Positions 1 to 64,000 of a stretch of DNA of 64,000 nucleotides are shown one piece after another (position 1 is the first letter of the stretch; each line of letters begins with the position of its first letter). A model generated the notes under the pieces. It searched no databases and had not been told where the DNA came from. It saw only the letters and a program-made list of their open reading frames with translations. Source of the stretch: Sporosarcina ureae. GTDB taxonomy: Bacteria > Bacillota > Bacilli > Bacillales_A > Planococcaceae. Location of the stretch: positions 1,708,501 to 1,772,500 of the forward strand of contig NZ_CP015348.1 of assembly GCF_002109325.1 (NCBI RefSeq), in the 5' to 3' direction. A program made the position numbers and the translations under genes.

Positions 1-463
1 TCCACACACGTAGTTTCTTCCCCCTCCGTTCACCGGAAGGAAAAATTGTGTTGAACGATACACGTAAAAAGAATGTACCTGATTCATCAAACAGTGCAGC
101 TTTTGGATTCGAAACCCGAACAAACTCTTCTGCCCTTATTCGTTCCCGCATAGAAAGTTGAACGAGTGGCACCCAGCCTGGATAGCCGCGTGGATCTTTA
201 CGTGTCTGCTGGGAAATGGCAACTATACGTGCCCAATCGCCAACGACATCCTCAACAATCACGGGCTCGCCATATAATAGCTGTGTTTGGATTTGATTCT
301 TCTCACTTAATGCTAGACGTTCCTCATAAGATAGATGGGATAGCCATCTATCCATTTGCACGGGATGATCCAAGGCAGGTAAATCCGCCACACGTGGAGA
401 ATCAGGATCCGTCCACACCGTCGCAACGCTAACAGCGCACATCCATTTTTCATTTATATGCAT
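1..463 (-). CDS. ykfC: YkfC-like gamma-D-glutamyl-L-diamino acid endopeptidase, N-terminal part, cut by the left edge, possibly frameshifted
   Basis: Reading the minus strand from 463 to 1 gives 154 open codons without a stop. The protein starts MHINEKWMCAVSVATVWTD and contains WLSHLSYEERLALSEKNQ, then a GDWARI...GYPGWVP stretch. This matches the N-terminal SH3-like domains of YkfC, a cytoplasmic NlpC/P60 peptidase that trims murein peptides. The catalytic domain lies beyond the edge. An AGGTG ribosome site sits 7 bases before the ATG at 463. Near the edge the frame reads NTIFPSGERRGKK, while removing one base of the A5 run at 42-46 gives NTIFLPVNGGG, closer to the usual LPV motif, so a frameshift is possible. 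It follows the ykfB remnant and ykfA, the B. subtilis order. Confidence 0.75.
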   Translation of the reverse strand, partial: MHINEKWMCAVSVATVWTDPDSPRVADLPALDHPVQMDRWLSHLSYEERLALSEKNQIQTQLLYGEPVIVEDVVGDWARIVAISQQTRKDPRGYPGWVPLVQLSMRERIRAEEFVRVSNPKAALFDESGTFFLRVSFNTIFPSGERRGKKLRVW

Positions 464-800
464 ATGTTTTCACCTACTGTATCATTAGTTTCAAGACCAG
501 ACTCCTTACTGAATTCCATTTGTGAACGGGTATACATTACACCACTAGCAGTAGACTCTATACCATTTACTACAGCCAATCCATTGATTTTCAAGGCTTC
601 AAGGATTCCCCCCAACTTCATCAATTTAATATTCAGTACATTCATTGCGCGCACCTCTAGCAACTTCCTGGCATTGTTAGCTGAAAATAATGATTCATCT
701 GTCATGATCAACGTGCTTGTCTGTCTTGTGATCACTCTCAAATCTTCTATATCCTATGCGGCAAGTGGCTGTTCTATTAATTTCAAATTCAGTCTGTCAT
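454..800 (-). pseudogene. ykfB: Remnant of L-Ala-D/L-Glu epimerase (YkfB, enolase superfamily)
   Basis: The minus strand from about 800 encodes LKLIEQPLAA, then an in-frame TAG at 754-756, then DIEDLRVITRQTSTLIMTDESLF and NIKLMKLGGILEALKI. These are the IEQP, DES and KLMKxGG blocks of the mandelate racemase/muconate-lactonizing branch of the enolase superfamily, to which dipeptide epimerases belong. Only roughly the central 90 of about 360 residues are left. The barrel start and the C-terminal metal-binding part are missing, and the homology ends after VNGIE near 555. The frame runs on to 454 and overlaps the ykfC start. Sitting between ykfA and ykfC, it is the decayed second gene of a ykfABC operon. 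It is very unlikely to be active. Confidence 0.85.
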
Positions 801-880
801 CTTTTCATTAGTAAATGAAGCATACCGAAGCCCACGGCAAGACGTTCTGCAGATTCCTTTCCATACTGGATGACATAACG

Positions 881-921
881 AAAACCCCCGACGCTTGTTA
901 AACAAGTGTCGGGGGTTTATT
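881..921. terminator. Bidirectional Rho-independent terminator after ykfA
   Basis: An 18-bp near-perfect inverted repeat (arms 882-899 and 901-918, core CCCCCGAC/GTCGGGGG) has T-rich ends on both strands. It would end ykfA transcription before the ykfB remnant and ykfC. Confidence 0.85.
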
Positions 922-964
922 TGACGTTCACCAATTACACAATATAAACCGTGCGAATTTGCAT

Positions 965-1885
965 TTATTCTACTCCCGGTAAGATCGTCAATGTCTTATT
1001 ATGTGCATCCAAACGTCCTTTCACGCCAAATGGAATGGCAATGTTCGGCTCACAATGACCGATACGGAATCCTTTCACGACAGGTTGATTCAGATTGCCG
1101 AAATAATGGTCGAACACTTCATTCATTGCAAGTGAAGCATCTGGCTTCGTTGGTGTCGATTTCGCAAAATCACCAATCACGATGCCTGCTGCCTCGCGAA
1201 GCTTGCCTGCGAGACGTAATTGGTTGAGTAGGCGATCTACTTTATACGGCTCTTCACCTACATCCTCGAGTACGAGTAAACGGTTATTCGTCTTGATCTC
1301 AAATTCACTGCCTAAACTATTAACGAGTTGCGTTAAATTACCGCCGATCACTTCACCTTCTGCTACCCCGCCAACAAGCGTTTCTAGTGGTGAGATTGCT
1401 TCCGTGTAATGAACTTCTACAGGGGAAAACAATTGCCCGAACATTTTACCGGACATCTCATGGAATGTCTCCTGTGCAACACAGGATGCCAGCATCGGCC
1501 CATGGAATGTCACGAGGCCTGCACCTTGACGGATCACGGTATGTAGATAGGTAATATCACTAAATCCCCAAAACACTTTTGGATTATCGTGAATTAAATC
1601 GAGATCTAGTTGCTCGGCATAGCGGGCAGAACCGTATCCGCCACCCGCGCAGAAAATACCCTTCACTTCAGGATCTTTGAACATGTCATGCAAATCAGCA
1701 AGTCTCTCTTCATCAGTCCCTGCCAAATAACCATTTTTCTTATACACGGACTGTCCTACTTTATAGCGAAGACCTAATTGCTCCAAAAATTGAAATGACC
1801 GCTCTAAAACCTTACGTTCTACAGGACTAGCAGGCGCCACAATCCCAATCACATCACCTTGTACTAAACGTGCTGGACGAATCAT
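965..1885 (-). CDS. ykfA: Muramoyltetrapeptide (LD-) carboxypeptidase, peptidase family S66
   Basis: About 306 residues, the normal size for the family. It cleaves the L,D bond to the terminal D-alanine of murein tetrapeptides during cytoplasmic cell-wall recycling. Visible S66 signatures are the N-terminal GDVIGIVAPASP, GYLAGTDEERLADLH, the GGGYGS turn, WGFSDIT with the nucleophile Ser, FHGPM, a Glu in LEDVGEEPYKVDR, and the catalytic His in FRIGHCEPN. Similarity to B. subtilis YkfA runs end to end, and the ykfB/ykfC remnants downstream fit that assignment. I chose the ATG at 1885 because a GGTGA sits 8 bases upstream. ATG 1894 and GTG 1897 are in frame but too close to the ribosome site. 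A strong terminator follows. Confidence 0.92.
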   Translation of the reverse strand: MIRPARLVQGDVIGIVAPASPVERKVLERSFQFLEQLGLRYKVGQSVYKKNGYLAGTDEERLADLHDMFKDPEVKGIFCAGGGYGSARYAEQLDLDLIHDNPKVFWGFSDITYLHTVIRQGAGLVTFHGPMLASCVAQETFHEMSGKMFGQLFSPVEVHYTEAISPLETLVGGVAEGEVIGGNLTQLVNSLGSEFEIKTNNRLLVLEDVGEEPYKVDRLLNQLRLAGKLREAAGIVIGDFAKSTPTKPDASLAMNEVFDHYFGNLNQPVVKGFRIGHCEPNIAIPFGVKGRLDAHNKTLTILPGVE

Positions 1886-2105
1886 TCTACTCATCACCCT
1901 TTCTACGTCCTACTTTATCATATTCACGAAACTCCATCGTCATCACGAGCTTTCTACTACATATGAAATGGATTGTGGGTAATCATTAAGTTATCCCCCC
2001 TTATGAACAGTTAATCCCCTGTTATTGTGCATACTTTATATAAACTTACTTAAATAACAGAAAAAGTTATTCACAATTCTTCTTTTGTGGATAGTTTTAT
2101 TGAGA

Positions 2106-2139
2106 ATAAAAAAACGAACAACTGATATATGTCAGTTGT
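2106..2139 (-). terminator. Terminator of the trp operon
   Basis: Stem ACAACTGA/TCAGTTGT (2118-2139) with a 6-base loop. On the minus strand it is followed by GTTTTTTT, 12 bases past the trpA stop. Confidence 0.85.
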
Positions 2140-2150
2140 CCGGTAAATAG

Positions 2151-2942
2151 TTAGCTATTTGTTAATTGATTTTTAGATGCGTTGATTAACGTACGAACCG
2201 TTTCGTGATCTCCTACATGAAGGGCCGTGACGATCGCACTTCCTACAATTACCCCGTCAGCCAAGGATCCTAGTGATCTCACTTGCTCAGGAGTCGATAT
2301 CCCGAATCCAGCAAGTACTGGAACAGAACTAGCCGCTTTAAGCCGCTCCAAGTGACCTTCAAGTCCTTCTGTAAATGATGAACGGACACCCGTGATACCG
2401 TTTACTGTCACTGCGTAAATGAAACCTTCAGCTGCTTTCGCGATGGCTTCGATTCGCTCAGTGGGACTTGTGAGCGAAACCAATTGGATCAGCGCCACAT
2501 CGCTATTCTTTAATGCATCTTTCAACATTCCGCTTTCTTCAAGCGGAAGATCCGGAATGATCAAACCATAGACTCCACTTGCTTCGCAATCTGCTGCAAT
2601 GGCTGTCAAACCGTAGCTAAGCACAGGATTCAAATACGTCATGATGACTAGCGGAACCGTTACTTCTTCCTTGAACGATGCTAGTTCTTTCATTACTTTA
2701 CGAAGTGTAATCCCCTCAGCAAGAGCACGTTCACCCGCCTGTTGAATCACTTCACCATCCGCTACTGGATCGGAAAATGGAATGCCTACTTCAATTGCTG
2801 TTGCACCTGCTTCTTGCAGGAAGAGGATAGTCTTTTTCAACGTCTGCAATCCGCCGTCCCCCGCCATAATATACGGAACAAATGCTTTATTACCCTGCTC
2901 ATTACAATGTAGAATCGCTTGCATTACTTGTTGTTTTGTCAT
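2151..2942 (-). CDS. trpA: Tryptophan synthase alpha chain
   Basis: 263 residues, normal for TrpA. It cleaves indole-3-glycerol phosphate to indole and glyceraldehyde 3-phosphate, passing indole to TrpB in the alpha2-beta2 complex. The active-site Glu lies in [11 protein letters not shown] and the Asp in DPVADGE. Also seen are the YLNPVL and PDLPLEES segments, the TSPTER phosphate region and GFGIS. The start overlaps the trpB stop by 4 bases (ATGA), which implies translational coupling. It is the last gene of the operon, with a terminator directly after it. Confidence 0.97.
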
Positions 2943-4129
2943 TTCGTTTGCCCTCCTAGCGCATCACGGACTGTTTGCATATCTTTGTCACCGCGGCCCG
3001 ACAGACAGATGACGAGCGTCTCTTCTGCTTTCATTTCTTTCGCTAGTTGAACTGCATAATAGACGGCATGCGCACTTTCTAAAGCAGGAATAATTCCCTC
3101 AACACGAGATAGTAGTTGCACTCCTTCTAGTGCTTGCTGATCCGTAACGGAGTCATACTTCACACGCTTTATATCAGCTAAATGGCAATGTTCCGGTCCT
3201 ACTGCAGGGTAATCGAGACCTGCTGAAATCGAGTGCGCTTCTTGGATGAAGCCATCGTCATCTTGTAGTACATACATATACGCACCATGCAAAACCCCTT
3301 CTTGTTTACCTGCAATGGCTGCCGCGTGTTTGCCTGTTGAAATACCGCTACCCGCTGCTTCTACACCGTACAATTTCACGTCTTGATCATCGATGAAAGG
3401 ATGGAACATACCAATCGCGTTACTACCGCCACCAATACAAGCCACGACTGCATCAGGCAGACGTCCTTCATGTTCCACGATTTGCTTACGTGTTTCATCC
3501 CCAATGACACGCTGGAAATCACGAACAATTTGTGGGAATGGATGTGGGCCTAGGGCTGATCCGAGAATATAATGTGTGTCATCTACATTTGAAACCCAGT
3601 AGCGTAGTGCTTCATTCACTGCGTCCTTCAACGTTCCTGAACCTTTATCGACGGAAACTACCTTCGTGCCGAGAAGTTCCATACGGAAAACATTTAGTTC
3701 TTGACGACGGATATCTTCTTTCCCCATGAAAACAACGCACTCTAGGCCGAGTAACGCACAAGCAGTAGCTGTTGCCACACCATGTTGGCCGGCGCCTGTC
3801 TCTGCCACAATTTTCTTCTTGCCCATACGAATCGCAAGCAATGCCTGGCCAAGAGAGTTGTTGATTTTATGAGCACCTGTATGGTTCAAATCTTCACGTT
3901 TTAAATAGATTTTTGCGCCACCTGCATGCTTCGTCAAACGCTCTGCAAAAAACAAAGGTGTTTCACGACCAACAAATTCTTTTAAATAGTAATCCAGTTC
4001 TTTTGAAAACGCAGGATCTTGCTGCGCTTCTTCGTAAGCCAATTCTAATTCCTGTAGTGCAGTCATCAATGTTTCCGGAACGAATTGTCCCCCAAATTTC
4101 CCGTAGCGTCCTTTAGTTTCTGTTGTCAT
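2939..4129 (-). CDS. trpB: Tryptophan synthase beta chain
   Basis: 396 residues. It is the PLP enzyme that condenses indole with L-serine. The PLP lysine is in HTGAHKINN, the phosphate-binding loop is GGGSNAIG, and the C-terminal CLSGRGDKD is typical. The N-terminal [16 protein letters not shown] marks it as a TrpB1-type partner of TrpA. An ATG at 4129 with a GGAGAG ribosome site overlaps the end of trpF by 17 bases. Length, motifs and operon position agree, so the assignment is firm. Confidence 0.98.
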
Positions 4130-4745
4130 GACAATCTCTCCTACCCTTCGCTGTATGAATAAACGTCTGAATGCGTCCCGTGTCTTTTTGCTTCTCTATT
4201 TCCACACCACTAGAGACATCTACCATGTATGGATTCACTTGCCCTAGCGCTTCCTGCACATTTCCTGCATGCAATCCACCGGCTAAAATAATCTGCTCTT
4301 TTGACACTCCAGCATTTTCAAGTAATGACCAGTCGAACGTCTTACCGCTACCGCCTTTGTATTCAACACCTGGTGTATCAAATAAATAATAATCCACGTC
4401 ATAGGTAGTAGCGAGCTTCACGTCGTCTTCAGTTTCTATAGCAAGTGCTTTAATGGAAGGTAACCCTACTTGCTGAATGAAAGCTGGCGTCTCTTCTCCG
4501 TGGTACTGAATATAATCAAGCGGCACTTCTTTAAAAGTCTTTTGCAGTTGCTCGATCGTTTCATCAACGAAGACACCAATTTTCAACACGGTCGGCGGGA
4601 TGAGCATTGCCAATTCACGCGCCTGCTCTATCGTCACTTCCCTGCGACTAGGTGCGAAGACAAAACCTATTGCATCCGCACCTGCATCTACAGCCGCTTT
4701 CACATGTTCAGGTTTCATCAATCCGCAAATCTTAACTTTTGTCAT
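4113..4745 (-). CDS. trpF: Phosphoribosylanthranilate isomerase
   Basis: 210 residues forming a TIM barrel. It carries out the Amadori rearrangement of N-(5-phosphoribosyl)anthranilate to CdRP. The catalytic Cys is in [10 protein letters not shown] at the N-terminus and the general acid Asp in YYLFDTPG. The phosphate-binding loops appear as LAGGL and DVSSGVE. It is a separate gene, not fused to trpC as in enterobacteria. It overlaps trpC by 4 bases and trpB by 17 bases, consistent with coupled translation. Confidence 0.97.
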
Positions 4746-5530
4746 GGTCGAATCACGTGTTTTTCTACTTGTAATGCTTGCAAGGCTTCCTTCACTGAAT
4801 CACTGCGCATCAACGATTCTCCGACAAGCACTGCACTTGCTCCCGCTTTCGATGCACGTTCTGCATCCTCACGTCCCCAGATTCCACTTTCGCTGACAAA
4901 CACACGCTCTTCATCAAACGGGAAGTGTGATGCGATCAGTTCCGTATGTGCTAAATCCACTTCGAATGTATGCAGATCACGATTATTGACACCGATGATT
5001 CTCGCATCAATCGCCAATGCTCGCTGTAGTTCTTCGACGTTATGCACCTCGACAAGTACATCCAAACCTTCTTCATTGGCATACGTATACAGACTTCCGA
5101 GCGTTTCATCATCAAGCGCAGCCACAATCAATAAAATAACGGAGGCACCTGCACTTTTTGCTTGGTCGATCTGAACTTTATGGATGATAAAGTCTTTGCA
5201 TAATAATGCGATCGGTACCGCGTCCGCTACTGCAGATAAATCTTCAAATGACCCTTTGAAAAATTCCTGATCCGTCAGTACGGATATACACGCAGCACCT
5301 GCTTCATAATAGGCTTTTGCTTGCTTTACTGGATTTGCACCTTCTGCGATGATTCCTTTGGAAGGTGAGGCACGCTTCATTTCAGAAATGACTTGGACGT
5401 GTTTGGCTTTTCTTAATGTCTGATAAAGTGATGGACGTATGATCTCTCGCTCGGGAAATATCGTGTTACTTTTTAACAGACGTTCTACTTCTATCTTCTT
5501 CTGTGCAATAATTTTATCTAAAATCGTCAT
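4742..5530 (-). CDS. trpC: Indole-3-glycerol phosphate synthase
   Basis: 262 residues. It closes the indole ring from CdRP with loss of CO2 and water. The EMKRASPSKG loop carries the catalytic Lys. LLCKDFI, the Glu in LVEVHN, GVNNRDL and the phosphate-binding SESGI and LVGES segments follow in order. The start overlaps the trpD stop by 4 bases and the stop overlaps trpF by 4. It is monofunctional, as in other Bacilli. Confidence 0.97.
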   Translation of the reverse strand: MTILDKIIAQKKIEVERLLKSNTIFPEREIIRPSLYQTLRKAKHVQVISEMKRASPSKGIIAEGANPVKQAKAYYEAGAACISVLTDQEFFKGSFEDLSAVADAVPIALLCKDFIIHKVQIDQAKSAGASVILLIVAALDDETLGSLYTYANEEGLDVLVEVHNVEELQRALAIDARIIGVNNRDLHTFEVDLAHTELIASHFPFDEERVFVSESGIWGREDAERASKAGASAVLVGESLMRSDSVKEALQALQVEKHVIRP

Positions 5531-6558
5531 TGGATAACCGCCTTTTGCCGGATCAATTCGCTGAATGCGACAACGGCCTCTAATTTTTCTAACGCTTTGC
5601 CCGAAAGTATACTTTCTGTGGCAACTTTTACACCTTCTTGAATAGTAGACACTTTGCCATTTGCGAACAAACCGATTCCTGCATTCAATACGACTGTATC
5701 GAACTTCGGTCCACGTTCTCCACTTAAGATCGATCGCGTTGTTGCAGCATTTTCTACTGCATTTCCACCTTTAATCGCTGACAATGGTGCATATTCAAGT
5801 CCCACGTCATCTGCAGTCAATGAAAACGGAATTAAATCGCCATGATCGAGTAGGACAAATTCATTCTGACCTGCTAAAGACGCTTCATCCATCCCCCCTG
5901 CTCCACTTACGACAATTGCCCGTTCCCGCCCTAGCATTCTCAGTACGGAAGCATACTCCATAATGAAATCAGGACGGTTAATACCCGTGAATTGTGTTTC
6001 CAGTGATACAGGATTCGTTAAGGGACCTACTAAATTAAAGATCGTTGTTTTACCGATTTTATTTCGTATAGCACCAATTCGTTTCATTTTCGGATGAATA
6101 GCTGGCGCGAATAAAAATGCGATTCCTTGTTGTTCTAATAAATTCTGCATATCTGTTATCTGGAAGTCTGGATGAATGCCAAGTGCATCCAAGACGTCTT
6201 GGCTCCCTGACGCGCTCGATATTTTACGGTTACCATGTTTCGCAACCTGTACACCCGCACCTGCCAAAACAAAGGCAGCTGTCGTACTAATATTAAATGT
6301 ATTGACGCCATCTCCGCCTGTTCCACAGTTATCCAAATAACGTGCTTCTGCTGGTGTTAGTTCATTTGCATAGGTTTTCATCACAGCGGCCAGTGCGGCT
6401 ACTTCATGTGAGGTTTCGCCTTTCTTTGATAACGCGATCAAGAATTGTGCAATTTGCTCTTCATCTGTCTCATCGCGAAACATTAGCTCGGCTGCTTCTC
6501 TCATTTCTTCATACATTAAGTGACGTTGCTTCTCTACTATAGTTAAAAATTTCTCCAT
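5527..6558 (-). CDS. trpD: Anthranilate phosphoribosyltransferase
   Basis: 343 residues. It transfers the phosphoribosyl group of PRPP to anthranilate. The signature DNCGTGGDGVNTFNIS binds PRPP. KHGNRKISSASGSQDVL, GPLTNP and the EASLAGQNE region are also present. The protein has no fused TrpG amidotransferase domain. A GGGGGAAG ribosome site precedes the ATG. The 65-base gap to trpE contains a short AAGGCT palindrome (near 6604-6620) but no obvious gene. Confidence 0.97.
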   Translation of the reverse strand: MEKFLTIVEKQRHLMYEEMREAAELMFRDETDEEQIAQFLIALSKKGETSHEVAALAAVMKTYANELTPAEARYLDNCGTGGDGVNTFNISTTAAFVLAGAGVQVAKHGNRKISSASGSQDVLDALGIHPDFQITDMQNLLEQQGIAFLFAPAIHPKMKRIGAIRNKIGKTTIFNLVGPLTNPVSLETQFTGINRPDFIMEYASVLRMLGRERAIVVSGAGGMDEASLAGQNEFVLLDHGDLIPFSLTADDVGLEYAPLSAIKGGNAVENAATTRSILSGERGPKFDTVVLNAGIGLFANGKVSTIQEGVKVATESILSGKALEKLEAVVAFSELIRQKAVIQ

Positions 6559-6623
6559 ACTCGTCTTCCCCCTTCTCGTCTCAGCGCTGTCGCTATCCTT
6601 CGGTAAGGCTTGAGCCTTAGTAA

Positions 6624-8006
6624 TTACTTTGCCGTTTCCGTTGCTTCAAGCAAGGAACGGGCTTTATTGGATGTTTCTTTATATTCTAGTGATGGAACAG
6701 AAGCTTCTACTATTCCAGCGCCTGCTTGAACATAAGCTTTACCGTCTTTGACAAGCATCGTGCGAATTGTGAGTGCGAAGTCGATATTACCATTCAAACC
6801 GATATAACCAATCGCACCACCGTAAATTCCGCGATGCTGGTCTTCTAATTCATCAATCATATCCATAGCAGCCGTTTTTGGAGAGCCTGTTACAGTACCA
6901 GCAGGCATCGTCGCCTTCAATGCATCCAGTGCATGTAAGCCTGGAGCTAGGTCACCTTTCACTTCAGAAACTAAGTGCATGACGTGTTCATAGCGAACGG
7001 TCTCCAAATAATTCGCCACTTCAATTGTTTCTGGGCGACAGATTTGCTGTAGTTCTTTCTTGCTCACTTCAACTAACATATCGTGTTCGGACAGCTCTTT
7101 CGGATCATTACGCAACTCCACTTCAAGTGCTTGATCTTCCGCTTGATCTCGACCTCGTCTGCGAGTTCCTGCAATAGGATTCGTTAATACTTGCTCTCCC
7201 GTAACACGCACCAGACTTTCAGGTGATGTTCCGATGACGGTATGATCTTCAAACTCCATGTAATACATATATGGAGATGGATTACGTCGGCGCAGTTTAC
7301 GATACAATGCGAATGGATCACCCGTAATATCTGCTTCTAAACGTCGTGATAGGACTACTTGTTCCGCCTGCCCTTCTTTAATTGCATCAATCACAATCTG
7401 GACACGTCGTTCAAACTCTTCTTTTGATATGGCACAACGATAATCGGAAAGTGAAACACTATCTTCTTTATCGACTGATCCATTAACGATCATATCTTCA
7501 ATAGCGTCCAAGTCAGGTGATTCATATACGGGATTTATTTCTGTATGCAGTAATGTAACCTCATGTAATTCATGATCATAGATGACAACCGTATCGTAAA
7601 TATTGAAATAGACATCCGGAATCTGGAGGTCATCTACTCCACGCTGTTCACCGTTTCTTGCGGCTCCGTATCCTACATAACCGACCGCACCACCCGTGAA
7701 CGGGAATCCTGCATCTTCGGTAATACGTGGCATCAGTCGCTTCAGTAATGTATATAGATCTCCTTCATGCGTATATGTTCTATTCGTCGAGTAGACGATT
7801 TCTTCTACTACACCATCCCGACCCCGGTAGGCTTTTTGAGGATTCAGTCCAATAAATGAATAACGCCCTGATCCACCTGCTTGCGAAGAACTTTCCAGCA
7901 AGAACTTATGATTTCCTTTTAATCTTCTAAAAATCAATATTGGTGTTAAAGAATCTCCTTCAATCTTTCGTGTCGTTACTCGCAAGTTCTTCTGTTCTGT
8001 CATCAT
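6624..8006 (-). CDS. trpE: Anthranilate synthase component I
   Basis: About 460 residues. It converts chorismate to anthranilate using ammonia from a glutamine amidotransferase subunit. The LLESS motif near residue 35 forms the tryptophan feedback site. The chorismate-binding half shows PSPYMYYMEF, GTSPE, NPIAGTRRRG, GTVTGSPK and YGGAIGY. GAGIVEAS marks it as a chorismate-utilising enzyme of the TrpE rather than the PabB type. No trpG lies in the operon, so the amidotransferase is probably the shared PabA-type protein encoded elsewhere, as in B. subtilis. ATG 8006 lies 7 bases from GAGGAG and is preferred. ATG 8012 is too close, and ATG 8003 is possible. Confidence 0.96.
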   Translation of the reverse strand: MMTEQKNLRVTTRKIEGDSLTPILIFRRLKGNHKFLLESSSQAGGSGRYSFIGLNPQKAYRGRDGVVEEIVYSTNRTYTHEGDLYTLLKRLMPRITEDAGFPFTGGAVGYVGYGAARNGEQRGVDDLQIPDVYFNIYDTVVIYDHELHEVTLLHTEINPVYESPDLDAIEDMIVNGSVDKEDSVSLSDYRCAISKEEFERRVQIVIDAIKEGQAEQVVLSRRLEADITGDPFALYRKLRRRNPSPYMYYMEFEDHTVIGTSPESLVRVTGEQVLTNPIAGTRRRGRDQAEDQALEVELRNDPKELSEHDMLVEVSKKELQQICRPETIEVANYLETVRYEHVMHLVSEVKGDLAPGLHALDALKATMPAGTVTGSPKTAAMDMIDELEDQHRGIYGGAIGYIGLNGNIDFALTIRTMLVKDGKAYVQAGAGIVEASVPSLEYKETSNKARSLLEATETAK

Positions 8007-8039
8007 GTTCATTCTCCTCTTCTCTTATGGACTGCTGTG

Positions 8040-8391
8040 TAATTTGTCTAATTAAATAGAAAAAGCCCTCTGCAAACAGAGCCAGTTAGCCTGTTGCAGA
8101 GGACGATTACGTAACCGCGTTGCCACCTCAAATTGAAGCACCGAAGCACTCCCACTTTATGTGTTTTCACACTGCTCTTAACGCGAGCAAACGTCTGTTT
8201 TTCATCAAAACAGCTGCCATAAGTCCATTCACGAACGCTGTGTATCAGTTCCCACCAGCCACTGACTCTCTAGGAAGCACAAGCACTCGCTACTCTTCTT
8301 ATTCATATCTTTTCACTATTCTCTTCTCTACTAACTGAACTCATCTGCCGAGGACGATTCCGCTATCGAAACCTTCTGTCCCTTAGTTATT
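8040..8391 (-). promoter_or_regulatory. T-box leader (tRNA-sensing riboswitch) of the trp operon
   Basis: The roughly 350-nt untranslated leader contains the T-box sequence GGTGGCAACGCGGTTAC (minus strand, 8111-8129), which pairs with the tRNA acceptor end in the antiterminator. It is followed by a terminator with arms CCTCTGCAACAG/CTGTTTGCAGAGG (8067-8102) and a TTTTT run. A stem III-like AGAGAGTCAGTGG region lies upstream. By position it should respond to uncharged tRNA-Trp, although I could not place the UGG specifier with certainty. This implies antitermination control rather than B. subtilis-type TRAP control. Confidence 0.9.
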
Positions 8392-8397
8392 ACATTT

Positions 8398-8426
8398 ATC
8401 TTAATATGCTGAATCTTTAATGTCAA
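8398..8426 (-). promoter_or_regulatory. Sigma-A promoter of the trp operon
   Basis: The minus strand shows TTGACA (8421-8426), a 17-bp spacer and TAAGAT (8398-8403). Transcription would start near 8391, at the head of the T-box leader. Confidence 0.85.
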
Positions 8427-8445
8427 CAATTTCTTATAGGAAAAA

Positions 8446-8454
8446 TGCTATAAT
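8446..8454 (+). promoter_or_regulatory. Extended -10 promoter of the rluF-like gene
   Basis: TGCTATAAT is an extended -10 element (hexamer TATAAT, 8449-8454). The matching -35 would fall at about 8426-8431, abutting or overlapping the -35 of the divergent trp promoter (8421-8426). Confidence 0.6.
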
Positions 8455-8490
8455 GAGCTTATTGTGACAAGTGTGGGGAGGAGAATCTTT

Positions 8491-9195
8491 ATGCGAATCA
8501 ATAAATTTCTAAGCGGTGCAGGTATTGTATCTAGGCGTGGCGCAGATCAGTGGATTGCTGACGGTCGCGTTAAAATCAATGGTCAGCTCGCAGAACTCGG
8601 AAGTAAAGTTGAAGCAAGTGACCAAGTGGTTGTAGATGGCAAACTGGTTCAACAAGAAGAACAACTAGTGTATATTGCACTCAATAAACCAGTAGGTATT
8701 ACTAGTACGACAGAGCGCCATATTAAAGGAAATGTTGTAGACTTCATTAACCATCCACTGCGAATTTTCCATATCGGTCGATTGGACAAAGATTCAGATG
8801 GCTTACTACTATTAACGAATGACGGTGATATCGTCAATGAAATCTTGCGTGAAGAACATGGACACGATAAAGAATATATCGTCACAGTGGATAGCCCTAT
8901 CACCGCTTCTTTTATCTCACAAATGGAAAGCGGTGTGAAGATTCTTGACACCGTAACGAAACCTTGCACGGTGAAGAAACTAGGACCCAAAACTTTTTCC
9001 ATTATATTAACGCAAGGTCTAAATCGTCAAATCCGCAGAATGTGTGCAGCACTCGGCTATCATATTCATCGCTTGCAACGTGTACGAATATTAAATATTG
9101 AACTGGGTGATCTACCTATTGGAGAATGGCGGGAACTGACCGATTCAGAACGAAAAGAGTTATTTAGAACTCTTCATTATGAACCAAAAAGATAG
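8491..9195 (+). CDS. rluF: 23S rRNA pseudouridine synthase, RluB/RluF family
   Basis: 234 residues. An N-terminal S4 RNA-binding domain (INKFLSGAGIVSRRGAD to about residue 60) is followed by the RsuA/RluB-type synthase domain. The catalytic Asp is in GRLDKDSDGLLLLTNDG, and NRQIRRMCAALGY is the C-terminal signature. The enzyme isomerises a uridine in 23S rRNA. The exact target (U2604-type RluF or U2605-type RluB) is inferred from the QIRRMC motif and is not certain. The ATG at 8491 has GGGGAGGAG 7 bases upstream. An in-frame upstream GTG at 8464 lacks a ribosome site. It stands alone between its own promoter and terminator. Confidence 0.88.
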   Translation: MRINKFLSGAGIVSRRGADQWIADGRVKINGQLAELGSKVEASDQVVVDGKLVQQEEQLVYIALNKPVGITSTTERHIKGNVVDFINHPLRIFHIGRLDKDSDGLLLLTNDGDIVNEILREEHGHDKEYIVTVDSPITASFISQMESGVKILDTVTKPCTVKKLGPKTFSIILTQGLNRQIRRMCAALGYHIHRLQRVRILNIELGDLPIGEWRELTDSERKELFRTLHYEPKR

Positions 9196-9196
9196 A

Positions 9197-9236
9197 AAGA
9201 CTGCGGGGCTTCACTAAGCTTCCGTAGTCTTTTTTG
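9197..9236 (+). terminator. Terminator of the rluF-like gene
   Basis: Stem AGACTGCGG/CCGTAGTCT (one G-U pair) followed by TTTTTT, just past the stop codon. Confidence 0.85.
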
Positions 9237-9319
9237 CTACATCAAATATCACTCAATTTCACACTTCCAATAACCTATATATATTTCTCTTAATAACTAG
9301 TTCAAAACTCTCTCATTCA

Positions 9320-9328
9320 TGTTATAAT
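9320..9328 (+). promoter_or_regulatory. Extended -10 promoter upstream of the PAS-GGDEF-EAL gene
   Basis: TGTTATAAT (hexamer 9323-9328) with a poor -35 (TTCAAA near 9301). It leaves a leader of about 115 bases in which I recognise no riboswitch. Confidence 0.5.
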
Positions 9329-9451
9329 CAGACAGATAAAGTGTATACTTCCGCCTATTAGGTATTTTTATATAATTTCACGACTCCCGGACTATTAAAA
9401 CAAGGACTATTCTATTTACTATAACTACCTTAAATGAAAGGATGTGCCTTT

Positions 9452-11869
9452 ATGCCGTTATATACTCCTAGTATTTCTCCATATCTATCTACACTCCTTG
9501 ATGAGAAATTCTGCATATCCCTTATCGACTTAAGCGGTCGTCTAACTTATGTAAACCGAAACTTTTGTGAACTGACGGGTTATGACGAAGACGAATTGAT
9601 CGGCAGAACGTGGGGGAAGTTGAATAGAGGAGTCTCTACTGACGAGACGCTTTATATGCTTACAGAGCACTTTATACATAATACTGTCTATCAAGAAGCT
9701 ATTCAGATTTTTTCCAAGTCCGGTACAGTGCACTGGCTGGATGTCACCATTGTACCTATTTATGATACCGCTGGAAACTTAACAAATTATCTTTCACTTG
9801 ATATTGATGTGACTGGATCCAAGCTCGTCTCTAACGAGTACGCTAAAACACGTACCGACTTGCAAAATTTCAAATACGCATTGGACGAATCAGCAGTAGT
9901 CGTCATCACCAATCCACAAGGCGTTATTACTTATGTCAATAACCGCTTCTGTACTCTTTCGGAGTATTCACGTAAAGAATTGATAGGCAAAACACATCGG
10001 GTAGTTAATTCAGGTACGCATCCTAAAAGTTTCTTTGCGAATATGTGGGAAACGATTCAGTCCGGTCAAGTATGGAGGGGGGTCATCCGCAATAAATCAA
10101 AGTCCGGAAATCTGTATTGGGTTCACACTACAGTCGTTCCGTTCATCGGCTCGGATGGCAAGCCTTTTCAATACATTTCCATACGCCAAGATGTAACCTC
10201 GCAGATGGAAGCAGAAAAATCACTGGAATTGGCATTAAAAAATGATTTCAGTTTAACTGTAAAAAATCTTCAAAACGCTATTTTTAAATACTCTTTTGAT
10301 GAAAGTAATCAAATTAAAATTACATTACTAGAAGGAAAAGTAATTGAACAGTTAGGAATTACTGCGGATACTCTAAACCAATTCGTATCGGACAAAAAAT
10401 TTAATCTGTCTACATTTAAGCGACAACTTATAGGCGCTCTACTCGGCCGCGTTGCACAGTTTGAAATTGACTACCAATCCAGAACCTTCCTCGTTTATCT
10501 CTCCCCTATTTTCGAAGGGGAAAATGTAATCGAAGTTGTGGGTACCGCTAGCGATATTACAGACCGCAAAGAAGCTGAACGTTTAGTAGAACATATGGCA
10601 TTCCACGACCATCTAACCGGTTTGCCAAATAGACGATTATTAAAACAGACTGTAGAAGACCTAATCGAGACCAGAATAAACAGCCGAGAATCTTTCGCCT
10701 TGCTTTATATGGATTTAGATCGATTTAAAAACATCAATGATTCTATGGGACATTATATAGGAGATCAATTGCTAAAAGCAGTTGGCACAAGATTACAAAC
10801 TCTCGTTAGACAAAATGATTTAGTTGGCCGACTCAGTGGTGATGAATTTCTTATACTGTGTTCTTCCACGACAAAACAAGGAGCACAAATGGTTGCCCAG
10901 CGAATCGTCAATGAAGTATCGAAGTCTTTCCTCATAGAAAACTTGGAGATATTTATCGCACCAAGTATCGGGATCAGCATGTTTCCCGAGGACGGTGCAC
11001 GGTATGATACGCTGATCCGAAATGCAGACTCTGCTATGTATCTAGCAAAGCAATCAGGTAAGAGCACCTATCAATTTTTCACAGAAGAACTGTATAAAGA
11101 TTTAATGGAACGAACATTAATTGAGATGGAATTACGTCAAGTTCTTCACAAAAAGGAATTATCTCTGCATTATCAGCCACAATTTGAATTTGATACTGGA
11201 AATATGATTGGCGTAGAAGCTTTGGTCCGTTGGCAGCATCCTTCGCGCGGAACGATATCTCCCGGACAATTCATTCCGATAGCAGAAGAAACTGGAATGA
11301 TTCTCCCTATTGGTTTGTGGGTGCTTGAAACAGCTTGTAAACAAGCTAAAGAATGGCAAGACCTAGGTTATACTTCCCTGTTAATGAGTGTCAATGTTTC
11401 ATTACGTCAGTTTAAAAGTATTAGTTTTGTGACGGATGTCAAAGATACACTTCATAAAACTGGTCTGCAAGCCCGCTATTTGAATATCGAAATAACGGAA
11501 AGCATGACTTCTGACGTGGACTATTGCCAAAACATATTACAAGAGCTGCGAGATATCGGTATTAAGATTAGTATCGATGATTTCGGCACAGGCTATTCTT
11601 CGTTAAGTTATTTATCCAGGTTCCCTTTAACTCATCTGAAGATTGATCAATCGTTTATACGAGAGCTAAGTACCAATTCAGTAATCGTGAAAGCTATTAT
11701 CGACTTGGCTAAGAACTTGCACTTACGCGTGATTGCTGAAGGAGTAGAAACTTACGAGCAAGCTGAGTTCCTCAAGACACTCAACTGTGATGAAGCGCAA
11801 GGTTTCTTATATTCTAGACCCGTGCCTTCTGACGAACTATTACTGTTATTAAAAGATATACAATCATAG
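9452..11869 (+). CDS. PAS-PAS-GGDEF-EAL protein, probable c-di-GMP phosphodiesterase with a variant cyclase domain
   Basis: About 805 residues, apparently soluble with no membrane segment. Two PAS domains (about 10-130 and 140-255; FCELTGYDEDELIG and FCTLSEYSRKELIG) lead to a degenerate third sensor region and a GGDEF domain near 385-550. The signature reads SGDEF (about residue 460), so the first Gly is replaced and cyclase activity is uncertain. The EAL domain (about 570-805) is intact: EALVRW, ITES, DDFGTGYSSLSYL, LKIDQSFI and AEGVET. Net breakdown of c-di-GMP, modulated by PAS ligands, is the likely role. ATG 9452 lies 10 bases from AAAGG. The upstream ATG at 9434 lacks a site. A terminator follows. 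Confidence 0.88.
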   Translation: MPLYTPSISPYLSTLLDEKFCISLIDLSGRLTYVNRNFCELTGYDEDELIGRTWGKLNRGVSTDETLYMLTEHFIHNTVYQEAIQIFSKSGTVHWLDVTIVPIYDTAGNLTNYLSLDIDVTGSKLVSNEYAKTRTDLQNFKYALDESAVVVITNPQGVITYVNNRFCTLSEYSRKELIGKTHRVVNSGTHPKSFFANMWETIQSGQVWRGVIRNKSKSGNLYWVHTTVVPFIGSDGKPFQYISIRQDVTSQMEAEKSLELALKNDFSLTVKNLQNAIFKYSFDESNQIKITLLEGKVIEQLGITADTLNQFVSDKKFNLSTFKRQLIGALLGRVAQFEIDYQSRTFLVYLSPIFEGENVIEVVGTASDITDRKEAERLVEHMAFHDHLTGLPNRRLLKQTVEDLIETRINSRESFALLYMDLDRFKNINDSMGHYIGDQLLKAVGTRLQTLVRQNDLVGRLSGDEFLILCSSTTKQGAQMVAQRIVNEVSKSFLIENLEIFIAPSIGISMFPEDGARYDTLIRNADSAMYLAKQSGKSTYQFFTEELYKDLMERTLIEMELRQVLHKKELSLHYQPQFEFDTGNMIGVEALVRWQHPSRGTISPGQFIPIAEETGMILPIGLWVLETACKQAKEWQDLGYTSLLMSVNVSLRQFKSISFVTDVKDTLHKTGLQARYLNIEITESMTSDVDYCQNILQELRDIGIKISIDDFGTGYSSLSYLSRFPLTHLKIDQSFIRELSTNSVIVKAIIDLAKNLHLRVIAEGVETYEQAEFLKTLNCDEAQGFLYSRPVPSDELLLLLKDIQS

Positions 11870-11871
11870 TA

Positions 11872-11907
11872 TGAGCCGGCAGACTTTCATCTGCCGGCTC
11901 TTTTTAT
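11872..11907 (+). terminator. Terminator of the PAS-GGDEF-EAL gene
   Basis: Perfect stem GAGCCGGCAGA/TCTGCCGGCTC (11873-11900) followed by TTTTTATT. Confidence 0.92.
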
Positions 11908-12046
11908 TGCGGAAAATGATATCTTAATCCTTTTCCATCAGGTAATTGTAGGAAATATTATTCAATCAATTAGTTTTATGCTATAGTTTTCTTTATATTT
12001 CAATTTTTCTTTATACATAGACAAGTATTTACAGGGAGAGATGAGA

Positions 12047-13348
12047 ATGGGCACTAATCAAATGCGGTACTCCATTACCGCATTGGCAGGATTTCAATGG
12101 CTGTTCTTTATGTTCGCTAATACAGTTGTAATTCCGATCTCAGTCGGTACTGCTTTTGAGCTTGAGCAGATTGAAATCGTTTCGGCAATACAACGTTCCT
12201 TTATTTTTACAGGACTTGCTTGTTTACTGCAAGGAGCATTTGGACACCGCTTGGCGCTGTTGGAAGGTCAGTCAGGTTTATGGTGGGGTGTCGTGCTCAG
12301 CTTGGCAGGTACTGCAAGCGCTATGGGTTTAAGTTTAACGACTGTTGGAGGTAGTATTGCAGTTGGCGCCATGATTTCTGGTGTATTGGTAGCTATTCTC
12401 GGGACGCTTGGCATGGGAGAAATCCTCAAAAAGTGGTTCACGCCCACTGTGATGTTCGTATTTCTATTGCTGCTTGCCAATCAATTGATCACGATCTTCC
12501 TAAAAGGAATGATTGGTCTAAATGATGGAGAATTTATCAGCCTGTCAACGACCCTATTTTCATTTGCTCTAGCAGGTCTGACGATTCTAGTTCATGTGAA
12601 AGGAAAAGGAATCATCAGCAGCTTGAATTTACTTATTGGTATGACAGTCGGATGGATCGGTGCCACACTGATTTTCCCACAAGAAGCTACTGAAACGATC
12701 AAAGCCACTCCATTTATACAATGGTTTCCTTGGGGTGAGCCTACACTGGAAATCGGTATCGTTATTACGGTGGTGATTACGGGCTTGTTGAACACGACCA
12801 ATACAATTGCCACACTAAAAGGTGCTGAGGATATATATGAAAAAGAAACTACTAAGAGACAGTATAAAACTTCCTTCTTCATCACCGGAGTATTAAATAT
12901 TGGAGCAGGGGCATTAGGTCTCGTACCATATGCGCCTTACGCTTCATCCATCGGCTTTCTACAATCTACTGGAATAAAAGACAGAGCTCCATTTTTCATC
13001 GGCTCTATACTGTTCATTATCCTTGGACTGGTACCGCCACTCAGTGCCTTTTTCTCTACTATCCCACAAAGTGTAGGAAACACAGTATTATTTGTGGCCT
13101 ATTTACAGCTATTCCGTTCGGCTTTGCGTAATGTGGAAGGTTTAACGTTCGAGCCTAAAAACATTTATCGTGTCGCATTGCCTGCGCTTCTCGGGTTGTC
13201 AATCATGACATTGCCAGCTGCAGTGTTTTCTTCCCTTCCAGAACTATTACAACCACTTCTTTCTAGTGGGTTGCTAGTAGGTATCTTGGCAGCACTCGTG
13301 ATGGAGTTAATCTTCTGGATTGGTCAACGGTTCAGTCATGTTATATGA
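12047..13348 (+). CDS. Purine/pyrimidine permease, NCS2 (nucleobase:cation symporter) family
   Basis: About 433 residues with 12 or more hydrophobic segments throughout. It resembles uracil/xanthine permeases: an N-terminal FANTVVIPISVG, a QGAFGHRLALLEGQSGLWWG block and the middle signature region GLLNTTNTIATLKGAED. It would import a nucleobase with protons. The substrate cannot be read from sequence, though similarity is best to B. subtilis YwdJ-like putative purine permeases. ATG 12047 is 9 bases from GGGAG. ATG 12041 abuts the site. No purine riboswitch was found upstream. It is a single-gene unit with a hairpin after it. Confidence 0.82.
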   Translation: MGTNQMRYSITALAGFQWLFFMFANTVVIPISVGTAFELEQIEIVSAIQRSFIFTGLACLLQGAFGHRLALLEGQSGLWWGVVLSLAGTASAMGLSLTTVGGSIAVGAMISGVLVAILGTLGMGEILKKWFTPTVMFVFLLLLANQLITIFLKGMIGLNDGEFISLSTTLFSFALAGLTILVHVKGKGIISSLNLLIGMTVGWIGATLIFPQEATETIKATPFIQWFPWGEPTLEIGIVITVVITGLLNTTNTIATLKGAEDIYEKETTKRQYKTSFFITGVLNIGAGALGLVPYAPYASSIGFLQSTGIKDRAPFFIGSILFIILGLVPPLSAFFSTIPQSVGNTVLFVAYLQLFRSALRNVEGLTFEPKNIYRVALPALLGLSIMTLPAAVFSSLPELLQPLLSSGLLVGILAALVMELIFWIGQRFSHVI

Positions 13349-13352
13349 ATAT

Positions 13353-13390
13353 GCAAACAGCCCTCATCTCATGGATTAGGGCTGTTTGTA
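13353..13390. terminator. Hairpin shared by convergent permease and methyltransferase genes
   Basis: Arms AAACAGCCCT/AGGGCTGTTT lie between convergent genes, and the minus-strand stop codon is inside it. There is no long T-run, so its strength is uncertain. Confidence 0.55.
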
Positions 13391-13987
13391 TGTATACACT
13401 AAGAAGCGCTCGGCTTTATCATGAAGTTGCAAATGTGTAATAGGTATCTCTGCTATTTTCTCGAATGACTGATGGCGATGAAGGAAATAGACGTACTCAT
13501 CAGTCGGATAATATAAAATGATTTCTAAGACACGTGGTGAGTATTCTGCTGATTTTAGAATTCGCTGAACTACAGAGCGAAATATATCAAGAGAGAATGG
13601 ATTAAAGAAGTAGAACGTTACAGCTTCTGCCGGAATGATATAGTTCTCCGCTATACAGCATTCAAATGTAATGGAACCAGGTCTCTTAGGAAACGCTTGT
13701 CGATACTCCATTAAGTTGGTCATGGCATCCCGGTGTAACACACTATTCATTTCAATACCTATCGTATCTAAGCAAAAAAGATGATTCACATAGAATGGGA
13801 CTCTTCCTTTTCCGCATCCAAAGTCGATCAAACTCCCGTCTTTCAGCAAATCATGGTGGGTAAATAAATAATCTAGCATCTCGTAAGGCGTCGCTTCATA
13901 ACGATTATAATGTGACGATTGATGAATCCACTCACGAACGCCAAGTGTTTTGATGTGCAAGCGTTTATCCATGGACTGCTCTAGCAT
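13376..13987 (-). CDS. Class I SAM-dependent methyltransferase-like protein
   Basis: 203 residues from ATG 13987, which has GGAGAGGGG 8 bases upstream. A longer in-frame extension to 14149 would overlap the upstream cyclase gene and has no ribosome site. Motif I of the Rossmann methyltransferase fold is LIDFGCGKGRVPFYV (about residues 45-60), followed by GIEMN as the acidic motif II. TFYFFNPF occupies the motif IV region. The substrate is unknown. It follows the Cache-GGDEF gene, separated by a terminator. It resembles small uncharacterised methyltransferases common in Bacilli. Confidence 0.75.
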   Translation of the reverse strand: MLEQSMDKRLHIKTLGVREWIHQSSHYNRYEATPYEMLDYLFTHHDLLKDGSLIDFGCGKGRVPFYVNHLFCLDTIGIEMNSVLHRDAMTNLMEYRQAFPKRPGSITFECCIAENYIIPAEAVTFYFFNPFSLDIFRSVVQRILKSAEYSPRVLEIILYYPTDEYVYFLHRHQSFEKIAEIPITHLQLHDKAERFLVYTYKQP

Positions 13988-14024
13988 TTCTCTATCCCCT
14001 CTCCTATGAGTACGCATCCAAGAA

Positions 14025-14052
14025 AACCTCGGCATATTACTCATGCCGAGGT
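14025..14052 (-). terminator. Terminator of the Cache-GGDEF gene
   Basis: Stem CCTCGGCAT/ATGCCGAGG (14027-14051). On the minus strand it is followed by TTTTC. The cyclase stop codon lies in the loop. Confidence 0.75.
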
Positions 14053-15608
14053 TCATCGGAAACGACGATGGTCTTATTGCGTCCTGTACGTTTGGCTTCA
14101 TACAGACTTTGATCCGCCAACTCGATAAGCCGCGCTGGATGATTTGCATGCAGCGGATAGGCAGCGACCCCCGCTGACATCGTGATCACTTCACCACAAG
14201 GACTGATCGTGTCCTCCAGTTTTTCACGAAGCCGTTCTGCTGTCAAATAAGCAGTCACCTTATCTGCTTTCGGTAAAAGAATGACGAATTCTTCACCTCC
14301 GTAGCGACAGCAAATGTCTTGTTCGCGAACCGTTCGTTGCATTAAGTCAGCTAAATAAATCAATACCTCGTCACCAACTGAATGACCATAACGATCATTG
14401 ACACGCTTAAACTTATCTATATCTAAAATAATGAAAGCGAATGGTATTTCATCAGCTACCCATTGTGACATAAGACTATTCATGGTTCGACGATTGGTCA
14501 ACTTCGTCAGTGGATCTGTTGTTGATTCATGTATAAAATAGTTTATCTCTTTTTTAAAGTAATCTAAACTATTTAACACGGCTCCTTTTAACTGCCTTGC
14601 TTCATAGTACCAATCCGAGATACTTTCCATTTTTTCTTTTTGATCTGATTCTATACTGCTTTCGGTATAATATGCTAACCTCTGAAGCGGCAGGGCGATC
14701 TTTCTAGAAAAGTATCTAACGAGTAAGAACGATAGTAGTAGTAATGGCAAAGACTTAAATGCCATCTCTAACACCATATCTCTGGCAGGAGCGACGGAAA
14801 CATCCAATGGTCTTTGTGATACGATTCCCCAATTAGCAATTGGTATATATGCATATCCTGCCAACATCGGAATCCCTTTTGTGTTGATCAATTCCAAAAA
14901 ACCACTATTTCCGCTACTTACCTTTTGAACAACAATATTACTGGAGACATTATCTTTTAAGCGTTCTTCAAGCTGATGATAAATCAATTTACCTTCCGTA
15001 TCCACCACATATACATAGGAGCCATCATCATAGAAATGATCCCCCAGAATTTGTTCTAGCACGTTCGGCTTATGTAGGTATATAGCACCTCCCAAAAACC
15101 CTTTATACTCCTGATTGACTATTAAAGGGACACTGATAAAAACGATTAGTTCACCAGTGATTCCTACGTAAGGTGGAGATATAGTAGGTTTTTTTTCTTT
15201 AATAGCTTGTTGCGCACCGAATGAAGTTAACTTTTTTCCAAGTAGGTCTAGACTTGGTGGCGATACACCGAGTACAACACCTTCATCAGAAGAAACAGCA
15301 ACTGAATTGAATGTACTTGTCTGCTGCCTGATACGCTCTGCTATTTGATTCAACTGAGGTTGTGCTTTTGAATCTTCTAGAAGAGGTAGTACTTCTACCG
15401 CATTCGTTTCAAGTGTTTTTAACGTATCACGCAAAAAGGCATCAGTAGTAGATGACAACTTCTTGGCATATGCATAGTTCGTTTCCAAGGTCGAGTCTAT
15501 CAAGGTTTGCTTGTTTACACGATAGCCAACCGTAGTACTAGTCAGAAACGTTAAAACGATAGCCAAGGTTGCTACGACTTGAATTAAACTTTTCAAGGAC
15601 CATCTCAT
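14037..15608 (-). CDS. Membrane-bound diguanylate cyclase with an extracellular Cache sensor domain
   Basis: 523 residues. TM helix 1 (about 8-28) and TM helix 2 (about 280-300) flank an extracellular double-Cache-like domain (YVGITGELIVFISVPL, GSYVYVVDTEGKLIYH). A short linker leads to the GGDEF domain (about 350-515). The active site is intact: LTKLTNRR, DIDKFKRVND and GGEEF near residue 436, which supports c-di-GMP synthesis. I see no RxxD inhibitory site directly upstream of GGEEF (the residues there are DICCRY). The Cache domain suggests control by a small external molecule. The gene has its own promoter and ends in a hairpin. Confidence 0.9.
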   Translation of the reverse strand: MRWSLKSLIQVVATLAIVLTFLTSTTVGYRVNKQTLIDSTLETNYAYAKKLSSTTDAFLRDTLKTLETNAVEVLPLLEDSKAQPQLNQIAERIRQQTSTFNSVAVSSDEGVVLGVSPPSLDLLGKKLTSFGAQQAIKEKKPTISPPYVGITGELIVFISVPLIVNQEYKGFLGGAIYLHKPNVLEQILGDHFYDDGSYVYVVDTEGKLIYHQLEERLKDNVSSNIVVQKVSSGNSGFLELINTKGIPMLAGYAYIPIANWGIVSQRPLDVSVAPARDMVLEMAFKSLPLLLLSFLLVRYFSRKIALPLQRLAYYTESSIESDQKEKMESISDWYYEARQLKGAVLNSLDYFKKEINYFIHESTTDPLTKLTNRRTMNSLMSQWVADEIPFAFIILDIDKFKRVNDRYGHSVGDEVLIYLADLMQRTVREQDICCRYGGEEFVILLPKADKVTAYLTAERLREKLEDTISPCGEVITMSAGVAAYPLHANHPARLIELADQSLYEAKRTGRNKTIVVSDEPRHE

Positions 15609-15640
15609 CTATCTTCTAATCCCCTTTCCTCTATGATACT

Positions 15641-15649
15641 ATTATATCA
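15641..15649 (-). promoter_or_regulatory. Extended -10 promoter of the Cache-GGDEF gene
   Basis: TGATATAAT on the minus strand, lying within a palindrome-like ATGATA...TATCAT (15633-15650) that could also be an operator. No good -35 is seen. Confidence 0.5.
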
Positions 15650-15735
15650 TAAAGGTAGGAAAAGGTAATGAGGTATTTTAATTCAAAACGTACAAAGTAC
15701 TAAGCATTTGAACATAATATACTATATAAAAAACG

Positions 15736-16353
15736 TTAGTATGAGATCCCGACTCTATATCCTATATTTTCGCCCTTACATAATTCATCATAAGCAAATG
15801 CAGCTGTATCTCCAGTAGAGATCTTCGCTCCATCTATAGGCAAGTAGTCTCTTTCTGTTCGATAAGTCCCAACCGCCTCTCCGTCAGGTAAATAGGTAGG
15901 ACAAACTATTGTCCAATCCAAGCCTGAATTTTGCAGCATAGTGAATACTTTATGATGCTCTTCTGCTGCAAATGTCAATTTGCGATGAGATTCATTCGAT
16001 TGATAGCGTAACTTCGACGGTTCTGTTCTACTTTCCAATATACCCGCTGTACCAATCGTGACAATTCTTAGGATTCGATGTTCTTGCATTCCCTCAATAA
16101 TAGCAGGTATTGCTTCTGTAAGCGTTGTTGTTTTATCAGTGCCGAGAGCACTCACGACTGCTTCAGCACCCATCAACGCATTTTTCACTGCAGTAGAATC
16201 ACGTACGTCACCTTTAATAATAGTGAGGTTTTCTTGCGCTTCACATTTCTCTGGCGACCGAACAAATACCGTTACCTCATGACCGTCTGCTAATGCATGA
16301 CGGACTATTTCGCTACCCGTACGTCCTGTTGCTCCAAAAACGACTATTTTCAT
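15736..16353 (-). CDS. NAD(P)-binding atypical SDR / NmrA-like oxidoreductase (YwnB type)
   Basis: 205 residues. The N-terminal FGATGRTGSEIVRHAL is the GxxGxxG dinucleotide-binding loop. GDVRD and SALGTDK follow, as in biliverdin reductase B-like and YwnB-like proteins. The THG-like region IVTIGTAGI and the late DWTIVCPTYLPDG complete the fold. It would act as a cytosolic NAD(P)-dependent reductase or redox-linked regulator. The substrate is not predictable. A GGGAGG ribosome site precedes ATG 16353. The gene stands alone. Confidence 0.82.
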   Translation of the reverse strand: MKIVVFGATGRTGSEIVRHALADGHEVTVFVRSPEKCEAQENLTIIKGDVRDSTAVKNALMGAEAVVSALGTDKTTTLTEAIPAIIEGMQEHRILRIVTIGTAGILESRTEPSKLRYQSNESHRKLTFAAEEHHKVFTMLQNSGLDWTIVCPTYLPDGEAVGTYRTERDYLPIDGAKISTGDTAAFAYDELCKGENIGYRVGISY

Positions 16354-16424
16354 TTATTATTCCTCCCGCTTCTTTCAAGCATCTACTTTATTCAAGCTGT
16401 TACTTGATTTCTATCACATGACAC

Positions 16425-17873
16425 TTAATACGTTGTCAGCTTCACCCAACGCTGCAATGCATAAATTCCGCGCTGGAAAAACGTCAGGCTGTCTTGATAT
16501 TCTTCTACATCCAGAGTATATAATGCATCTTCGTTATTCCATATTCGATCGAAATATTCATTAATTTCGTCTGTTAACTCGCTGTCAGTCGGCGCTATAA
16601 TGCGGAGATTTGCTTCTAAGTTATAATCTCTTAGCGTGCGCTCTGTTATATTGGAAGATCCATTTGTAATGTACGTCTTGTCCGCGGTCTGTACAGTTAC
16701 TAACTTCGTATGGTATTGACCAATTACGGTATTATACCAACGCACCTTAATTTTATCATCTGTATTTTCCCTGATTTCCTGTACTACTGGGCGATTGGGT
16801 AATCCTGATTTTTTACTACCAAATGAATTTTCATTCGGATCCAAGACGATCTCTACATGAACACCACGATTGGCTGCTTCTTCTAACGGTCGGATCACTT
16901 CCTGCTCCGAAAGATAAAACATACCCATCCGAATCAGATCTCCTTTTTTCGCCTTTTCGATATCACTAACTAAAGCATCTAGTACTTTACTTTCCGTTAC
17001 GTACTGAACTTGATAGGGTCCTTTTTGTTCTTCCGCTTTGATTCGCGGTAATTTTCCGCCCGACGAATACTGAAGCACAGCTTCCTCAGATTCCAATATA
17101 TCATTCTGCACTGGTCCCTTTACTTTAAATGCCACATTGCCATGGCGACCACTTGCTGCGTGCGGATTGGATGAAGTCACCAATGCAGCTTGTTCAGTCA
17201 CCAGTGTTTTACGATGATTCGCTTTTACGTTTAGCAATTTCAGATAAGAAGAAAACTTCACATCTGGTGCATCACTGGCTAAGAAATTAGGGAAATGATT
17301 GCCTCCCTTAAAATCAAACCATTGAAGGAAGATACGATATACACCCGAGTATAAGGGCATAGAATCACGTAACGGTTCCAAATCTGTGTACACTACTTGA
17401 ACCCCTGCTTCTTCAAGCGCTTTAAACCACTCGGATTCATACGATTCATAGCCGGTATTTACCGGATCTGTTATGTAAACGATGGGCATGTCGGGGAACT
17501 CTTCCTTCTTCTTTACGAGAACGTCTGTTAGTTGATCAGCTATTTGAGGAAAGTCTTCTTTCTCATCATAGTAGTCATCCATTAAAAAGAAATCGAGGAC
17601 AACAAACTCTTGCGCATCTTTAATCATTTCAAATACTTCATTAAAAATACGGAGTTCTGATTTATAATGATCTTTCTCTTTCGTTTTTGAATATGTCAAA
17701 TCATAAATGAACTCTACTTCTTCTACTTGATGCAAATCTCCTTTGTAGGAGATACCAGGTGGTAATGGTTTATATGTTTGCCATAGCATGACGCCTGCAT
17801 ATAATAATGCAAAAAACAAAAGTACATAAGACGCTATACGTTTCTTTGTCCACTTGCGTTCCACTTTCTTCAT
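16425..17873 (-). CDS. Membrane-anchored phospholipase D-like protein with variant HKD motifs
   Basis: 482 residues. One N-terminal TM helix (about 13-29) is followed by two PLD domains. The first active-site block reads NHRKTLVTE and is followed by TSSNPH. The second reads YHTKLVTVQ and is followed by GSSNIT. In canonical HxKxxxxD motifs the last residue is Asp, but here it is Glu in the first copy and Gln in the second. The His and Lys are kept. Relatives include cardiolipin synthases and poorly characterised PLD proteins, so the role could be in phospholipid or nucleic-acid phosphodiester chemistry. GGGGGTGG precedes ATG 17873. Single-gene unit. Confidence 0.8.
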   Translation of the reverse strand: MKKVERKWTKKRIASYVLLFFALLYAGVMLWQTYKPLPPGISYKGDLHQVEEVEFIYDLTYSKTKEKDHYKSELRIFNEVFEMIKDAQEFVVLDFFLMDDYYDEKEDFPQIADQLTDVLVKKKEEFPDMPIVYITDPVNTGYESYESEWFKALEEAGVQVVYTDLEPLRDSMPLYSGVYRIFLQWFDFKGGNHFPNFLASDAPDVKFSSYLKLLNVKANHRKTLVTEQAALVTSSNPHAASGRHGNVAFKVKGPVQNDILESEEAVLQYSSGGKLPRIKAEEQKGPYQVQYVTESKVLDALVSDIEKAKKGDLIRMGMFYLSEQEVIRPLEEAANRGVHVEIVLDPNENSFGSKKSGLPNRPVVQEIRENTDDKIKVRWYNTVIGQYHTKLVTVQTADKTYITNGSSNITERTLRDYNLEANLRIIAPTDSELTDEINEYFDRIWNNEDALYTLDVEEYQDSLTFFQRGIYALQRWVKLTTY

Positions 17874-17978
17874 AAGAGCCCACCCCCTTTTTTACTTGCT
17901 ATGTACACTACGATTCAAGCTCGTTACTCTTACTTAACATCCCCTCTTCTTTTTGCTATAAACAACAATACGGTCCTA

Positions 17979-18755
17979 TTATTTTATCGATAGATAAGGT
18001 CTTTCAGCGCGCCACTCGATCGTTACAGGAACTTGATACGTCTCTGATAGGAGTTCATCTGTCAATACTTCTTTTTTAGGACCGCTTGCAACGATCTTTC
18101 CTTCCTTTACCAATAGAGCATGAGTAATTTCAGGAACGAGTTCTTCAATATGATGCGTGACATAAATGAGGTGAACATTATTCTTCGTGGCAATTTTAAG
18201 TGCTTCAAGAAATTGTTCTCTCGCCAAGATATCCAGGCCGGAACACGGCTCATCTAAAATTAATAAATCAGGCTCTCCCATTAATGCGCGAGCGATTAAC
18301 ACTCGACGCTTTTCCCCTTCAGACAGCAGTCTAAATTTCTTTCCTTTTACATGTTCCAATCTAAATTCTTGTACTAGGTAACTCGCTCGTACCCAGTCTT
18401 CATCCATGATTTTATCGTAAATACCGAAGCTTGCGAATTTACCACTGATCACAATCCGCTCAATTGATTCATTCCAGAAATAGTCCGAGAACTTCTCTAG
18501 GGAACTACTGACGAAGCCAATCTTTTTGCGTAATTCAGGTAAGTAGGCATTACCAAAGCGCTTACCCAGTACTTCCACTTCACCACCAGACGGAATTTCA
18601 TATGTAGAAATAATAGATAATAATGAAGTCTTACCGGAACCATTTAGCCCAAGCATTCCCCATTGCTGTCCCTGTTCTATCTCCCAACTTACGTCTTGCA
18701 GTATTTGATGATCCCCTCTTATAAACTGAACGTCTTCTACTTTTACAATTGCCAT
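17979..18755 (-). CDS. ABC transporter ATP-binding protein (YlmA-like)
   Basis: About 258 residues. It has Walker A GLNGSGKTS, signature LSEGEKRR, Walker B LLILDEPCSGLD and the switch His in THHIEE. The Q-loop region is FVSSSLEKF. No permease gene is adjacent, and the ModF/YlmA-like architecture (single ATPase, no clear partner) leaves the substrate open. Two ATG codons are possible. ATG 18761 is 4 bases from AGGAGG and ATG 18755 is 10 bases away, so the start is uncertain by two residues. A strong terminator of the upstream BCCT gene separates the two. Confidence 0.85.
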   Translation of the reverse strand: MAIVKVEDVQFIRGDHQILQDVSWEIEQGQQWGMLGLNGSGKTSLLSIISTYEIPSGGEVEVLGKRFGNAYLPELRKKIGFVSSSLEKFSDYFWNESIERIVISGKFASFGIYDKIMDEDWVRASYLVQEFRLEHVKGKKFRLLSEGEKRRVLIARALMGEPDLLILDEPCSGLDILAREQFLEALKIATKNNVHLIYVTHHIEELVPEITHALLVKEGKIVASGPKKEVLTDELLSETYQVPVTIEWRAERPYLSIK

Positions 18756-18776
18756 ATACATTGCCCCTCCTGCGGT

Positions 18777-18811
18777 AAAAGACCGGTTCGTGCAAAAGCA
18801 ACGAACCGGTC
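18777..18811 (-). terminator. Terminator of the BCCT transporter gene
   Basis: Stem GACCGGTTCGT/ACGAACCGGTC (18781-18811). On the minus strand it is followed by TTTTAC. Confidence 0.85.
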
Positions 18812-18818
18812 CCTTCTA

Positions 18819-20504
18819 TTATTCATTCTTTTCTTTCTCAACTTCAAGATACTTCTTTTTCTCAAGTTCTTGATACTTTCTATCGTTCTTTTCTTTTATC
18901 TTTTTTGCCTTTTCAGCTTCTCTGCGTGCTTTCTTCTCTTTTTCACTTTCTTTGCGTTTGCGTCTCTTCTTGACTTCGCCTTCTACGTGCTCAAATTGAC
19001 GTATATCTGTCGGTCTGACAGTAATCGGTTCTTTGGTCAGTAGTTTTGCTAGAGAGAAGATTAATAATAATAGAAGTAATGTAAACGGCAAGGCGGATAC
19101 AAGTGATGCTGATTGCAAAGCTTCTAATCCACCTGCTGATAACAATACAGCTGCAATAGCAGTCATAAGGAATCCCCAGACGAATTTAACAACCAATGGA
19201 GGGAACAAACTGCCACGCGTTGTCATACTAGCTAAAATATACGTAGCTGAGTCGGCAGACGTAATCAGGAATGTAAAGATCAATACGATAGCGAGGAACG
19301 ATACAAGACCGGTCATCGGTAAGTGTTGAAGCGTCGCAAAAATTGCAGACGTAACATCTTTGTCTACTTCTTCTGCAATCTGTGTGCCATTGCGTAAGTC
19401 ACTGTATAAGGCAGTTCCTCCAAGTGTTGCAATCCACATACAAGAAAATGCTGGTGGAATAACCATGACCCCCATGATGAACTCACGGATTGTCCGGCCC
19501 TTGGAGACGCGCGCAACAAATGCACCTACGAACGGAGACCATGCAATTGTCCAAGCCCAGTAGAATATCGTCCAGTCCTTCACCCATGTACCACCCTGAT
19601 ACGGTTGCAGACGCAAGCTGTACGTAATGAAGTTATTGATATAATCTCCTATAGCTAGTGTAAAGGTTTCTAGTATAAATACTTTCGGTCCTACTATAAA
19701 GAAAAATAACAATAATGCAATCGCCATACCTAAGTTGAAGTTTCCTAAGTACGCGATTCCTTTACTTAAGCCGGATGAAGCAGAGGTCATATACGCAACG
19801 AATACTACTGCAATAATGATTAGTTGAATGGTGAATGTACTCTTAATGTTAAATACATATTCCAATCCCCCACTCATTTGTAGGACACCCATACCTAGTG
19901 AAGTAGCAATACCCATGACAGTTGCTACTACCGCAAATGAATCAATACCTGTCTTCACGTGACGGTTACTACCTATTAAGGGCTCGAGTGCGGTTGAAAT
20001 TAAACCGTCCTTTTTCTTCCGGAACTGTAGGAAGCCAATGACCAAACCTACAATACCAAAAATAGCCCATTGTGAAATGCCCCAGTGGAAGAAAGAATAC
20101 CCCATCGCTATACGAGCAGCTTCTTCTGTCTGCGCTTCAACGCCTGCCATAGGAGACTTGAAGTAGTGACTCATTGGTTCCGCCACGCCCCAGAATACCA
20201 ATCCTACACCGAACCCAGCAGAGAACAGCATGCCAATCCATGTGAAGAATGGATACTCTGGACGTTCCGTGTCGCCACCCAAGCGGATTGCGCCAAATTT
20301 ACTGATTGCCAATCCTACCAAAAACACGATAATGATAAATACTGTTAGTAAGTAAAACCAACCAAAATTATCTGTTGTGAAATGATAAAGTCTTTCAGAT
20401 GCTTTTCCGAATGATTCAGGTATAACCGTTCCTAATACAACAAGCACAAAAATAAATATGGCGGAAATTGAGAACACGGGATTTTTCCAGAATTTTTTAT
20501 CCAC
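18819..20504 (-). CDS. BCCT family betaine/choline/carnitine-type osmolyte transporter
   Basis: 561 residues with 12 predicted TM segments. BCCT signatures are FGVGLVFWGVAEPMSH near residue 100, GMGVLQMSGGLEYVF, and the long W-rich helix WTIFYWAWTIAWSPFVGAFVA. It takes up glycine betaine or a related trimethylammonium solute with Na+ for osmoprotection. It is closest in layout to OpuD-type carriers. The last 60 residues are an unusually charged Lys/Glu-rich tail (KKRRKRKESEKEKKARREAE and beyond) predicted to be a cytosolic helix. Such tails in BetP-like carriers sense osmotic stress. GTG 20504 has TAGGAG upstream. Confidence 0.9.
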   Translation of the reverse strand: MDKKFWKNPVFSISAIFIFVLVVLGTVIPESFGKASERLYHFTTDNFGWFYLLTVFIIIVFLVGLAISKFGAIRLGGDTERPEYPFFTWIGMLFSAGFGVGLVFWGVAEPMSHYFKSPMAGVEAQTEEAARIAMGYSFFHWGISQWAIFGIVGLVIGFLQFRKKKDGLISTALEPLIGSNRHVKTGIDSFAVVATVMGIATSLGMGVLQMSGGLEYVFNIKSTFTIQLIIIAVVFVAYMTSASSGLSKGIAYLGNFNLGMAIALLLFFFIVGPKVFILETFTLAIGDYINNFITYSLRLQPYQGGTWVKDWTIFYWAWTIAWSPFVGAFVARVSKGRTIREFIMGVMVIPPAFSCMWIATLGGTALYSDLRNGTQIAEEVDKDVTSAIFATLQHLPMTGLVSFLAIVLIFTFLITSADSATYILASMTTRGSLFPPLVVKFVWGFLMTAIAAVLLSAGGLEALQSASLVSALPFTLLLLLLIFSLAKLLTKEPITVRPTDIRQFEHVEGEVKKRRKRKESEKEKKARREAEKAKKIKEKNDRKYQELEKKKYLEVEKEKNE

Positions 20505-20644
20505 TACTATCGACTCCTAGTGTTCATTTGGTAACTCTCTTACTACACTCCATACCCTAATTTCACGAGATATAACGTATTTCCGTTTATACATATTACA
20601 GAAAAGAAAGTTTCTGAACAGATTATAACTGTATATACTACACA

Positions 20645-20679
20645 TCAAAAAAGGCATCTTCAAGAGAAAATGCCTTTTC
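20645..20679 (-). terminator. Terminator of the EAL-HDOD gene
   Basis: Stem AAAAGGCAT/ATGCCTTTT (20649-20678). On the minus strand it is followed by TTTTTTG. Confidence 0.85.
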
Positions 20680-20687
20680 GTATGTAT

Positions 20688-21935
20688 TCAACTCAAGTCT
20701 TCCTCTATTCCATGTGACCAGCGCATGGCTTGAAGGTAGATCTCACTTAACACTTTCTTTGGGATCGACAGCTCAGCAGATAACCGTTCTACGGTTTCCC
20801 AGTCAAAACATTCTACAGCTTTAACCAATTGTAGATAAGAAGACATTTCAGTCTGTTTTCCATTTAACGTGGCAATAATGACGTCCGATAGTGATAGCAA
20901 CGGCAATATGTCTTCCCATTTCCGACGCATTACCGCATCGATCAATGAAAACATGCCTGTGAGAAAGTATTCATCCTTATTTGGTTTTCTATTATACTTC
21001 GCCAACTGTTCACATGTTCTTGCACGACGAAGTGATAATTCAACGAGCACTTTCACACGACCATCCTGTTGCTCTACACCTAAGTCATGCAACATCAGAA
21101 CCTGCAACCACTTCTTTGTACCGTTTAAGCCAATCAACATAATCGCTTGCTTAATCGAGCTGATTTGCCGTGGAATATCGAAGGCTAGTGAATTAATAAA
21201 ACGCAATAGTTTATAGGAGATCGAAACGTCACGCATAATCAGATCGCAGAGTTGATTAATGGATTGAGTATCCTTACGGAAATAATCAATAATCTGTAAG
21301 TGCACTAGCGTATTAGGTGGAATATCTGCACTTTTAATAATTTCTGGTTTCGCAAAGAAATAACCTTGAAACAAATCATATCCACTTCTTAATGCAAGTT
21401 GATAATCCGCTTCCGTTTCTACTTTTTCTGCTAGTAAAATCAGCTTTGGATATTTCCGTAAAAATGTAGCAATACGATTTTTCTGAACTACACTCGTCAG
21501 CATGAAATCCACTTTGACAATATCTACCAGCTCAAATAACTGGGAGTACATCAAGTACTGGTCTTGTAAAATAAAATCATCAAGCGCTAACGTGAAACCC
21601 GCTTCTTTAAACATGCGTAAACGATGTAACAGGGCAGGAGTGATTTCCACGTCTTCCAGAATCTCTATAACGACTTGATTGGGATCTAAACTCATAAATA
21701 AATCCTGCGCCAATAGCTCGCCTGAGAAGTTAATGAATGAACGAACACCACTCGTTACTTGATCAATTCCTACAGAGAGGAATGTATTGACCAACAAACT
21801 AATTGTAGCCTGTTCGGGGTTAATATCAGGAAAGAAGTTCTCTTCGCTATTTCGATACAATAATTCGTATGCGTATATATTACCTGATCGATCAAATATC
21901 GGTTGTCTACCGATAAAGATGGAGTAATCATCCAT
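20688..21935 (-). CDS. EAL-HDOD signalling protein (YuxH-like)
   Basis: 415 residues. The N-terminal half is an EAL-fold domain (IFIGRQPIFDRSGNIYAYELLYR, shown here as the family start). The EAL triad is replaced by YELLYR, and the metal/catalytic motifs are reduced to LALDDF and AEKVET. c-di-GMP hydrolysis is therefore doubtful and a binding or scaffold role is likelier. The C-terminal HDOD domain (about 200-390; SYKLLRFINS and QAIMLIGLNG) lacks HD catalytic residues, as usual for the family. GGAGATG precedes ATG 21935. Monocistronic, with a terminator. B. subtilis YuxH has the same architecture. Confidence 0.87.
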   Translation of the reverse strand: MDDYSIFIGRQPIFDRSGNIYAYELLYRNSEENFFPDINPEQATISLLVNTFLSVGIDQVTSGVRSFINFSGELLAQDLFMSLDPNQVVIEILEDVEITPALLHRLRMFKEAGFTLALDDFILQDQYLMYSQLFELVDIVKVDFMLTSVVQKNRIATFLRKYPKLILLAEKVETEADYQLALRSGYDLFQGYFFAKPEIIKSADIPPNTLVHLQIIDYFRKDTQSINQLCDLIMRDVSISYKLLRFINSLAFDIPRQISSIKQAIMLIGLNGTKKWLQVLMLHDLGVEQQDGRVKVLVELSLRRARTCEQLAKYNRKPNKDEYFLTGMFSLIDAVMRRKWEDILPLLSLSDVIIATLNGKQTEMSSYLQLVKAVECFDWETVERLSAELSIPKKVLSEIYLQAMRWSHGIEEDLS

Positions 21936-22216
21936 TTAGTTCATCTCCACGTTTCATTTAAATATCTCACTTCATTTGTATTCATTCCACAGCACTAGGC
22001 ATTTAAAGTAATTTACTAGTCATTTTAGCCGTCTAATTCTTTACTCCCTCCATTGTACTGGATTTCAATGTATTTATAAATATGTTAATTACATATAACT
22101 ATTGCGCGACATGAGTTTTTGACTACTAAGGTTCATCTGGTCGTTGCACAGAGTGATGTTGTTTAGTCATACGACATGAGAAAGTTACATATCTTGCGTA
22201 GAGGAGTTGATAACGA

Positions 22217-22432
22217 ATGGATTATACGTTCACAGGCAGTTATGAACCGTATATTTCTCCATGGGATCCGTGTCCACCTGTCAAAGTCAAAACGTTTTCC
22301 TTACCGCCTCAACTATTTATGAATTTCCAGCCCGCTTCACTTCCACAATTCTCACCTGCTGAAGCTTTACAACACGGGTCGCTGTGGCCGGCACTAGTCG
22401 ATGGCTATTCAAAAAGGGAGGGGATCTCCTGA
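22217..22432 (+). CDS. cotJA: Spore coat associated protein CotJA
   Basis: 71 residues, rich in Pro and aromatic residues (WDPCPPVKVK, PPQLFMNFQP), matching CotJA of the inner spore coat. It is needed with CotJB and CotJC for assembly of the CotJ proteins into the developing coat. The AGAGGAG ribosome site is 9 bases upstream. The stop overlaps the cotJB start (TGATG). The known operon is sigma-E dependent. A CATACGAC at about 22169-22176 could be a sigma-E -10, but the -35 is not convincing. Confidence 0.93.
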   Translation: MDYTFTGSYEPYISPWDPCPPVKVKTFSLPPQLFMNFQPASLPQFSPAEALQHGSLWPALVDGYSKREGIS

Positions 22433-22695
22433 TGGATGCGACTGAGCGAAGAGACATGTTGAAGAATGTGCAGCAAGCCGATTTTGTAGTAGTCGAACTG
22501 ACACTCTATACCAACACGCACCCTGAAGATCAAGAAGCTCTTACGCAATGGAGACTTGCTATTAAAGAAGCGGCTAGGTTACGAAAATTGTATGAAAAGC
22601 GTTTCGGACCGCTTTCGCTGCATTCCATACCGTCGGAACAAGCAATTGATACAGGTTGGCGTTGGAACCAAGCACCTTGGCCATGGCAAATGTAG
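22432..22695 (+). CDS. cotJB: Spore coat protein CotJB
   Basis: 87 residues from ATG 22432, which overlaps the cotJA stop. GGGAGGGG lies 8 bases upstream. A longer frame from 22384 would run through cotJA and has no site. CotJB features are LTLYTNTHPEDQEAL and a C-terminal WRWNQAPWPWQM, typical of the family. It co-assembles with CotJA and CotJC in the forespore coat. Operon position and size match B. subtilis. Confidence 0.93.
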   Translation: MDATERRDMLKNVQQADFVVVELTLYTNTHPEDQEALTQWRLAIKEAARLRKLYEKRFGPLSLHSIPSEQAIDTGWRWNQAPWPWQM

Positions 22696-22731
22696 TCTTA
22701 AATACACACTAGGTTACTGGAGGGAATATGG

Positions 22732-23301
22732 ATGTGGGTTTATGAGAAAAAATTATTGTATCCGGTAGAAGTCAAAGAGTGTAACCCAAAACTTGCGAGG
22801 TACATCGCGGAGCAATATGGTGGTGCAGACGGCGAACTCGCTGCTGCATTACGCTATATGAATCAGCGCTACACCGTTCCTGACAAAGTGATCGGCGTAC
22901 TGAATGATATTGCAACCGAAGAGTTTTCCCATTTAGAAATGCTAGCTACCATGATTTACAAATTAACGAAAGACGCTACACCAGAACAACTTGAAGAAGC
23001 TGGTCTTGGTGCACATTACGTCAATCACGGTCATGCGCTGTTTTATGAAAATGCGGGTGGTGTACCCTTTACGACAACGTACATCCAAGCAAAGGGAGAT
23101 CCGATAGCTGATTTGTACGAAGATATAGCAGCGGAAGAAAAAGCGCGCGCTACGTATCAATGGATTATCAATATTTCAGACGATGCATGGATTAATGATT
23201 CTCTAAAGTTTCTAAGAGAAAGAGAGAACGTCCATTCACTGCGTTTCCGTGAAGCGGTCGAAGTCTTGAAGGATGAACGTGACAGGAAAAAAATCTTCTA
23301 A
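22732..23301 (+). CDS. cotJC: Spore coat manganese catalase CotJC
   Basis: 189 residues, a ferritin-like four-helix di-manganese catalase. Metal ligands are visible as the Glu in GGADGEL, EEFSHLEM (ExxH) and AAEEKARATY, with a C-terminal REREN.HSLRF region supplying the last Glu/His pair. It would decompose hydrogen peroxide in the coat of the developing spore. ATG 22732 has GGAGGG 7 bases upstream. It is the last gene of the cotJ operon, 36 bases after cotJB and followed by a terminator. Confidence 0.93.
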   Translation: MWVYEKKLLYPVEVKECNPKLARYIAEQYGGADGELAAALRYMNQRYTVPDKVIGVLNDIATEEFSHLEMLATMIYKLTKDATPEQLEEAGLGAHYVNHGHALFYENAGGVPFTTTYIQAKGDPIADLYEDIAAEEKARATYQWIINISDDAWINDSLKFLRERENVHSLRFREAVEVLKDERDRKKIF

Positions 23302-23308
23302 AATAGAA

Positions 23309-23352
23309 GGGTCTCCTTTTCTCTTTTCAACAGAGAGGACGGAGACCTTTTT
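23309..23352 (+). terminator. Terminator of the cotJ operon
   Basis: Stem GGTCTCC/GGAGACC (23310-23347) with extra internal pairing, followed by TTTTTAG. Confidence 0.85.
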
Positions 23353-23416
23353 AGTGTTTAATTATACGAGTTCAATGGTATCTTTTGTAGAGAGGGTAGA
23401 TACGGAGGTGTTCTTT

Positions 23417-25084
23417 TTGTTAAAACGAAGAATGAAAAATGCACAACGTTCACAAGAAATCATCAATGTCTTTTTAAGAAATGGATTTAGTCACATCTTA
23501 TTTCGTCTTGGACTGACAGATCGTAAATTCGCTTCTGCGGACGAACAAGTTGATTTGAATTTGTATCATGTCGGTAAAAAACTACGAACTGCATTAGAAC
23601 AACTTGGACCAACTTTCGTAAAGCTTGGGCAAATCGCCAGCGGCCGTCGGGATTTAGTGCCTGAGGAAATTGCTTCAGAGCTTGAGAAACTACAAGACCA
23701 CGTAGAATCTTTTCCATTTGAAGTCGTGAGGGAAATCATCGAGCATCAATTAGGTGGAACGATTGAAGAACTCTTCTTGGAATTCAATGAAAAACCACTC
23801 GCTTCAGCTTCTATAGGTCAAGTGCATACCGCTCGTTTGCCTAGCGGTGAACACGTAGCGGTGAAAATCCAGCGACCTAATATCCAACGACAAATAAATA
23901 CTGACCTAGCCATCTTGCACGACTTGGCAGGGTTTCTCGAGAAGAATATGGACTGGGCGAAAGCGTATCATATAAAAGATTTAATCTATGAATTCTCCCA
24001 TTCACTACGGGAGGAACTAGATTACCAACTGGAAGGCCGTAACGCTGAACGGATCTCGCAACAATTTGTGAAAGATCCTACGATTCAAGTCCCAGTAGTC
24101 TACGATGAATACACTACGCGTGTTGTCCTAACAGCGGGACTGGTCACAGGTATTAAAGTGAGCAATGTCGGACAACTAGACCGCGAAGGGTATGATCGTA
24201 AGGTGATCGCAGAAAGAATTGCGGATTCTATGCTTTCTCAAGTAATGGAAAACGGCTTTTTCCACGGTGATCCCCATCCGGGTAATATTTTCATTGCACC
24301 TGGAAACGTTATTCATTATTTAGATTTCGGTATGGTCGGTCAACTAAGTAAGGAAATGACTTATCATTTCATTTCCTTACTCGTCGCCTTACAAAGAGGA
24401 AATATCGCTCGATTAATCGATGTATTCGAAGCTATGAATATTTTACATGAAAAAACTAACACAGATGCATTGTATCGTGACTTGCAGATTATTCAGCGGA
24501 AATATTATGAAACATCACTTACAGACTTAAGATTAGGTGATGTATTCATGGAGATTTTCTCAATTGCTTATCGACACCGCATACGTCTGCCGAATGAAAT
24601 CGCCATTCTTGTAAAAGTGATTCTTACACTTGAAGGTGTACTAGGAAAGTTGGATCCTTCTTTCAGTATTATGAAAGCCATCGAACCGTATGGTAAAAAG
24701 ATGGTGTTCAAACAATTCGACCCACGCTACTTACTGGAAAACGGCTGGCATACCTTTGTAAAGAATGCTGAAATTTTATCCGAGTTACCAAACGATATGA
24801 AAAAAGCTATCAAAACTATAGAAAAAGGTAAAGTGGAATTAGACGTCGGCTTGAAGCAAACGAACATTATATTCCGCCGGCTTGATAAGATTGCCAATCG
24901 CTTATCCTTAAGTATTGTGTTGTTGGCATTTAGCATTCTCATGGTTGGTCTCATTATCGGTTCTGCTATCGCTGGACAAACAGCTCTCTTCTTAAAGTTA
25001 CCTCTCATTGAAGTCGGCGCGGTCATCGCAGCCTTAATGTTTACTTATTTATTATTTTCCATCATACGTTCCGGTAGAATATAG
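23417..25084 (+). CDS. ABC1/UbiB (AarF) family atypical kinase
   Basis: About 555 residues. I chose TTG 23417, which has GGAGGTG 6 bases upstream. The open frame extends to 23273 but would run back through the cotJ terminator. Family signatures are the KLGQ extension (FVKLGQIASGRRDLVP), the A-rich loop ASASIGQVH, AVKIQRP with the nucleotide-binding Lys, HGDPHPGNI and the metal-binding LDFGM. Two TM helices close the protein (about 500-555). UbiB-like ATPases support quinone or lipid metabolism. In Firmicutes, which make menaquinone, the role is undefined. It probably has its own promoter just after the cotJ terminator. Confidence 0.88.
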   Translation: MLKRRMKNAQRSQEIINVFLRNGFSHILFRLGLTDRKFASADEQVDLNLYHVGKKLRTALEQLGPTFVKLGQIASGRRDLVPEEIASELEKLQDHVESFPFEVVREIIEHQLGGTIEELFLEFNEKPLASASIGQVHTARLPSGEHVAVKIQRPNIQRQINTDLAILHDLAGFLEKNMDWAKAYHIKDLIYEFSHSLREELDYQLEGRNAERISQQFVKDPTIQVPVVYDEYTTRVVLTAGLVTGIKVSNVGQLDREGYDRKVIAERIADSMLSQVMENGFFHGDPHPGNIFIAPGNVIHYLDFGMVGQLSKEMTYHFISLLVALQRGNIARLIDVFEAMNILHEKTNTDALYRDLQIIQRKYYETSLTDLRLGDVFMEIFSIAYRHRIRLPNEIAILVKVILTLEGVLGKLDPSFSIMKAIEPYGKKMVFKQFDPRYLLENGWHTFVKNAEILSELPNDMKKAIKTIEKGKVELDVGLKQTNIIFRRLDKIANRLSLSIVLLAFSILMVGLIIGSAIAGQTALFLKLPLIEVGAVIAALMFTYLLFSIIRSGRI

Positions 25085-25155
25085 TCTTCAGTTTATCCTC
25101 TCGTAATTGGGGAATAGGAAAGGCAGACTACTATTTTACGATGGGAGGATTTTAT

Positions 25156-27213
25156 GTGAAGAAAGATCATCAAGTAAATGAAGAGAGTAAAAATAAACAA
25201 CTAGAGACGTTTCGCGCATACGATGGCGAACACGCTATGACAACGAATCAAGGTTTGAAGATTTCAGAAGATGAGCACTCCCTAAAAGCAGGGACGCGTG
25301 GTCCGACGTTGATCGAGGATTTCCATTTCCGAGAGAAAATGACGCACTTTGACCACGAGCGGATTCCGGAGCGGGTAGTTCACGCACGAGGATTTGCGGC
25401 GCATGGTGAATTCGAAGTGTACGAGTCTATGAAGAAGTATACGAAAGCAGGATTCTTACAGGAACCAGGTATCAAAACTCCTGTATTCACTAGATTCTCT
25501 AGTGTAGCAGGGAGTAAAGGTTCCGCTGAAACCGTACGTGACGCGCGAGGTTTTGCTGTGAAGTTCTATACGCAAGAAGGAAACTATGATCTAGTCGGAA
25601 ATAATATACCGGTTTTCTTTATTCAAGACGCTATTAAATTCCCTGACTTAGTACATGCTGTGAAGCCCGAGCCTCATAACGAAATGCCGCAAGCCGCTTC
25701 AGCACATGATACATTTTGGGATTTTGTTGCGAACAACCAGGAATCTGCACATATGGTCATGTGGCAAATGTCCGACCGTGCCATTCCTCGGAGTTTCCGA
25801 ATGATGGAAGGTTTTGGTGTTCACACGTATCGCTTTGTAAACGATCAAGGTGAAGCGCACTTTGTGAAATTCCATTGGAAACCAAAACTCGGTGCCCACT
25901 CATTAGTTTGGGATGAAGCGCAGAAGATTAACGGTAAAGATCCTGATTTCCATCGTCGTGATTTATGGGAATCAATTGAAAATGGAAACTTCGTGGAATT
26001 TGAACTTGGCGTACAGTTACTAGAAGAAAAAGATGAATTCAAATTTGATTTTGACATTCTAGATCCTACTAAGTTATGGCCCGAGGAAGACATTCCGGTA
26101 AAGATCATTGGGAAAATGACTTTAAACCGCAACGTAGACAATGTATTTGCTGAAATGGAACAAGTAGCATTCCACCCCGGCAGCGTAGTACCTGGAATTG
26201 ATTTCTCGAATGATCCATTGCTACAAGGAAGACTGTTCTCTTATACAGATACGCAGTTGATCCGTCTAGGCGGACCTAACTTCCATGAGTTACCTATCAA
26301 CCGACCGGTCTGTCCATTCCACAATAACCAGCGTGATGGATATGGCAGACAAACGATCAATGTCGGACAGACTCACTATCATAACAATTCATTATCCAAT
26401 AATAAACCAGACACGAGTTCCGAGGAAGATGGCGGTTATGTACATTACCAAGAGAAGGTAGAAGGTCGCAAAATACAAGCCCGAAGTGATTCGTTTAAGG
26501 ATCATTTCTCACAGGCCCGTCTATTCTGGAACAGTATGTCCGACGCGGAAAAAGAGCATATCATCGCAGCGTTCAGCTTTGAAATTGGGAAAGTGAATGA
26601 TATGAATGTGAGAAAACAAGCGGTAGATATGTTTGCTAATGTCGATATGGATATGGCGACTCAAGTTGCAGATGCAGTCGGTGTCGATGCACCAACTGAT
26701 GTTTCGCAGTCCACCGAATCCAAGTCATCCCCTGCCCTTAGTCAGGAAAACATGGCGAAAGTGCCTGATACGCGTACAGTAGCCGTATTGATTGCAGACC
26801 AATTTGACGATAATGCACTTGAGCCATTTTTGAAGGCTTCATTGGACGCAGGTATGACAGTTGATATTGTGAGCGAGAAGTTCGGTAAGCTGACCGGACA
26901 GAACGGAGCGACAGTCGATGTCGACGAAACGCTACTGACGGTACATTCGGTTCTATACGATGCATTGTATGTTGTGGGTGGGAAAGCGAAGCAACAACAG
27001 AAGTTCGATGCAGATGTCGCTGATTTCGTTAATGAAGCGTATATGCATTTTAAGCCAATCGGATCTGCTCCAGCGGCGAAAGAGTTGATGGAGAAGTCGA
27101 AGGCAAAACCAGGTCCTGGTATTTTGATGGACTTGACAGTTTCAGGCGAAGGCGAGCAATGGGTAGAGGCTGTTGCACACCACCGTTTCTGGGATCGTAA
27201 TATTTACGCATAA
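25156..27213 (+). CDS. katE: Large-subunit heme catalase, HPII (KatE) type
   Basis: About 685 residues. GTG 25156 lies 7 bases after GGGAGG, and the in-frame ATG at 25141 overlaps that site. Active-site residues are His in RVVHARGFAAHG, Asn in FFIQDAIKFPD, and the heme ligand Tyr in LFSYTDTQLIRLGGPNF. The extra 150-residue C-terminal domain (from about 540; VAVLIADQFDD) has the flavodoxin/DJ-1-like fold that defines clade 2 large catalases. It disproportionates hydrogen peroxide in the cytosol or spore. Monocistronic with a strong terminator. Confidence 0.95.
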   Translation: MKKDHQVNEESKNKQLETFRAYDGEHAMTTNQGLKISEDEHSLKAGTRGPTLIEDFHFREKMTHFDHERIPERVVHARGFAAHGEFEVYESMKKYTKAGFLQEPGIKTPVFTRFSSVAGSKGSAETVRDARGFAVKFYTQEGNYDLVGNNIPVFFIQDAIKFPDLVHAVKPEPHNEMPQAASAHDTFWDFVANNQESAHMVMWQMSDRAIPRSFRMMEGFGVHTYRFVNDQGEAHFVKFHWKPKLGAHSLVWDEAQKINGKDPDFHRRDLWESIENGNFVEFELGVQLLEEKDEFKFDFDILDPTKLWPEEDIPVKIIGKMTLNRNVDNVFAEMEQVAFHPGSVVPGIDFSNDPLLQGRLFSYTDTQLIRLGGPNFHELPINRPVCPFHNNQRDGYGRQTINVGQTHYHNNSLSNNKPDTSSEEDGGYVHYQEKVEGRKIQARSDSFKDHFSQARLFWNSMSDAEKEHIIAAFSFEIGKVNDMNVRKQAVDMFANVDMDMATQVADAVGVDAPTDVSQSTESKSSPALSQENMAKVPDTRTVAVLIADQFDDNALEPFLKASLDAGMTVDIVSEKFGKLTGQNGATVDVDETLLTVHSVLYDALYVVGGKAKQQQKFDADVADFVNEAYMHFKPIGSAPAAKELMEKSKAKPGPGILMDLTVSGEGEQWVEAVAHHRFWDRNIYA

Positions 27214-27220
27214 TCAAACA

Positions 27221-27263
27221 CAGGCTGTCACAAGAAGATCCCCTTCTTGCGACAGCCTTTTTT
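27221..27263 (+). terminator. Terminator of katE
   Basis: Stem AGGCTGTC/GACAGCCT with inner CAAGAAG/CTTCTTG pairing, followed by TTTTTT. Confidence 0.9.
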
Positions 27264-27349
27264 ATGTATGGAGTTTAGTTCAGAGTCACAAGGCACTTAA
27301 GTTCAAGGTCAAGTGCTTAAAAGTGGTGAATGAGTTTGTGAGTGGTTCG

Positions 27350-27484
27350 GGATGGAAGCTCCAGTTGGCGGACGCTTTCCCATGGGCCTGCGGGAAGAGC
27401 CGTAACGAAGGACGGCTTTTGCGAGTAAAAGCGCAGCGTTAGGAGCACGTCTTTGCACTTCGCCGCCAACTTCCGCTTCCATCC
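27350..27484 (+). repeat. Intergenic inverted-repeat element, type A
   Basis: Terminal imperfect inverted repeats GGATGGAAGC...GTTGGCGG and CCGCCAAC...GCTTCCATCC enclose a GC-rich core starting GGACGCTTTCCC. This layout is typical of a dispersed noncoding element in Bacillales, and the other two copies here share the start of the core. No gene is seen between 27264 and 27792 apart from these elements. Confidence 0.7.
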
Positions 27485-27638
27485 TACGTTGATAGTACAG
27501 TTACTTAAATCACTCATTGAACGTAGTATTTGAATTATTATTTTGTCCTAACTTTTTAAATTCAAGTACTGAAGTTAAAAATCTATTACAACACGTATTT
27601 TAATGCAGAACAAAAAGTATCACCCACTTACATTGCGA

Positions 27639-27773
27639 GGGATTGGAGCGTAGGAGGGGCGACTCTGGGAGGATCAGCGGGACAGGTGAAACACCCTGCG
27701 AGCGAAGCGAAGGGGTGTGGTTCACCGCCCGCCCGTAAGACACGCGTCCCCTCCGAAGCGTAAATCCCAATCC
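27639..27773 (-). repeat. Intergenic inverted-repeat element, type B, copy 1
   Basis: In minus orientation it reads GGACGCGTGTC...GGGCGGTGAACCACACC, then GTGTTTCACCTGTCCC and CTGATCCTCCC. The same blocks in the same order occur at 55359-55486. Ends GGGATTGG and CCAATCCC form terminal inverted repeats. Confidence 0.8.
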
Positions 27774-27792
27774 CAACACCCTGCCATCCTAT

Positions 27793-28677
27793 CTAATTCT
27801 TCTCCAATATCCCAATAAACTTCGAAGCGGCTGGTGATAATGACACTCCCTTTAGGTAGCAAACACCGATGCTACGCTTAGGAATGGGCTCCAAAAACTC
27901 TACTTCCTGCAGCTTGCCTTGTTCTAGATACTCCGCTGAAAACTCCCTTACGACGCAAGCAATCCCTAAATTAATCTGCGCAAACTCCAGCAATAGCTCA
28001 TGCGAACCTAACTCGAACTCGGGATAGATCTTGACGCCTTGCTTCAGCAAATATTCCTCCACATACTGACGGGAATTGGACTTCGGCTCTAGTAAAATCA
28101 ATGGTAATCTCGAAAGTTCCTGCAACGGTACAGGCTTCATGAACAACTTTTTAAACCTCTCGCCGTAAACAAAGGTATCCTGCACATCGAAACAAGCGCG
28201 TTTCTCCAAAGAATCATCTTCAATTGGAAAATTACAAATCACGATGTCCACTTCACCTGACTTCAGCGCAGCGATCAATTCCAATGTTGTGCCATTAATG
28301 ATCTTGAAGCGGATACTTGGAAAGTTTGTATGAAAAGCTTCTAGGTAAGGAAGCAGATAATAACGAGAAATCGTGTCCCCTACCCCAATCTTTAATTCAC
28401 CTGAAGAGAGGTTTTTCAATTCCTTTAACTTTTCATTGCCTGCCTCGATTAAATTCAGTGCCGAATTGACATACTCATATAGTAACGATCCCTCATCTGT
28501 CAGTGTGACACCTTTGGAAGTCCTATTAAACAGGCGTGTATCTAATGCTCGTTCCAACTGTGAAATAATCTGGCTGACTGCGGGTTGTGTCATGAAAAGA
28601 CTCCTTGCCGCTTTTGAAAAGCTTTCGTTTTGAACAACTGTACGGAATACTTTATACCACTCCAAATTGATAGACAT
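27793..28677 (-). CDS. LysR family transcriptional regulator
   Basis: 294 residues. The N-terminal winged helix-turn-helix (FRTVVQNESFSKAARSLFMT, then QPAVSQIISQLE) is typical, followed by a periplasmic-binding-like effector domain (about 90-290; GELKIGVGDTISRYYLLPYL). It is divergent from the CofE-like gene, with a 111-base shared control region, so that gene is the likely target. The effector is unknown. AAGGTGG precedes ATG 28677. Confidence 0.9.
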   Translation of the reverse strand: MSINLEWYKVFRTVVQNESFSKAARSLFMTQPAVSQIISQLERALDTRLFNRTSKGVTLTDEGSLLYEYVNSALNLIEAGNEKLKELKNLSSGELKIGVGDTISRYYLLPYLEAFHTNFPSIRFKIINGTTLELIAALKSGEVDIVICNFPIEDDSLEKRACFDVQDTFVYGERFKKLFMKPVPLQELSRLPLILLEPKSNSRQYVEEYLLKQGVKIYPEFELGSHELLLEFAQINLGIACVVREFSAEYLEQGKLQEVEFLEPIPKRSIGVCYLKGVSLSPAASKFIGILEKN

Positions 28678-28738
28678 ATAACCCCACCTTATATCCCCTA
28701 TTAAGTATATTAATTTTACTTATACCATGAAAGCACGC

Positions 28739-28744
28739 TATAAT
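28739..28744 (+). promoter_or_regulatory. Probable -10 of the CofE-like gene
   Basis: TATAAT within GCTATAATAC, 45 bases before the TTG start. The -35 is weak (TTTACT near 28716), which fits an activator-dependent promoter next to a LysR gene. Confidence 0.45.
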
Positions 28745-28788
28745 ACAAAGAAGAGTGATCAAATAAGTTTCACTAAGGAGCGATTGTT

Positions 28789-29979
28789 TTGGGAAGAGTT
28801 GTAGGAACGGTTGTTAGAGGATTGCGTTGCCCAATCATTAATGAAGGCGACAATATTGAACAGATCGTAGTGGACAGTGTCATAGAAGCATCTGAAAAAG
28901 AAAACATTACATTTCAAGATAAAGATATCGTCTCGATCACAGAGTCGATTGTAGCGCGTGCACAAGGTAACTATGCAACGATCAGCGATATCGCTAAGGA
29001 TATTGAAGCAAAATTCGGTGATGATACGATTGGTGTCATTTTCCCTATTCTTAGCCGCAACCGTTTTGGAAACTGCTTACGCGGTATCGCGAAAGGTGCA
29101 AAGAAAATCGTCTTGATGCTTAGCTACCCTTCCGATGAAGTCGGTAATCACTTGGTTGAGCTAGATCGTTTAGATGAAAAGGGAGTTAATCCTTGGACTG
29201 ATGTATTGACTGAAGCAGAGTTCAGAGAGCATTTCGGTGATAACAAACACCCATTCACGGGCGTTGATTATATCGAATACTATAAATCATTGATGGACGA
29301 GTTCGGTGTAGAACACGAGGTCATTTTCTCCAATAATGCGAGAACGATTTTGGACTATACGAAGACAGTCTTGACATGCGATATTCATACACGTTTTAGA
29401 ACAAAGCGTATTTTGGAAGCAAACGGTGCCGAAAAGATTTACAGCCTAGACGACATCTTGGCAACTTCCATTGACGGCAGTGGCTACAATGAAGAGTTCG
29501 GTTTACTCGGCGCAAACAAAGCTCAAGAAGACAGTATCAAACTATTCCCACATAGCTGTCAGCCTATAGTAGACAACATCCAGAAAATGCTTAAAGATCG
29601 AACTGGAAAACACATTGAAGTAATGGTGTACGGAGACGGTGCATTTAAAGACCCGGTAGGTAAGATTTGGGAACTGGCTGATCCAGTCGTATCACCTGCT
29701 TATACGGAAGGCCTTGACGGTATTCCAAATGAAGTGAAACTAAAATACTTGGCTGATAATGATTTCTCTGAGTTACGTGGAGAAGAGCTAAAGAAAGCTG
29801 TTACTGATTTCATTGAGAAGAAAGATACTAATCTAATGGGATCCATGGCTTCACAAGGAACGACTCCTCGTAAGCTGACGGATTTAATCGGTTCATTATC
29901 TGACCTAACTTCAGGCAGCGGCGACAAAGGTACACCTATCGTCTTTATCCAAGGATACTTCGATAACTACACAAACTAA
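28789..29979 (+). CDS. CofE-like (coenzyme F420-0:L-glutamate ligase family) protein
   Basis: 396 residues starting at TTG 28789, 8 bases after AAGGAG. The N-terminal [14 protein letters not shown] and [18 protein letters not shown] are CofE-type features. The TESIVA motif and the later Asp/Glu-rich segments probably bind metal and nucleotide. CofE adds glutamate to F420-0 with GTP, but no cofC, cofD or fbi genes are nearby and Bacillales generally lack F420. The protein is also longer than archaeal CofE (about 250 residues). It is probably a related amide ligase with another acceptor. A LysR regulator is divergent and a terminator follows. Confidence 0.7.
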
Positions 29980-29986
29980 GAATAAA

Positions 29987-30018
29987 TACCTGTGAGAATA
30001 CTCACAGGTGTTTTTTTA
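29987..30018 (+). terminator. Terminator of the CofE-like gene
   Basis: Perfect stem ACCTGTGAG/CTCACAGGT followed by GTTTTTTT. Confidence 0.92.
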
Positions 30019-30056
30019 GTTTATCGTCTAAATATTATAATACAATCTATATTCTA

Positions 30057-30065
30057 TGCTACAAT
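30057..30065 (+). promoter_or_regulatory. Extended -10 promoter of the rsbQ-like operon
   Basis: TGCTACAAT (hexamer 30060-30065), 43 bases before the start codon. No good -35 and no clear sigma-B motif. Confidence 0.45.
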
Positions 30066-30107
30066 GGTAATAATTTGAGTGATTGTCTTCAGAAGGGATT
30101 TGGGTGT

Positions 30108-30920
30108 ATGTCTATAGATATCAAGAAAAGAAACGCAGTACATATAACAGGTTCAGGAGAACAAACTATCATGTTCGCACACGGCTTTGGTTGTGATCAG
30201 ACGGTATGGAATCATGTCATACCTGCTTTTGAAGAACATTATCAAGTTGTGACATTCGACTATGTCGGCTCTGGCAAAAGTGATAAAACGGCTTATTCAG
30301 CAGAACGCTATGAAACATTGCCTGGCTATGCTTTAGATGTAATAGAAGTGTGTGACGCACTGAAACTAAAAAACATTATCTATGTCGGACACTCCGTAAG
30401 TGGAATGATTGGTGTACTTGCCTCAATCCAAAGACCTGATCTGATGGAGAAACTAATCATGATTGGTCCTTCACCTCACTATTTGAATGAACCTAATTAC
30501 ATTGGTGGTTTTGAACGTGAGGATATTGATGAATTGCTTGATATGATGGAGATGAACTATAAAGAATTCACTAAGTATCTAGCGCCGATTGCGATGAAAA
30601 ATGAAGACCGTCCACATCTATCTGAAGAGTTTGAGTGCATGCTGGATACAAATGATCCCGCTATTGCACGACGCTTTGCGGAAGCAACATTCATGTCAGA
30701 TGTTCGTGGAGAATTATCTAAGGTTACGACAAAAGCGCTTATTTTACAGCCAACCGAAGACACGATCGTACCGATTGAAGTAGGTCACTATATCAAAAAC
30801 TGCATTTCGGGCAGCGAATTGGTTATCATGGAAGCAAAAGGGCATAATCCACACATCAGTCATCCTGAAGAGACGATTAAGGAAATTACACGTTTTATTG
30901 AAAAGGACAGGAGCGTATAA
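30108..30920 (+). CDS. rsbQ: RsbQ-type alpha/beta hydrolase
   Basis: 270 residues. The triad is Ser in GHSVSGM (about residue 96), Asp in PTEDTIVP (about 219) and His in KGHNPHISHP (about 247). MFAHGFGCDQTVW supplies the oxyanion region. It matches B. subtilis RsbQ closely in layout. RsbQ acts on an unknown small molecule and is needed for the PAS-containing phosphatase RsbP in the energy-stress branch of sigma-B control; plant strigolactone receptors are homologues. Here the next gene, 3 bases away, is a PAS-GGDEF protein rather than rsbP. ATG 30108 has AGAAGGG 10 bases upstream. Confidence 0.9.
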   Translation: MSIDIKKRNAVHITGSGEQTIMFAHGFGCDQTVWNHVIPAFEEHYQVVTFDYVGSGKSDKTAYSAERYETLPGYALDVIEVCDALKLKNIIYVGHSVSGMIGVLASIQRPDLMEKLIMIGPSPHYLNEPNYIGGFEREDIDELLDMMEMNYKEFTKYLAPIAMKNEDRPHLSEEFECMLDTNDPAIARRFAEATFMSDVRGELSKVTTKALILQPTEDTIVPIEVGHYIKNCISGSELVIMEAKGHNPHISHPEETIKEITRFIEKDRSV

Positions 30921-30923
30921 ATC

Positions 30924-31868
30924 ATGGATGAGCGGTTGAACTTATTGCCTTGCGGATATTTCGTCTTAACAAGTGATTGGGAATTTGTTGAAATGAATAA
31001 GACGATGCGAGATATATTGCGCTTGAATAAAATGCCGTGCCATATGCATGATGTGTTAACAGTTCCATCCAGAATATATTTTCAGACCTATTTTGTACCT
31101 TCTATTTCTGTACATCAAGAAGTACGGGAAATGTATTTAAACTTCAAAGTAGAAAAACGAACAGTTCCTGTATTAATGAATGTCAGTGAACGCGATGGAC
31201 TGTATGAAGGAGTGATCGTGCAGATTAAAGTACGAGATGAATACGAAAATCAGTTGTTGAAGTCTAAGAAAGAAGCAGAGCGAATTCAGCAACGAACAGA
31301 TGAAGCTTACAATAAACTACTTGGATTGCTCGAAGAAGTAGAGTACAAGCAACAACAACTTTTGGAGTTAAATGGAGAATTGCAAGAGTTGGCTACTCGC
31401 GACGAATTGACTGGACTGTATAATCGTCGCGTGTTTCAAAGAAGTCTCGATGCCGCGATTGATCGTGCAGAACACTACGAGGCGCACTCATTTTCTTTAC
31501 TGCTATTTGATATTGACCATTTCAAAACTGTCAACGATACTCATGGCCATCAAGTAGGCGATGATGTATTGAAGGAGCTGGCTTGTAAGCTAGAGAACAG
31601 AATTGATTCTCCAGACTTAGTAGCGCGTATTGGTGGAGAAGAGTTTGCCGTACTATTTGACGACCCTAATCATCAAAATAACTGTACAAAGGCAGAAGAT
31701 CTTCGCCGCTATATACAGGATTCAGAATGGGTCAGTATAGCGATCACTGTCAGTATGGGAATCACAAGTTATCAGGATGGTGATCAATCCAGTAATATTT
31801 ACGTTAGAGCTGACGATGCCCAGTATGCTTCTAAACGTAATGGACGAAATTGCCTAACATGTTTATAA
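30924..31868 (+). CDS. PAS-coiled coil-GGDEF diguanylate cyclase linked to RsbQ
   Basis: 314 residues, cytosolic. A PAS-like sensor (about 1-110; PCGYFVLTSDWEFVEMN, SRIYFQTYFVPSI, VPVLMNVSER) is joined by a coiled coil (about 112-155) to a GGDEF domain (about 156-314). The cyclase site is intact: LTGLYNRR, DIDHFKTVND and GGEEF near residue 237. The SRIYFQTYF block recurs in PAS domains of RsbP-like phosphatases and sensor kinases. The 3-base gap to rsbQ implies one operon. I infer that RsbQ delivers or processes a ligand for this PAS domain and so controls c-di-GMP synthesis. A terminator follows. Confidence 0.88.
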   Translation: MDERLNLLPCGYFVLTSDWEFVEMNKTMRDILRLNKMPCHMHDVLTVPSRIYFQTYFVPSISVHQEVREMYLNFKVEKRTVPVLMNVSERDGLYEGVIVQIKVRDEYENQLLKSKKEAERIQQRTDEAYNKLLGLLEEVEYKQQQLLELNGELQELATRDELTGLYNRRVFQRSLDAAIDRAEHYEAHSFSLLLFDIDHFKTVNDTHGHQVGDDVLKELACKLENRIDSPDLVARIGGEEFAVLFDDPNHQNNCTKAEDLRRYIQDSEWVSIAITVSMGITSYQDGDQSSNIYVRADDAQYASKRNGRNCLTCL

Positions 31869-31869
31869 A

Positions 31870-31906
31870 AAGACACTACAAAGTGAACATTGTAGTGTCT
31901 TTTTTA
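31870..31906 (+). terminator. Terminator of the rsbQ-GGDEF operon
   Basis: Perfect stem AGACACTACA/TGTAGTGTCT followed by TTTTTATA. Confidence 0.92.
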
Positions 31907-31921
31907 TATAATGTATTAAAC

Positions 31922-33106
31922 TTATTCCACAACAGGACGTCTGCGGGTCCGACTGAATAACATGAAGAACGCTAACGCAATAATGACAACGAGCATTAGT
32001 ACTAAGTATAGTTCTTGGTAGCCGATAATCGGTACAAGCAACCCTAGTACGTAGGGTCCGAATCCGAATCCGAAATCGAGGAAGATAAAGAATGTCGATG
32101 TAGCCACACCTAAACGCTCAGGCTTCACACCTTGCAAAGCAATCGCTTGTGCACACGATTGGAAGTTACCAAAGCCGAGCCCAATAATGCCCCCTGCTAG
32201 AAGTAACATCCACCCTGCACTTGTGGCGCTTAACAATAGCAATCCTCCCGCAAATAGTATGAGTGAAGGATAAACAACAAAATTATTACCCTTTACATCC
32301 AACAGCTTGCCTGTGTACGGTCTTGAGAACAGTACAGCAATGGCATAGACTAAAAAGAAGAAGCTAGCTGTACTTACCAAGTTGATTTCTGCTGCATAAA
32401 ACGAAATGAATGATAACACACCCGAATATGCTACAGCCGCTAATAACGTAACGAATGCAATAGGTAATGCACGCATTTCCAATAAACCCCGAACGCCAAG
32501 TTTCTTCACGGCCTCTGGTAAATCCTTTTTAGGCATAACCGCTGGTGTCTTCTTAACGAAAAAGAACATCGCTCCACAGCAGACACTAATAGCTAAACAA
32601 AACATAAAGAGCACATTGAACTCATAACGTTGGCTAAGGAAGATACCGAAGAACGGTCCAATAGCCGTTGCCAACACTGTGCTTAAACTAAAATACCCAA
32701 TCCCTTCACCTCTTCGTGATGGCGGAAGCATTTGAGCCACCATAGTACCTGTTGCGGTAGAAGAAATACCAAGACCAATTCCATGAAGGAATCTGTTGGC
32801 CATCAATAATGGTAAGCTAACAGCACCAAAGTAAAACGCAGAGGCTACTATAGTTACAGCTAATCCGATCAATAAGATATTTCGACTCCCCATCCTTTCT
32901 ATCAATCCGCCTACTGCCAGACGTGCAATAAGTGTACCGATGATGAAAATACCTGATACAAGTCCTGCAACACTAGTCGATACACCATATTCTTCTACCG
33001 AAAAAGGTGCGATGGTGACAATAAGTAAATACATCACCAGCATCAAAAAGAAATTAATAATAGATATTACAATAAAGTCCTTTGTCCAAATTTTCTTATT
33101 CTCCAT
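31922..33106 (-). CDS. MFS transporter, drug-efflux type
   Basis: 394 residues with 12 predicted TM segments. The loop 2-3 motif is RLAVGGLIERMGSRN, close to the GxLaDrxGrk pattern, and FLHGIGLGISSTATGTM resembles motif C-like antiporter sequences. It lies 12 bases downstream of a MarR regulator in the same operon, which suggests substrate-induced export of a toxic or aromatic compound. The substrate is unknown. The ribosome site (AGAGAG) is weak, so translation may be coupled to marR. Confidence 0.85.
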   Translation of the reverse strand: MENKKIWTKDFIVISIINFFLMLVMYLLIVTIAPFSVEEYGVSTSVAGLVSGIFIIGTLIARLAVGGLIERMGSRNILLIGLAVTIVASAFYFGAVSLPLLMANRFLHGIGLGISSTATGTMVAQMLPPSRRGEGIGYFSLSTVLATAIGPFFGIFLSQRYEFNVLFMFCLAISVCCGAMFFFVKKTPAVMPKKDLPEAVKKLGVRGLLEMRALPIAFVTLLAAVAYSGVLSFISFYAAEINLVSTASFFFLVYAIAVLFSRPYTGKLLDVKGNNFVVYPSLILFAGGLLLLSATSAGWMLLLAGGIIGLGFGNFQSCAQAIALQGVKPERLGVATSTFFIFLDFGFGFGPYVLGLLVPIIGYQELYLVLMLVVIIALAFFMLFSRTRRRPVVE

Positions 33107-33118
33107 TCGATCACTCTC

Positions 33119-33538
33119 TTATTTATGTAGATTTTGGTTAGCTAACTTCATAATACGGATACCTGCTTCTATATCTTCTCGTGTAGCGCCTTCAAGTAAT
33201 CCTTCGTAAAATACTTCCAAGTCGGCCATCACCTTGATAACCGTAGCTTCCCCTTTTGGTGTTAATACAATCCATTTTTCTCTTCGATCTGTTCCAGGTC
33301 GAATAGTTACCATTTCCATTTCCAATAAGCGTTGAATGATTTTGGTTACACTCGGTTTCTCCACTTGTTTGCGTACCGCTATTTCTGCGGAAGTCATTTC
33401 GCCTTCAAACCACAGTAACTTTAGTATGCCCCACTGCGAATGAAATAATTGATAGGGTGCCAGTAATGTATTTAAACGATTCAACACAGGACGATAAAAC
33501 TGAATATACTCAGTGAAAAACTGTTGGTATTTTTTCAT
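33119..33538 (-). CDS. MarR family transcriptional regulator
   Basis: 139 residues. The winged helix region includes QWGILKLLWFEGEMTSAEIA and VEKPSVTKIIQRLLEMEMV, followed by the wing with RPGTDRREKWI. It is expected to be a dimeric repressor of its own operon with the MFS gene behind it, and a clear palindrome lies just upstream of the start. GAGGAG is 9 bases before ATG 33538. Confidence 0.92.
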   Translation of the reverse strand: MKKYQQFFTEYIQFYRPVLNRLNTLLAPYQLFHSQWGILKLLWFEGEMTSAEIAVRKQVEKPSVTKIIQRLLEMEMVTIRPGTDRREKWIVLTPKGEATVIKVMADLEVFYEGLLEGATREDIEAGIRIMKLANQNLHK

Positions 33539-33555
33539 ATGTTCTTCTCCTCAAT

Positions 33556-33583
33556 TAATTAGTTAGGGTACCTAACCATTAAT
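33556..33583. promoter_or_regulatory. Probable MarR operator
   Basis: Inverted repeat GTTAGG-GTA-CCTAAC (33562-33576), extended on both sides by TTAAT/ATTAA-like arms. It begins 24 bases upstream of the marR-type start codon, where an autorepressor should bind. Confidence 0.7.
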
Positions 33584-33667
33584 ATTATTTTAAGCTTATT
33601 GCGATAAAAAGTAAAGTAAATGGATGTTAATGAATATAACTTTCTCGCATCTATATGATATGATGAA

Positions 33668-34936
33668 ATGATCTACTTGAATAATAAGGATACGAACGGG
33701 AGAGTGAACCCTATTTGGAATAAATATAAGAACACACCTTTTGTTGCTAAAATCACAATTGGATTTATCGCCGGTACATTACTCGGCATCTTTTTTAATG
33801 AATATACTACTTTCCTCGAGCCATTTGGGACATTGCTGCTAAATTTACTCAGCCTTATTGCGATCCCAGTCATTTTTCTTACAGTTGTTATGGCCGTCAA
33901 TCAAATGAATTTAGCCCAGCTAGGTAAAATGGGCGGGAAACTCATTCTATACTATGCAGTAACAACTGCCGCAGCGGTATTGATCGGATTAACATTGGCT
34001 ATGTGGATCAAACCGGGAAATAATTTAACACTGCCTACTGATGCAGTTGTAGAACCACCAGTTACCCCGGGATTCTCGGAAGTTCTATTGCAAATCGTAC
34101 CAAAAAACATTTTCGCAGCCTTTACAGCTGGTGATTTGATGGCAATTTTATTTGTTGCGGTCATTATTGGCATGGCCATGTCTTCAATGAAGTTTTCTAA
34201 AGATACGAAACTTGTTGAGATGGGTGATTTGCTTGATCGTTTCTTTAGTGCACTAAATACAATGTTCTATAAAATACTTGATGGCGTCTTATTATACGCA
34301 CCTATTGGTATTTTCGCAATCAGTGTCACGGCCTTTGGTCAACAAGGCTTGGAAACATTCCTTGGATTACTTTCATTCGTTGGGGTCTTCTATCTAGGCA
34401 TATTGATTCTCTGGCTCTTTGTATACAGCGGATTCCTGAAACTGTTTGGAAATCCTGTATTACCGTTTTATCGCAATACGAAGGATGCCTATACAACTGC
34501 ATTTTTCACTTCAAGTAGTATTGCATCATTGCCGATTGCTATTGAATCCGCAAAGAAAGCGGGTGTCTCCGAGAATACAGCGAACTTCGCTCTACCACTT
34601 GGTGCAGTCTTCAATTCTGACGGTGGTGCATTACGGATGGGTATTTCCATCGTCTTCGCAGCGAATATTACGAATCTGAACTTATCAGTTGGAGACTTGA
34701 TCACTGTTATTGCAATCGGAACATTGCTTTCCATTGGCACTGCAGGTGTTCCTGCTGCGGGATTGGTCACGCTATCCGCTGTACTGACCATGTTTGGTCT
34801 CCCACTTGAAATCGTGGCATTAATAGCCGGAGTCGATGCATTAATTGGTATGGCAGGTACTGCTTCCAACGTCATGGGAGATATTGTAGGGGCTGCTGTA
34901 GTGGATAAGAAAACACCGCGTAAGAAATTTGCTTAA
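33668..34936 (+). CDS. Dicarboxylate/amino acid:cation symporter (DAACS, GltP/GltT type)
   Basis: About 411-422 residues. The SLC1 fold signatures are the Ser-rich AFFTSSSIASLPI (reentrant loop 1), the NSDGGALRMG helix that replaces the usual NMDGTA motif, and AAGLVTLSAVLTMFGLP (reentrant loop 2). It takes up glutamate, aspartate or C4-dicarboxylates with H+ or Na+. The changed NxDG(T) motif means substrate and cation use may differ from GltT. The start is uncertain: ATG 33668 has no ribosome site, and GTG 33704 follows ACGGGAG very closely. A bidirectional terminator follows. Confidence 0.85.
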   Translation: MIYLNNKDTNGRVNPIWNKYKNTPFVAKITIGFIAGTLLGIFFNEYTTFLEPFGTLLLNLLSLIAIPVIFLTVVMAVNQMNLAQLGKMGGKLILYYAVTTAAAVLIGLTLAMWIKPGNNLTLPTDAVVEPPVTPGFSEVLLQIVPKNIFAAFTAGDLMAILFVAVIIGMAMSSMKFSKDTKLVEMGDLLDRFFSALNTMFYKILDGVLLYAPIGIFAISVTAFGQQGLETFLGLLSFVGVFYLGILILWLFVYSGFLKLFGNPVLPFYRNTKDAYTTAFFTSSSIASLPIAIESAKKAGVSENTANFALPLGAVFNSDGGALRMGISIVFAANITNLNLSVGDLITVIAIGTLLSIGTAGVPAAGLVTLSAVLTMFGLPLEIVALIAGVDALIGMAGTASNVMGDIVGAAVVDKKTPRKKFA

Positions 34937-34985
34937 CTAGCACTGTTGATCAATTTCGAGCTAGTGTGATGTTCTAAAATTAAAC

Positions 34986-35032
34986 AAAACCAAAAGACCA
35001 ACCTCTATACTGGGGTTGGTCTTTTGGTTTTT
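34986..35032. terminator. Bidirectional terminator between convergent genes
   Basis: 17-bp perfect stem AAACCAAAAGACCAACC and its complement, with T-runs on both strands. Confidence 0.93.
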
Positions 35033-35045
35033 ACTTTATTACTGT

Positions 35046-36686
35046 TTATTGTGCAATAGCTTCCATTGAATGAACAATCATCTTCGCAGCATGTGCACGC
35101 GTCGTAGGATCATTTGGCATGAACTTGCCATTGTCCCCTGTTGCGATATTCATCTGGTAAAGACCTGCAATGGCCCATTGCGTATCTTTCGAAAACTTTT
35201 TGATATCTGTAAATGGTGCAGCAACTGTTGGCGTGAATGGTTTGCCAGTTGCTACTTCATATGTCCGACTTAGTACTAGCGCTAACTGCGCGCGAGTAAT
35301 GGGCTGATTTGGCATGAAGTGGCCATTCACTCCACTGACTAAACCATAGTCGTAAGCTGCTTGAATATCCTTCTTTGTGCTGTCGGCATAGTCTGCTAAG
35401 TCGTTAAATGCCCATTTTGTGCTCTTCGGCTTAAGATTCAGTGCGCGGACCAAGATAGATGTAGCTTGCGCACGCGTCAACGATTTGTCAGGGCGGAATG
35501 TATGATCCGCATAGCCACTGACGATACCTTTCATTGCGGCCATTTCAATAACATCTTTTGCCCAGTGATTTGTAATATCCGTAAACATCACTGTAGGTTC
35601 TACTGGCTCTTTGTCTAGTGTGTATTTAGCGTTCAAGTGTTGCATGCTCTTTTTACCGTTTTGATCAACGGCTTGAACAGAGAAATGATACTCTTTATTT
35701 GGCTGTAGATCCGTGATTTCATACGTTACTATAGGAGACATCACTTCACCTACCATTTTGTCGCCATTAAAAATCTGGTACGTTGAAATCATTCCCGTAT
35801 CAATGACCGGTACCCAGTTTAACTCTACTGTCGTCGCATCTTTTGCTGTTACTGTAAATGCGTCTTTAGCAAACCATGAGTAGTTCTCCATCAATGATTT
35901 GTGGAAAGCATCCATTACTACTTTGTAGCCTGCTTGACTCAAATGAATATTTTCAGGATTAGGCAAGTACGTATAAGGATCTTCAGCGATCTGCTTTGCC
36001 GTCTCTACAAACTGTGCTGTAGTTCCTGTCAGTCCACTTTTAATCGCACTATTTATTGACATGACCAACTGTTCGACCATAGGCTGGTTTTGTGGACTTA
36101 AGTAAGGAAATGGATTGTAATAGCCCATCACATATACTTGTGCATCAGGATTCAAAGCATATATCTTTGCGAGGATCTGCTGTGTGTTCGTGCCGACCTT
36201 CATCATGGCAGCTGTTAGTTCACCTGAATTATACACCGGCGTACCCTTATCATCAAACTTGATATTTGGCAATACATCGTTTGCTCCAATAGTTAATGTG
36301 ATGAGGTTAGCTTCTTTCACCGATTGATGAAGGGTAGCTGTTTGATCGGAGTGTCCCATGCCGACAATCGGCTTCGTGACGTCCATTTCAAAATCCTTCA
36401 ATACATCGGCCGTTTTATAGCCTGGATATGAAAACCCTTTATTGCTTGCTAGTAATACTTCCTGTTTAGCCAATTTTTCTGCTAAAAGATCGGTATACCC
36501 TATACCCAGTTCGTTCGTTGGTGTGACACCCGCTGCCAATGAATCCCCTAGTGCTAAATAATTGATAGGAGAAATCCACGTAGGGGCTTTTTCAGGATCT
36601 GCAGCAGAAGCTTGGAACGGCATAATAGCAATTTGCAAAACTAGTGCAAATGCCATCACTACATAGCTAATCGACTTCTTCGTCAT
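35046..36686 (-). CDS. Secreted SGNH/GDSL hydrolase anchored by three SLH domains
   Basis: About 546 residues. A signal peptide (KKSISYVVMAFALVLQ to ASA, about residue 28) precedes an SGNH hydrolase domain (about 40-270). Blocks are LALGDSLAAG (nucleophile Ser), the Gly block near KVGTNTQ, and GANDVLP (Asn). The final block reads PENIHLS, so the usual Asp of DxxH is Glu. A fibronectin type III-like domain (about 275-365) and three SLH repeats (ITNHWAKD, FNDLADY, FTDIKKF) follow, which tether the enzyme to secondary cell-wall polymers. It could deacylate lipids or cell-wall polymers. ATG 36686 has AAGGTGG 8 bases upstream. Monocistronic. Confidence 0.88.
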   Translation of the reverse strand: MTKKSISYVVMAFALVLQIAIMPFQASAADPEKAPTWISPINYLALGDSLAAGVTPTNELGIGYTDLLAEKLAKQEVLLASNKGFSYPGYKTADVLKDFEMDVTKPIVGMGHSDQTATLHQSVKEANLITLTIGANDVLPNIKFDDKGTPVYNSGELTAAMMKVGTNTQQILAKIYALNPDAQVYVMGYYNPFPYLSPQNQPMVEQLVMSINSAIKSGLTGTTAQFVETAKQIAEDPYTYLPNPENIHLSQAGYKVVMDAFHKSLMENYSWFAKDAFTVTAKDATTVELNWVPVIDTGMISTYQIFNGDKMVGEVMSPIVTYEITDLQPNKEYHFSVQAVDQNGKKSMQHLNAKYTLDKEPVEPTVMFTDITNHWAKDVIEMAAMKGIVSGYADHTFRPDKSLTRAQATSILVRALNLKPKSTKWAFNDLADYADSTKKDIQAAYDYGLVSGVNGHFMPNQPITRAQLALVLSRTYEVATGKPFTPTVAAPFTDIKKFSKDTQWAIAGLYQMNIATGDNGKFMPNDPTTRAHAAKMIVHSMEAIAQ

Positions 36687-36753
36687 TATACATACCACCT
36701 TCCCATTTTCAGATTATTGTAAATTCAATCATAATCGCTAGCTTGCCAGTCTG

Positions 36754-37572
36754 TCAAATTTTAGTCCGTACGTCCCATAGCTCTGGAAAGAAGCGATGAT
36801 CTAGTACAGATCTTAAATAATGAACACCAGAAGATCCACCCGTCCCTTGCTTAAAGCCGATAATGCGCTCCACTGTTTTCATATGTCTAAAGCGCCATTG
36901 CTGGTGACTGTCTTCGATATCAACTAGCTTTTCCGCTAATTGATACAAATCCCAATAGCGATCTACATCGCGATATACTTCAAGCCACGCAGCCGCAACA
37001 CTTGGGTCCCCTTCGTAGGTAACAGAAAAGTCACGTGTGAGTAATGCAGGGTTGATAGCAAAGCCCGCACGTGCGAGTGCTTGAATCGCTACATCATAAA
37101 TCCCAGGGGCTTTATACGCTTTTGCCAATCGTTCGGATAGCTCTGAATCTTTTTCATAAATTTTAATGATTTGTGGTTGCCTATAACCTAATGCAAATTC
37201 AATCAAACGGTTTTGATAGGATTGGAAGCCTGATGCCTTTCCTAAACTGTCACGGAACTCCATGTACTCGGCAGGTGTCAATGTAGCCAACACATCCCAC
37301 GCTTGAATAATTTGGGTTTGTACCTTCGAAACACGCGCAAGCATTTTGAACGCTTCAGGCAATTCATCTTGCTGAATTGATTCAATCGCCGTTTCAAGCT
37401 CATGTAAAATTAACTTCATCCACAGTTCATTCACCTGATGAATAATGATGAACAACATTTCATCATGATGACCCGACAGACGCTCTTGACTCGATAGTAC
37501 CTTGTCTAAATGCAAATACTCGCCATACGTCATCGATTCCCTAAAATCCGTATGAATACCTTTCTCCTTCAT
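36754..37572 (-). CDS. kynA: Tryptophan 2,3-dioxygenase
   Basis: 272 residues, heme enzyme opening the indole ring of L-tryptophan to N-formylkynurenine. Family motifs are [35 protein letters not shown] (His heme-pocket region) and the late [20 protein letters not shown] with the proximal heme His. SSGVHYLR closes the signature. Third gene of kynUBA, overlapping kynB by 4 bases. Confidence 0.96.
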
Positions 37573-38201
37573 GACTCCAGCCTCCTGACAACTGCACGGA
37601 CAGGACTTCCATCCGCCTCTTCCAATGCTAATGGTAATGCGATCAATTCATAGTGCCCTACTTCCAATGAATGCAAAACTAGATTTTCGATAATGATGAC
37701 ATCATTACGATATAACGAATGGTGGCCTAATAATTCTTTACTGGTTTCCGGATCAACGGAAGGTGTATCCACACCAATCAGACGAATACCACGCTCTTTC
37801 AATAACGGCCCGACGTCTTCACCGATCACTGTAAAACTCTGGGGAAACTTCGTTGGTGTCGGATGACTTCCCGTTTTCAATAAAAGGCGTTCAGCACCGC
37901 CAAAGTCCAGCGGCTCTAGATCAGCCCGTGTTACGCAACTAACGCCTGTCACGTCTACTAGACAAGCCTTACCAATATATAAGTCCACGGGCAGCTCCAA
38001 AATTCTTAACCCATCATTGTCATAATGAAAAGGAGCATCCGTATGTGTGCCAATATGCGTGCTCATCGTTAATTTTCCAATGTTAACAGAACCGGATTGT
38101 TCTTTCGATACCGCTACTTCATAAGAAAAAGGCGTATCTCCTGGCCACTCCGCGATATGCTGATTCAATGGTTGTGTAATATCAATCCACTGACTTGTCA
38201 T
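37569..38201 (-). CDS. kynB: Kynurenine formamidase
   Basis: 210 residues, a metal-dependent cyclase-like hydrolase that turns N-formylkynurenine into kynurenine. The metal-binding HxGTHxDAPxH motif is seen in [14 protein letters not shown], and GVDTPSVDP and the late [17 protein letters not shown] follow. It overlaps both neighbours by 4 bases, so translation is coupled. The family and the operon agree on function. Confidence 0.96.
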
Positions 38202-39469
38202 GCAACCACCCCACGTTCATTCGGAAATTCTTTGTATAACTCTTCTTTCATAATCGTTTTAAGTATTTGTACAGCTTCCCACACATCTTTAAATGAATTG
38301 TACAACGCAACCGGTGCTAATCGAATACCATCAGGTGCTCTGAAGTCAGGAACCACGCCTTGCGCTTTCAATGCTTGGCAAATTCTTGCCGCCTCGTTAT
38401 GCTGTAATAATAAATGTCCGCCACGGGAATCATCTAGTGGATTGCCGATACCAAACGAATACTCTTGCAGTTCATCGTCAATACAATCCAGCATGAAACG
38501 TGTCAGTGCCAATGACTTCTCGCGGACTTTATCCATTCCAAGTTCCTCAAACATTTCAAGCGAGCCGAGTAAAGGAGCTAGACTCAATACATGCGGAGTA
38601 CCGATTTGGTATGCCCCTGCGTCTGGTGCTGCTGTCATCGTGTGATCCATATCAAATTGCTTTGTTTTATCCGAGCCGAACCATCCAGCAAGACCTGCCT
38701 CTTTGCCGAAATGACGTTCATTGATGAATAGCCCGCCTACTGCTCCGGGACCGCCGTTTAAGTGTTTATATGTACACCAAAAAGCGAAATCCACATCCCA
38801 GTTATGCAGTTCATGAGTCACCGCACCGATTGAATGGGACAAATCAAATCCGATTACAATTCCTTTTTCCCTTGCTACCTGAGTAAGCGTTTTCATATCC
38901 AACACTTGACCACTGCGATATAGGACAGAAGGAAGCACAATCAATGCGATGTCATCTGTCATTGCATCGATAATTCGATTTTCATCAAGCGTGAGCCCGT
39001 CTTCACTTTTCACACGAACTAGATGCTCTTCCGGATCGAGACCGTGTACTCGAATCTGACTTTGCAGTGCATAAATATCTGATGGGAAGTTTAATTCATC
39101 CGCCAATATTTTCGTGCGCTTTCCTGAAGGTCGATAAAAGGTAGAGACCATTTGATGCAAGTTCGTTGTAGTAGATCCTGTCGCGATCACTTCCGACTTT
39201 TCCCCTCCAACTAACGGCGCCATTCTATCCCCTAGTTGTTCTGCCATGAAATACCATGGGTGCTTTCCTTCGGTCCAGCCGTCAACCCCTAAAGTCTTCC
39301 AGGATTCTAGCAATTCGAATAGTTTCTTCTCTGCACGCGTGGACAGCAAGCCCAGTGAATTTCCATCCATGTAAATTTTATCTTGCAACAAATAAAATTC
39401 CTCCCGGTACCGGGCTAATGAATCTTGTTGATCTAGTGTTATTGCATATTCAAGTGTATTGGAGCTCAT
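38198..39469 (-). CDS. kynU: Kynureninase
   Basis: 423 residues, PLP enzyme cleaving kynurenine to anthranilate and alanine. [11 protein letters not shown] and [11 protein letters not shown] are typical of the N-terminus. [10 protein letters not shown] contains the PLP-binding Asp region and [16 protein letters not shown] the Schiff-base Lys. First gene of kynU-kynB-kynA. The product anthranilate could be fed back to TrpD or degraded further; no anthranilate dioxygenase genes are in the window. Confidence 0.96.
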
Positions 39470-39592
39470 TTATATTCTCCTTTCTGTCTGTACATAAATA
39501 ATACCATAATGCCATTCGATGTCATCCGAATGATGATATGACCTTCACTAAGTTCTATGCTAAACTTTAGTAAAAAGGAGGTTTTCATAGCT

Positions 39593-39907
39593 ATGGAAGC
39601 TTTTACTGAACAGGCCGTAGCGATTATTAAAGCGATTCCGCCAGGCCATGTCATGACGTATGGTCAAGTAGCCTCGGAAGCCGGTAATCCCCGTGGCGCA
39701 AGACAAATCTCACGTATTTTACATTCTATGAGCGCTAAATATGACCTTCCGTGGCACCGCATCATCAATGCCCAAGGAGGAATCTCCACTCCAGATCATG
39801 CAGAGGATAAAGGAAACACACAGCGAGAGCGATTAATTTCGGAAGGTGTTCAATTCAACGAAAACGGACGGATCTCGCTTGATACGTATCGCTGGCACCC
39901 TGAATAA
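39593..39907 (+). CDS. Alkyltransferase-like (ATL) DNA-repair protein of the MGMT family
   Basis: 104 residues. MTYGQVASEAG and the arginine finger in GNPRGARQIS are shared with O6-methylguanine-DNA methyltransferases. In the active-site PCHR motif the Cys is Trp (LPWHRIIN), so it cannot accept alkyl groups. Such ATL proteins bind O6-alkylguanine and direct it to nucleotide excision repair. ATG 39593 follows AAGGAGG at 12 bases, a little long. An in-frame upstream start at 39557 lies before the ribosome site and is rejected. Confidence 0.9.
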   Translation: MEAFTEQAVAIIKAIPPGHVMTYGQVASEAGNPRGARQISRILHSMSAKYDLPWHRIINAQGGISTPDHAEDKGNTQRERLISEGVQFNENGRISLDTYRWHPE

Positions 39908-39913
39908 AAGCTT

Positions 39914-40060
39914 TATGAGCGCTCGTAGCTGTTCTATGATCGGTTTCGCGATGTGATAGAGCGACTACGGGCTTTGATAGAGCGGTCACCACGCGTAATA
40001 GAGCGCTCGCGGGGAATCTATGATCACTTACGCGATTTCTATGAGCATGCACTCAAATTA
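39914..40060 (+). repeat. Seven-unit tandem array with an exact 21-bp period, array 1
   Basis: Units begin at 39914, 39935, 39956, 39977, 39998, 40019 and 40040. The first bases are conserved as TATGAGCGC, TATGATCGG, ATAGAGCGA, ATAGAGCGG, ATAGAGCGC, TATGATCAC and TATGAGCAT, while the last 10-12 bases of each unit vary. In this frame the units read YER, YDR or IER every seven codons, broken by one stop in unit 1. An equivalent array lies at 62480-62626. It fills the gap between the ATL gene and the ABC importer terminator. Confidence 0.85.
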
Positions 40061-40082
40061 CACCGTCACTTATTCAGCGCGC

Positions 40083-40121
40083 AAAAAAACGCTTGACTCC
40101 CCTTTAGGAGCCAAGCGTTTT
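40083..40121 (-). terminator. Terminator of the cystine-type ABC importer operon
   Basis: Stem AAACGCTTG-ACTCC / GGAG-CCAAGCGTTT, followed on the minus strand by a T7 run. Confidence 0.88.
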
Positions 40122-40127
40122 CTCTAG

Positions 40128-40865
40128 TTATACTTGTAATAAACTCAAAAACTTCTTCGTTCGTTGATGTTGTGGATTCGTGAAGATTTCAGCAGGCGCA
40201 CCACGTTCTACAATGATACCGTCATCAATGAAGATCACTTCATCAGCAACCTCTTTAGCGAATCTCATTTCATGTGTGACCACAGCCATCGTCATGCCTT
40301 CATGGGCCAAATCCTTCATGACACGAAGTACTTCTCCAACGAGCTCGGGGTCAAGGGCAGAAGTTGGTTCGTCGAACAACATAACTTTCGGGTCCATCGC
40401 AAGTGCTCGGGCAATGGCCACACGCTGTTGCTGACCGCCAGAGAGTTGGAAAGGATACTTCTCTTTATGATCAGCCAGTCCCACTTTATCTAGCAGCGAT
40501 TCTGCCTTTAGAATGGCTTCTTTGTGTGACAACCTTTTGACTGTAGTAAGTCCTTCCGTCACATTGCCTGTTGCCGTCAGATGCGGGAATAGATTATAAC
40601 TTTGAAATACCATTCCCGTTAGCTGACGAAATGCACTGATCGACTTTTTAGAAACAGAGGAATTGAAGTCCAATTTTTGACCGTCTATCGAAAGTATTCC
40701 GCCGTTCGGTGTTTCAAGTACATTTAAACAACGTAGCAACGTGGACTTACCGGATCCAGATGGTCCAATAATAACGACCACTTTACCCTGTTCTATCTCC
40801 AAGTCCACGTTTTTAATAACTTCTAAATCTCCAAATGACTTTTTCAGTCCTTGTATCGAAATCAT
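40128..40865 (-). CDS. tcyC: Polar amino acid (probably cystine) ABC importer, ATPase
   Basis: 245 residues. It has Walker [10 protein letters not shown], the Q-loop [11 protein letters not shown], signature LSGGQQQR, Walker [14 protein letters not shown] and the switch His in VTHEMRF. The pattern is that of the polar amino acid uptake (PAAT) ATPases such as TcyC and GlnQ. It pairs with the overlapping permease and binding-protein genes. Cystine is inferred from the similarity of the binding protein to TcyA and is not proven. Confidence 0.88.
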
Positions 40866-41578
40866 GATAACCCTCCTGACTTACCGACAACGCGATCCAA
40901 ACGTTTTTCAATTCTCCCTTGGAATATAGACAGAATGAAACAAATCACCCAGTAGACAAGAGCGGCCATAATATAAACGAATAGGAATTCATAATTCATG
41001 GAGGCAATTTCCTGGGCTCTTCTGAATGTCTCGGCTACTAAAATCGTCGCAGCAAGTGAAGTATCTTTTACTAATCCGATAAAAGAGTTAGAAAGTGGTG
41101 GAACCGATACACGAGCTGCTTGAGGTAAGACAATCTTACGCAACGCTTGAGAATAATTCATTCCAATTGAATAGGCCGCTTCCCATTGCCCTTTTGGGAT
41201 AGATAAAATAGCCGCACGAATAATTTCCGATGCATACGCACCGACGTTCAATGAAAATCCTATGACAGCTGATGGGAATGGATCAATTGTGATACCAATC
41301 GTCGGCAAACCGTAAAAGATAATGAATAATTGTACAAGCAAAGGTGTTCCACGGATAATCGATACATACACCCGCGCTATTGCTTCTAAGAGTTTGTTAG
41401 AAGAGATCCTCGCCAATGCAGTAAAGATGGCGATAATCAGTCCAATACTAAATGCGATGATTGCCAAAGGAATTGTATACTTAATAGCCCCTTCAATCAA
41501 AGGCCCGATGGACGTTGATGCGATTTCTTGGAATCTCTGTATCCGTTCGGGACTTAGTGCAATCGTATTAAGATACAT
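40862..41578 (-). CDS. tcyB: Polar amino acid (probably cystine) ABC importer, permease
   Basis: 238 residues, about five TM helices. The ATPase-coupling EAA loop is [23 protein letters not shown], recognisable by EAAxSxGx[18 protein letters not shown] is the PAAT permease signature. It overlaps the ATPase by 4 bases and the binding-protein gene by 11. A homodimeric permease is expected, as only one is encoded. Confidence 0.88.
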
Positions 41579-42389
41579 CTTCGCCGAACCATTTTTCGGA
41601 GATCGTCTTCAATGTACCGTCTTCACGCATCGCATCCAACGCTTTGTTTATTTCTTCTATTAGATCTTCGTTTCCTTGTCTAAATACAAAAGCACTTTCC
41701 GATTGATTGTCTTCGGAAATTTCTTCTTCCTCAACAATTTTAATTGGAGCATCCGGTTTTTGTTTTAAATAATCGAGTGCAGATAGTTTATCGTTATATG
41801 TGCCGTCCACACGTTTGGAAATTACCAAGTCGACACCTTGATTAAACCCATCGATTTTGATAATTTCTGCGCCATTTGCTTTCGCTAATTGCCCATAGTT
41901 ACTAGTCAGTGTCTGAGCAGCTTTCTTACCTTCCATACCATCAAACGCAATATCCTCGTCTGCACGAACAACCAAAACAGAGTTTGAATGTGTATAAGCT
42001 TGGGAAAACTCGTACTTTTCCTTGCGCTCTTCATTGATGCCGACTTGGTTGGCAATCATGTCAAATCGCTTAGCATCTAGGCCTGCGAAAACAGCATCCC
42101 ATTGTGTTTCAAAAAACTTTACTTCCACGCCTAATCGTTTTGCAATTTCTTGTGTGACTTCTACATCATATCCTGTTAACTTCCCCGATTCATCGTGAAA
42201 AGAAAAAGGTGCATAAGTTCCTTCTGTTCCTACATTGAGTACACCGTTTGCGAGAACTTCTTCTAGCAGACCGTCTTGCCCTGCCGGTTTTTCAGCGGAG
42301 TCATTGGGCTTACTTTCTTCTTTACCGCCACAGGCAACTAAAACAGCGGCCAATAAAACGAGCATAAATGGTAAAAGTACTTTTTTCAT
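41568..42389 (-). CDS. tcyA: Polar amino acid (probably cystine) ABC importer, substrate-binding lipoprotein
   Basis: 273 residues. The N-terminal signal ends in the lipobox LVACGG, so Cys20 should be lipidated. The SBP_bac_3 fold starts at [21 protein letters not shown], with the ligand-contact region FDMIANQVG and a late [13 protein letters not shown] segment. The closest B. subtilis layout is TcyA of the TcyABC cystine importer. First gene of the operon, behind a near-consensus promoter (42431-42459). Confidence 0.88.
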
Positions 42390-42430
42390 TTATAAAACCC
42401 CACTATTCTTATAAGTATTTGTTGTTTAGA

Positions 42431-42459
42431 ATCATAAAAGATTTGATAGACTCTGTCAA
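42431..42459 (-). promoter_or_regulatory. Sigma-A promoter of the cystine-type importer operon
   Basis: TTGACA (42454-42459), 17-bp spacer and TATGAT (42431-42436) on the minus strand. Confidence 0.82.
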
Positions 42460-42564
42460 CATGTAGAGCTTGCAACACTTACTATTACACTATACAGAAT
42501 TAACTGATAAAACTAAATAGTTCACCTATAAGATATTGATATAACAATATCCATTGAATACGTT

Positions 42565-42592
42565 TTGAATCAATAAAGAAAGGGCATACAAT
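42565..42592 (+). promoter_or_regulatory. Probable promoter of the APC permease gene
   Basis: TTGAAT, 16-bp spacer, TACAAT (42587-42592), 30 bases before the start codon. Confidence 0.6.
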
Positions 42593-42622
42593 CGCTATAC
42601 TATTAATTAGGGGTTGGATCAC

Positions 42623-44134
42623 ATGGATCAAGGATCTGAGAATGCACGAAGGAAATTAAACAAAACATTGAAGCCATCATGGGTGTTTGCCATCGCACTT
42701 GGCTCATCAGTCGGTTGGGGAGCATTTATCCTACCAGGAGACTGGATTCGATCTTCAGGGCCACTCGGAGCAATCATCGGTTTAGGAATTGGTGCTCTAG
42801 TTATGATGATCATCGCTTCAAGTTATGGTGTAATGATTAAAAAGTTTCCGGTTTCCGGAGGCGGATTTACATATGCTTTTATAGCAGCAGGCAAAGTGTG
42901 GGCATTTATCTGTGGCTGGTTCTTGTCACTTGGATATATATCTATCGTCGCCTTGAATGCTTCTGCACTTACTTTATTACTTAAGTTTTTAGCGCCGGGT
43001 TTTATGAAACAAGGATTTCTTTATAGCGTTGCGGGATGGGACGTATACATACCTGAAATCATCATTGCCAGTTTGCTCATTCTAGCTTTCGCCTTCATCA
43101 ACACAACAGGAACAAGTATTTCAGGACAAATTCAATTTTATTTCAGTGTCTTGCTCGTTGCCGGTGTCGTAGTACTCGGTATCTTCACATTCGCTGGGGC
43201 CGATCAACCACTTGAGAATTTGCAACCACTGTTTAAAGGTAACCAGTCGATAATTACTTCTATACTTGTAGTATTGGCCATTGCGCCTTGGGCATACGTC
43301 GGATTTGATAATGTGCCGCAAGCAGCGGAAGAATTCAATTTCTCACCTCGCAAAGCAACTATGCTAATTATTGCATCTCTGTTCACTTCATTTTTGATTT
43401 ATGCAATCATGATTGGTTTGACTAGCTGGACATTCCCTGCATCAGCGAATATCGGTAGCGGTGATTTATGGGCAACTGGAGAAGTCGTTCGTTCTGCACT
43501 CGGTATTGGAGGATTAGCTGTTATGGCAGTTGCGATTGTCATGGGAATCTTTACAGGTTTGAATGGATTCTTCATGTCATCAAGCCGCCTATTGTTTTCT
43601 ATGGCGCGTGCACGTGCATTACCTAACTTCTTCCGTGGGATGACTAAAAACCAAACACCGAAATGGGGTATTTGGTTCGTGGCCTTAATCACATTGCCGA
43701 CTCCATGGTTTGGTCGTCAAGCATTGACATGGATCGTAGATATGTCATCAACAGGTGTATCTGTAGCCTACTTCTTCACTTGTCTTGCGGCGTTTAAAGT
43801 GTTGGCGTGGGGCAAAGAAGAAATGGGACGCGAGATCGAACCTTTGAAAAAGTTTTTAGCATTACTAGGTATGGTTGCAAGTGCAGCATTCTTGGCATTG
43901 CTACTTGTACCAACTTCACCTGCAGCACTTACAACACCTTCTTACTTACTATTACTCGCCTGGTCAATTGTCGGTGTGATCTTCTATGTGGTCATCCGTA
44001 AGCGCTATAACAGTTTGACACAAGAAGAAACCGAGTATTATGTGTTAGGTAAGTCCATCGAGTCTGAAGTAATGGAAGCCGCAACTGTAGAACCCGATAC
44101 AGACTTGCCTATTCCAGCACCTACTCGTTCATAG
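42623..44134 (+). CDS. APC superfamily amino acid/amine permease
   Basis: 503 residues with about 12 TM helices. The first helix carries the unwound GSSVGWGAFILPGDW, an APC signature with an extra Trp-rich turn. PVSGGGFTYAFIAAGKVWAFICGW and the helix 6 region LAIAPWAYVGFDNVPQAAEEF are also APC features. The substrate is unknown, and related proteins move amino acids or polyamines. Start ATG 42623 lies 8 bases from AGGGGT. The acidic C-terminal tail (about 465-503) is cytosolic. Monocistronic, with a terminator. Confidence 0.83.
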   Translation: MDQGSENARRKLNKTLKPSWVFAIALGSSVGWGAFILPGDWIRSSGPLGAIIGLGIGALVMMIIASSYGVMIKKFPVSGGGFTYAFIAAGKVWAFICGWFLSLGYISIVALNASALTLLLKFLAPGFMKQGFLYSVAGWDVYIPEIIIASLLILAFAFINTTGTSISGQIQFYFSVLLVAGVVVLGIFTFAGADQPLENLQPLFKGNQSIITSILVVLAIAPWAYVGFDNVPQAAEEFNFSPRKATMLIIASLFTSFLIYAIMIGLTSWTFPASANIGSGDLWATGEVVRSALGIGGLAVMAVAIVMGIFTGLNGFFMSSSRLLFSMARARALPNFFRGMTKNQTPKWGIWFVALITLPTPWFGRQALTWIVDMSSTGVSVAYFFTCLAAFKVLAWGKEEMGREIEPLKKFLALLGMVASAAFLALLLVPTSPAALTTPSYLLLLAWSIVGVIFYVVIRKRYNSLTQEETEYYVLGKSIESEVMEAATVEPDTDLPIPAPTRS

Positions 44135-44147
44135 AAGTGTATGTAAT

Positions 44148-44190
44148 AAAACAACCGCCACAGAGTTTTGTCCTGTGGCGGTTGTTTTTG
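44148..44190 (+). terminator. Terminator of the APC permease gene
   Basis: Perfect stem AACAACCGCCACAG and its complement (44149-44186), followed by TTTT. Confidence 0.92.
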
Positions 44191-44234
44191 TAAGGGAAGG
44201 ATTGTTTTGGGCGCTATGCTGCGTTTCATCTACG

Positions 44235-44267
44235 TAAAAAAGCAGAGACATACTCAGTCTCTGCTTT
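44235..44267 (-). terminator. Terminator of the DASS transporter gene
   Basis: Stem AAAGCAGAGAC/GTCTCTGCTTT, followed on the minus strand by TTTTTAC. Confidence 0.88.
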
Positions 44268-44281
44268 CATTACGCCTAGTC

Positions 44282-45778
44282 TTATAAAAGTCCAATCCAC
44301 TGCCAGTAAGTCGCACTGAGTAACAAGATGAGCAAGTACCCAATGATCGTAAGCGGAACGCCTGTCTTCAGGAAATCCTTTACTGAGAAGGCCCCTGTCC
44401 CATATGCCAACATGTTCTGTGGCGCACTGACTGGAAGCAAGAATCCGAAACTGATGACGAACTGTTGAATCAAAACGAATCCGACTTGATTGACATCTAG
44501 GGAAATCGTTGTTGCTAATGCAATAAATATCGGGATCAGTGCAGAGGACAAGCTCGTCGCACTGGCAAATCCGAGGTGAATCAAAATATTAAACAGTGAC
44601 AACAAAGCAATCGTTGCGAGTAATGGCATAGTGTCTAAGCCCATCGCGCCGAACACTTTATCAGACAACCACTGTGCACCAGTTGTATCTAGTAATAGTG
44701 TACCCAATGAGATCCCTACTGCGAAAACAACAATCGTTCCCCACGGAATCATTTGCTGAACAGTTTTCCAGTCGAATACACCGATCTTCGGTGTCAGTAA
44801 TATCGCAATGGCAACAATGGTGACAGTCGTTGTATCAAATGGATGCAATTTTTCTTCTGTAGCCCATAAGAAAAGTAAAGCAACTGCAACGACAATTAAG
44901 CGTAGTTCGGAAGCTTTGATTTTGCCCAATTCTTTTAATTGGCCCTCAATCAATTCCTTACCACCTTCTACTACTTGTGTTTCCGGCTTAATAACTAATT
45001 TCATGATGAAGAATAAAGCGATCGACATCAGAATAGACCATGGAGCTGCATACAAGAACCAAGAACTCCACGCGACGGATACACCGAACTCTTTCTCAAT
45101 AAATCCGAGTGCCACCATATTTTGTGCAGCACCGGTTTTAATACCGACGTTCCAGATTGAAACGGATTGAACAGCCGTGATGACGAGCAATGCTCCCAAT
45201 CGACTGTTTGTTGGCAATCCGAATGCTGCGACCATCCCAAGCAAAATCGGCACGACAGCACCAGCACGTGCCGTTGCACTTGGTACGAAGAACGCCAAGA
45301 CGATTGATACGACGATGGAACCAAAGATAATAGCACCCGTCTTAACGCCAACTTTCGATAGAATGAAAAGTGCTAATCTTTTATGCAAGTTGGTCGTCTG
45401 CATGGCGGTTGCGAGGAACAATGCGGCCGCCACTAATGCAACAGCAGGACTCGAGAATCCGGCCAATGCCATTCTCAAGGCGTTTTTCGTCCCAAGTAGC
45501 TCCTCGGGGTTTTCCATATTTGGCGCGAGGCCAAGAAGTACTGCAGCTAAGCCGAGTATCATGGCTGCGCTAACAGGATACGGCACGGCTTCCGTCACCC
45601 ATAAGATTACTGCGAAGGCTAGGATAGCTAGTGCTCTTTGTCCAACAACAGGTAGATCTGCCGGGTTAGGAAGTAAAACGATGGTTATGAGTGCGGCGAA
45701 TGCCAAGAGTATCCACAATCCCTTTAGATTACGTTTCTGCTTCTCTGGATGAGGAGAAACTTCTTGTGCAGTTGTCAC
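44282..45778 (-). CDS. DASS family di-/tricarboxylate transporter (SodiT/YflS type)
   Basis: 498 residues, about 12 TM segments. AALFLATAMQTTNLHKRLAL and FVPSATARAGAVVPILLGM belong to the divalent anion:Na+ symporter family; SATARA is the SNT-like substrate motif of plastid 2-oxoglutarate/malate translocator relatives. The late LGFASATSLSSALIP repeats the motif in the second half. It probably carries malate, 2-oxoglutarate or similar acids. GTG 45778 is 10 bases from AAAGGA. The same operon holds no other gene. Confidence 0.85.
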   Translation of the reverse strand: MTTAQEVSPHPEKQKRNLKGLWILLAFAALITIVLLPNPADLPVVGQRALAILAFAVILWVTEAVPYPVSAAMILGLAAVLLGLAPNMENPEELLGTKNALRMALAGFSSPAVALVAAALFLATAMQTTNLHKRLALFILSKVGVKTGAIIFGSIVVSIVLAFFVPSATARAGAVVPILLGMVAAFGLPTNSRLGALLVITAVQSVSIWNVGIKTGAAQNMVALGFIEKEFGVSVAWSSWFLYAAPWSILMSIALFFIMKLVIKPETQVVEGGKELIEGQLKELGKIKASELRLIVVAVALLFLWATEEKLHPFDTTTVTIVAIAILLTPKIGVFDWKTVQQMIPWGTIVVFAVGISLGTLLLDTTGAQWLSDKVFGAMGLDTMPLLATIALLSLFNILIHLGFASATSLSSALIPIFIALATTISLDVNQVGFVLIQQFVISFGFLLPVSAPQNMLAYGTGAFSVKDFLKTGVPLTIIGYLLILLLSATYWQWIGLL

Positions 45779-46145
45779 AAATACTCATTCCTTTCTATAT
45801 ATAGTTACTACTTATTATTACCCTAAATATTTCACCACTAACTGCCTTCGCGAAATATGTTGAAAAAAGGCAATAAAATAACATGTGGTATGGTTCAGAA
45901 CACAGGTTTTATACACTAAAAAGACTGTTATTAGAAGTGGATCACTTCTCACAACAGCTGAATACTTATAATGCTTTCTATTGCTTTACATTTTCCAGCG
46001 TGAAGATAATCGGTCTATCCCTCTATTGACTTATCTTTCCGACGTGATAAAATTCAAAACGTTAACTATCTATATAGATAAAGAGCAATCTATTATATAA
46101 TGAATCCATATCTTCCATGTTTTATTCGCAACAGCAAATAGACAG
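45779..46145. other. Intergenic region upstream of nhaC and the DASS gene
   Basis: A 435-base gap (to 46213) without a gene. A TATAAT at 46096-46101 and a TTGACT near 46026 are possible promoter parts for nhaC. No tRNA or known riboswitch was recognised. The leader hairpins at 46146-46191 are listed separately. Confidence 0.4.
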
Positions 46146-46191
46146 AGCGAAGTACTCCTTCGTCCTTTAAGGGGATGAAAGGAGTTTTTCT
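46146..46191 (+). promoter_or_regulatory. Candidate transcription attenuator in the nhaC leader
   Basis: A terminator-like hairpin pairs ACTCCTT-CGTCC (46154-46165) with GGATG-AAAGGAGT (46173-46185) around a short loop and is followed by TTTTTC. A competing hairpin, CGAAG-TACTC-CTTCG (46148-46162), uses the same 5-prime arm. No gene lies upstream on this strand, so the terminator would act on the nhaC transcript itself. The signal sensed is unknown. Confidence 0.5.
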
Positions 46192-46213
46192 ACATTTACA
46201 GGAGGTCATGAGT

Positions 46214-47593
46214 ATGTTTCCAATTAAGGCGATTCATTCGCCAACCTTTAAAGCGTCGGTCATCCTGACTGTGCTAATCGTGGCGATGATCAGTGCTAGC
46301 ATCATAGTATTTGATTCTGTACCACATGTACCTATTTTATTTGCTATTCTTTTATTATTTGGCTACGGATTATGGAAGAAGATTTCCTACAAAGAGTTGG
46401 AACGTGGTTTGGTGGAAGGAGCAAGTTCTGGAATGAGCGCAGTGTTCTTGTTCTTCTTCATCGGAGTTCTCGTGAGTAGCTGGATGATGGGTGGTACGAT
46501 TCCAACCCTGATCTACGCTGGACTCCAAATCATTACGCCAACGTTTTTCTATGCCATCGTGTTCATCGTCACGGCCATTATCGGCTTATCTGTCGGTAGT
46601 TCATTGACAACTGTCGCTACGATCGGTGTAGCATTTATCAGTATGGCACATATTTTAGAGCTTTCTTTGCCTATTGCGGCAGGTGCGATTGTCTCGGGCG
46701 CATTTTTTGGAGATAAGATGTCACCGTTGTCTGATACAACCAACTTGGCCTCTTCGATTGTCGGTGTAGACTTATTTGAACATATACGCAATATGGGATG
46801 GACAACATTTCCCGCGTTCTTCATCTCACTGATCTTATTTGGTGTGTTATCGCCCAATGTAACATCAAGTGATTTTACGACAATCGAGAAATACAGTGAT
46901 GCATTAATTGGCACTAACTCAATACATTGGTATACGTTGATCCCTGTAGCCGTGCTGATCATTTTGACATTCGTCAAAGTACCAGCAATTTTGACGCTGG
47001 CTGTTAGTGCATTGTCTGCTATTATTGTTGCCTACATCCATACCTTTTATGGAGCATCCGAAGTATTAAGTATTCTATTTAGTGGTTATGAAGGATCTAC
47101 AGGCGTTGCAGTCGTGGATGAATTATTGTCTCGCAGTGACGGAATGGAAGGCATGATGTTCACGATTTCGCTTGTGTTACTGTCACTTAGTATGGGCGGC
47201 ATGCTGTTCACATTAGGAATTGTCCAGTGCTTACTTGCGAAAATTGAAAGTGCATTACGTAAAGTGTCGTCCGTTATTTTGACGTCTGCACTTACTGCAA
47301 TCGGTATCAACGTTTTGATCGGTGAGCAGTATTTATCTATCTTATTAACTGGTCAGGCCTTCCAATCCAGTTACGAGAAGGTCGGATTGGCGAATAAAAA
47401 CTTGAGCCGTGTAATGGAAGACGCGGGAACGGTCATCAATCCCCTTGTGCCATGGAGCGTGGCAGGGATTTTCATCACGACCGTACTCGAAGTACCGACC
47501 ATTGCGTACTTGCCGTTTGCGTTCTTCTGTTTATTGAGTCCCGTATTGACTGTATTATTCGGCTACTTGGGCAAGACACTGACACGTATTTAA
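46214..47593 (+). CDS. nhaC: NhaC family Na+/H+ antiporter
   Basis: About 459 residues with 11-12 TM segments. The NhaC-type signature GAFFGDKMSPLSDTTNLAS (about residues 156-176) is complete, and a second half GEQYLSILLTGQAF followed by EDAGTVINPLVPW repeats the inverted topology. It would expel Na+ or exchange malate and lactate, as some NhaC relatives do. ATG 46214 lies 8 bases from AGGAGG. The frame is open to 46175, but that start sits inside the leader hairpin. Convergent with the coiled-coil gene. Confidence 0.9.
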   Translation: MFPIKAIHSPTFKASVILTVLIVAMISASIIVFDSVPHVPILFAILLLFGYGLWKKISYKELERGLVEGASSGMSAVFLFFFIGVLVSSWMMGGTIPTLIYAGLQIITPTFFYAIVFIVTAIIGLSVGSSLTTVATIGVAFISMAHILELSLPIAAGAIVSGAFFGDKMSPLSDTTNLASSIVGVDLFEHIRNMGWTTFPAFFISLILFGVLSPNVTSSDFTTIEKYSDALIGTNSIHWYTLIPVAVLIILTFVKVPAILTLAVSALSAIIVAYIHTFYGASEVLSILFSGYEGSTGVAVVDELLSRSDGMEGMMFTISLVLLSLSMGGMLFTLGIVQCLLAKIESALRKVSSVILTSALTAIGINVLIGEQYLSILLTGQAFQSSYEKVGLANKNLSRVMEDAGTVINPLVPWSVAGIFITTVLEVPTIAYLPFAFFCLLSPVLTVLFGYLGKTLTRI

Positions 47594-47596
47594 CGA

Positions 47597-48547
47597 TTAT
47601 GACATGATAATATCATCTTGTTGTTGATCAAGCCGCCGTATTTCCTCTTCAGAAGCTACACGCTTTCTTGTTAGTTGGTCCTGTATACGTCGGACATCTT
47701 GCAGGACGGTGTGCAGCTTCTTTTTTGCATCCGTAATACGTGTATGAACCATCCAATCAGAGAAGATGTTATCAAAAAACACATCTGTAAATGTAAAGAT
47801 GTCATTTTGATTCACTTGGAATGAATCGGTCGCCGCATCTTGAACATCCATAAGCTCCGTTTCGTAATGACGCAGTGCACGCTGAGCTTGTTGTACCAGA
47901 TCATCAGAGCTATTGATTTCAGAGTACTTGAGTGCGGAGACGAATATTCCTCCACCTAAAAAAGTATCCCACATCGATATACCTTCTGCTGAATCTAATT
48001 TTTTCATCGCACCATCCAGTGCACGTTTTGCTTTTTCTCCGGCTTCCAGTGCTTCGTCAATTTCACGCACCATCGCGAATACTCGCACCCGATCATCCGC
48101 TATTTTCTGTAATGTTTGATTGGCCACTGAATCATTCATACGGATCCACGACTCTTTTTCTCTCAGTAAATCCTCCCAGTCTTCCACAATGTACATGAAG
48201 TCAGGATGTTCTAGCTTCTTTCGTAAGTCTTGCTCTTCTTCTGACAAGTCTATGACGTTCTTTTCTGCTTCGTTAAACTTCAATTCTGCTTGAGCAGCTT
48301 CTTCAATTTCCTTTTTCATTTTTTCATCCCACGTACCTGTCCATTCACTGATTTTATTGGCAAATGAAAATTTACCCAGCTTCACAACATCTTGTTGCTC
48401 TTTTGTCAGTTGGCGGTGAAGTTGATCACGCGTTTTCTTCATAGCAAGTAGTTTTTCACTTGTCTGCTCCAAACGTTTGAGCAGTCGTCTATGATTCATT
48501 CTTTTTTCTTGCAAGGTATATTGTCTTTCATGAATATCTTGTCTCAT
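47597..48547 (-). CDS. Coiled-coil protein of unknown function
   Basis: 316 residues, from ATG 48547 with GGAG 8 bases upstream. The open frame reaches 48631 without a ribosome site. Almost the whole length is charged helix with heptads (about 5-140, 170-200, 225-310), with a short glycine-rich insert SMWDTFLGGGIFVSALKYSE near residue 210 that could associate with membrane. There is no signal peptide and no catalytic motif. I recognise no characterised homologue, though similar proteins are annotated as hypothetical in Bacilli. It is convergent with nhaC and divergent from the DUF421 gene. Confidence 0.75.
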   Translation of the reverse strand: MRQDIHERQYTLQEKRMNHRRLLKRLEQTSEKLLAMKKTRDQLHRQLTKEQQDVVKLGKFSFANKISEWTGTWDEKMKKEIEEAAQAELKFNEAEKNVIDLSEEEQDLRKKLEHPDFMYIVEDWEDLLREKESWIRMNDSVANQTLQKIADDRVRVFAMVREIDEALEAGEKAKRALDGAMKKLDSAEGISMWDTFLGGGIFVSALKYSEINSSDDLVQQAQRALRHYETELMDVQDAATDSFQVNQNDIFTFTDVFFDNIFSDWMVHTRITDAKKKLHTVLQDVRRIQDQLTRKRVASEEEIRRLDQQQDDIIMS

Positions 48548-48664
48548 ATCCATCACTCCTTTATTGTTATACGGAGATACATTGAATAAGGATTCACAAT
48601 CTTCACGCATACTCCGTAGAGATTTTCTCATACTAAAGAAAACTCACGAAAAGGCGTGTGCATA

Positions 48665-49279
48665 ATGGATTTCGATTCAATTTGGAAAGCGGTACTCATT
48701 ATCGTGACGGGAATACTGCTTTTGCATATTTCCGGACGCAAGTCTATATCTCAAATGACGATTGGGCAAACCGTATTGATGATCGCGGTTGGTACATTGC
48801 TAATTCAACCTGTAGCAAGCAAAAATTTATGGCAAACTCTTTTGCTTTCATTTATTTTAGTGCTGACACTTTTTTTCTTTGAACTATTGGCGTTGAAGTG
48901 GAATTCTTTCGAAGGGCTTTTACGAGGAAGATCAAAAGTCGTGATCGAAAATGGGATTCTTAAAGTATCTACGATGAAAAAACTCCGTTTAACTGTGGAT
49001 GAATTAGAAATGCATTTACGGCAAAATAGCATCGAAAGAATTGACGATGTAAAATGGGCGACTATAGAAATGAGTGGACAGCTCGGCTATGTTTTAGTCG
49101 ACCGCAAGCAATACGCAACGAAAGAAGACATTGCAAGACTTCAGCTGACGTTAGAAGAAATGAGTAGCCAACTGAATCTCGATCATCCCATTACCAAAGA
49201 GACTAAGCCGATCATTGAGAGTTCCACTCTATTTACAGAAATAGAACACCCCACTTCCGTGCCGAAATCCCTTGAATAA
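48665..49279 (+). CDS. DUF421 (YetF/YrbG-like) membrane protein
   Basis: 204 residues. Three TM helices (about 5-22, 33-50, 58-76) are followed by a cytosolic domain starting GLLRGRSKVVIENGIL with the typical LTVDELEMHLRQNSIERIDDV segment. YetF-like proteins of this family occur in spore formers, and some germination-linked proteins (2Duf) share the domain. The function here is unknown. ATG 48665 is after AAAAGG at a long spacing. The 39-residue peptide gene lies 69 bases downstream and may be co-transcribed. Confidence 0.82.
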   Translation: MDFDSIWKAVLIIVTGILLLHISGRKSISQMTIGQTVLMIAVGTLLIQPVASKNLWQTLLLSFILVLTLFFFELLALKWNSFEGLLRGRSKVVIENGILKVSTMKKLRLTVDELEMHLRQNSIERIDDVKWATIEMSGQLGYVLVDRKQYATKEDIARLQLTLEEMSSQLNLDHPITKETKPIIESSTLFTEIEHPTSVPKSLE

Positions 49280-49348
49280 AAGTTTAACGAGCGAGTTAAC
49301 GGGGGAAGTTACTTATAACAACTCCAAAACCGAGAGGAAGAAAAGCAT

Positions 49349-49468
49349 ATGATTAGAGTAATTAAAAAGTTAGTAAAATGGGGAATGGTGTTATATCCTG
49401 TAGTAAAAACAGTGATGAATGAAAAGAAAAAGAAAGAGGCTTATTCAGGCGCTAAAGGGCGTAGATAA
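49349..49468 (+). CDS. Small basic peptide, 39 residues, unknown
   Basis: ATG 49349 with GAGAGGAAG about 8 bases upstream gives MIRVIKKLVKWGMVLYPVV, then KTVMNEKKKKEAYSGAKGRR. It is an amphipathic or short membrane helix followed by a strongly basic tail. A perfect terminator lies 12 bases after the stop. The ribosome site, compact size and terminator argue that it is a real gene. Function unknown. It may be peripheral membrane-bound. Confidence 0.65.
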   Translation: MIRVIKKLVKWGMVLYPVVKTVMNEKKKKEAYSGAKGRR

Positions 49469-49479
49469 AGCACAAACTT

Positions 49480-49518
49480 ACCAGATGGGAGATCTAGATC
49501 TTCCATCTGGTTTTATTA
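49480..49518 (+). terminator. Terminator of the DUF421/small peptide unit
   Basis: Stem CCAGATGG/CCATCTGG with inner AGATCTAGATCT, followed by TTTTATTATT. Confidence 0.85.
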
Positions 49519-49688
49519 TTATAATAAAAAAGTTAAATTTATTTATAAAAAAAGGTTTATTTTCTCCCATAAAAGAGTATACTAAGGTAAGAGGATTTTT
49601 TTCTGACCACTTTTTTCCTCACTATTGTTTGAACCCCAAACAAAAAGCTCCTGGTACACTAGATTACCTACGGAGGAGAATTTAACAC

Positions 49689-50285
49689 ATGCATTGGTAC
49701 AACAAATTAAAAGAGTATTTTCCGATTGAAGAGATGAAGTCACAGGAACATATGGAGACATTACTGAATGACAAGGGCAATGTCTACTATAAAGAGGAAG
49801 GTCCGAAGCACGTATTAATGTACGTTGAGACGGAAGACTTCGTTTTCGTTGACTATCTTTTCGTATCTTCAGCCGCACGTGGTGAAGGGTTAGGAAAAAA
49901 ACTATTGGATTCGTTGAAAACCAAGAACAAACCTATTTTACTGGAAGTTGAACCAGTAGACGAATCAGAACCAGATACTGAGAAACGACTGAAGTTCTAT
50001 GCACGTGAAGACTTCACGCACGCACGGAATATTGGTTATAACCGTCGTTCATTGGCAACTGGTGAACAAACAATCCTCGAAATTCTATACTGGGCACCCC
50101 CGCAGTCTTCAAAAGCGGATGAAAAAGAAGTATTCAGCGCGATGAAAACAACCTACGAAGAAATTCACACCTACAAAGACCAAGATTTCTATGGAGATTC
50201 ATACGATCCGACTGATAAGGTTCTTCAATATCAAGCAAAACCAAAAAAGAATATTTTAGAAGCTTTCGAATCAATAAGCGTATGA
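49689..50285 (+). CDS. yjbC: YjbC-like GNAT family acetyltransferase
   Basis: 198 residues. MHWYNKLKEYFPIEEMKS, the acetyl-CoA binding ARGEGLGKKLLDSLK, EVEPVDE and IGYNRRSLATGEQ match B. subtilis YjbC almost block by block. YjbC is a GNAT protein co-transcribed with spx and linked to thiol stress management. Its acceptor is not known. Here spx does not follow; a terminator and an Xre regulator do. ATG 49689 is 10 bases from GGAGGAG. Confidence 0.88.
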   Translation: MHWYNKLKEYFPIEEMKSQEHMETLLNDKGNVYYKEEGPKHVLMYVETEDFVFVDYLFVSSAARGEGLGKKLLDSLKTKNKPILLEVEPVDESEPDTEKRLKFYAREDFTHARNIGYNRRSLATGEQTILEILYWAPPQSSKADEKEVFSAMKTTYEEIHTYKDQDFYGDSYDPTDKVLQYQAKPKKNILEAFESISV

Positions 50286-50288
50286 CGA

Positions 50289-50318
50289 GAAGCCGGTCTT
50301 TCATAGACCGGCTTTTTT
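50289..50318 (+). terminator. Terminator of yjbC
   Basis: Perfect stem AAGCCGGTCT/AGACCGGCTT followed by TTTT. Confidence 0.92.
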
Positions 50319-50434
50319 GTGTTCTTCTACATAACTCTACTCAGTTGACTCTTCGCTTCGTAAATCATCTAACAGTTGATTGAATCAACAGTCGCTTTAC
50401 CGTAAACTGAAATAGAAGAGAAAGGTGTGAATCC

Positions 50435-51535
50435 ATGCTACGAATAGGCGCTGTTATTTTACAGGAACGAAAGCGACTTAAGATTACTCAAGATACACTA
50501 GCTGCTCACTGTCTGGTATCGAAAGCCTCCGTTTCTAAATGGGAAAAGGGATTGAGCTATCCGGATATTACATTGCTACCTCAAATTGCTTCTTATTTTG
50601 AACTTACGGTTGATGAATTACTTGGCTATGAACGGCAACTTTCTAAAGAAGCCATTCAAACTCACTATTACGAATTCGCTGCCCGCTTTGGTAAAGAACC
50701 GTTTTCGCATGTCTATACGGAAGTAGAATCACAAGTCAAAATCTACTATCACGATCCTGCATTCCTGCTGCAAATGAGTATTTTATTGCTCAACCATCAT
50801 ATGCTGAGCGAAGATAGTCATTCAGTGTTGCAAAAAACTGATTGCTGGCTGGAACGGATTGGTCAACTGAGTGAAGATGTCTGGGTATTGCGACAAGCAA
50901 ATTCTTTGCGTGCAACTGTCGCATTGATGCAGGCGCGTCCTGAAACGACATTGGAATTATTGGACGGCGTCATCAAGCCGAGTATTGGTGATGAAATTCT
51001 GCTAGCTACCGCCCATGAACAACTGGGCGACCAAGAGGAAGCGATGCGTGTCATTCAAGTCATGATGTATCAAAACGTAATTCAACTTGTTGGCAGCAGT
51101 CCTCTCTATTTACGACTTTCCGCTTCAAATGAACAACTATTTAATGAAACCATCCACCGAATAGAAGGATTAATTGAGCTATATTCGATGCGGACACTCC
51201 ATCCAAATGTGTGCTTGCAATTTTATTTTAGCGTAGCACAATGTGCAGCCCTTTCATCCAACCGAACGTTACTCTATCTATACTTAAAGAAGTATGTAGA
51301 TGTATGTGTTCATGACCTATTTCCTTTTTCATTACGCGGTGATGAATACTTCGACTTGCTGGAAAGTTGGTTAAAACAATTGGATTTAGGCACAAACGCA
51401 CCACGCAATACCGAAATTATCAAGCAATCCATACTAGAGTCGATGGATGCGCCATTCTTTGAGTCATTTAAACAAGACGATGAAATGCAGGAGTTACAAC
51501 AAAGACTACGCTTTGGATTGGAGGGGTGTTCATGA
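50435..51535 (+). CDS. Xre-type HTH regulator with helical repeat domain
   Basis: 366 residues. The N-terminal Cro/CI helix-turn-helix (about 8-62; ITQDTLAAHCLVSKASVSKWE) precedes a roughly 300-residue all-helical region resembling TPR-type sensors. It has the layout of regulators that read a peptide or partner protein. It heads an operon with a PLDc_N protein and an ABC efflux pair, overlapping the next gene by 4 bases, so it probably controls that transporter. AAAGGTG precedes ATG 50435. Confidence 0.87.
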   Translation: MLRIGAVILQERKRLKITQDTLAAHCLVSKASVSKWEKGLSYPDITLLPQIASYFELTVDELLGYERQLSKEAIQTHYYEFAARFGKEPFSHVYTEVESQVKIYYHDPAFLLQMSILLLNHHMLSEDSHSVLQKTDCWLERIGQLSEDVWVLRQANSLRATVALMQARPETTLELLDGVIKPSIGDEILLATAHEQLGDQEEAMRVIQVMMYQNVIQLVGSSPLYLRLSASNEQLFNETIHRIEGLIELYSMRTLHPNVCLQFYFSVAQCAALSSNRTLLYLYLKKYVDVCVHDLFPFSLRGDEYFDLLESWLKQLDLGTNAPRNTEIIKQSILESMDAPFFESFKQDDEMQELQQRLRFGLEGCS

Positions 51536-51759
51536 ATACAGATATGGCTTTACTAATAGAATACTTGCCATTTTTAATTCCACTCATTATTTTACAACTA
51601 GGTCTGGCTATCTTTTCAGCGATCCACGTCGTTCGTCATCCGCATTACCGCTTCGGAAATCTAGTAATGTGGTTGTTGATCGTTCTATTAGTGCAATTTA
51701 TCGGACCGTTGATATATTTCGTTTTCGGAAGAGGTGATCACGATGGTCGTACAAATTAA
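51532..51759 (+). CDS. PLDc_N domain membrane protein (YxlE-like)
   Basis: 75 residues from ATG 51532, with GGAGGGG 7 bases upstream. Two TM helices (about 8-32 and 42-65), the FLIPLIILQLGLAIFS motif and PLIYFVFGRG at the end are typical of PLDc_N proteins, such as YxlE in the B. subtilis sigY operon, where it acts in negative control of SigY. It overlaps the Xre gene by 4 bases and the ABC ATPase by 17. Confidence 0.85.
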   Translation: MNTDMALLIEYLPFLIPLIILQLGLAIFSAIHVVRHPHYRFGNLVMWLLIVLLVQFIGPLIYFVFGRGDHDGRTN

Positions 51760-52639
51760 TGGAGTAACGAAGAGATTTGGGAACCATGAAGTGTTACGAG
51801 ATATCCATCTCCATATCCCCGAACATACTATTTTTGGATTTGTCGGTGCCAATGGCTCGGGCAAGACGACACTGATGAAATGTATGCTCGGTTTGTTACC
51901 GCTCAATGCTGGGTCTATCACGATTGCAGGTGAACCCGTGACGTTCGGGGAAACCAAGTCCAATCAATATGTTGGCTACTTGCCGGACGTTCCTGAATTT
52001 TATCAATTCTATACCGCAACGCAGTATTTAGAGTTATGTGCAGTCATTACAAATATAGCTGAAAAAGAACGCCAAGAAAGAATTGCTGAATTACTTGAAT
52101 TGGTAGGGTTAGCAGGAACTCATTCTTTAATTAGCACGTATTCAAGAGGAATGAAACAACGACTGGGAATCGCACAAGCATTACTAAACAAACCGAAACT
52201 TCTTATTTGCGATGAACCGACTTCCGCCCTGGACCCAGCTGGTCGTGCGCAAATTCTTTCTATTCTACAAAAGGCGAAAGCGGAAACAACGGTTTTCTTC
52301 TCCACGCATATCGTTTCTGACGCAGAACAAATCTGTGATCACGTCGCCATGTTACATGAAGGTACTATTATATTCCAAGATGAGTTGGCTCATCTGAAAC
52401 AACAATCCACAGGACAATTCGTCTTTACTTTTTCCATATGTGCAGACGAAGTGATGGAACGCTTGCAACACACTGCCTTTGACATGAAGGTAGAGAACAA
52501 CCAATTAATTGTAAGTTTACATGACGATAGTTCACAGATGGCTTTCATGCAAGCACTCATCAACCAAAATATCCTCATCCAATCGATGCATCCTCGAACA
52601 CGTTTACTTGAGCAACTAGTATTGGAGGTGCTGGAATGA
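51743..52639 (+). CDS. ABC transporter ATP-binding protein (YxlF-like)
   Basis: 298 residues from ATG 51743, with AGAGGTG about 6 bases upstream. It has Walker A GANGSGKTT, the LSxGxxQR-like signature YSRGMKQRLG, Walker [14 protein letters not shown] and the switch His in FFSTHIVSDA. A C-terminal extension (about 215-298) is typical of drug, bacitracin or peptide exporters. It pairs with the permease 4 bases further on. Confidence 0.9.
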   Translation: MVVQINGVTKRFGNHEVLRDIHLHIPEHTIFGFVGANGSGKTTLMKCMLGLLPLNAGSITIAGEPVTFGETKSNQYVGYLPDVPEFYQFYTATQYLELCAVITNIAEKERQERIAELLELVGLAGTHSLISTYSRGMKQRLGIAQALLNKPKLLICDEPTSALDPAGRAQILSILQKAKAETTVFFSTHIVSDAEQICDHVAMLHEGTIIFQDELAHLKQQSTGQFVFTFSICADEVMERLQHTAFDMKVENNQLIVSLHDDSSQMAFMQALINQNILIQSMHPRTRLLEQLVLEVLE

Positions 52640-53400
52640 ACCAGTGGCTCGGCTTTTTAAAGAAAGAATGGTTCGAAAGTGTAAAGTCGTATAAGCTATT
52701 GCTGATTATAGTCATTTTCTCGATTCTTGGTATATTGAACCCTTTCACGGCAAAAATCACTCCCCTTCTGTTTGAACAATTCATGCCTGAAGGTGCATTC
52801 GTCAATCTGCCTGAACCTAGCGCACTTGACTCTTGGATGCAATTCTATAAAAACGTTCCACAAATGGGATTGATCGTGTTTATTCTACTATTCAGTACGA
52901 TGATGTCGAAGGAGCTGGAGAAAGGTACGCTAGTGATTTTGCTGACGAAAGGATTACGCCGCAGCACCGTCATTACGACAAAGTTCTTTATGGCACTTTG
53001 TTATTGGACGCTAGCTATCGCGCTGGCATTCACTATCACATACGCTTATACCGCTTATTACTGGGATCAAAGTCAACTGCACCATCTACTATTTGCAGCT
53101 AGTTGTCTTTATGTATTCGGCATACTTTTACTAGCGGTTACATTATGGGGCAACACTTTATTCGCGACGCCTTATGGCGGAACACTCGTCACATTACTTG
53201 TCGTGATTTTCTTATTTATTGTAGCTATATTTCCGAATTCAGCTAAATGGAATCCCCTTGAACTACTGACGGCTTCGCACAAACTATTAACTGGTGAACT
53301 GACACCATTAGACTTATGGATTCCTTATGCTATTACTTTGTTTATCGCAACCCTAGCCGTCTTACTGACTGTGTCGCATTTCAAGAGGAAATTGCTATGA
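52636..53400 (+). CDS. ABC-2 type transporter permease (YxlG-like)
   Basis: 254 residues with six TM helices. MSKELEKGTLVILLTKGLRRS is the typical ABC-2 loop that follows TM2. It forms the membrane half of the exporter with the preceding ATPase, with which it overlaps by 4 bases. The substrate is unknown. It ends the Xre-PLDc_N-ABC operon. There is no clear terminator before the guaC promoter, 5 bases past the stop. Confidence 0.85.
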   Translation: MNQWLGFLKKEWFESVKSYKLLLIIVIFSILGILNPFTAKITPLLFEQFMPEGAFVNLPEPSALDSWMQFYKNVPQMGLIVFILLFSTMMSKELEKGTLVILLTKGLRRSTVITTKFFMALCYWTLAIALAFTITYAYTAYYWDQSQLHHLLFAASCLYVFGILLLAVTLWGNTLFATPYGGTLVTLLVVIFLFIVAIFPNSAKWNPLELLTASHKLLTGELTPLDLWIPYAITLFIATLAVLLTVSHFKRKLL

Positions 53401-53405
53401 AAGCG

Positions 53406-53434
53406 TTGACATCGAATTGAAAATCATGTAAATT
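53406..53434 (+). promoter_or_regulatory. Sigma-A promoter of guaC
   Basis: TTGACA (53406-53411), 17-bp spacer, TAAATT (53429-53434). It begins 6 bases after the upstream operon ends. Confidence 0.78.
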
Positions 53435-53495
53435 ACAAAAGGACGAACAATCCAACATGATTTTATAAAAACATTCGTTTATAGAGGTGATTGTA

Positions 53496-54479
53496 ATGGA
53501 AACCGTATTTGACTATGAAGATATACAGCTAGTTCCAGCAAAATGTGTGGTAGAAAGCCGCTCAGAATGTGATACATCCGTTATGTTAGGTGGTCACACG
53601 TTTCGTTTACCGGTCGTTCCCGCTAACATGCAAACGATTATTGACGAAAAAATTGCGATTCAATTAGCAGAGGAAGGCTATTTCTATATAATGCATCGTT
53701 TCAATCCTGAAACACGAGTAGATTTCATCAAAGATATGCACGCTCGCGGTTTAATTGCGTCGATCAGTGTCGGTGTTAAAGAAGAAGAGTACGGATTCGT
53801 TGAGCAATTGGCGATTGATGCACAAGTTCCTGAATTCATCACCATCGATATCGCACACGGTCATTCCAATCAAGTCATCCGCATGATCCAGCATATCAAA
53901 AAGCATTTGCCGATGAGCTTTGTCATTGCAGGTAACGTTGGCACACCTGAAGCTGTACGTGAATTGGAGAATGCAGGTGCTGACGCAACGAAAGTCGGTA
54001 TCGGGCCAGGGAAAGTATGCATTACGAAAATCAAGACAGGATTTGGCACAGGCGGTTGGCAACTAGCGGCTGTTCGCTTATGTGCAAAAGCTGCATCTAA
54101 ACCAATTATCGCAGACGGCGGAATTCGCACACATGGCGACATCGCTAAATCTGTACGTTTTGGCGCAAGCATGGTCATGGTTGGCTCATTATTCGCAGGT
54201 CACGAGGAATCTCCCGGACAGACTGTGGAGCAAGATGGTCAATTATATAAGGAATATTTTGGTTCGGCTTCTGAATTCCAAAAAGGCGAAAAGAAGAATG
54301 TTGAGGGCAAAAAAATGTTCGTGGAATATAAGGGACCATTGAAAGACACATTGATTGAAATGGAGCAAGATCTTCAGTCTGCTATTTCCTATTCAGGCGG
54401 CAAGACATTAAGCTCGATCCGCACTGTTGACTATGTGATTGTAAAGAATTCTATTTTCAATGGCGATAAAGTATTTTAA
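53496..54479 (+). CDS. guaC: GMP reductase
   Basis: 327 residues. It reduces GMP to IMP and ammonia with NADPH, returning guanine nucleotides to the adenine branch. The IMPDH/GMPR barrel has the catalytic Cys in [15 protein letters not shown], the phosphate site [12 protein letters not shown], and the C-terminal SIRTVDYV. No CBS domains are present, which separates it from IMP dehydrogenase. ATG 53496 is 6 bases from AGAGGTG. Own promoter and terminator. Confidence 0.96.
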
Positions 54480-54486
54480 TTTATTT

Positions 54487-54521
54487 CAACCGATTGGATA
54501 TTTTACTCCAATCGGTTTTTT
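54487..54521 (+). terminator. Terminator of guaC
   Basis: Perfect stem AACCGATTGGA/TCCAATCGGTT followed by TTTT. Confidence 0.93.
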
Positions 54522-54602
54522 CGTCTGTAATCTAGTAAGTTGAGTTTACTCTCCCCTATTCGTAAGATAGAAGAATATGTATTTACTGAGGGAGTGATTT
54601 AA

Positions 54603-55274
54603 TTGAGAACACAGACTGAACAGATCAAGAAACAAGTACTCGATGCATTTCAATTTCGTCATGCGACAAAGTTATATGATGAAACAAAAGTAATTTCGGA
54701 TGAAGACTTCGCTTATATTCTCGAAGCAGGCAGACTATCACCCAGTTCATTAGGTTCAGAGCCTTGGAAGTTTCTAGTCGTACAGAGTCCTGAAATGCGT
54801 GATAAGTTAATGCCTGTCTGCCCTGGCGCAGTTGAAAAGTTAAGAACTGCGAGCCATTTCATCATTTTGCTTGCTCGTAAAGGTGTACGCTATGACTCTG
54901 AGTACTTAATCAGCCAAATGAAAGACATTCAGCAGATGCCGGCTGGAATGATTGAAACGGTGTCTGGCCACTATAAGAATTTCCAAGAGCTTAATAATAT
55001 TTTAGATACGGAACGTTCATTGTTGGATTGGTCATCTAAGCAGACGTATATTGCGCTTGGTAATATGTTGACAGCAGCTGCAATGATCGGTATAGATTCC
55101 ACGCCAATGGAAGGATTTAGTCCTGTTGGGCTTGAGAAGGTGCTGGCAGATGAAGGGTTGCTTGGAGATGGAGAGTTTACGCCGTCTGTATTGGCAGCGT
55201 TTGGTTATCGTCAAGCGGATCCTGCGCGTCCGAAAACACGACGTTCGTTGGAGGATGTAGTGGAGTGGGTGTAA
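54603..55274 (+). CDS. NAD(P)H-dependent nitroreductase family oxidoreductase
   Basis: 223 residues with the FMN-binding nitroreductase fold. FRHATKLYDETKVISDEDF, LSPSSLGSEPWKFLVV and the late MLTAAAMIGIDSTPMEGF are the FMN and dimer-interface segments. It reduces nitroaromatics, quinones or similar electrophiles. It resembles YfkO-type enzymes. TTG 54603 has GGAGTG 8 bases upstream. Monocistronic, with a bidirectional hairpin after it. Confidence 0.9.
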   Translation: MRTQTEQIKKQVLDAFQFRHATKLYDETKVISDEDFAYILEAGRLSPSSLGSEPWKFLVVQSPEMRDKLMPVCPGAVEKLRTASHFIILLARKGVRYDSEYLISQMKDIQQMPAGMIETVSGHYKNFQELNNILDTERSLLDWSSKQTYIALGNMLTAAAMIGIDSTPMEGFSPVGLEKVLADEGLLGDGEFTPSVLAAFGYRQADPARPKTRRSLEDVVEWV

Positions 55275-55290
55275 ATTCTCTATACCATGT

Positions 55291-55327
55291 AAAAATGCTA
55301 TCTTTCGTAATTAAAGATAGCATTTTT
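55291..55327. terminator. Bidirectional terminator of the nitroreductase gene
   Basis: 15-bp perfect stem AAAAATGCTATCTTT and its complement. Confidence 0.92.
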
Positions 55328-55358
55328 ACTTGGAGTCGGTTAATTAGCTTTTGAGAAC

Positions 55359-55486
55359 GTTGATCTGCGCTCCAGCCGGACGCGTGTCCTATGGGTGGGC
55401 GGTGAACCACACCTCTTCGCTATGCTTCGATGAGTGTTTCACCTGTCCCACTGATCCTCCCGGAGCCGGCTTCCGCTCCGATCAAC
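55359..55486 (+). repeat. Intergenic inverted-repeat element, type B, copy 2
   Basis: Terminal repeats GTTGATC...GCTCCAGCCGG and CCGGCTTCCGCTCCGATCAAC flank a core with GGGCGGTGAACCACACC, GTGTTTCACCTGTCCC and CTGATCCTCCC, matching 27639-27773. The group II intron ends about 27 bases further on. Confidence 0.8.
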
Positions 55487-55512
55487 TAAGCGACTACTAA
55501 TAAGCTTCTTAT

Positions 55513-58232
55513 AGTGATAGGTAAACTTTTGAAGTTATCGCCAGCTTTTCCCCCACTTCACACCGTACGTGCGACTTTCATCGCATACGGCGTTCCAACT
55601 AATCCAATTCATTCAATATTTTTATGTATATGCAAGATGAAATGTAGAATCAGATTGCTTCGTTCAGGCATAACCTACGCAATTCATTGACCTTTTCAAG
55701 TTGTTTTACATTTAACTTTAGAACGTTTAAAAGCACGCGTATTTTCTCTCGATTTCTCATATGAATGAGACGATGGACAGGCTCATTTACCATCATTAAA
55801 TTCCCATATGAGTCATCTTGAGTTAGATGAAACGGGATTTTATGATGACAGTGACAGTCGTTCCGACCTAATTCAATACCTGTAACAGCACATTTTCCGT
55901 ATTGTGCAATAAATCGGCTAATCCGATTGTCGTTATATTCAATGGAACGACTTGGTATATATTGTTTCATCACATAAGCAAGTATATGTTTATTAATTGC
56001 TCGCAAACTTTGATGAATTTTATTTCTACCTACGGTAGTGTAGTTACAGATGGATTGTGAGAAATTAAGATTTACTTTACAACGTTGGGCATGAACGGGA
56101 ACAATGACCATTCCTTTTATTTTATAAAGGTTACATTCGTAGCCCTTATACCGTTTCTGTAAGGTTTTTGTGAATTCCTGAAACGTTGCTTCTTTTCTCA
56201 TTTCGTTTAAACGATTGAATAATGCTTTATTAAGACGACCGCTCAGCTCATTTAAGTCTTTTGTAATATGAGATGCTGCGGAATAATAATTTTGTATTCC
56301 CATTATTATCGTATTGAATCGCCAAACATTCTCAGGTGATTGGTGTTTCTGAATCACCTTTATTGCTTGTTTAAGCTTTACCTGTGCATTATCCAGTGAC
56401 TTTTTGGTCATATGGGATCGGGCGACATACAGCGTTCTTTTATTGGTTCGCTTTCGATGTGCTTTAATACGAAACCCTAAAAACTCTGAAGAGTTTTTCT
56501 TTAAGTTCACCACTTTAGATTTTTCCTCGCTAATTTCAAGGTGGAGCCTTGTTTGAAGAAAATCCTTCACTGCATAATGCATTTTTATCGCTTGCGAACG
56601 AGTACGACATAGTATTTTGAAGTCGTCAGCGTATCTCACAATATAACAGTGTTTCAGATTCGATTTTTTCAATGCATTGTATCTGCCAGCATATGATTGA
56701 TAAGACTTTTGTGTTTCAAAGCTTTCCCATTGATGACTAATCCACCAATCCAGTTCATTTAATACAATGTTAGATAACAAGGGCGATAATATTCCCCCTT
56801 GCGGGGTGCCTTTGGTTGGGAATCCTTCTCCTATAATTTCGGCTTTTAAGAGACGTGAAATAATAGAGAGTAATGCTTTATCACGGATACCAAGTGACCA
56901 CATTTGTTTTAATAGTTTGGCATGATTTACATTGTCGAAAAATCCTTTGATATCGACGTCCACACAGTGATATAAACACGCCCGATTAATGAGTGTCTCG
57001 AACCTGGCTTTCGCATGATGTGTACTACGATTGGGTCTAAAACCATAGCTGTGTTTATAAAACTTTGCTTCACAGATGGGTTCAAGCACTTGAAGAATAC
57101 ACTGTTGGAACAATCTGTCCCAAATAGTCGGAATCCCTAAAGGACGTGTTTTCCCATTCGCCTTCGGGATAAATACCCTTCGAACGGCTTTTGGGGAATA
57201 ACGTCCAAACATTCGTTGTATCGTAGATACAACTTCTGCAACGGTTAAGTGACTAATATCTTCAATCGTTAGTTCATCATATCCACATGTTTTACTGCCA
57301 GTATTTCGTTTAATATTGCGATAAGCTAATCGAATGTTTTCATCGGATTGCATTAAATCGAGTAACCCATAAAAATTTTGACCATTAGCACTCTGAGCGT
57401 ATAGAGAATCGAAATGATATTGCATATCATAATACTCGTTGTGCCTCAGTTTCTTACGTTTTAACAAGTCGGTGGCTCCTTTGGAGCTGAACCTCTATTA
57501 GTCTTACAAGAACCTTATTAATCGTATAAGAACTGTCTTGCATGGTTGAATGAATCTTTCACTAGTCTAGTGGCTATCCCTCCACGTTCATTACACGCTT
57601 CGACGGTACTGTACCACCACTTTCACTGATATAAAGAAAAGTTATACAATCGCTAATCTCACGATTCTTTTCCTTTTCACCGCATTATCGAGAGTAAGCT
57701 CTCCACGTTATCAGCTTACAATGTTGAATTATATCTATTATGGAACAAACTTAGGTGCCTCCTATGAGCCTGTTAGCATTGCATGTGCCTGTAACACAAG
57801 ATGGATTTTTATATTGCGGATTCTTACTCATCCACAGCTAACCCTACATATGGTAGTAATTATATTTCTATAAAATGCGCGTCTAGACCCGTACATTCGG
57901 AAGTTCGTCAGCAATACAGTATGTTCTTGTATTTACATTGCATTCTCACCCTATTTATTCAACCCAAGCATCATGATTTACACCACCCCATCGGGTAGGA
58001 TTTCGTCAGCCAAACTAAACTGTTACGGTAAATTCTCACGCCTATTAGCCGAGCTTATAACACGCTTTTCCTTACTAATCAGCGTGCTACTCGACGCAGG
58101 GGAAGCCTTTCAGAGCGTTACCTCCTCATTCGACTTCTCGACATAATCCTTCAGTTTCAGGAAACCTAAAACTGCCTAACTTTTACCGAAATTGTGTGAC
58201 CACATTTCATTTGAGTTAGGAACATTTCGCAC
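55513..58232 (-). mobile_element. Group II intron with maturase gene
   Basis: On the minus strand the element starts at GTGCG (58232-58228). It carries about 760 bases of folded 5-prime RNA, then the maturase (57467-55650), and ends with domain V (CGCCGTATGCG...CGCACGTACGGTG, about 55566-55602) and domain VI. The 3-prime end is near 55513. The loop-side triad of domain V reads CGC. The 5-prime exon ends in hairpin ACAATCG-GGCG-CGATTGT two bases before the intron. Boundaries are estimates (within about 5 bases at the 3-prime end). No exon gene is interrupted. Confidence 0.85.
55650..57467 (-). CDS. ltrA: Group II intron reverse transcriptase/maturase with HNH endonuclease domain
   Basis: 605 residues. 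The RT domain (about 75-330) shows IPKANGKTRPLGIPT, YGFRPNRSTHHA, DIKGFFDN, GTPQGGILSPLLSN and the catalytic YADD near residue 280. Domain X (about 350-480) gives RNA splicing activity. The C-terminal HNH domain (about 520-570; CAVTGIEL and CHCHHKIP, then NLMMVNEPVHRLIH) nicks the second DNA strand during retrohoming. All key residues are present, so the intron may be mobile. No frameshift or stop is seen. Confidence 0.95.
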   Translation of the reverse strand: MLKRKKLRHNEYYDMQYHFDSLYAQSANGQNFYGLLDLMQSDENIRLAYRNIKRNTGSKTCGYDELTIEDISHLTVAEVVSTIQRMFGRYSPKAVRRVFIPKANGKTRPLGIPTIWDRLFQQCILQVLEPICEAKFYKHSYGFRPNRSTHHAKARFETLINRACLYHCVDVDIKGFFDNVNHAKLLKQMWSLGIRDKALLSIISRLLKAEIIGEGFPTKGTPQGGILSPLLSNIVLNELDWWISHQWESFETQKSYQSYAGRYNALKKSNLKHCYIVRYADDFKILCRTRSQAIKMHYAVKDFLQTRLHLEISEEKSKVVNLKKNSSEFLGFRIKAHRKRTNKRTLYVARSHMTKKSLDNAQVKLKQAIKVIQKHQSPENVWRFNTIIMGIQNYYSAASHITKDLNELSGRLNKALFNRLNEMRKEATFQEFTKTLQKRYKGYECNLYKIKGMVIVPVHAQRCKVNLNFSQSICNYTTVGRNKIHQSLRAINKHILAYVMKQYIPSRSIEYNDNRISRFIAQYGKCAVTGIELGRNDCHCHHKIPFHLTQDDSYGNLMMVNEPVHRLIHMRNREKIRVLLNVLKLNVKQLEKVNELRRLCLNEAI

Positions 58233-58767
58233 CCACAATCGCGCCCGATTGTTGAATAGCCTACTTCACTTATCTATACGTCCTACCCCACGACAAGTTA
58301 CATAAAATTAACCATTCTACTTACCAATGACTCTATTCTAATTATTAATGTTTGTACAGTAAGTATATTATTTCCATATATGAAAAACACAAATTTGTCA
58401 TTAATTTTCCAAGTTTTAAAACTTGATAAAGGGTGCTAGCATTCATCACTCAGTATTAAGTGGGAATTTGTTGTGTTTTGAGTATATTGACCATTAACTC
58501 ACCTATGGTCAGATGAAGAGTTACTTGGAGACAAGGGGTTAAAGCGACTTTTTGATTACCGTCAAAAGAATCGCATGCTCAAATACATATTAGTATACCT
58601 ATGTTTTCATATAAGGCAGGCGATATTGTTAGTCGAATTATATTTCAATACTCACAATATCACAGCAGAAGTGTAAAAACATTATAGTTTATAACATAAA
58701 TATTAGGGTAAATGAGACTAATAGACTGAATACTTTGCATATAGCATTTTTCGAAGGAGGAGATACA
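58233..58767. other. Intergenic region between intron and dehydrogenase genes, with a 61-codon open stretch
   Basis: A gene-poor, AT-rich region. From 58491 to 58676 (plus) an open frame without an early start reads PLTHLWSDEELLGDKGLKRL, then FDYRQKNRMLKYI and on to a TAA. It looks like a coding remnant, but I do not recognise the parent gene. It ends 59 bases before the dehydrogenase frame opens. No clear promoter or terminator was seen. Confidence 0.3.
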
Positions 58768-59577
58768 GTGTCTGATGAGAAACGCAATAGCACAGAGTCA
58801 CCTGAAAATGTAAGCGCTGCAAAAGATCCTAGTAGACGTCGGTTTATGAAAAATACTGGCATGGTCGTGGGTGGTGTTGCAGGTGGGTCAATTCTTGGCG
58901 GTTTATTTACAAGAGAATTTGGATCTAATCAATCTAATAACTCAAATGCGCCTTCGAGTGAAGCGAAAAGCCCCTCCCCCGCAAGAGCAAGATTGTACTT
59001 TACTAGGTTTTCGGATTTCGTAGTTTTAGAACAAGCGACGGAACGTATTTATCCAGAGAATGATAACGGACCGGGTGCCATTGGACTAGATGTGCCTTAC
59101 TTTATCGATAAACAACTCGCTGGGGACTACGGCTCAAATAGAAAAGATTATATGGACGGTCCCCTGCGACCAGTATCGAATGTCGATACGTATCAAACAC
59201 TCATGAATCGAGGCGAAGTATTTATTGAAGGTCTTCGAAAAATAAATTCTGAGAGTGAAGATCGTCATGGCGAGAGATTCGAGAATATTGACGGAGAACA
59301 GCAAGATGCCATTTTACAAGACTTCGAAGACGATAAAATAGAAATGGAAGGGGTCCGCTCGCGGATATTCTTTAATCTATTACTTCAAATGACAATAGAA
59401 GGTGCTTATTCCGATCCTGTGTACGGAGGCAATAAAGATATGCAGGGGTGGAAAATGAAGGAACATCCAGGCATTCGCGCGAGCTATGTAGATTTAATTG
59501 ATTCTGAAGAATTCCAAAAACTTGACCCAGTTAGTTTAACAGACTATCAACCATCATCAAAACAAGGAAAGTCATAA
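58768..59577 (+). CDS. Gluconate 2-dehydrogenase subunit 3-like protein, Tat-exported
   Basis: 269 residues from GTG 58768, with AAGGAGG 7 bases upstream. A twin-arginine signal (DPSRRRFMKNTGMVVGGVAG, about residues 22-41) would export it folded. The mature part has the gamma-subunit pattern LEQATERIYPENDNGPGAIG and SRIFFNLLLQMTIEGAYSDP. This subunit usually carries its catalytic partner across the membrane. It is followed 21 bases later by the GMC flavoprotein. The family includes small subunits of gluconate, sorbitol and fructose dehydrogenases, so the substrate is open. Confidence 0.87.
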   Translation: MSDEKRNSTESPENVSAAKDPSRRRFMKNTGMVVGGVAGGSILGGLFTREFGSNQSNNSNAPSSEAKSPSPARARLYFTRFSDFVVLEQATERIYPENDNGPGAIGLDVPYFIDKQLAGDYGSNRKDYMDGPLRPVSNVDTYQTLMNRGEVFIEGLRKINSESEDRHGERFENIDGEQQDAILQDFEDDKIEMEGVRSRIFFNLLLQMTIEGAYSDPVYGGNKDMQGWKMKEHPGIRASYVDLIDSEEFQKLDPVSLTDYQPSSKQGKS

Positions 59578-59598
59578 CTGTTTAAAGGGGGAGATCTA

Positions 59599-61344
59599 GT
59601 GGCTGAAAAAATGAAGAAAGTAGATGTCGTAGTCGTAGGCGCTGGTTGGGCTGGCGGAATAGTCGCTGCCGAACTAACTAAAAAAGGATACAATGTAGTG
59701 GGTCTAGAACGTGGTAAAGAACAGTCTATTAGCGACTTCGTTGGTTCAAAGGATGCATTACGCTATGATGCTAGATACGACATGATGGAAGACCATACTA
59801 TACAGACTATCACCGGCCGTAGAAATGAAAATGAGGAAGCCTCTCCTCTACGAACTCAAAAAGAAAACTACGAAGGTACCAATGTCGGCGGCAGTGGTTC
59901 TCATTGGTCAGGTGTGACACATCGTGCTACTCAGTTTGATTTTGAAGCACGGACTAAAACGATAGAAAAATATGGAGAAGATAAAATTCCAGCAGAGATG
60001 TTCTTGCAAGATTGGGGAATTACTTACGACGAGATGGAAAAATATTATGATCAATTTGAAAAGATGGCAGGAACATCTGGTGAAAAAGATCCGATTGGCG
60101 CCCCGCGGAGCTCAGATTATCCTACACCGCCTACAAAAGAAGTACCCGCAATCAAACTATTTAAAGAAGCAGCAAGAAATCTAGGGTACCATCCTTTTCA
60201 GATCCCGTCTGGTAACGTTACGGAACGATACGAAAATCCAGATGGACAAACAATCAATGCTTGTCAATACTGTTCATATTGCATGAGGTATGGATGTGAT
60301 TTTGGTGCAAAATCCGATCCATTAGTCACTGTAATACCTACAGCAAGAGAAACTGGAAACTACGATCTCAGACCGAATGCGTATGTTCGCCGAGTACTTC
60401 ATGAGAACGGGAAAGCTACAGGCGTTGTTTATGTAAATATGAAAACACGAAAAGAGTATGAACAACCTGCTGACGTTGTAGTGCTTGCAGGGTACACACT
60501 TTCCAACAATAAATTAATGCTTCTATCGGAAATCGGAACTCCGTACGATCCTAAAACTAAAACAGGGGTCATCGGTAAAAATGCTGGTGGATTTACTGGT
60601 TCAAGTAGCGGTGTAGCCACAGGTTTCTTTGAAAACAAAAAATTTAATTTGGCGATGGGTGCAGGTGCACTTGGAGGTACTTTCAGTGATTTTGACAGTG
60701 ATAATCTAGATACGACTGATCTAAACTTCATTGGTGGAGGAATCGTTGAATTTAGGTTACATGGTGAAGATGCGATTGGCTATAATGCAGTCCCTAAAGG
60801 TACACCTAGATGGGGTAAAGAATTCAAGGAGAAGTCGTTGCATTATACAAATAGAAATCTTTCTCTTCACTTTAAGCCACCTAATTACGGTTGGTCATTT
60901 AACTATATGGATCTCGATCCTACTTACAAAGATAGTTTTGGGGACCCTCTTTTACGTGTAACGATGACTCTTACGGACCATGAAAAGGAATTGAGAAAGT
61001 TCGGAAGAGAAAAGTTAGCGGAAGTTATGGAAGAAATGGGTGCCGATATAGTCGAGGTGGATGATATACCGGAAGATTGGAATTATACACAAGGCGGTGG
61101 TGAAGCAGGTGGTGGTGTCTTGATGGGGGATGACCCATCCATATCAGCTGTCAATAACTATTTCCAGTCGTGGGACATGGAAAACTTGTTCGTTGTCGGT
61201 GCCTCCGCCCTTCCACAAAAAATTCCTCAGCAAACAGCAACTGTAGGTGCTTTTTCGTACCGCGCCTCAGAAGGAATCGATAAATACATGACCGGTGACG
61301 GTGGATTATTGGTAGAACCCAAAACGAATAACGTCAACGTATAA
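59599..61344 (+). CDS. GMC-type FAD dehydrogenase, gluconate 2-dehydrogenase flavoprotein-like
   Basis: 581 residues. The FAD site is VVVGAGWAGGIVAAELTKKG at the N-terminus, with GSGSHWSG near residue 100 and a C-terminal GMC part ending QTATVGAFSYRAS. A cysteine cluster NACQYCSYCMRYGC (about residues 218-231) matches the 3Fe-4S ligands of FAD glucose/fructose dehydrogenases. It oxidises a polyol or sugar acid and passes electrons on. It has no signal peptide and probably leaves the cell with the Tat-bearing subunit. No cytochrome c gene follows. GTG 59599 has AGGGGGA 6 bases upstream. Confidence 0.88.
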   Translation: MAEKMKKVDVVVVGAGWAGGIVAAELTKKGYNVVGLERGKEQSISDFVGSKDALRYDARYDMMEDHTIQTITGRRNENEEASPLRTQKENYEGTNVGGSGSHWSGVTHRATQFDFEARTKTIEKYGEDKIPAEMFLQDWGITYDEMEKYYDQFEKMAGTSGEKDPIGAPRSSDYPTPPTKEVPAIKLFKEAARNLGYHPFQIPSGNVTERYENPDGQTINACQYCSYCMRYGCDFGAKSDPLVTVIPTARETGNYDLRPNAYVRRVLHENGKATGVVYVNMKTRKEYEQPADVVVLAGYTLSNNKLMLLSEIGTPYDPKTKTGVIGKNAGGFTGSSSGVATGFFENKKFNLAMGAGALGGTFSDFDSDNLDTTDLNFIGGGIVEFRLHGEDAIGYNAVPKGTPRWGKEFKEKSLHYTNRNLSLHFKPPNYGWSFNYMDLDPTYKDSFGDPLLRVTMTLTDHEKELRKFGREKLAEVMEEMGADIVEVDDIPEDWNYTQGGGEAGGGVLMGDDPSISAVNNYFQSWDMENLFVVGASALPQKIPQQTATVGAFSYRASEGIDKYMTGDGGLLVEPKTNNVNV

Positions 61345-61378
61345 ACTTACAGTGATTATTTATAATAAAGACCATACT

Positions 61379-61428
61379 AAAACTAGAGATGACTACCGTG
61401 TATTACGGAATTCATCTCTAGTTTTTTA
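61379..61428. terminator. Bidirectional terminator between dehydrogenase and BASS genes
   Basis: 12-bp stem AACTAGAGATGA/TCATCTCTAGTT (61381-61423) with inner CCGTG.ATTACGG pairing and TTTTTT after it on the plus strand. Confidence 0.88.
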
Positions 61429-61465
61429 GACTGTTTACATTGAACTGATGTTGACAAACGACACT

Positions 61466-62440
61466 TTACCCCTCACTTACCATCTGTACTTCCTCGTTAT
61501 CTAACCTAAATTTATTTTCAAATAGACTTGCCATCAACGCGCCAATAGTCAAATTCATCACCATATTAGCAACTGCAGGTACTGCGGCGAGTGATCCGAA
61601 GTGTTCCATTGCAAGTGTTGCAGCGAGTGCAGTATTGCAAATGCCTGTATGGAATAAAATTGCACGAGCATTGCGTTCTGGTACGCCTAGCCATCTCGAG
61701 ATAAAGTAGCCGGCGCCCATTGGTATACTGACTTGTAGTGTAACCGCCACGAATACAAGCGGTAGAACGGATAAGTTCTCAGATAGTGCTTGTTGAGCAT
61801 TCGAGATAACCGATAAGATGACTAGAAATAACGCAAGTTGAGACAAGACACTCGTATATGGTTTGACCTTCTCAACTTGGCGCTGAAATTTCCACTGGAT
61901 CAATAAACCCGCAACTAATGGGAAGAAGACGATGTAAATAATATTTAGAAATAAAGGCCAGAATTCGATCGGTATAAAGCGTCCCGCGAATGTCTGCAGT
62001 AGAACTGGCGTCAGTACAGGTGAAATGAATGTATCCAATGTCGCCATTGTAATACTGAGCGCGACTTCTCCACCGGCTATGAATGTGTAAATATTTGCAG
62101 ACGTTCCGCTTGGTACTGTCCCCGCTAAAATAATCCCGGTTGCAATCTCTGCTTGGTTGCTGAAGAATAGATAAGCAACTCCTATGGATACACCCACCAT
62201 GATTGTCCATTTCAAAAAAACGCCGAGTAAAGCGTGTTTTGGATTTTTAATCACTTCAAGCAATTTTTCCGATGAAAGTGATAGCCCCATCAGAAAGAAG
62301 ATCGTGCCTAATCCGAAGCCTGTTAATTGGCGGATCGAAATAAACGTATCCGGAATGACATAGGCAATGATAGATAAGAGAACGATCCAAAGCGGTAAAT
62401 ACTTTGAAATAATTTTAGATATAGTTTGTATAGCTTTCAC
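61466..62440 (-). CDS. Bile acid:sodium symporter (BASS) family transporter
   Basis: 324 residues from GTG 62440, which follows AAGGAGGAG by about 7 bases. An upstream ATG at 62494 lies in the 21-bp repeat array and is rejected. About 10 TM helices are seen, with GTVPSGTSANIYTFIAGGEVALSI as the conserved crossover helix motif and GICNTALAATLAMEHFG as the second. Relatives import bile acids, pantoate, or pyruvate-type acids with Na+. In Bacilli YocS is the counterpart. The substrate is unknown. Confidence 0.88.
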   Translation of the reverse strand: MKAIQTISKIISKYLPLWIVLLSIIAYVIPDTFISIRQLTGFGLGTIFFLMGLSLSSEKLLEVIKNPKHALLGVFLKWTIMVGVSIGVAYLFFSNQAEIATGIILAGTVPSGTSANIYTFIAGGEVALSITMATLDTFISPVLTPVLLQTFAGRFIPIEFWPLFLNIIYIVFFPLVAGLLIQWKFQRQVEKVKPYTSVLSQLALFLVILSVISNAQQALSENLSVLPLVFVAVTLQVSIPMGAGYFISRWLGVPERNARAILFHTGICNTALAATLAMEHFGSLAAVPAVANMVMNLTIGALMASLFENKFRLDNEEVQMVSEG

Positions 62441-62479
62441 GTGTTTCTCCTCCTTACGAGGAAGTCCGTATGTATTTTC

Positions 62480-62626
62480 GATGAGCGGTTTCATTATTGC
62501 TAAGAGCGATTATCGAATGCCTATGAGCGGATAGAAGCCGAGTATGATCGCTTGGGGTATGCAATAGAGCGGTTAAGTTGTAACTATGAGCACTTAACGC
62601 GAATCAATGAGCATTCCCATGACTAC
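62480..62626 (+). repeat. Seven-unit tandem array with an exact 21-bp period, array 2
   Basis: Units begin at 62480, 62501, 62522, 62543, 62564, 62585 and 62606 and start GATGAGCGG, TAAGAGCGA, TATGAGCGG, TATGATCGC, ATAGAGCGG, TATGAGCAC and AATGAGCAT. Unit number, period and order of unit types resemble those at 39914-40060. In this frame a YER/YDR/IER heptad is seen, broken by a stop in unit 2. The array lies 40 bases upstream of the BASS start and opposite to its direction. Confidence 0.85.
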
Positions 62627-62648
62627 CGCATACACCTACACTTGCTAC

Positions 62649-62954
62649 TCAGCACTTACGGTAAATATACGCTCCATCCTCTATATGATGAAGTTCCGCA
62701 GCATCCCCGATCTCAACAACTGCATCCATTCTAACAGTGACCTTGGCTTTAGACTCATTTAACTGTATGAGCGCCACGGTATAAGGTGCAAGATGCGCAA
62801 ATTCAGCGGGCGCGATATGAATGTCGGTATAACTGTAGACTGTTCCCTTCGTGGAAACATCTTGCTCCTGTAATTTCCCAGTTCCACAGTTAGGGCAGCG
62901 ATATTTATTGGAAACACTGGCATATTCACATTGATCGCATTGATAGACTTTCAT
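62649..62954 (-). CDS. DUF35-type Zn-ribbon/OB-fold acyl-CoA-associated protein
   Basis: 101 residues from ATG 62954, which overlaps no ribosome site of quality and sits 4 bases after the thiolase stop, suggesting coupling. The rubredoxin-like ribbon has Cys pairs in YQCDQCEYA and YRCPNCGTG. The OB-fold part is TKGTVYSYTDIHIAP, ending GAYIYRK. DUF35 proteins bind thiolase-family enzymes and help hand over acyl-CoA. The upstream neighbour is a thiolase, in agreement. Confidence 0.85.
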   Translation of the reverse strand: MKVYQCDQCEYASVSNKYRCPNCGTGKLQEQDVSTKGTVYSYTDIHIAPAEFAHLAPYTVALIQLNESKAKVTVRMDAVVEIGDAAELHHIEDGAYIYRKC

Positions 62955-62958
62955 CTCT

Positions 62959-64000
62959 TCACAACCTTTCCAGAATATGAACAGTAGAGTATGAACCTGT
63001 TCCACCTAAGTTTTGTGCCAAAGCAAGACGAGCATTTTCTATTTGGTTCGGTGCTGTGCCGCGCAGTTGCCGTACAAGCTGATAAATTTGCGCAACGCCT
63101 GTTGCACCAATTGGATGTCCTCGCGACAGTAATCCGCCACTTGTGTTTACTGGTTTATCACCCGTCACTTTCGTTCTCCCTTGTTCCACAGCTAACCAGC
63201 CTTCTCGTTTGTTGAAAAATCCAAGCTCCTCGATTGCAAGCATTTCTGTCATCGAGAAACAGTCATGGATTTCCACGACATCGATATCTTCAGGACCGAC
63301 GCCCGCTTTTTCATAGGCCAAGCGACCTGACTCCCGCACTGCGGGTAATGAAAGTAAATCGTCCGCGTCTTGCATTTGCGTAGGGCCTGAACTTTGTGCA
63401 GAGGAGCGGATATGAATAGCTCCCTTTTTTCGTGTGATGACCAGTGCTGCTGCCCCGTCTGTCGTCGGGGAACAATCAAATAAGCCGAGTGGAGAAGTAA
63501 TGATTCGTGCGTCCATGATTTCTTCCATCGTTGTCGGCTTCTGGAATTGGGCGAGTGGATTATGCAATGCATGCTCACGGTTCTTCAATGCAATCATGGC
63601 TAAATGTTCTTTCGTAGCATCTGTTTCATGAAAATAGCGATTTGCCAATACACCAAAGAATCCTGGAAATGTCAAACCTGCCTGCTTTTCATTGGAATCG
63701 TTGTCCATGGCAGCATTAATGGCTTGCGTTATATCCGCGGTCGAAGCATGTTTCATCTTTTCCACACCTGCTATTAGCACCGTATCGTATTCTCCACTTA
63801 CAATCCCCATAATACCTTGTCGAAGTGCTATGCCACCTGACGCACAAGCACCTTCGACTTTCGCAGTAGGGATATAGCCTAGACCCAGTTCATTCGCTAC
63901 TAGCGCACCGAGAATTTCTTGATTTCCAATGGATCCACCCATGAAATTTCCGACAAAGACTGCATCGACCTTCGGATTCCCTGCGTCTTCAAGCGCTTCT
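62959..64000 (-). CDS. Acetyl-CoA C-acyltransferase (thiolase) family protein, cut by the right edge
   Basis: The last 347 residues are in view. The frame stays open to 64000 (EALEDAGNPKVDAVFVGNF precedes the first internal ATG at 63942), so the N-terminus lies outside. The nucleophile Cys is in VEGACASGG, and the second-half motifs are EIHDCFSMTE and SRGHPIGATG, as in SCP-x/DUF35-linked thiolases. GGLLSRGHPIGATG includes the active-site His. It probably makes or cleaves a beta-keto acyl-CoA together with the DUF35 partner; in such pairs the partner binds the substrate. Right end missing by window limit, not by truncation. Confidence 0.9.
   Translation of the reverse strand, partial: EALEDAGNPKVDAVFVGNFMGGSIGNQEILGALVANELGLGYIPTAKVEGACASGGIALRQGIMGIVSGEYDTVLIAGVEKMKHASTADITQAINAAMDNDSNEKQAGLTFPGFFGVLANRYFHETDATKEHLAMIALKNREHALHNPLAQFQKPTTMEEIMDARIITSPLGLFDCSPTTDGAAALVITRKKGAIHIRSSAQSSGPTQMQDADDLLSLPAVRESGRLAYEKAGVGPEDIDVVEIHDCFSMTEMLAIEELGFFNKREGWLAVEQGRTKVTGDKPVNTSGGLLSRGHPIGATGVAQIYQLVRQLRGTAPNQIENARLALAQNLGGTGSYSTVHILERL

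Follow-up and report, generated by a model that had tools for sequence, protein, structure and literature searches.

An RsbQ hydrolase gene paired with a PAS-GGEEF cyclase gene in Sporosarcina ureae: a probable sensing module with c-di-GMP output

The question raised by this locus is what an RsbQ-type hydrolase controls when the gene behind its own encodes a diguanylate cyclase and not a phosphatase. The window, which is the whole stretch of 64,000 nucleotides that was analysed, belongs to a complete Sporosarcina genome of 3.38 Mb. The first gene of the pair (30108..30920, + strand) begins with ATG and encodes an alpha/beta hydrolase of the RsbQ/KAI2/D14 family with 270 amino acids; an in-frame TTG upstream at 30075 is a possible alternative start. 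The PDB was searched with this protein using phmmer. The top match was B. subtilis RsbQ (1wom, E 3.8e-88, residues 5-264 of 270), followed by Olei00960 and then by plant KAI2 and D14 (E about 1e-54 to 1e-64). The nucleophile Ser96 of the GHSVSG motif (codon 30393-30395, +), Asp218 (30759-30761, +) and His246 (30843-30845, +) were invariant across 60 aligned relatives. Among named loci, those nearest by RsbQ were a Sporosarcina ureae MAG (97% identity) and S. ureae DSM 2281 (87%). The first gene is, by homology, an RsbQ orthologue. The reading frame, the best PDB match and the intact catalytic triad bear out the earlier note, which had placed RsbQ at 30108, and the ranking of KAI2 and D14 directly behind the bacterial entries supports the kinship it had stated with karrikin and strigolactone receptors.

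The stop codon of rsbQ (TAA, 30918-30920) and the ATG of the cyclase gene at 30924 are separated by exactly 3 bases. This second gene (30924..31868, +) encodes 314 amino acids read as an RsbP-type PAS domain, a probable coiled-coil helix and a GGEEF diguanylate cyclase. The PAS domain (residues 1-103, 30924..31232, +) carries LPCG, Y52, Y56, P59, E69 and P82. Its Pfam match in the window protein itself lies under the Pfam cut-off (E 0.012), and 43 of 66 orthologues matched PAS_9 at E <= 0.01. The AlphaFold2 model, built with 66 sequences, predicted a PAS-like alpha/beta domain at 1-103, a single continuous helix at 104-158 (31233..31397, +) and then the cyclase. The GGDEF domain (residues 157-309, 31392..31850, +) matched Pfam PF00990 with E 1.1e-41 and is predicted to fold like PadC, PleD and DgcB; the phytochrome-activated cyclase PadC (5llw) and the LOV-activated cyclase 8c05 were among its top fold matches. 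Full-length Foldseek matches of the model included the PAS-GGDEF-EAL protein PA0861 and 8c05, with different domain angles. The active-site motif G237 G238 E239 E240 F241 (31632..31646, +) and the metal and substrate residues D196, N204 and D205 were invariant in 66 sequences. The I-site position (31605-31616, +) reads DSPD in place of the RxxD retained in 72 of 143 relatives, and because of this replacement the cyclase may escape product inhibition through the I-site.

The length of the linker is kept in relatives. Simple patterns located both the PAS exit and the DxLT motif that opens the cyclase in 89 proteins, and in 85 of these the two lay 48 residues apart; among the four exceptions, one had 34 residues, two heptads shorter, and three reflected a double pattern match or an extra domain. 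A constant length of this kind would be expected of a coiled coil in fixed register, the coiled coil being judged from the modelled helix and the linker length. The order of PAS and coiled coil, the intact GGEEF output and the 3-base gap described in the earlier note agree with the GGDEF match, the PAS_9 matches of orthologues and the modelled fold.

The PAS domain was compared with the RsbQ-partnered PAS class of Nadezhdin, Brody and Price (2011, PMC3183031). That paper gives this class nine distinctive residues (C10, L13, L48, Q53, F55, C56, Y59, E72 and P86 in RsbP numbering), no DIT motif, a PAS domain that is always N-terminal and a coiled coil of at least 21 residues. With the numbering transferred via L206, an RsbP-type PAS-PPM protein, and not via B. 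subtilis RsbP itself, the window PAS reads C, F, L, R, Y, F, Y, E and P at the nine positions. It is identical at C10, L48, Y59, E72 and P86, positions known for strong phenotypes or as part of the consensus. The positions of L13 and C56 are hydrophobic (Phe), that of F55 is aromatic (Tyr) and that of Q53 is basic (Arg), in agreement with the consensus of the class (PMC3183031). The hPhG motif with Cys10 and the P62 equivalent are also present. No DIT motif was found in residues 86-115. The domain starts at residue 1, its gene lying directly 3' of rsbQ, and the modelled helix 104-158 would provide a coiled coil longer than the 21-residue minimum. In a set of 142 PAS domains joined to cyclases, at least 136 retained each of the equivalents of P62, E72 and P86, and the F55 position was occupied by Ile or Leu in 40. 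By alignment, the window protein carries most of the class-defining PAS residues.

The immediate surroundings were then considered. An intrinsic-terminator-like hairpin (29984..30013, +; 13-pair stem and T run) follows the upstream gene, and an inverted repeat flanked by A and T runs (31869..31905), read from the sequence and absent from the output of the consensus terminator scan, is a probable terminator shared with a convergent MFS gene. Since the hairpin ends the upstream gene and the repeat follows the pair, rsbQ and the cyclase gene look like a two-gene unit of their own. The upstream gene (28789-29979, +) encodes an F420_ligase family protein of 396 amino acids (PF01996, E 1e-56), which is longer than CofE and scores well below the cut-off for true CofE. 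In the Sporosarcina loci examined, the pair occupies the same place 3' of this gene, and the convergent MFS gene adjoins it in all except L009. The promoter scan of the window gave a number of sites not above that of shuffled sequence. A sigma-B-like box (GTTTAT-N13-GGGGAAT, 25091-25115, +) lies about 25 bases before a catalase gene at 25141, one of five such boxes found in the window against 2.5 expected by chance.

The search for RsbQ covered 261 genomes from the window's family, 398 from its phylum and 399 from its class. At E <= 1e-40 it was present in 135 of the 261 family genomes, compared to 6 of the 398 sampled across the phylum. The gene downstream was classified for 169 distinct rsbQ loci, with classes assigned by motif and checked in Pfam for the cyclases and for a single example each of the PPM, PAS-only and STAS partners. 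A PAS-GGDEF protein was the partner at 138 loci and a truncated or broken form of it at 3; the others were RsbR-like STAS proteins (9), PAS-PPM proteins (8), histidine kinases (4) and PAS-coil proteins without output (4), and at 3 loci no partner was found. These figures come from de-duplicated loci but carry a bias, as the window RsbQ was the query, most loci belong to one family and a subset of the matches was fetched; Gram-negatives are represented by four loci together with those of PMC3183031. The gap from rsbQ to the PAS-GGDEF gene was between -60 and +64 bases at 137 of the 138 loci, with a median of 10.5. The pair was present in all the Sporosarcina loci closest to the window, and the same order recurs in many genera; as judged from gene order, this recurrence excludes a chance adjacency.

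Cyclase output is the rule in the window's family and the RsbP-type PAS-PPM protein is the exception. The earlier note had taken the cyclase as a departure from the norm and had proposed counting the outputs of rsbQ neighbours; the count runs the other way, and the arrangement was in print in 2011. In a tree of RsbQ with 175 rows, which include some duplicates and enter L149 as 'none' with no effect on the PPM clade, the eight PPM-linked sequences formed one side of a single branch (support 98). The outputs changed about 8 times over the tree. The survey numbers alter the usual picture, as the RsbP-sigma-B form is a rare form of the module in this family.

The partners outside the cyclase class were also observed. 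In one genus of the family (g13), the gene behind a copy of rsbQ encodes an RsbR-like STAS protein (L083, L084, L085, L090, L091, L096, L098, L099 and L101/L181). This paralogue is 54-58% identical to the window RsbQ, and the RsbR-like protein (285-300 amino acids) is encoded 47-107 bases 3' of it. The C-terminal half of the RsbR-like protein forms a STAS domain whose nearest match is stressosome RsbR (PDB 9o4r, E 5e-26), and the N-terminal half of the one example checked gave no relevant Pfam family above the cut-off. The genes at L083, L084, L090 and L091 run rsbQ, PAS-GGEEF, rsbQ copy and RsbR-like gene, the second pair lying within about 2 kb. By its sequence, the RsbR-like protein would add a fourth kind to the partners of RsbQ and would point to the stressosome. 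Four genomes of another family have, behind rsbQ, the gene of a PAS-coil protein (143-174 amino acids) with an RsbP-type PAS and a helix that lacks an output domain (L066:1507-, L194:824-1255, L203:822-1346 and L208:827-1345); the next genes lie on the opposite strand, and the protein may be either a PAS acting in trans or a partner that has decayed. Two loci of the class Bacilli (L204 and L205) have RsbQ followed by a PAS histidine kinase, assigned by motif only; the kinase outputs of the 2011 set (PMC3183031) occur in Gram-negatives only. The STAS partner, the output-less PAS partner and the Bacilli kinases had no mention in the open-access literature searched. The STAS and output-less partners go beyond the three published outputs.

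The pair is very probably a bipartite RsbQ-PAS sensing module with a diguanylate cyclase output, in which RsbQ would switch c-di-GMP synthesis via the PAS domain and the helix. In the proposed mechanism, RsbQ, whose active site is intact, would bind or hydrolyse a small molecule there and would make contact with the PAS domain encoded by the next gene; the signal would travel down the coiled-coil helix, these two steps being modelled on B. subtilis RsbQ-RsbP. The change in the helix would alter the pairing of two GGEEF domains in a dimer, and c-di-GMP synthesis would be switched, probably upwards. The divergence of RsbQ was compared with that of both partner domains over 124 pairs and tracked the PAS domain more than the cyclase (partial r 0.66 and 0.44, PAS higher in 300 of 300 resamplings); both correlations are inflated by shared ancestry and only their difference is meaningful, so that this is a weak independent sign of contact. 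The stop codon of rsbQ shares its reading frame with the start of the PAS gene, which makes a read-through fusion a natural construct for modelling, and 60 paired fusions were used with it. The AlphaFold model of the fusion had good confidence within each domain, but its pTM of 0.65 is too low to support an interface. The F55 equivalent, shown to be needed in RsbP for RsbQ binding, is not strictly kept, and the open-access literature searched held neither a biochemical or genetic experiment on RsbQ-cyclase pairs nor a demonstration of c-di-GMP control by one; both points weigh against the module.

Two published models differ on which half of the module senses the ligand. In one of them (Model 2), RsbQ is the receptor, in the manner of KAI2 and D14: the ligand would alter the contact with PAS, and hydrolysis would only reset the protein. 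The close sequence kinship of RsbQ with these receptors favours this reading, and RsbQ as the sensing half fits its occurrence beside partners of at least two kinds that lack either a PAS domain or an output. No bacterial ligand is known and the partner argument is one of gene neighbourhood alone, and with these points set against it the reading has close to an even chance. In the other (Model 1 of 2011), RsbQ would convert a precursor and pass the product to the PAS pocket, the PAS domain being the true sensor. The 'hydrolase-made small molecule' of the earlier note is this model. The invariant triad is in accordance with it, as is the observation in B. subtilis that triad mutations are null for signalling (PMC3183031). 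A receptor would need the triad as well, for binding, and the same paper records no ligand in RsbP-PAS; conversion by RsbQ is a real but less probable possibility. A wider reading holds that RsbQ of the Caryophanaceae mainly serves c-di-GMP with the ligand read by RsbQ as in KAI2 and D14, that PAS-PPM is a single offshoot, and that the copy of one genus moved to an RsbR-like stressosome protein. This combination is rather unlikely as a whole; if true, the RsbQ hydrolase would be a portable receptor with an exchangeable partner.

Mere co-transcription of a metabolic hydrolase with a PAS-GGEEF protein sensing something unrelated would suit the lack of a direct test of cyclase-type pairs in the literature, but it is improbable given the recurrence over many genera, the class-specific PAS residues and the correlated divergence of RsbQ and PAS.

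The bipartite module with cyclase output was finally set against the rest of the genome, which was examined by family and by protein searches. Four PPM (SpoIIE-type) domains were found, in RsbU, RsbX, SpoIIE and a receiver-PPM protein that adjoins an anti-sigma-kinase-like gene; none of the four has a PAS domain and the genome has no rsbP. A second RsbP-type PAS was not found either, and since the next match in the genome had an E of only 0.05, a second PAS protein as client of RsbQ was rejected. No second RsbQ of the same type was present, the others matching at E 1e-9 or worse with 28% identity. The local pair is therefore left without a rival partner. That RsbQ serves sigma-B through a partner elsewhere, with the cyclase as a decoy neighbour, is scarcely credible: RsbU and RsbX sit in a complete sigma-B operon, but RsbU is the phosphatase of that operon, no other RsbP-type PAS or PAS-PPM protein occurs in the complete genome and no sigma-B-like box was found before rsbQ. 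As rsbP and a second RsbP-type PAS are missing and the sigma-B operon uses RsbU, the pair most likely feeds c-di-GMP signalling and not sigma-B. The earlier note had looked to a separate rsbP-rsbQ pair as grounds for dropping this idea, and none exists; its proposal of c-di-GMP in place of sigma-B holds for the joining of RsbQ-PAS input to a cyclase, and fails where it saw a departure from the norm.

The genome contains further c-di-GMP machinery, with 14 GGDEF, 8 EAL and 2 PilZ matches. Three such genes lie within 21 kb of the pair: PAS-PAS-GGDEF-EAL (window 9434-11869, +), Cache-GGDEF (14037-15608, -) and an EAL-HDOD protein (20688-21935, -). Outside the window in the same genome, a GGDEF domain broken by one TAG stop (G000:C1:1489113-1489586) is a likely pseudogene.

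The comparison with known systems places the pair among described arrangements. Plant KAI2 and D14 are like the window RsbQ in their alpha/beta hydrolase family and Ser-His-Asp triad, and signal via the F-box protein MAX2/D3 and repressor degradation, without a PAS partner. According to PMC10504578, the endogenous ligand of KAI2 is still unidentified. A two-gene pair with c-di-GMP output, for which live reporters exist, would give a simple screen for bacterial RsbQ ligands. The cyclases 8c05 and PadC (5llw) share a sensor, a coiled-coil linker and GGDEF with the window protein, but use a light sensor with its own chromophore and have no separate hydrolase partner. A study of RsbU in 2025 proposed that, through coiled-coil linkers of this kind, one set of sensors can govern phosphatases, kinases and cyclases alike; RsbQ-PAS is among its cited examples (PMC12143880). 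B. subtilis RsbQ-RsbP shares with the window pair the RsbQ orthologue, the gene order and the order of PAS and coiled coil; there RsbQ binds the PAS of RsbP, which F55A and Y59A disrupt (PMC3183031). RsbP ends in a PPM phosphatase that acts on sigma-B by way of RsbV, whereas the window protein ends in a cyclase. The 2011 paper gives the RsbQ-PAS module a PPM phosphatase, a histidine kinase or a diguanylate cyclase as its output and reports the cyclase form from both Gram-positives and Gram-negatives; it already holds the modular view and the question of ligand production versus ligand sensing. The text of PMC3183031 makes no mention of Sporosarcina, Planococcus or Lysinibacillus, and its full set of 45 is in a figure. 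The window pair is hence not new, the RsbQ-PAS-GGDEF arrangement being known since 2011; the window adds one member to these modules and the survey adds numbers. The published examples, such as that of Psychromonas ingrahamii (A1SVT3), have RsbQ directly upstream, an N-terminal RsbP-type PAS, a coiled coil and a single GGDEF domain as the window pair does, and the organism is the sole difference.
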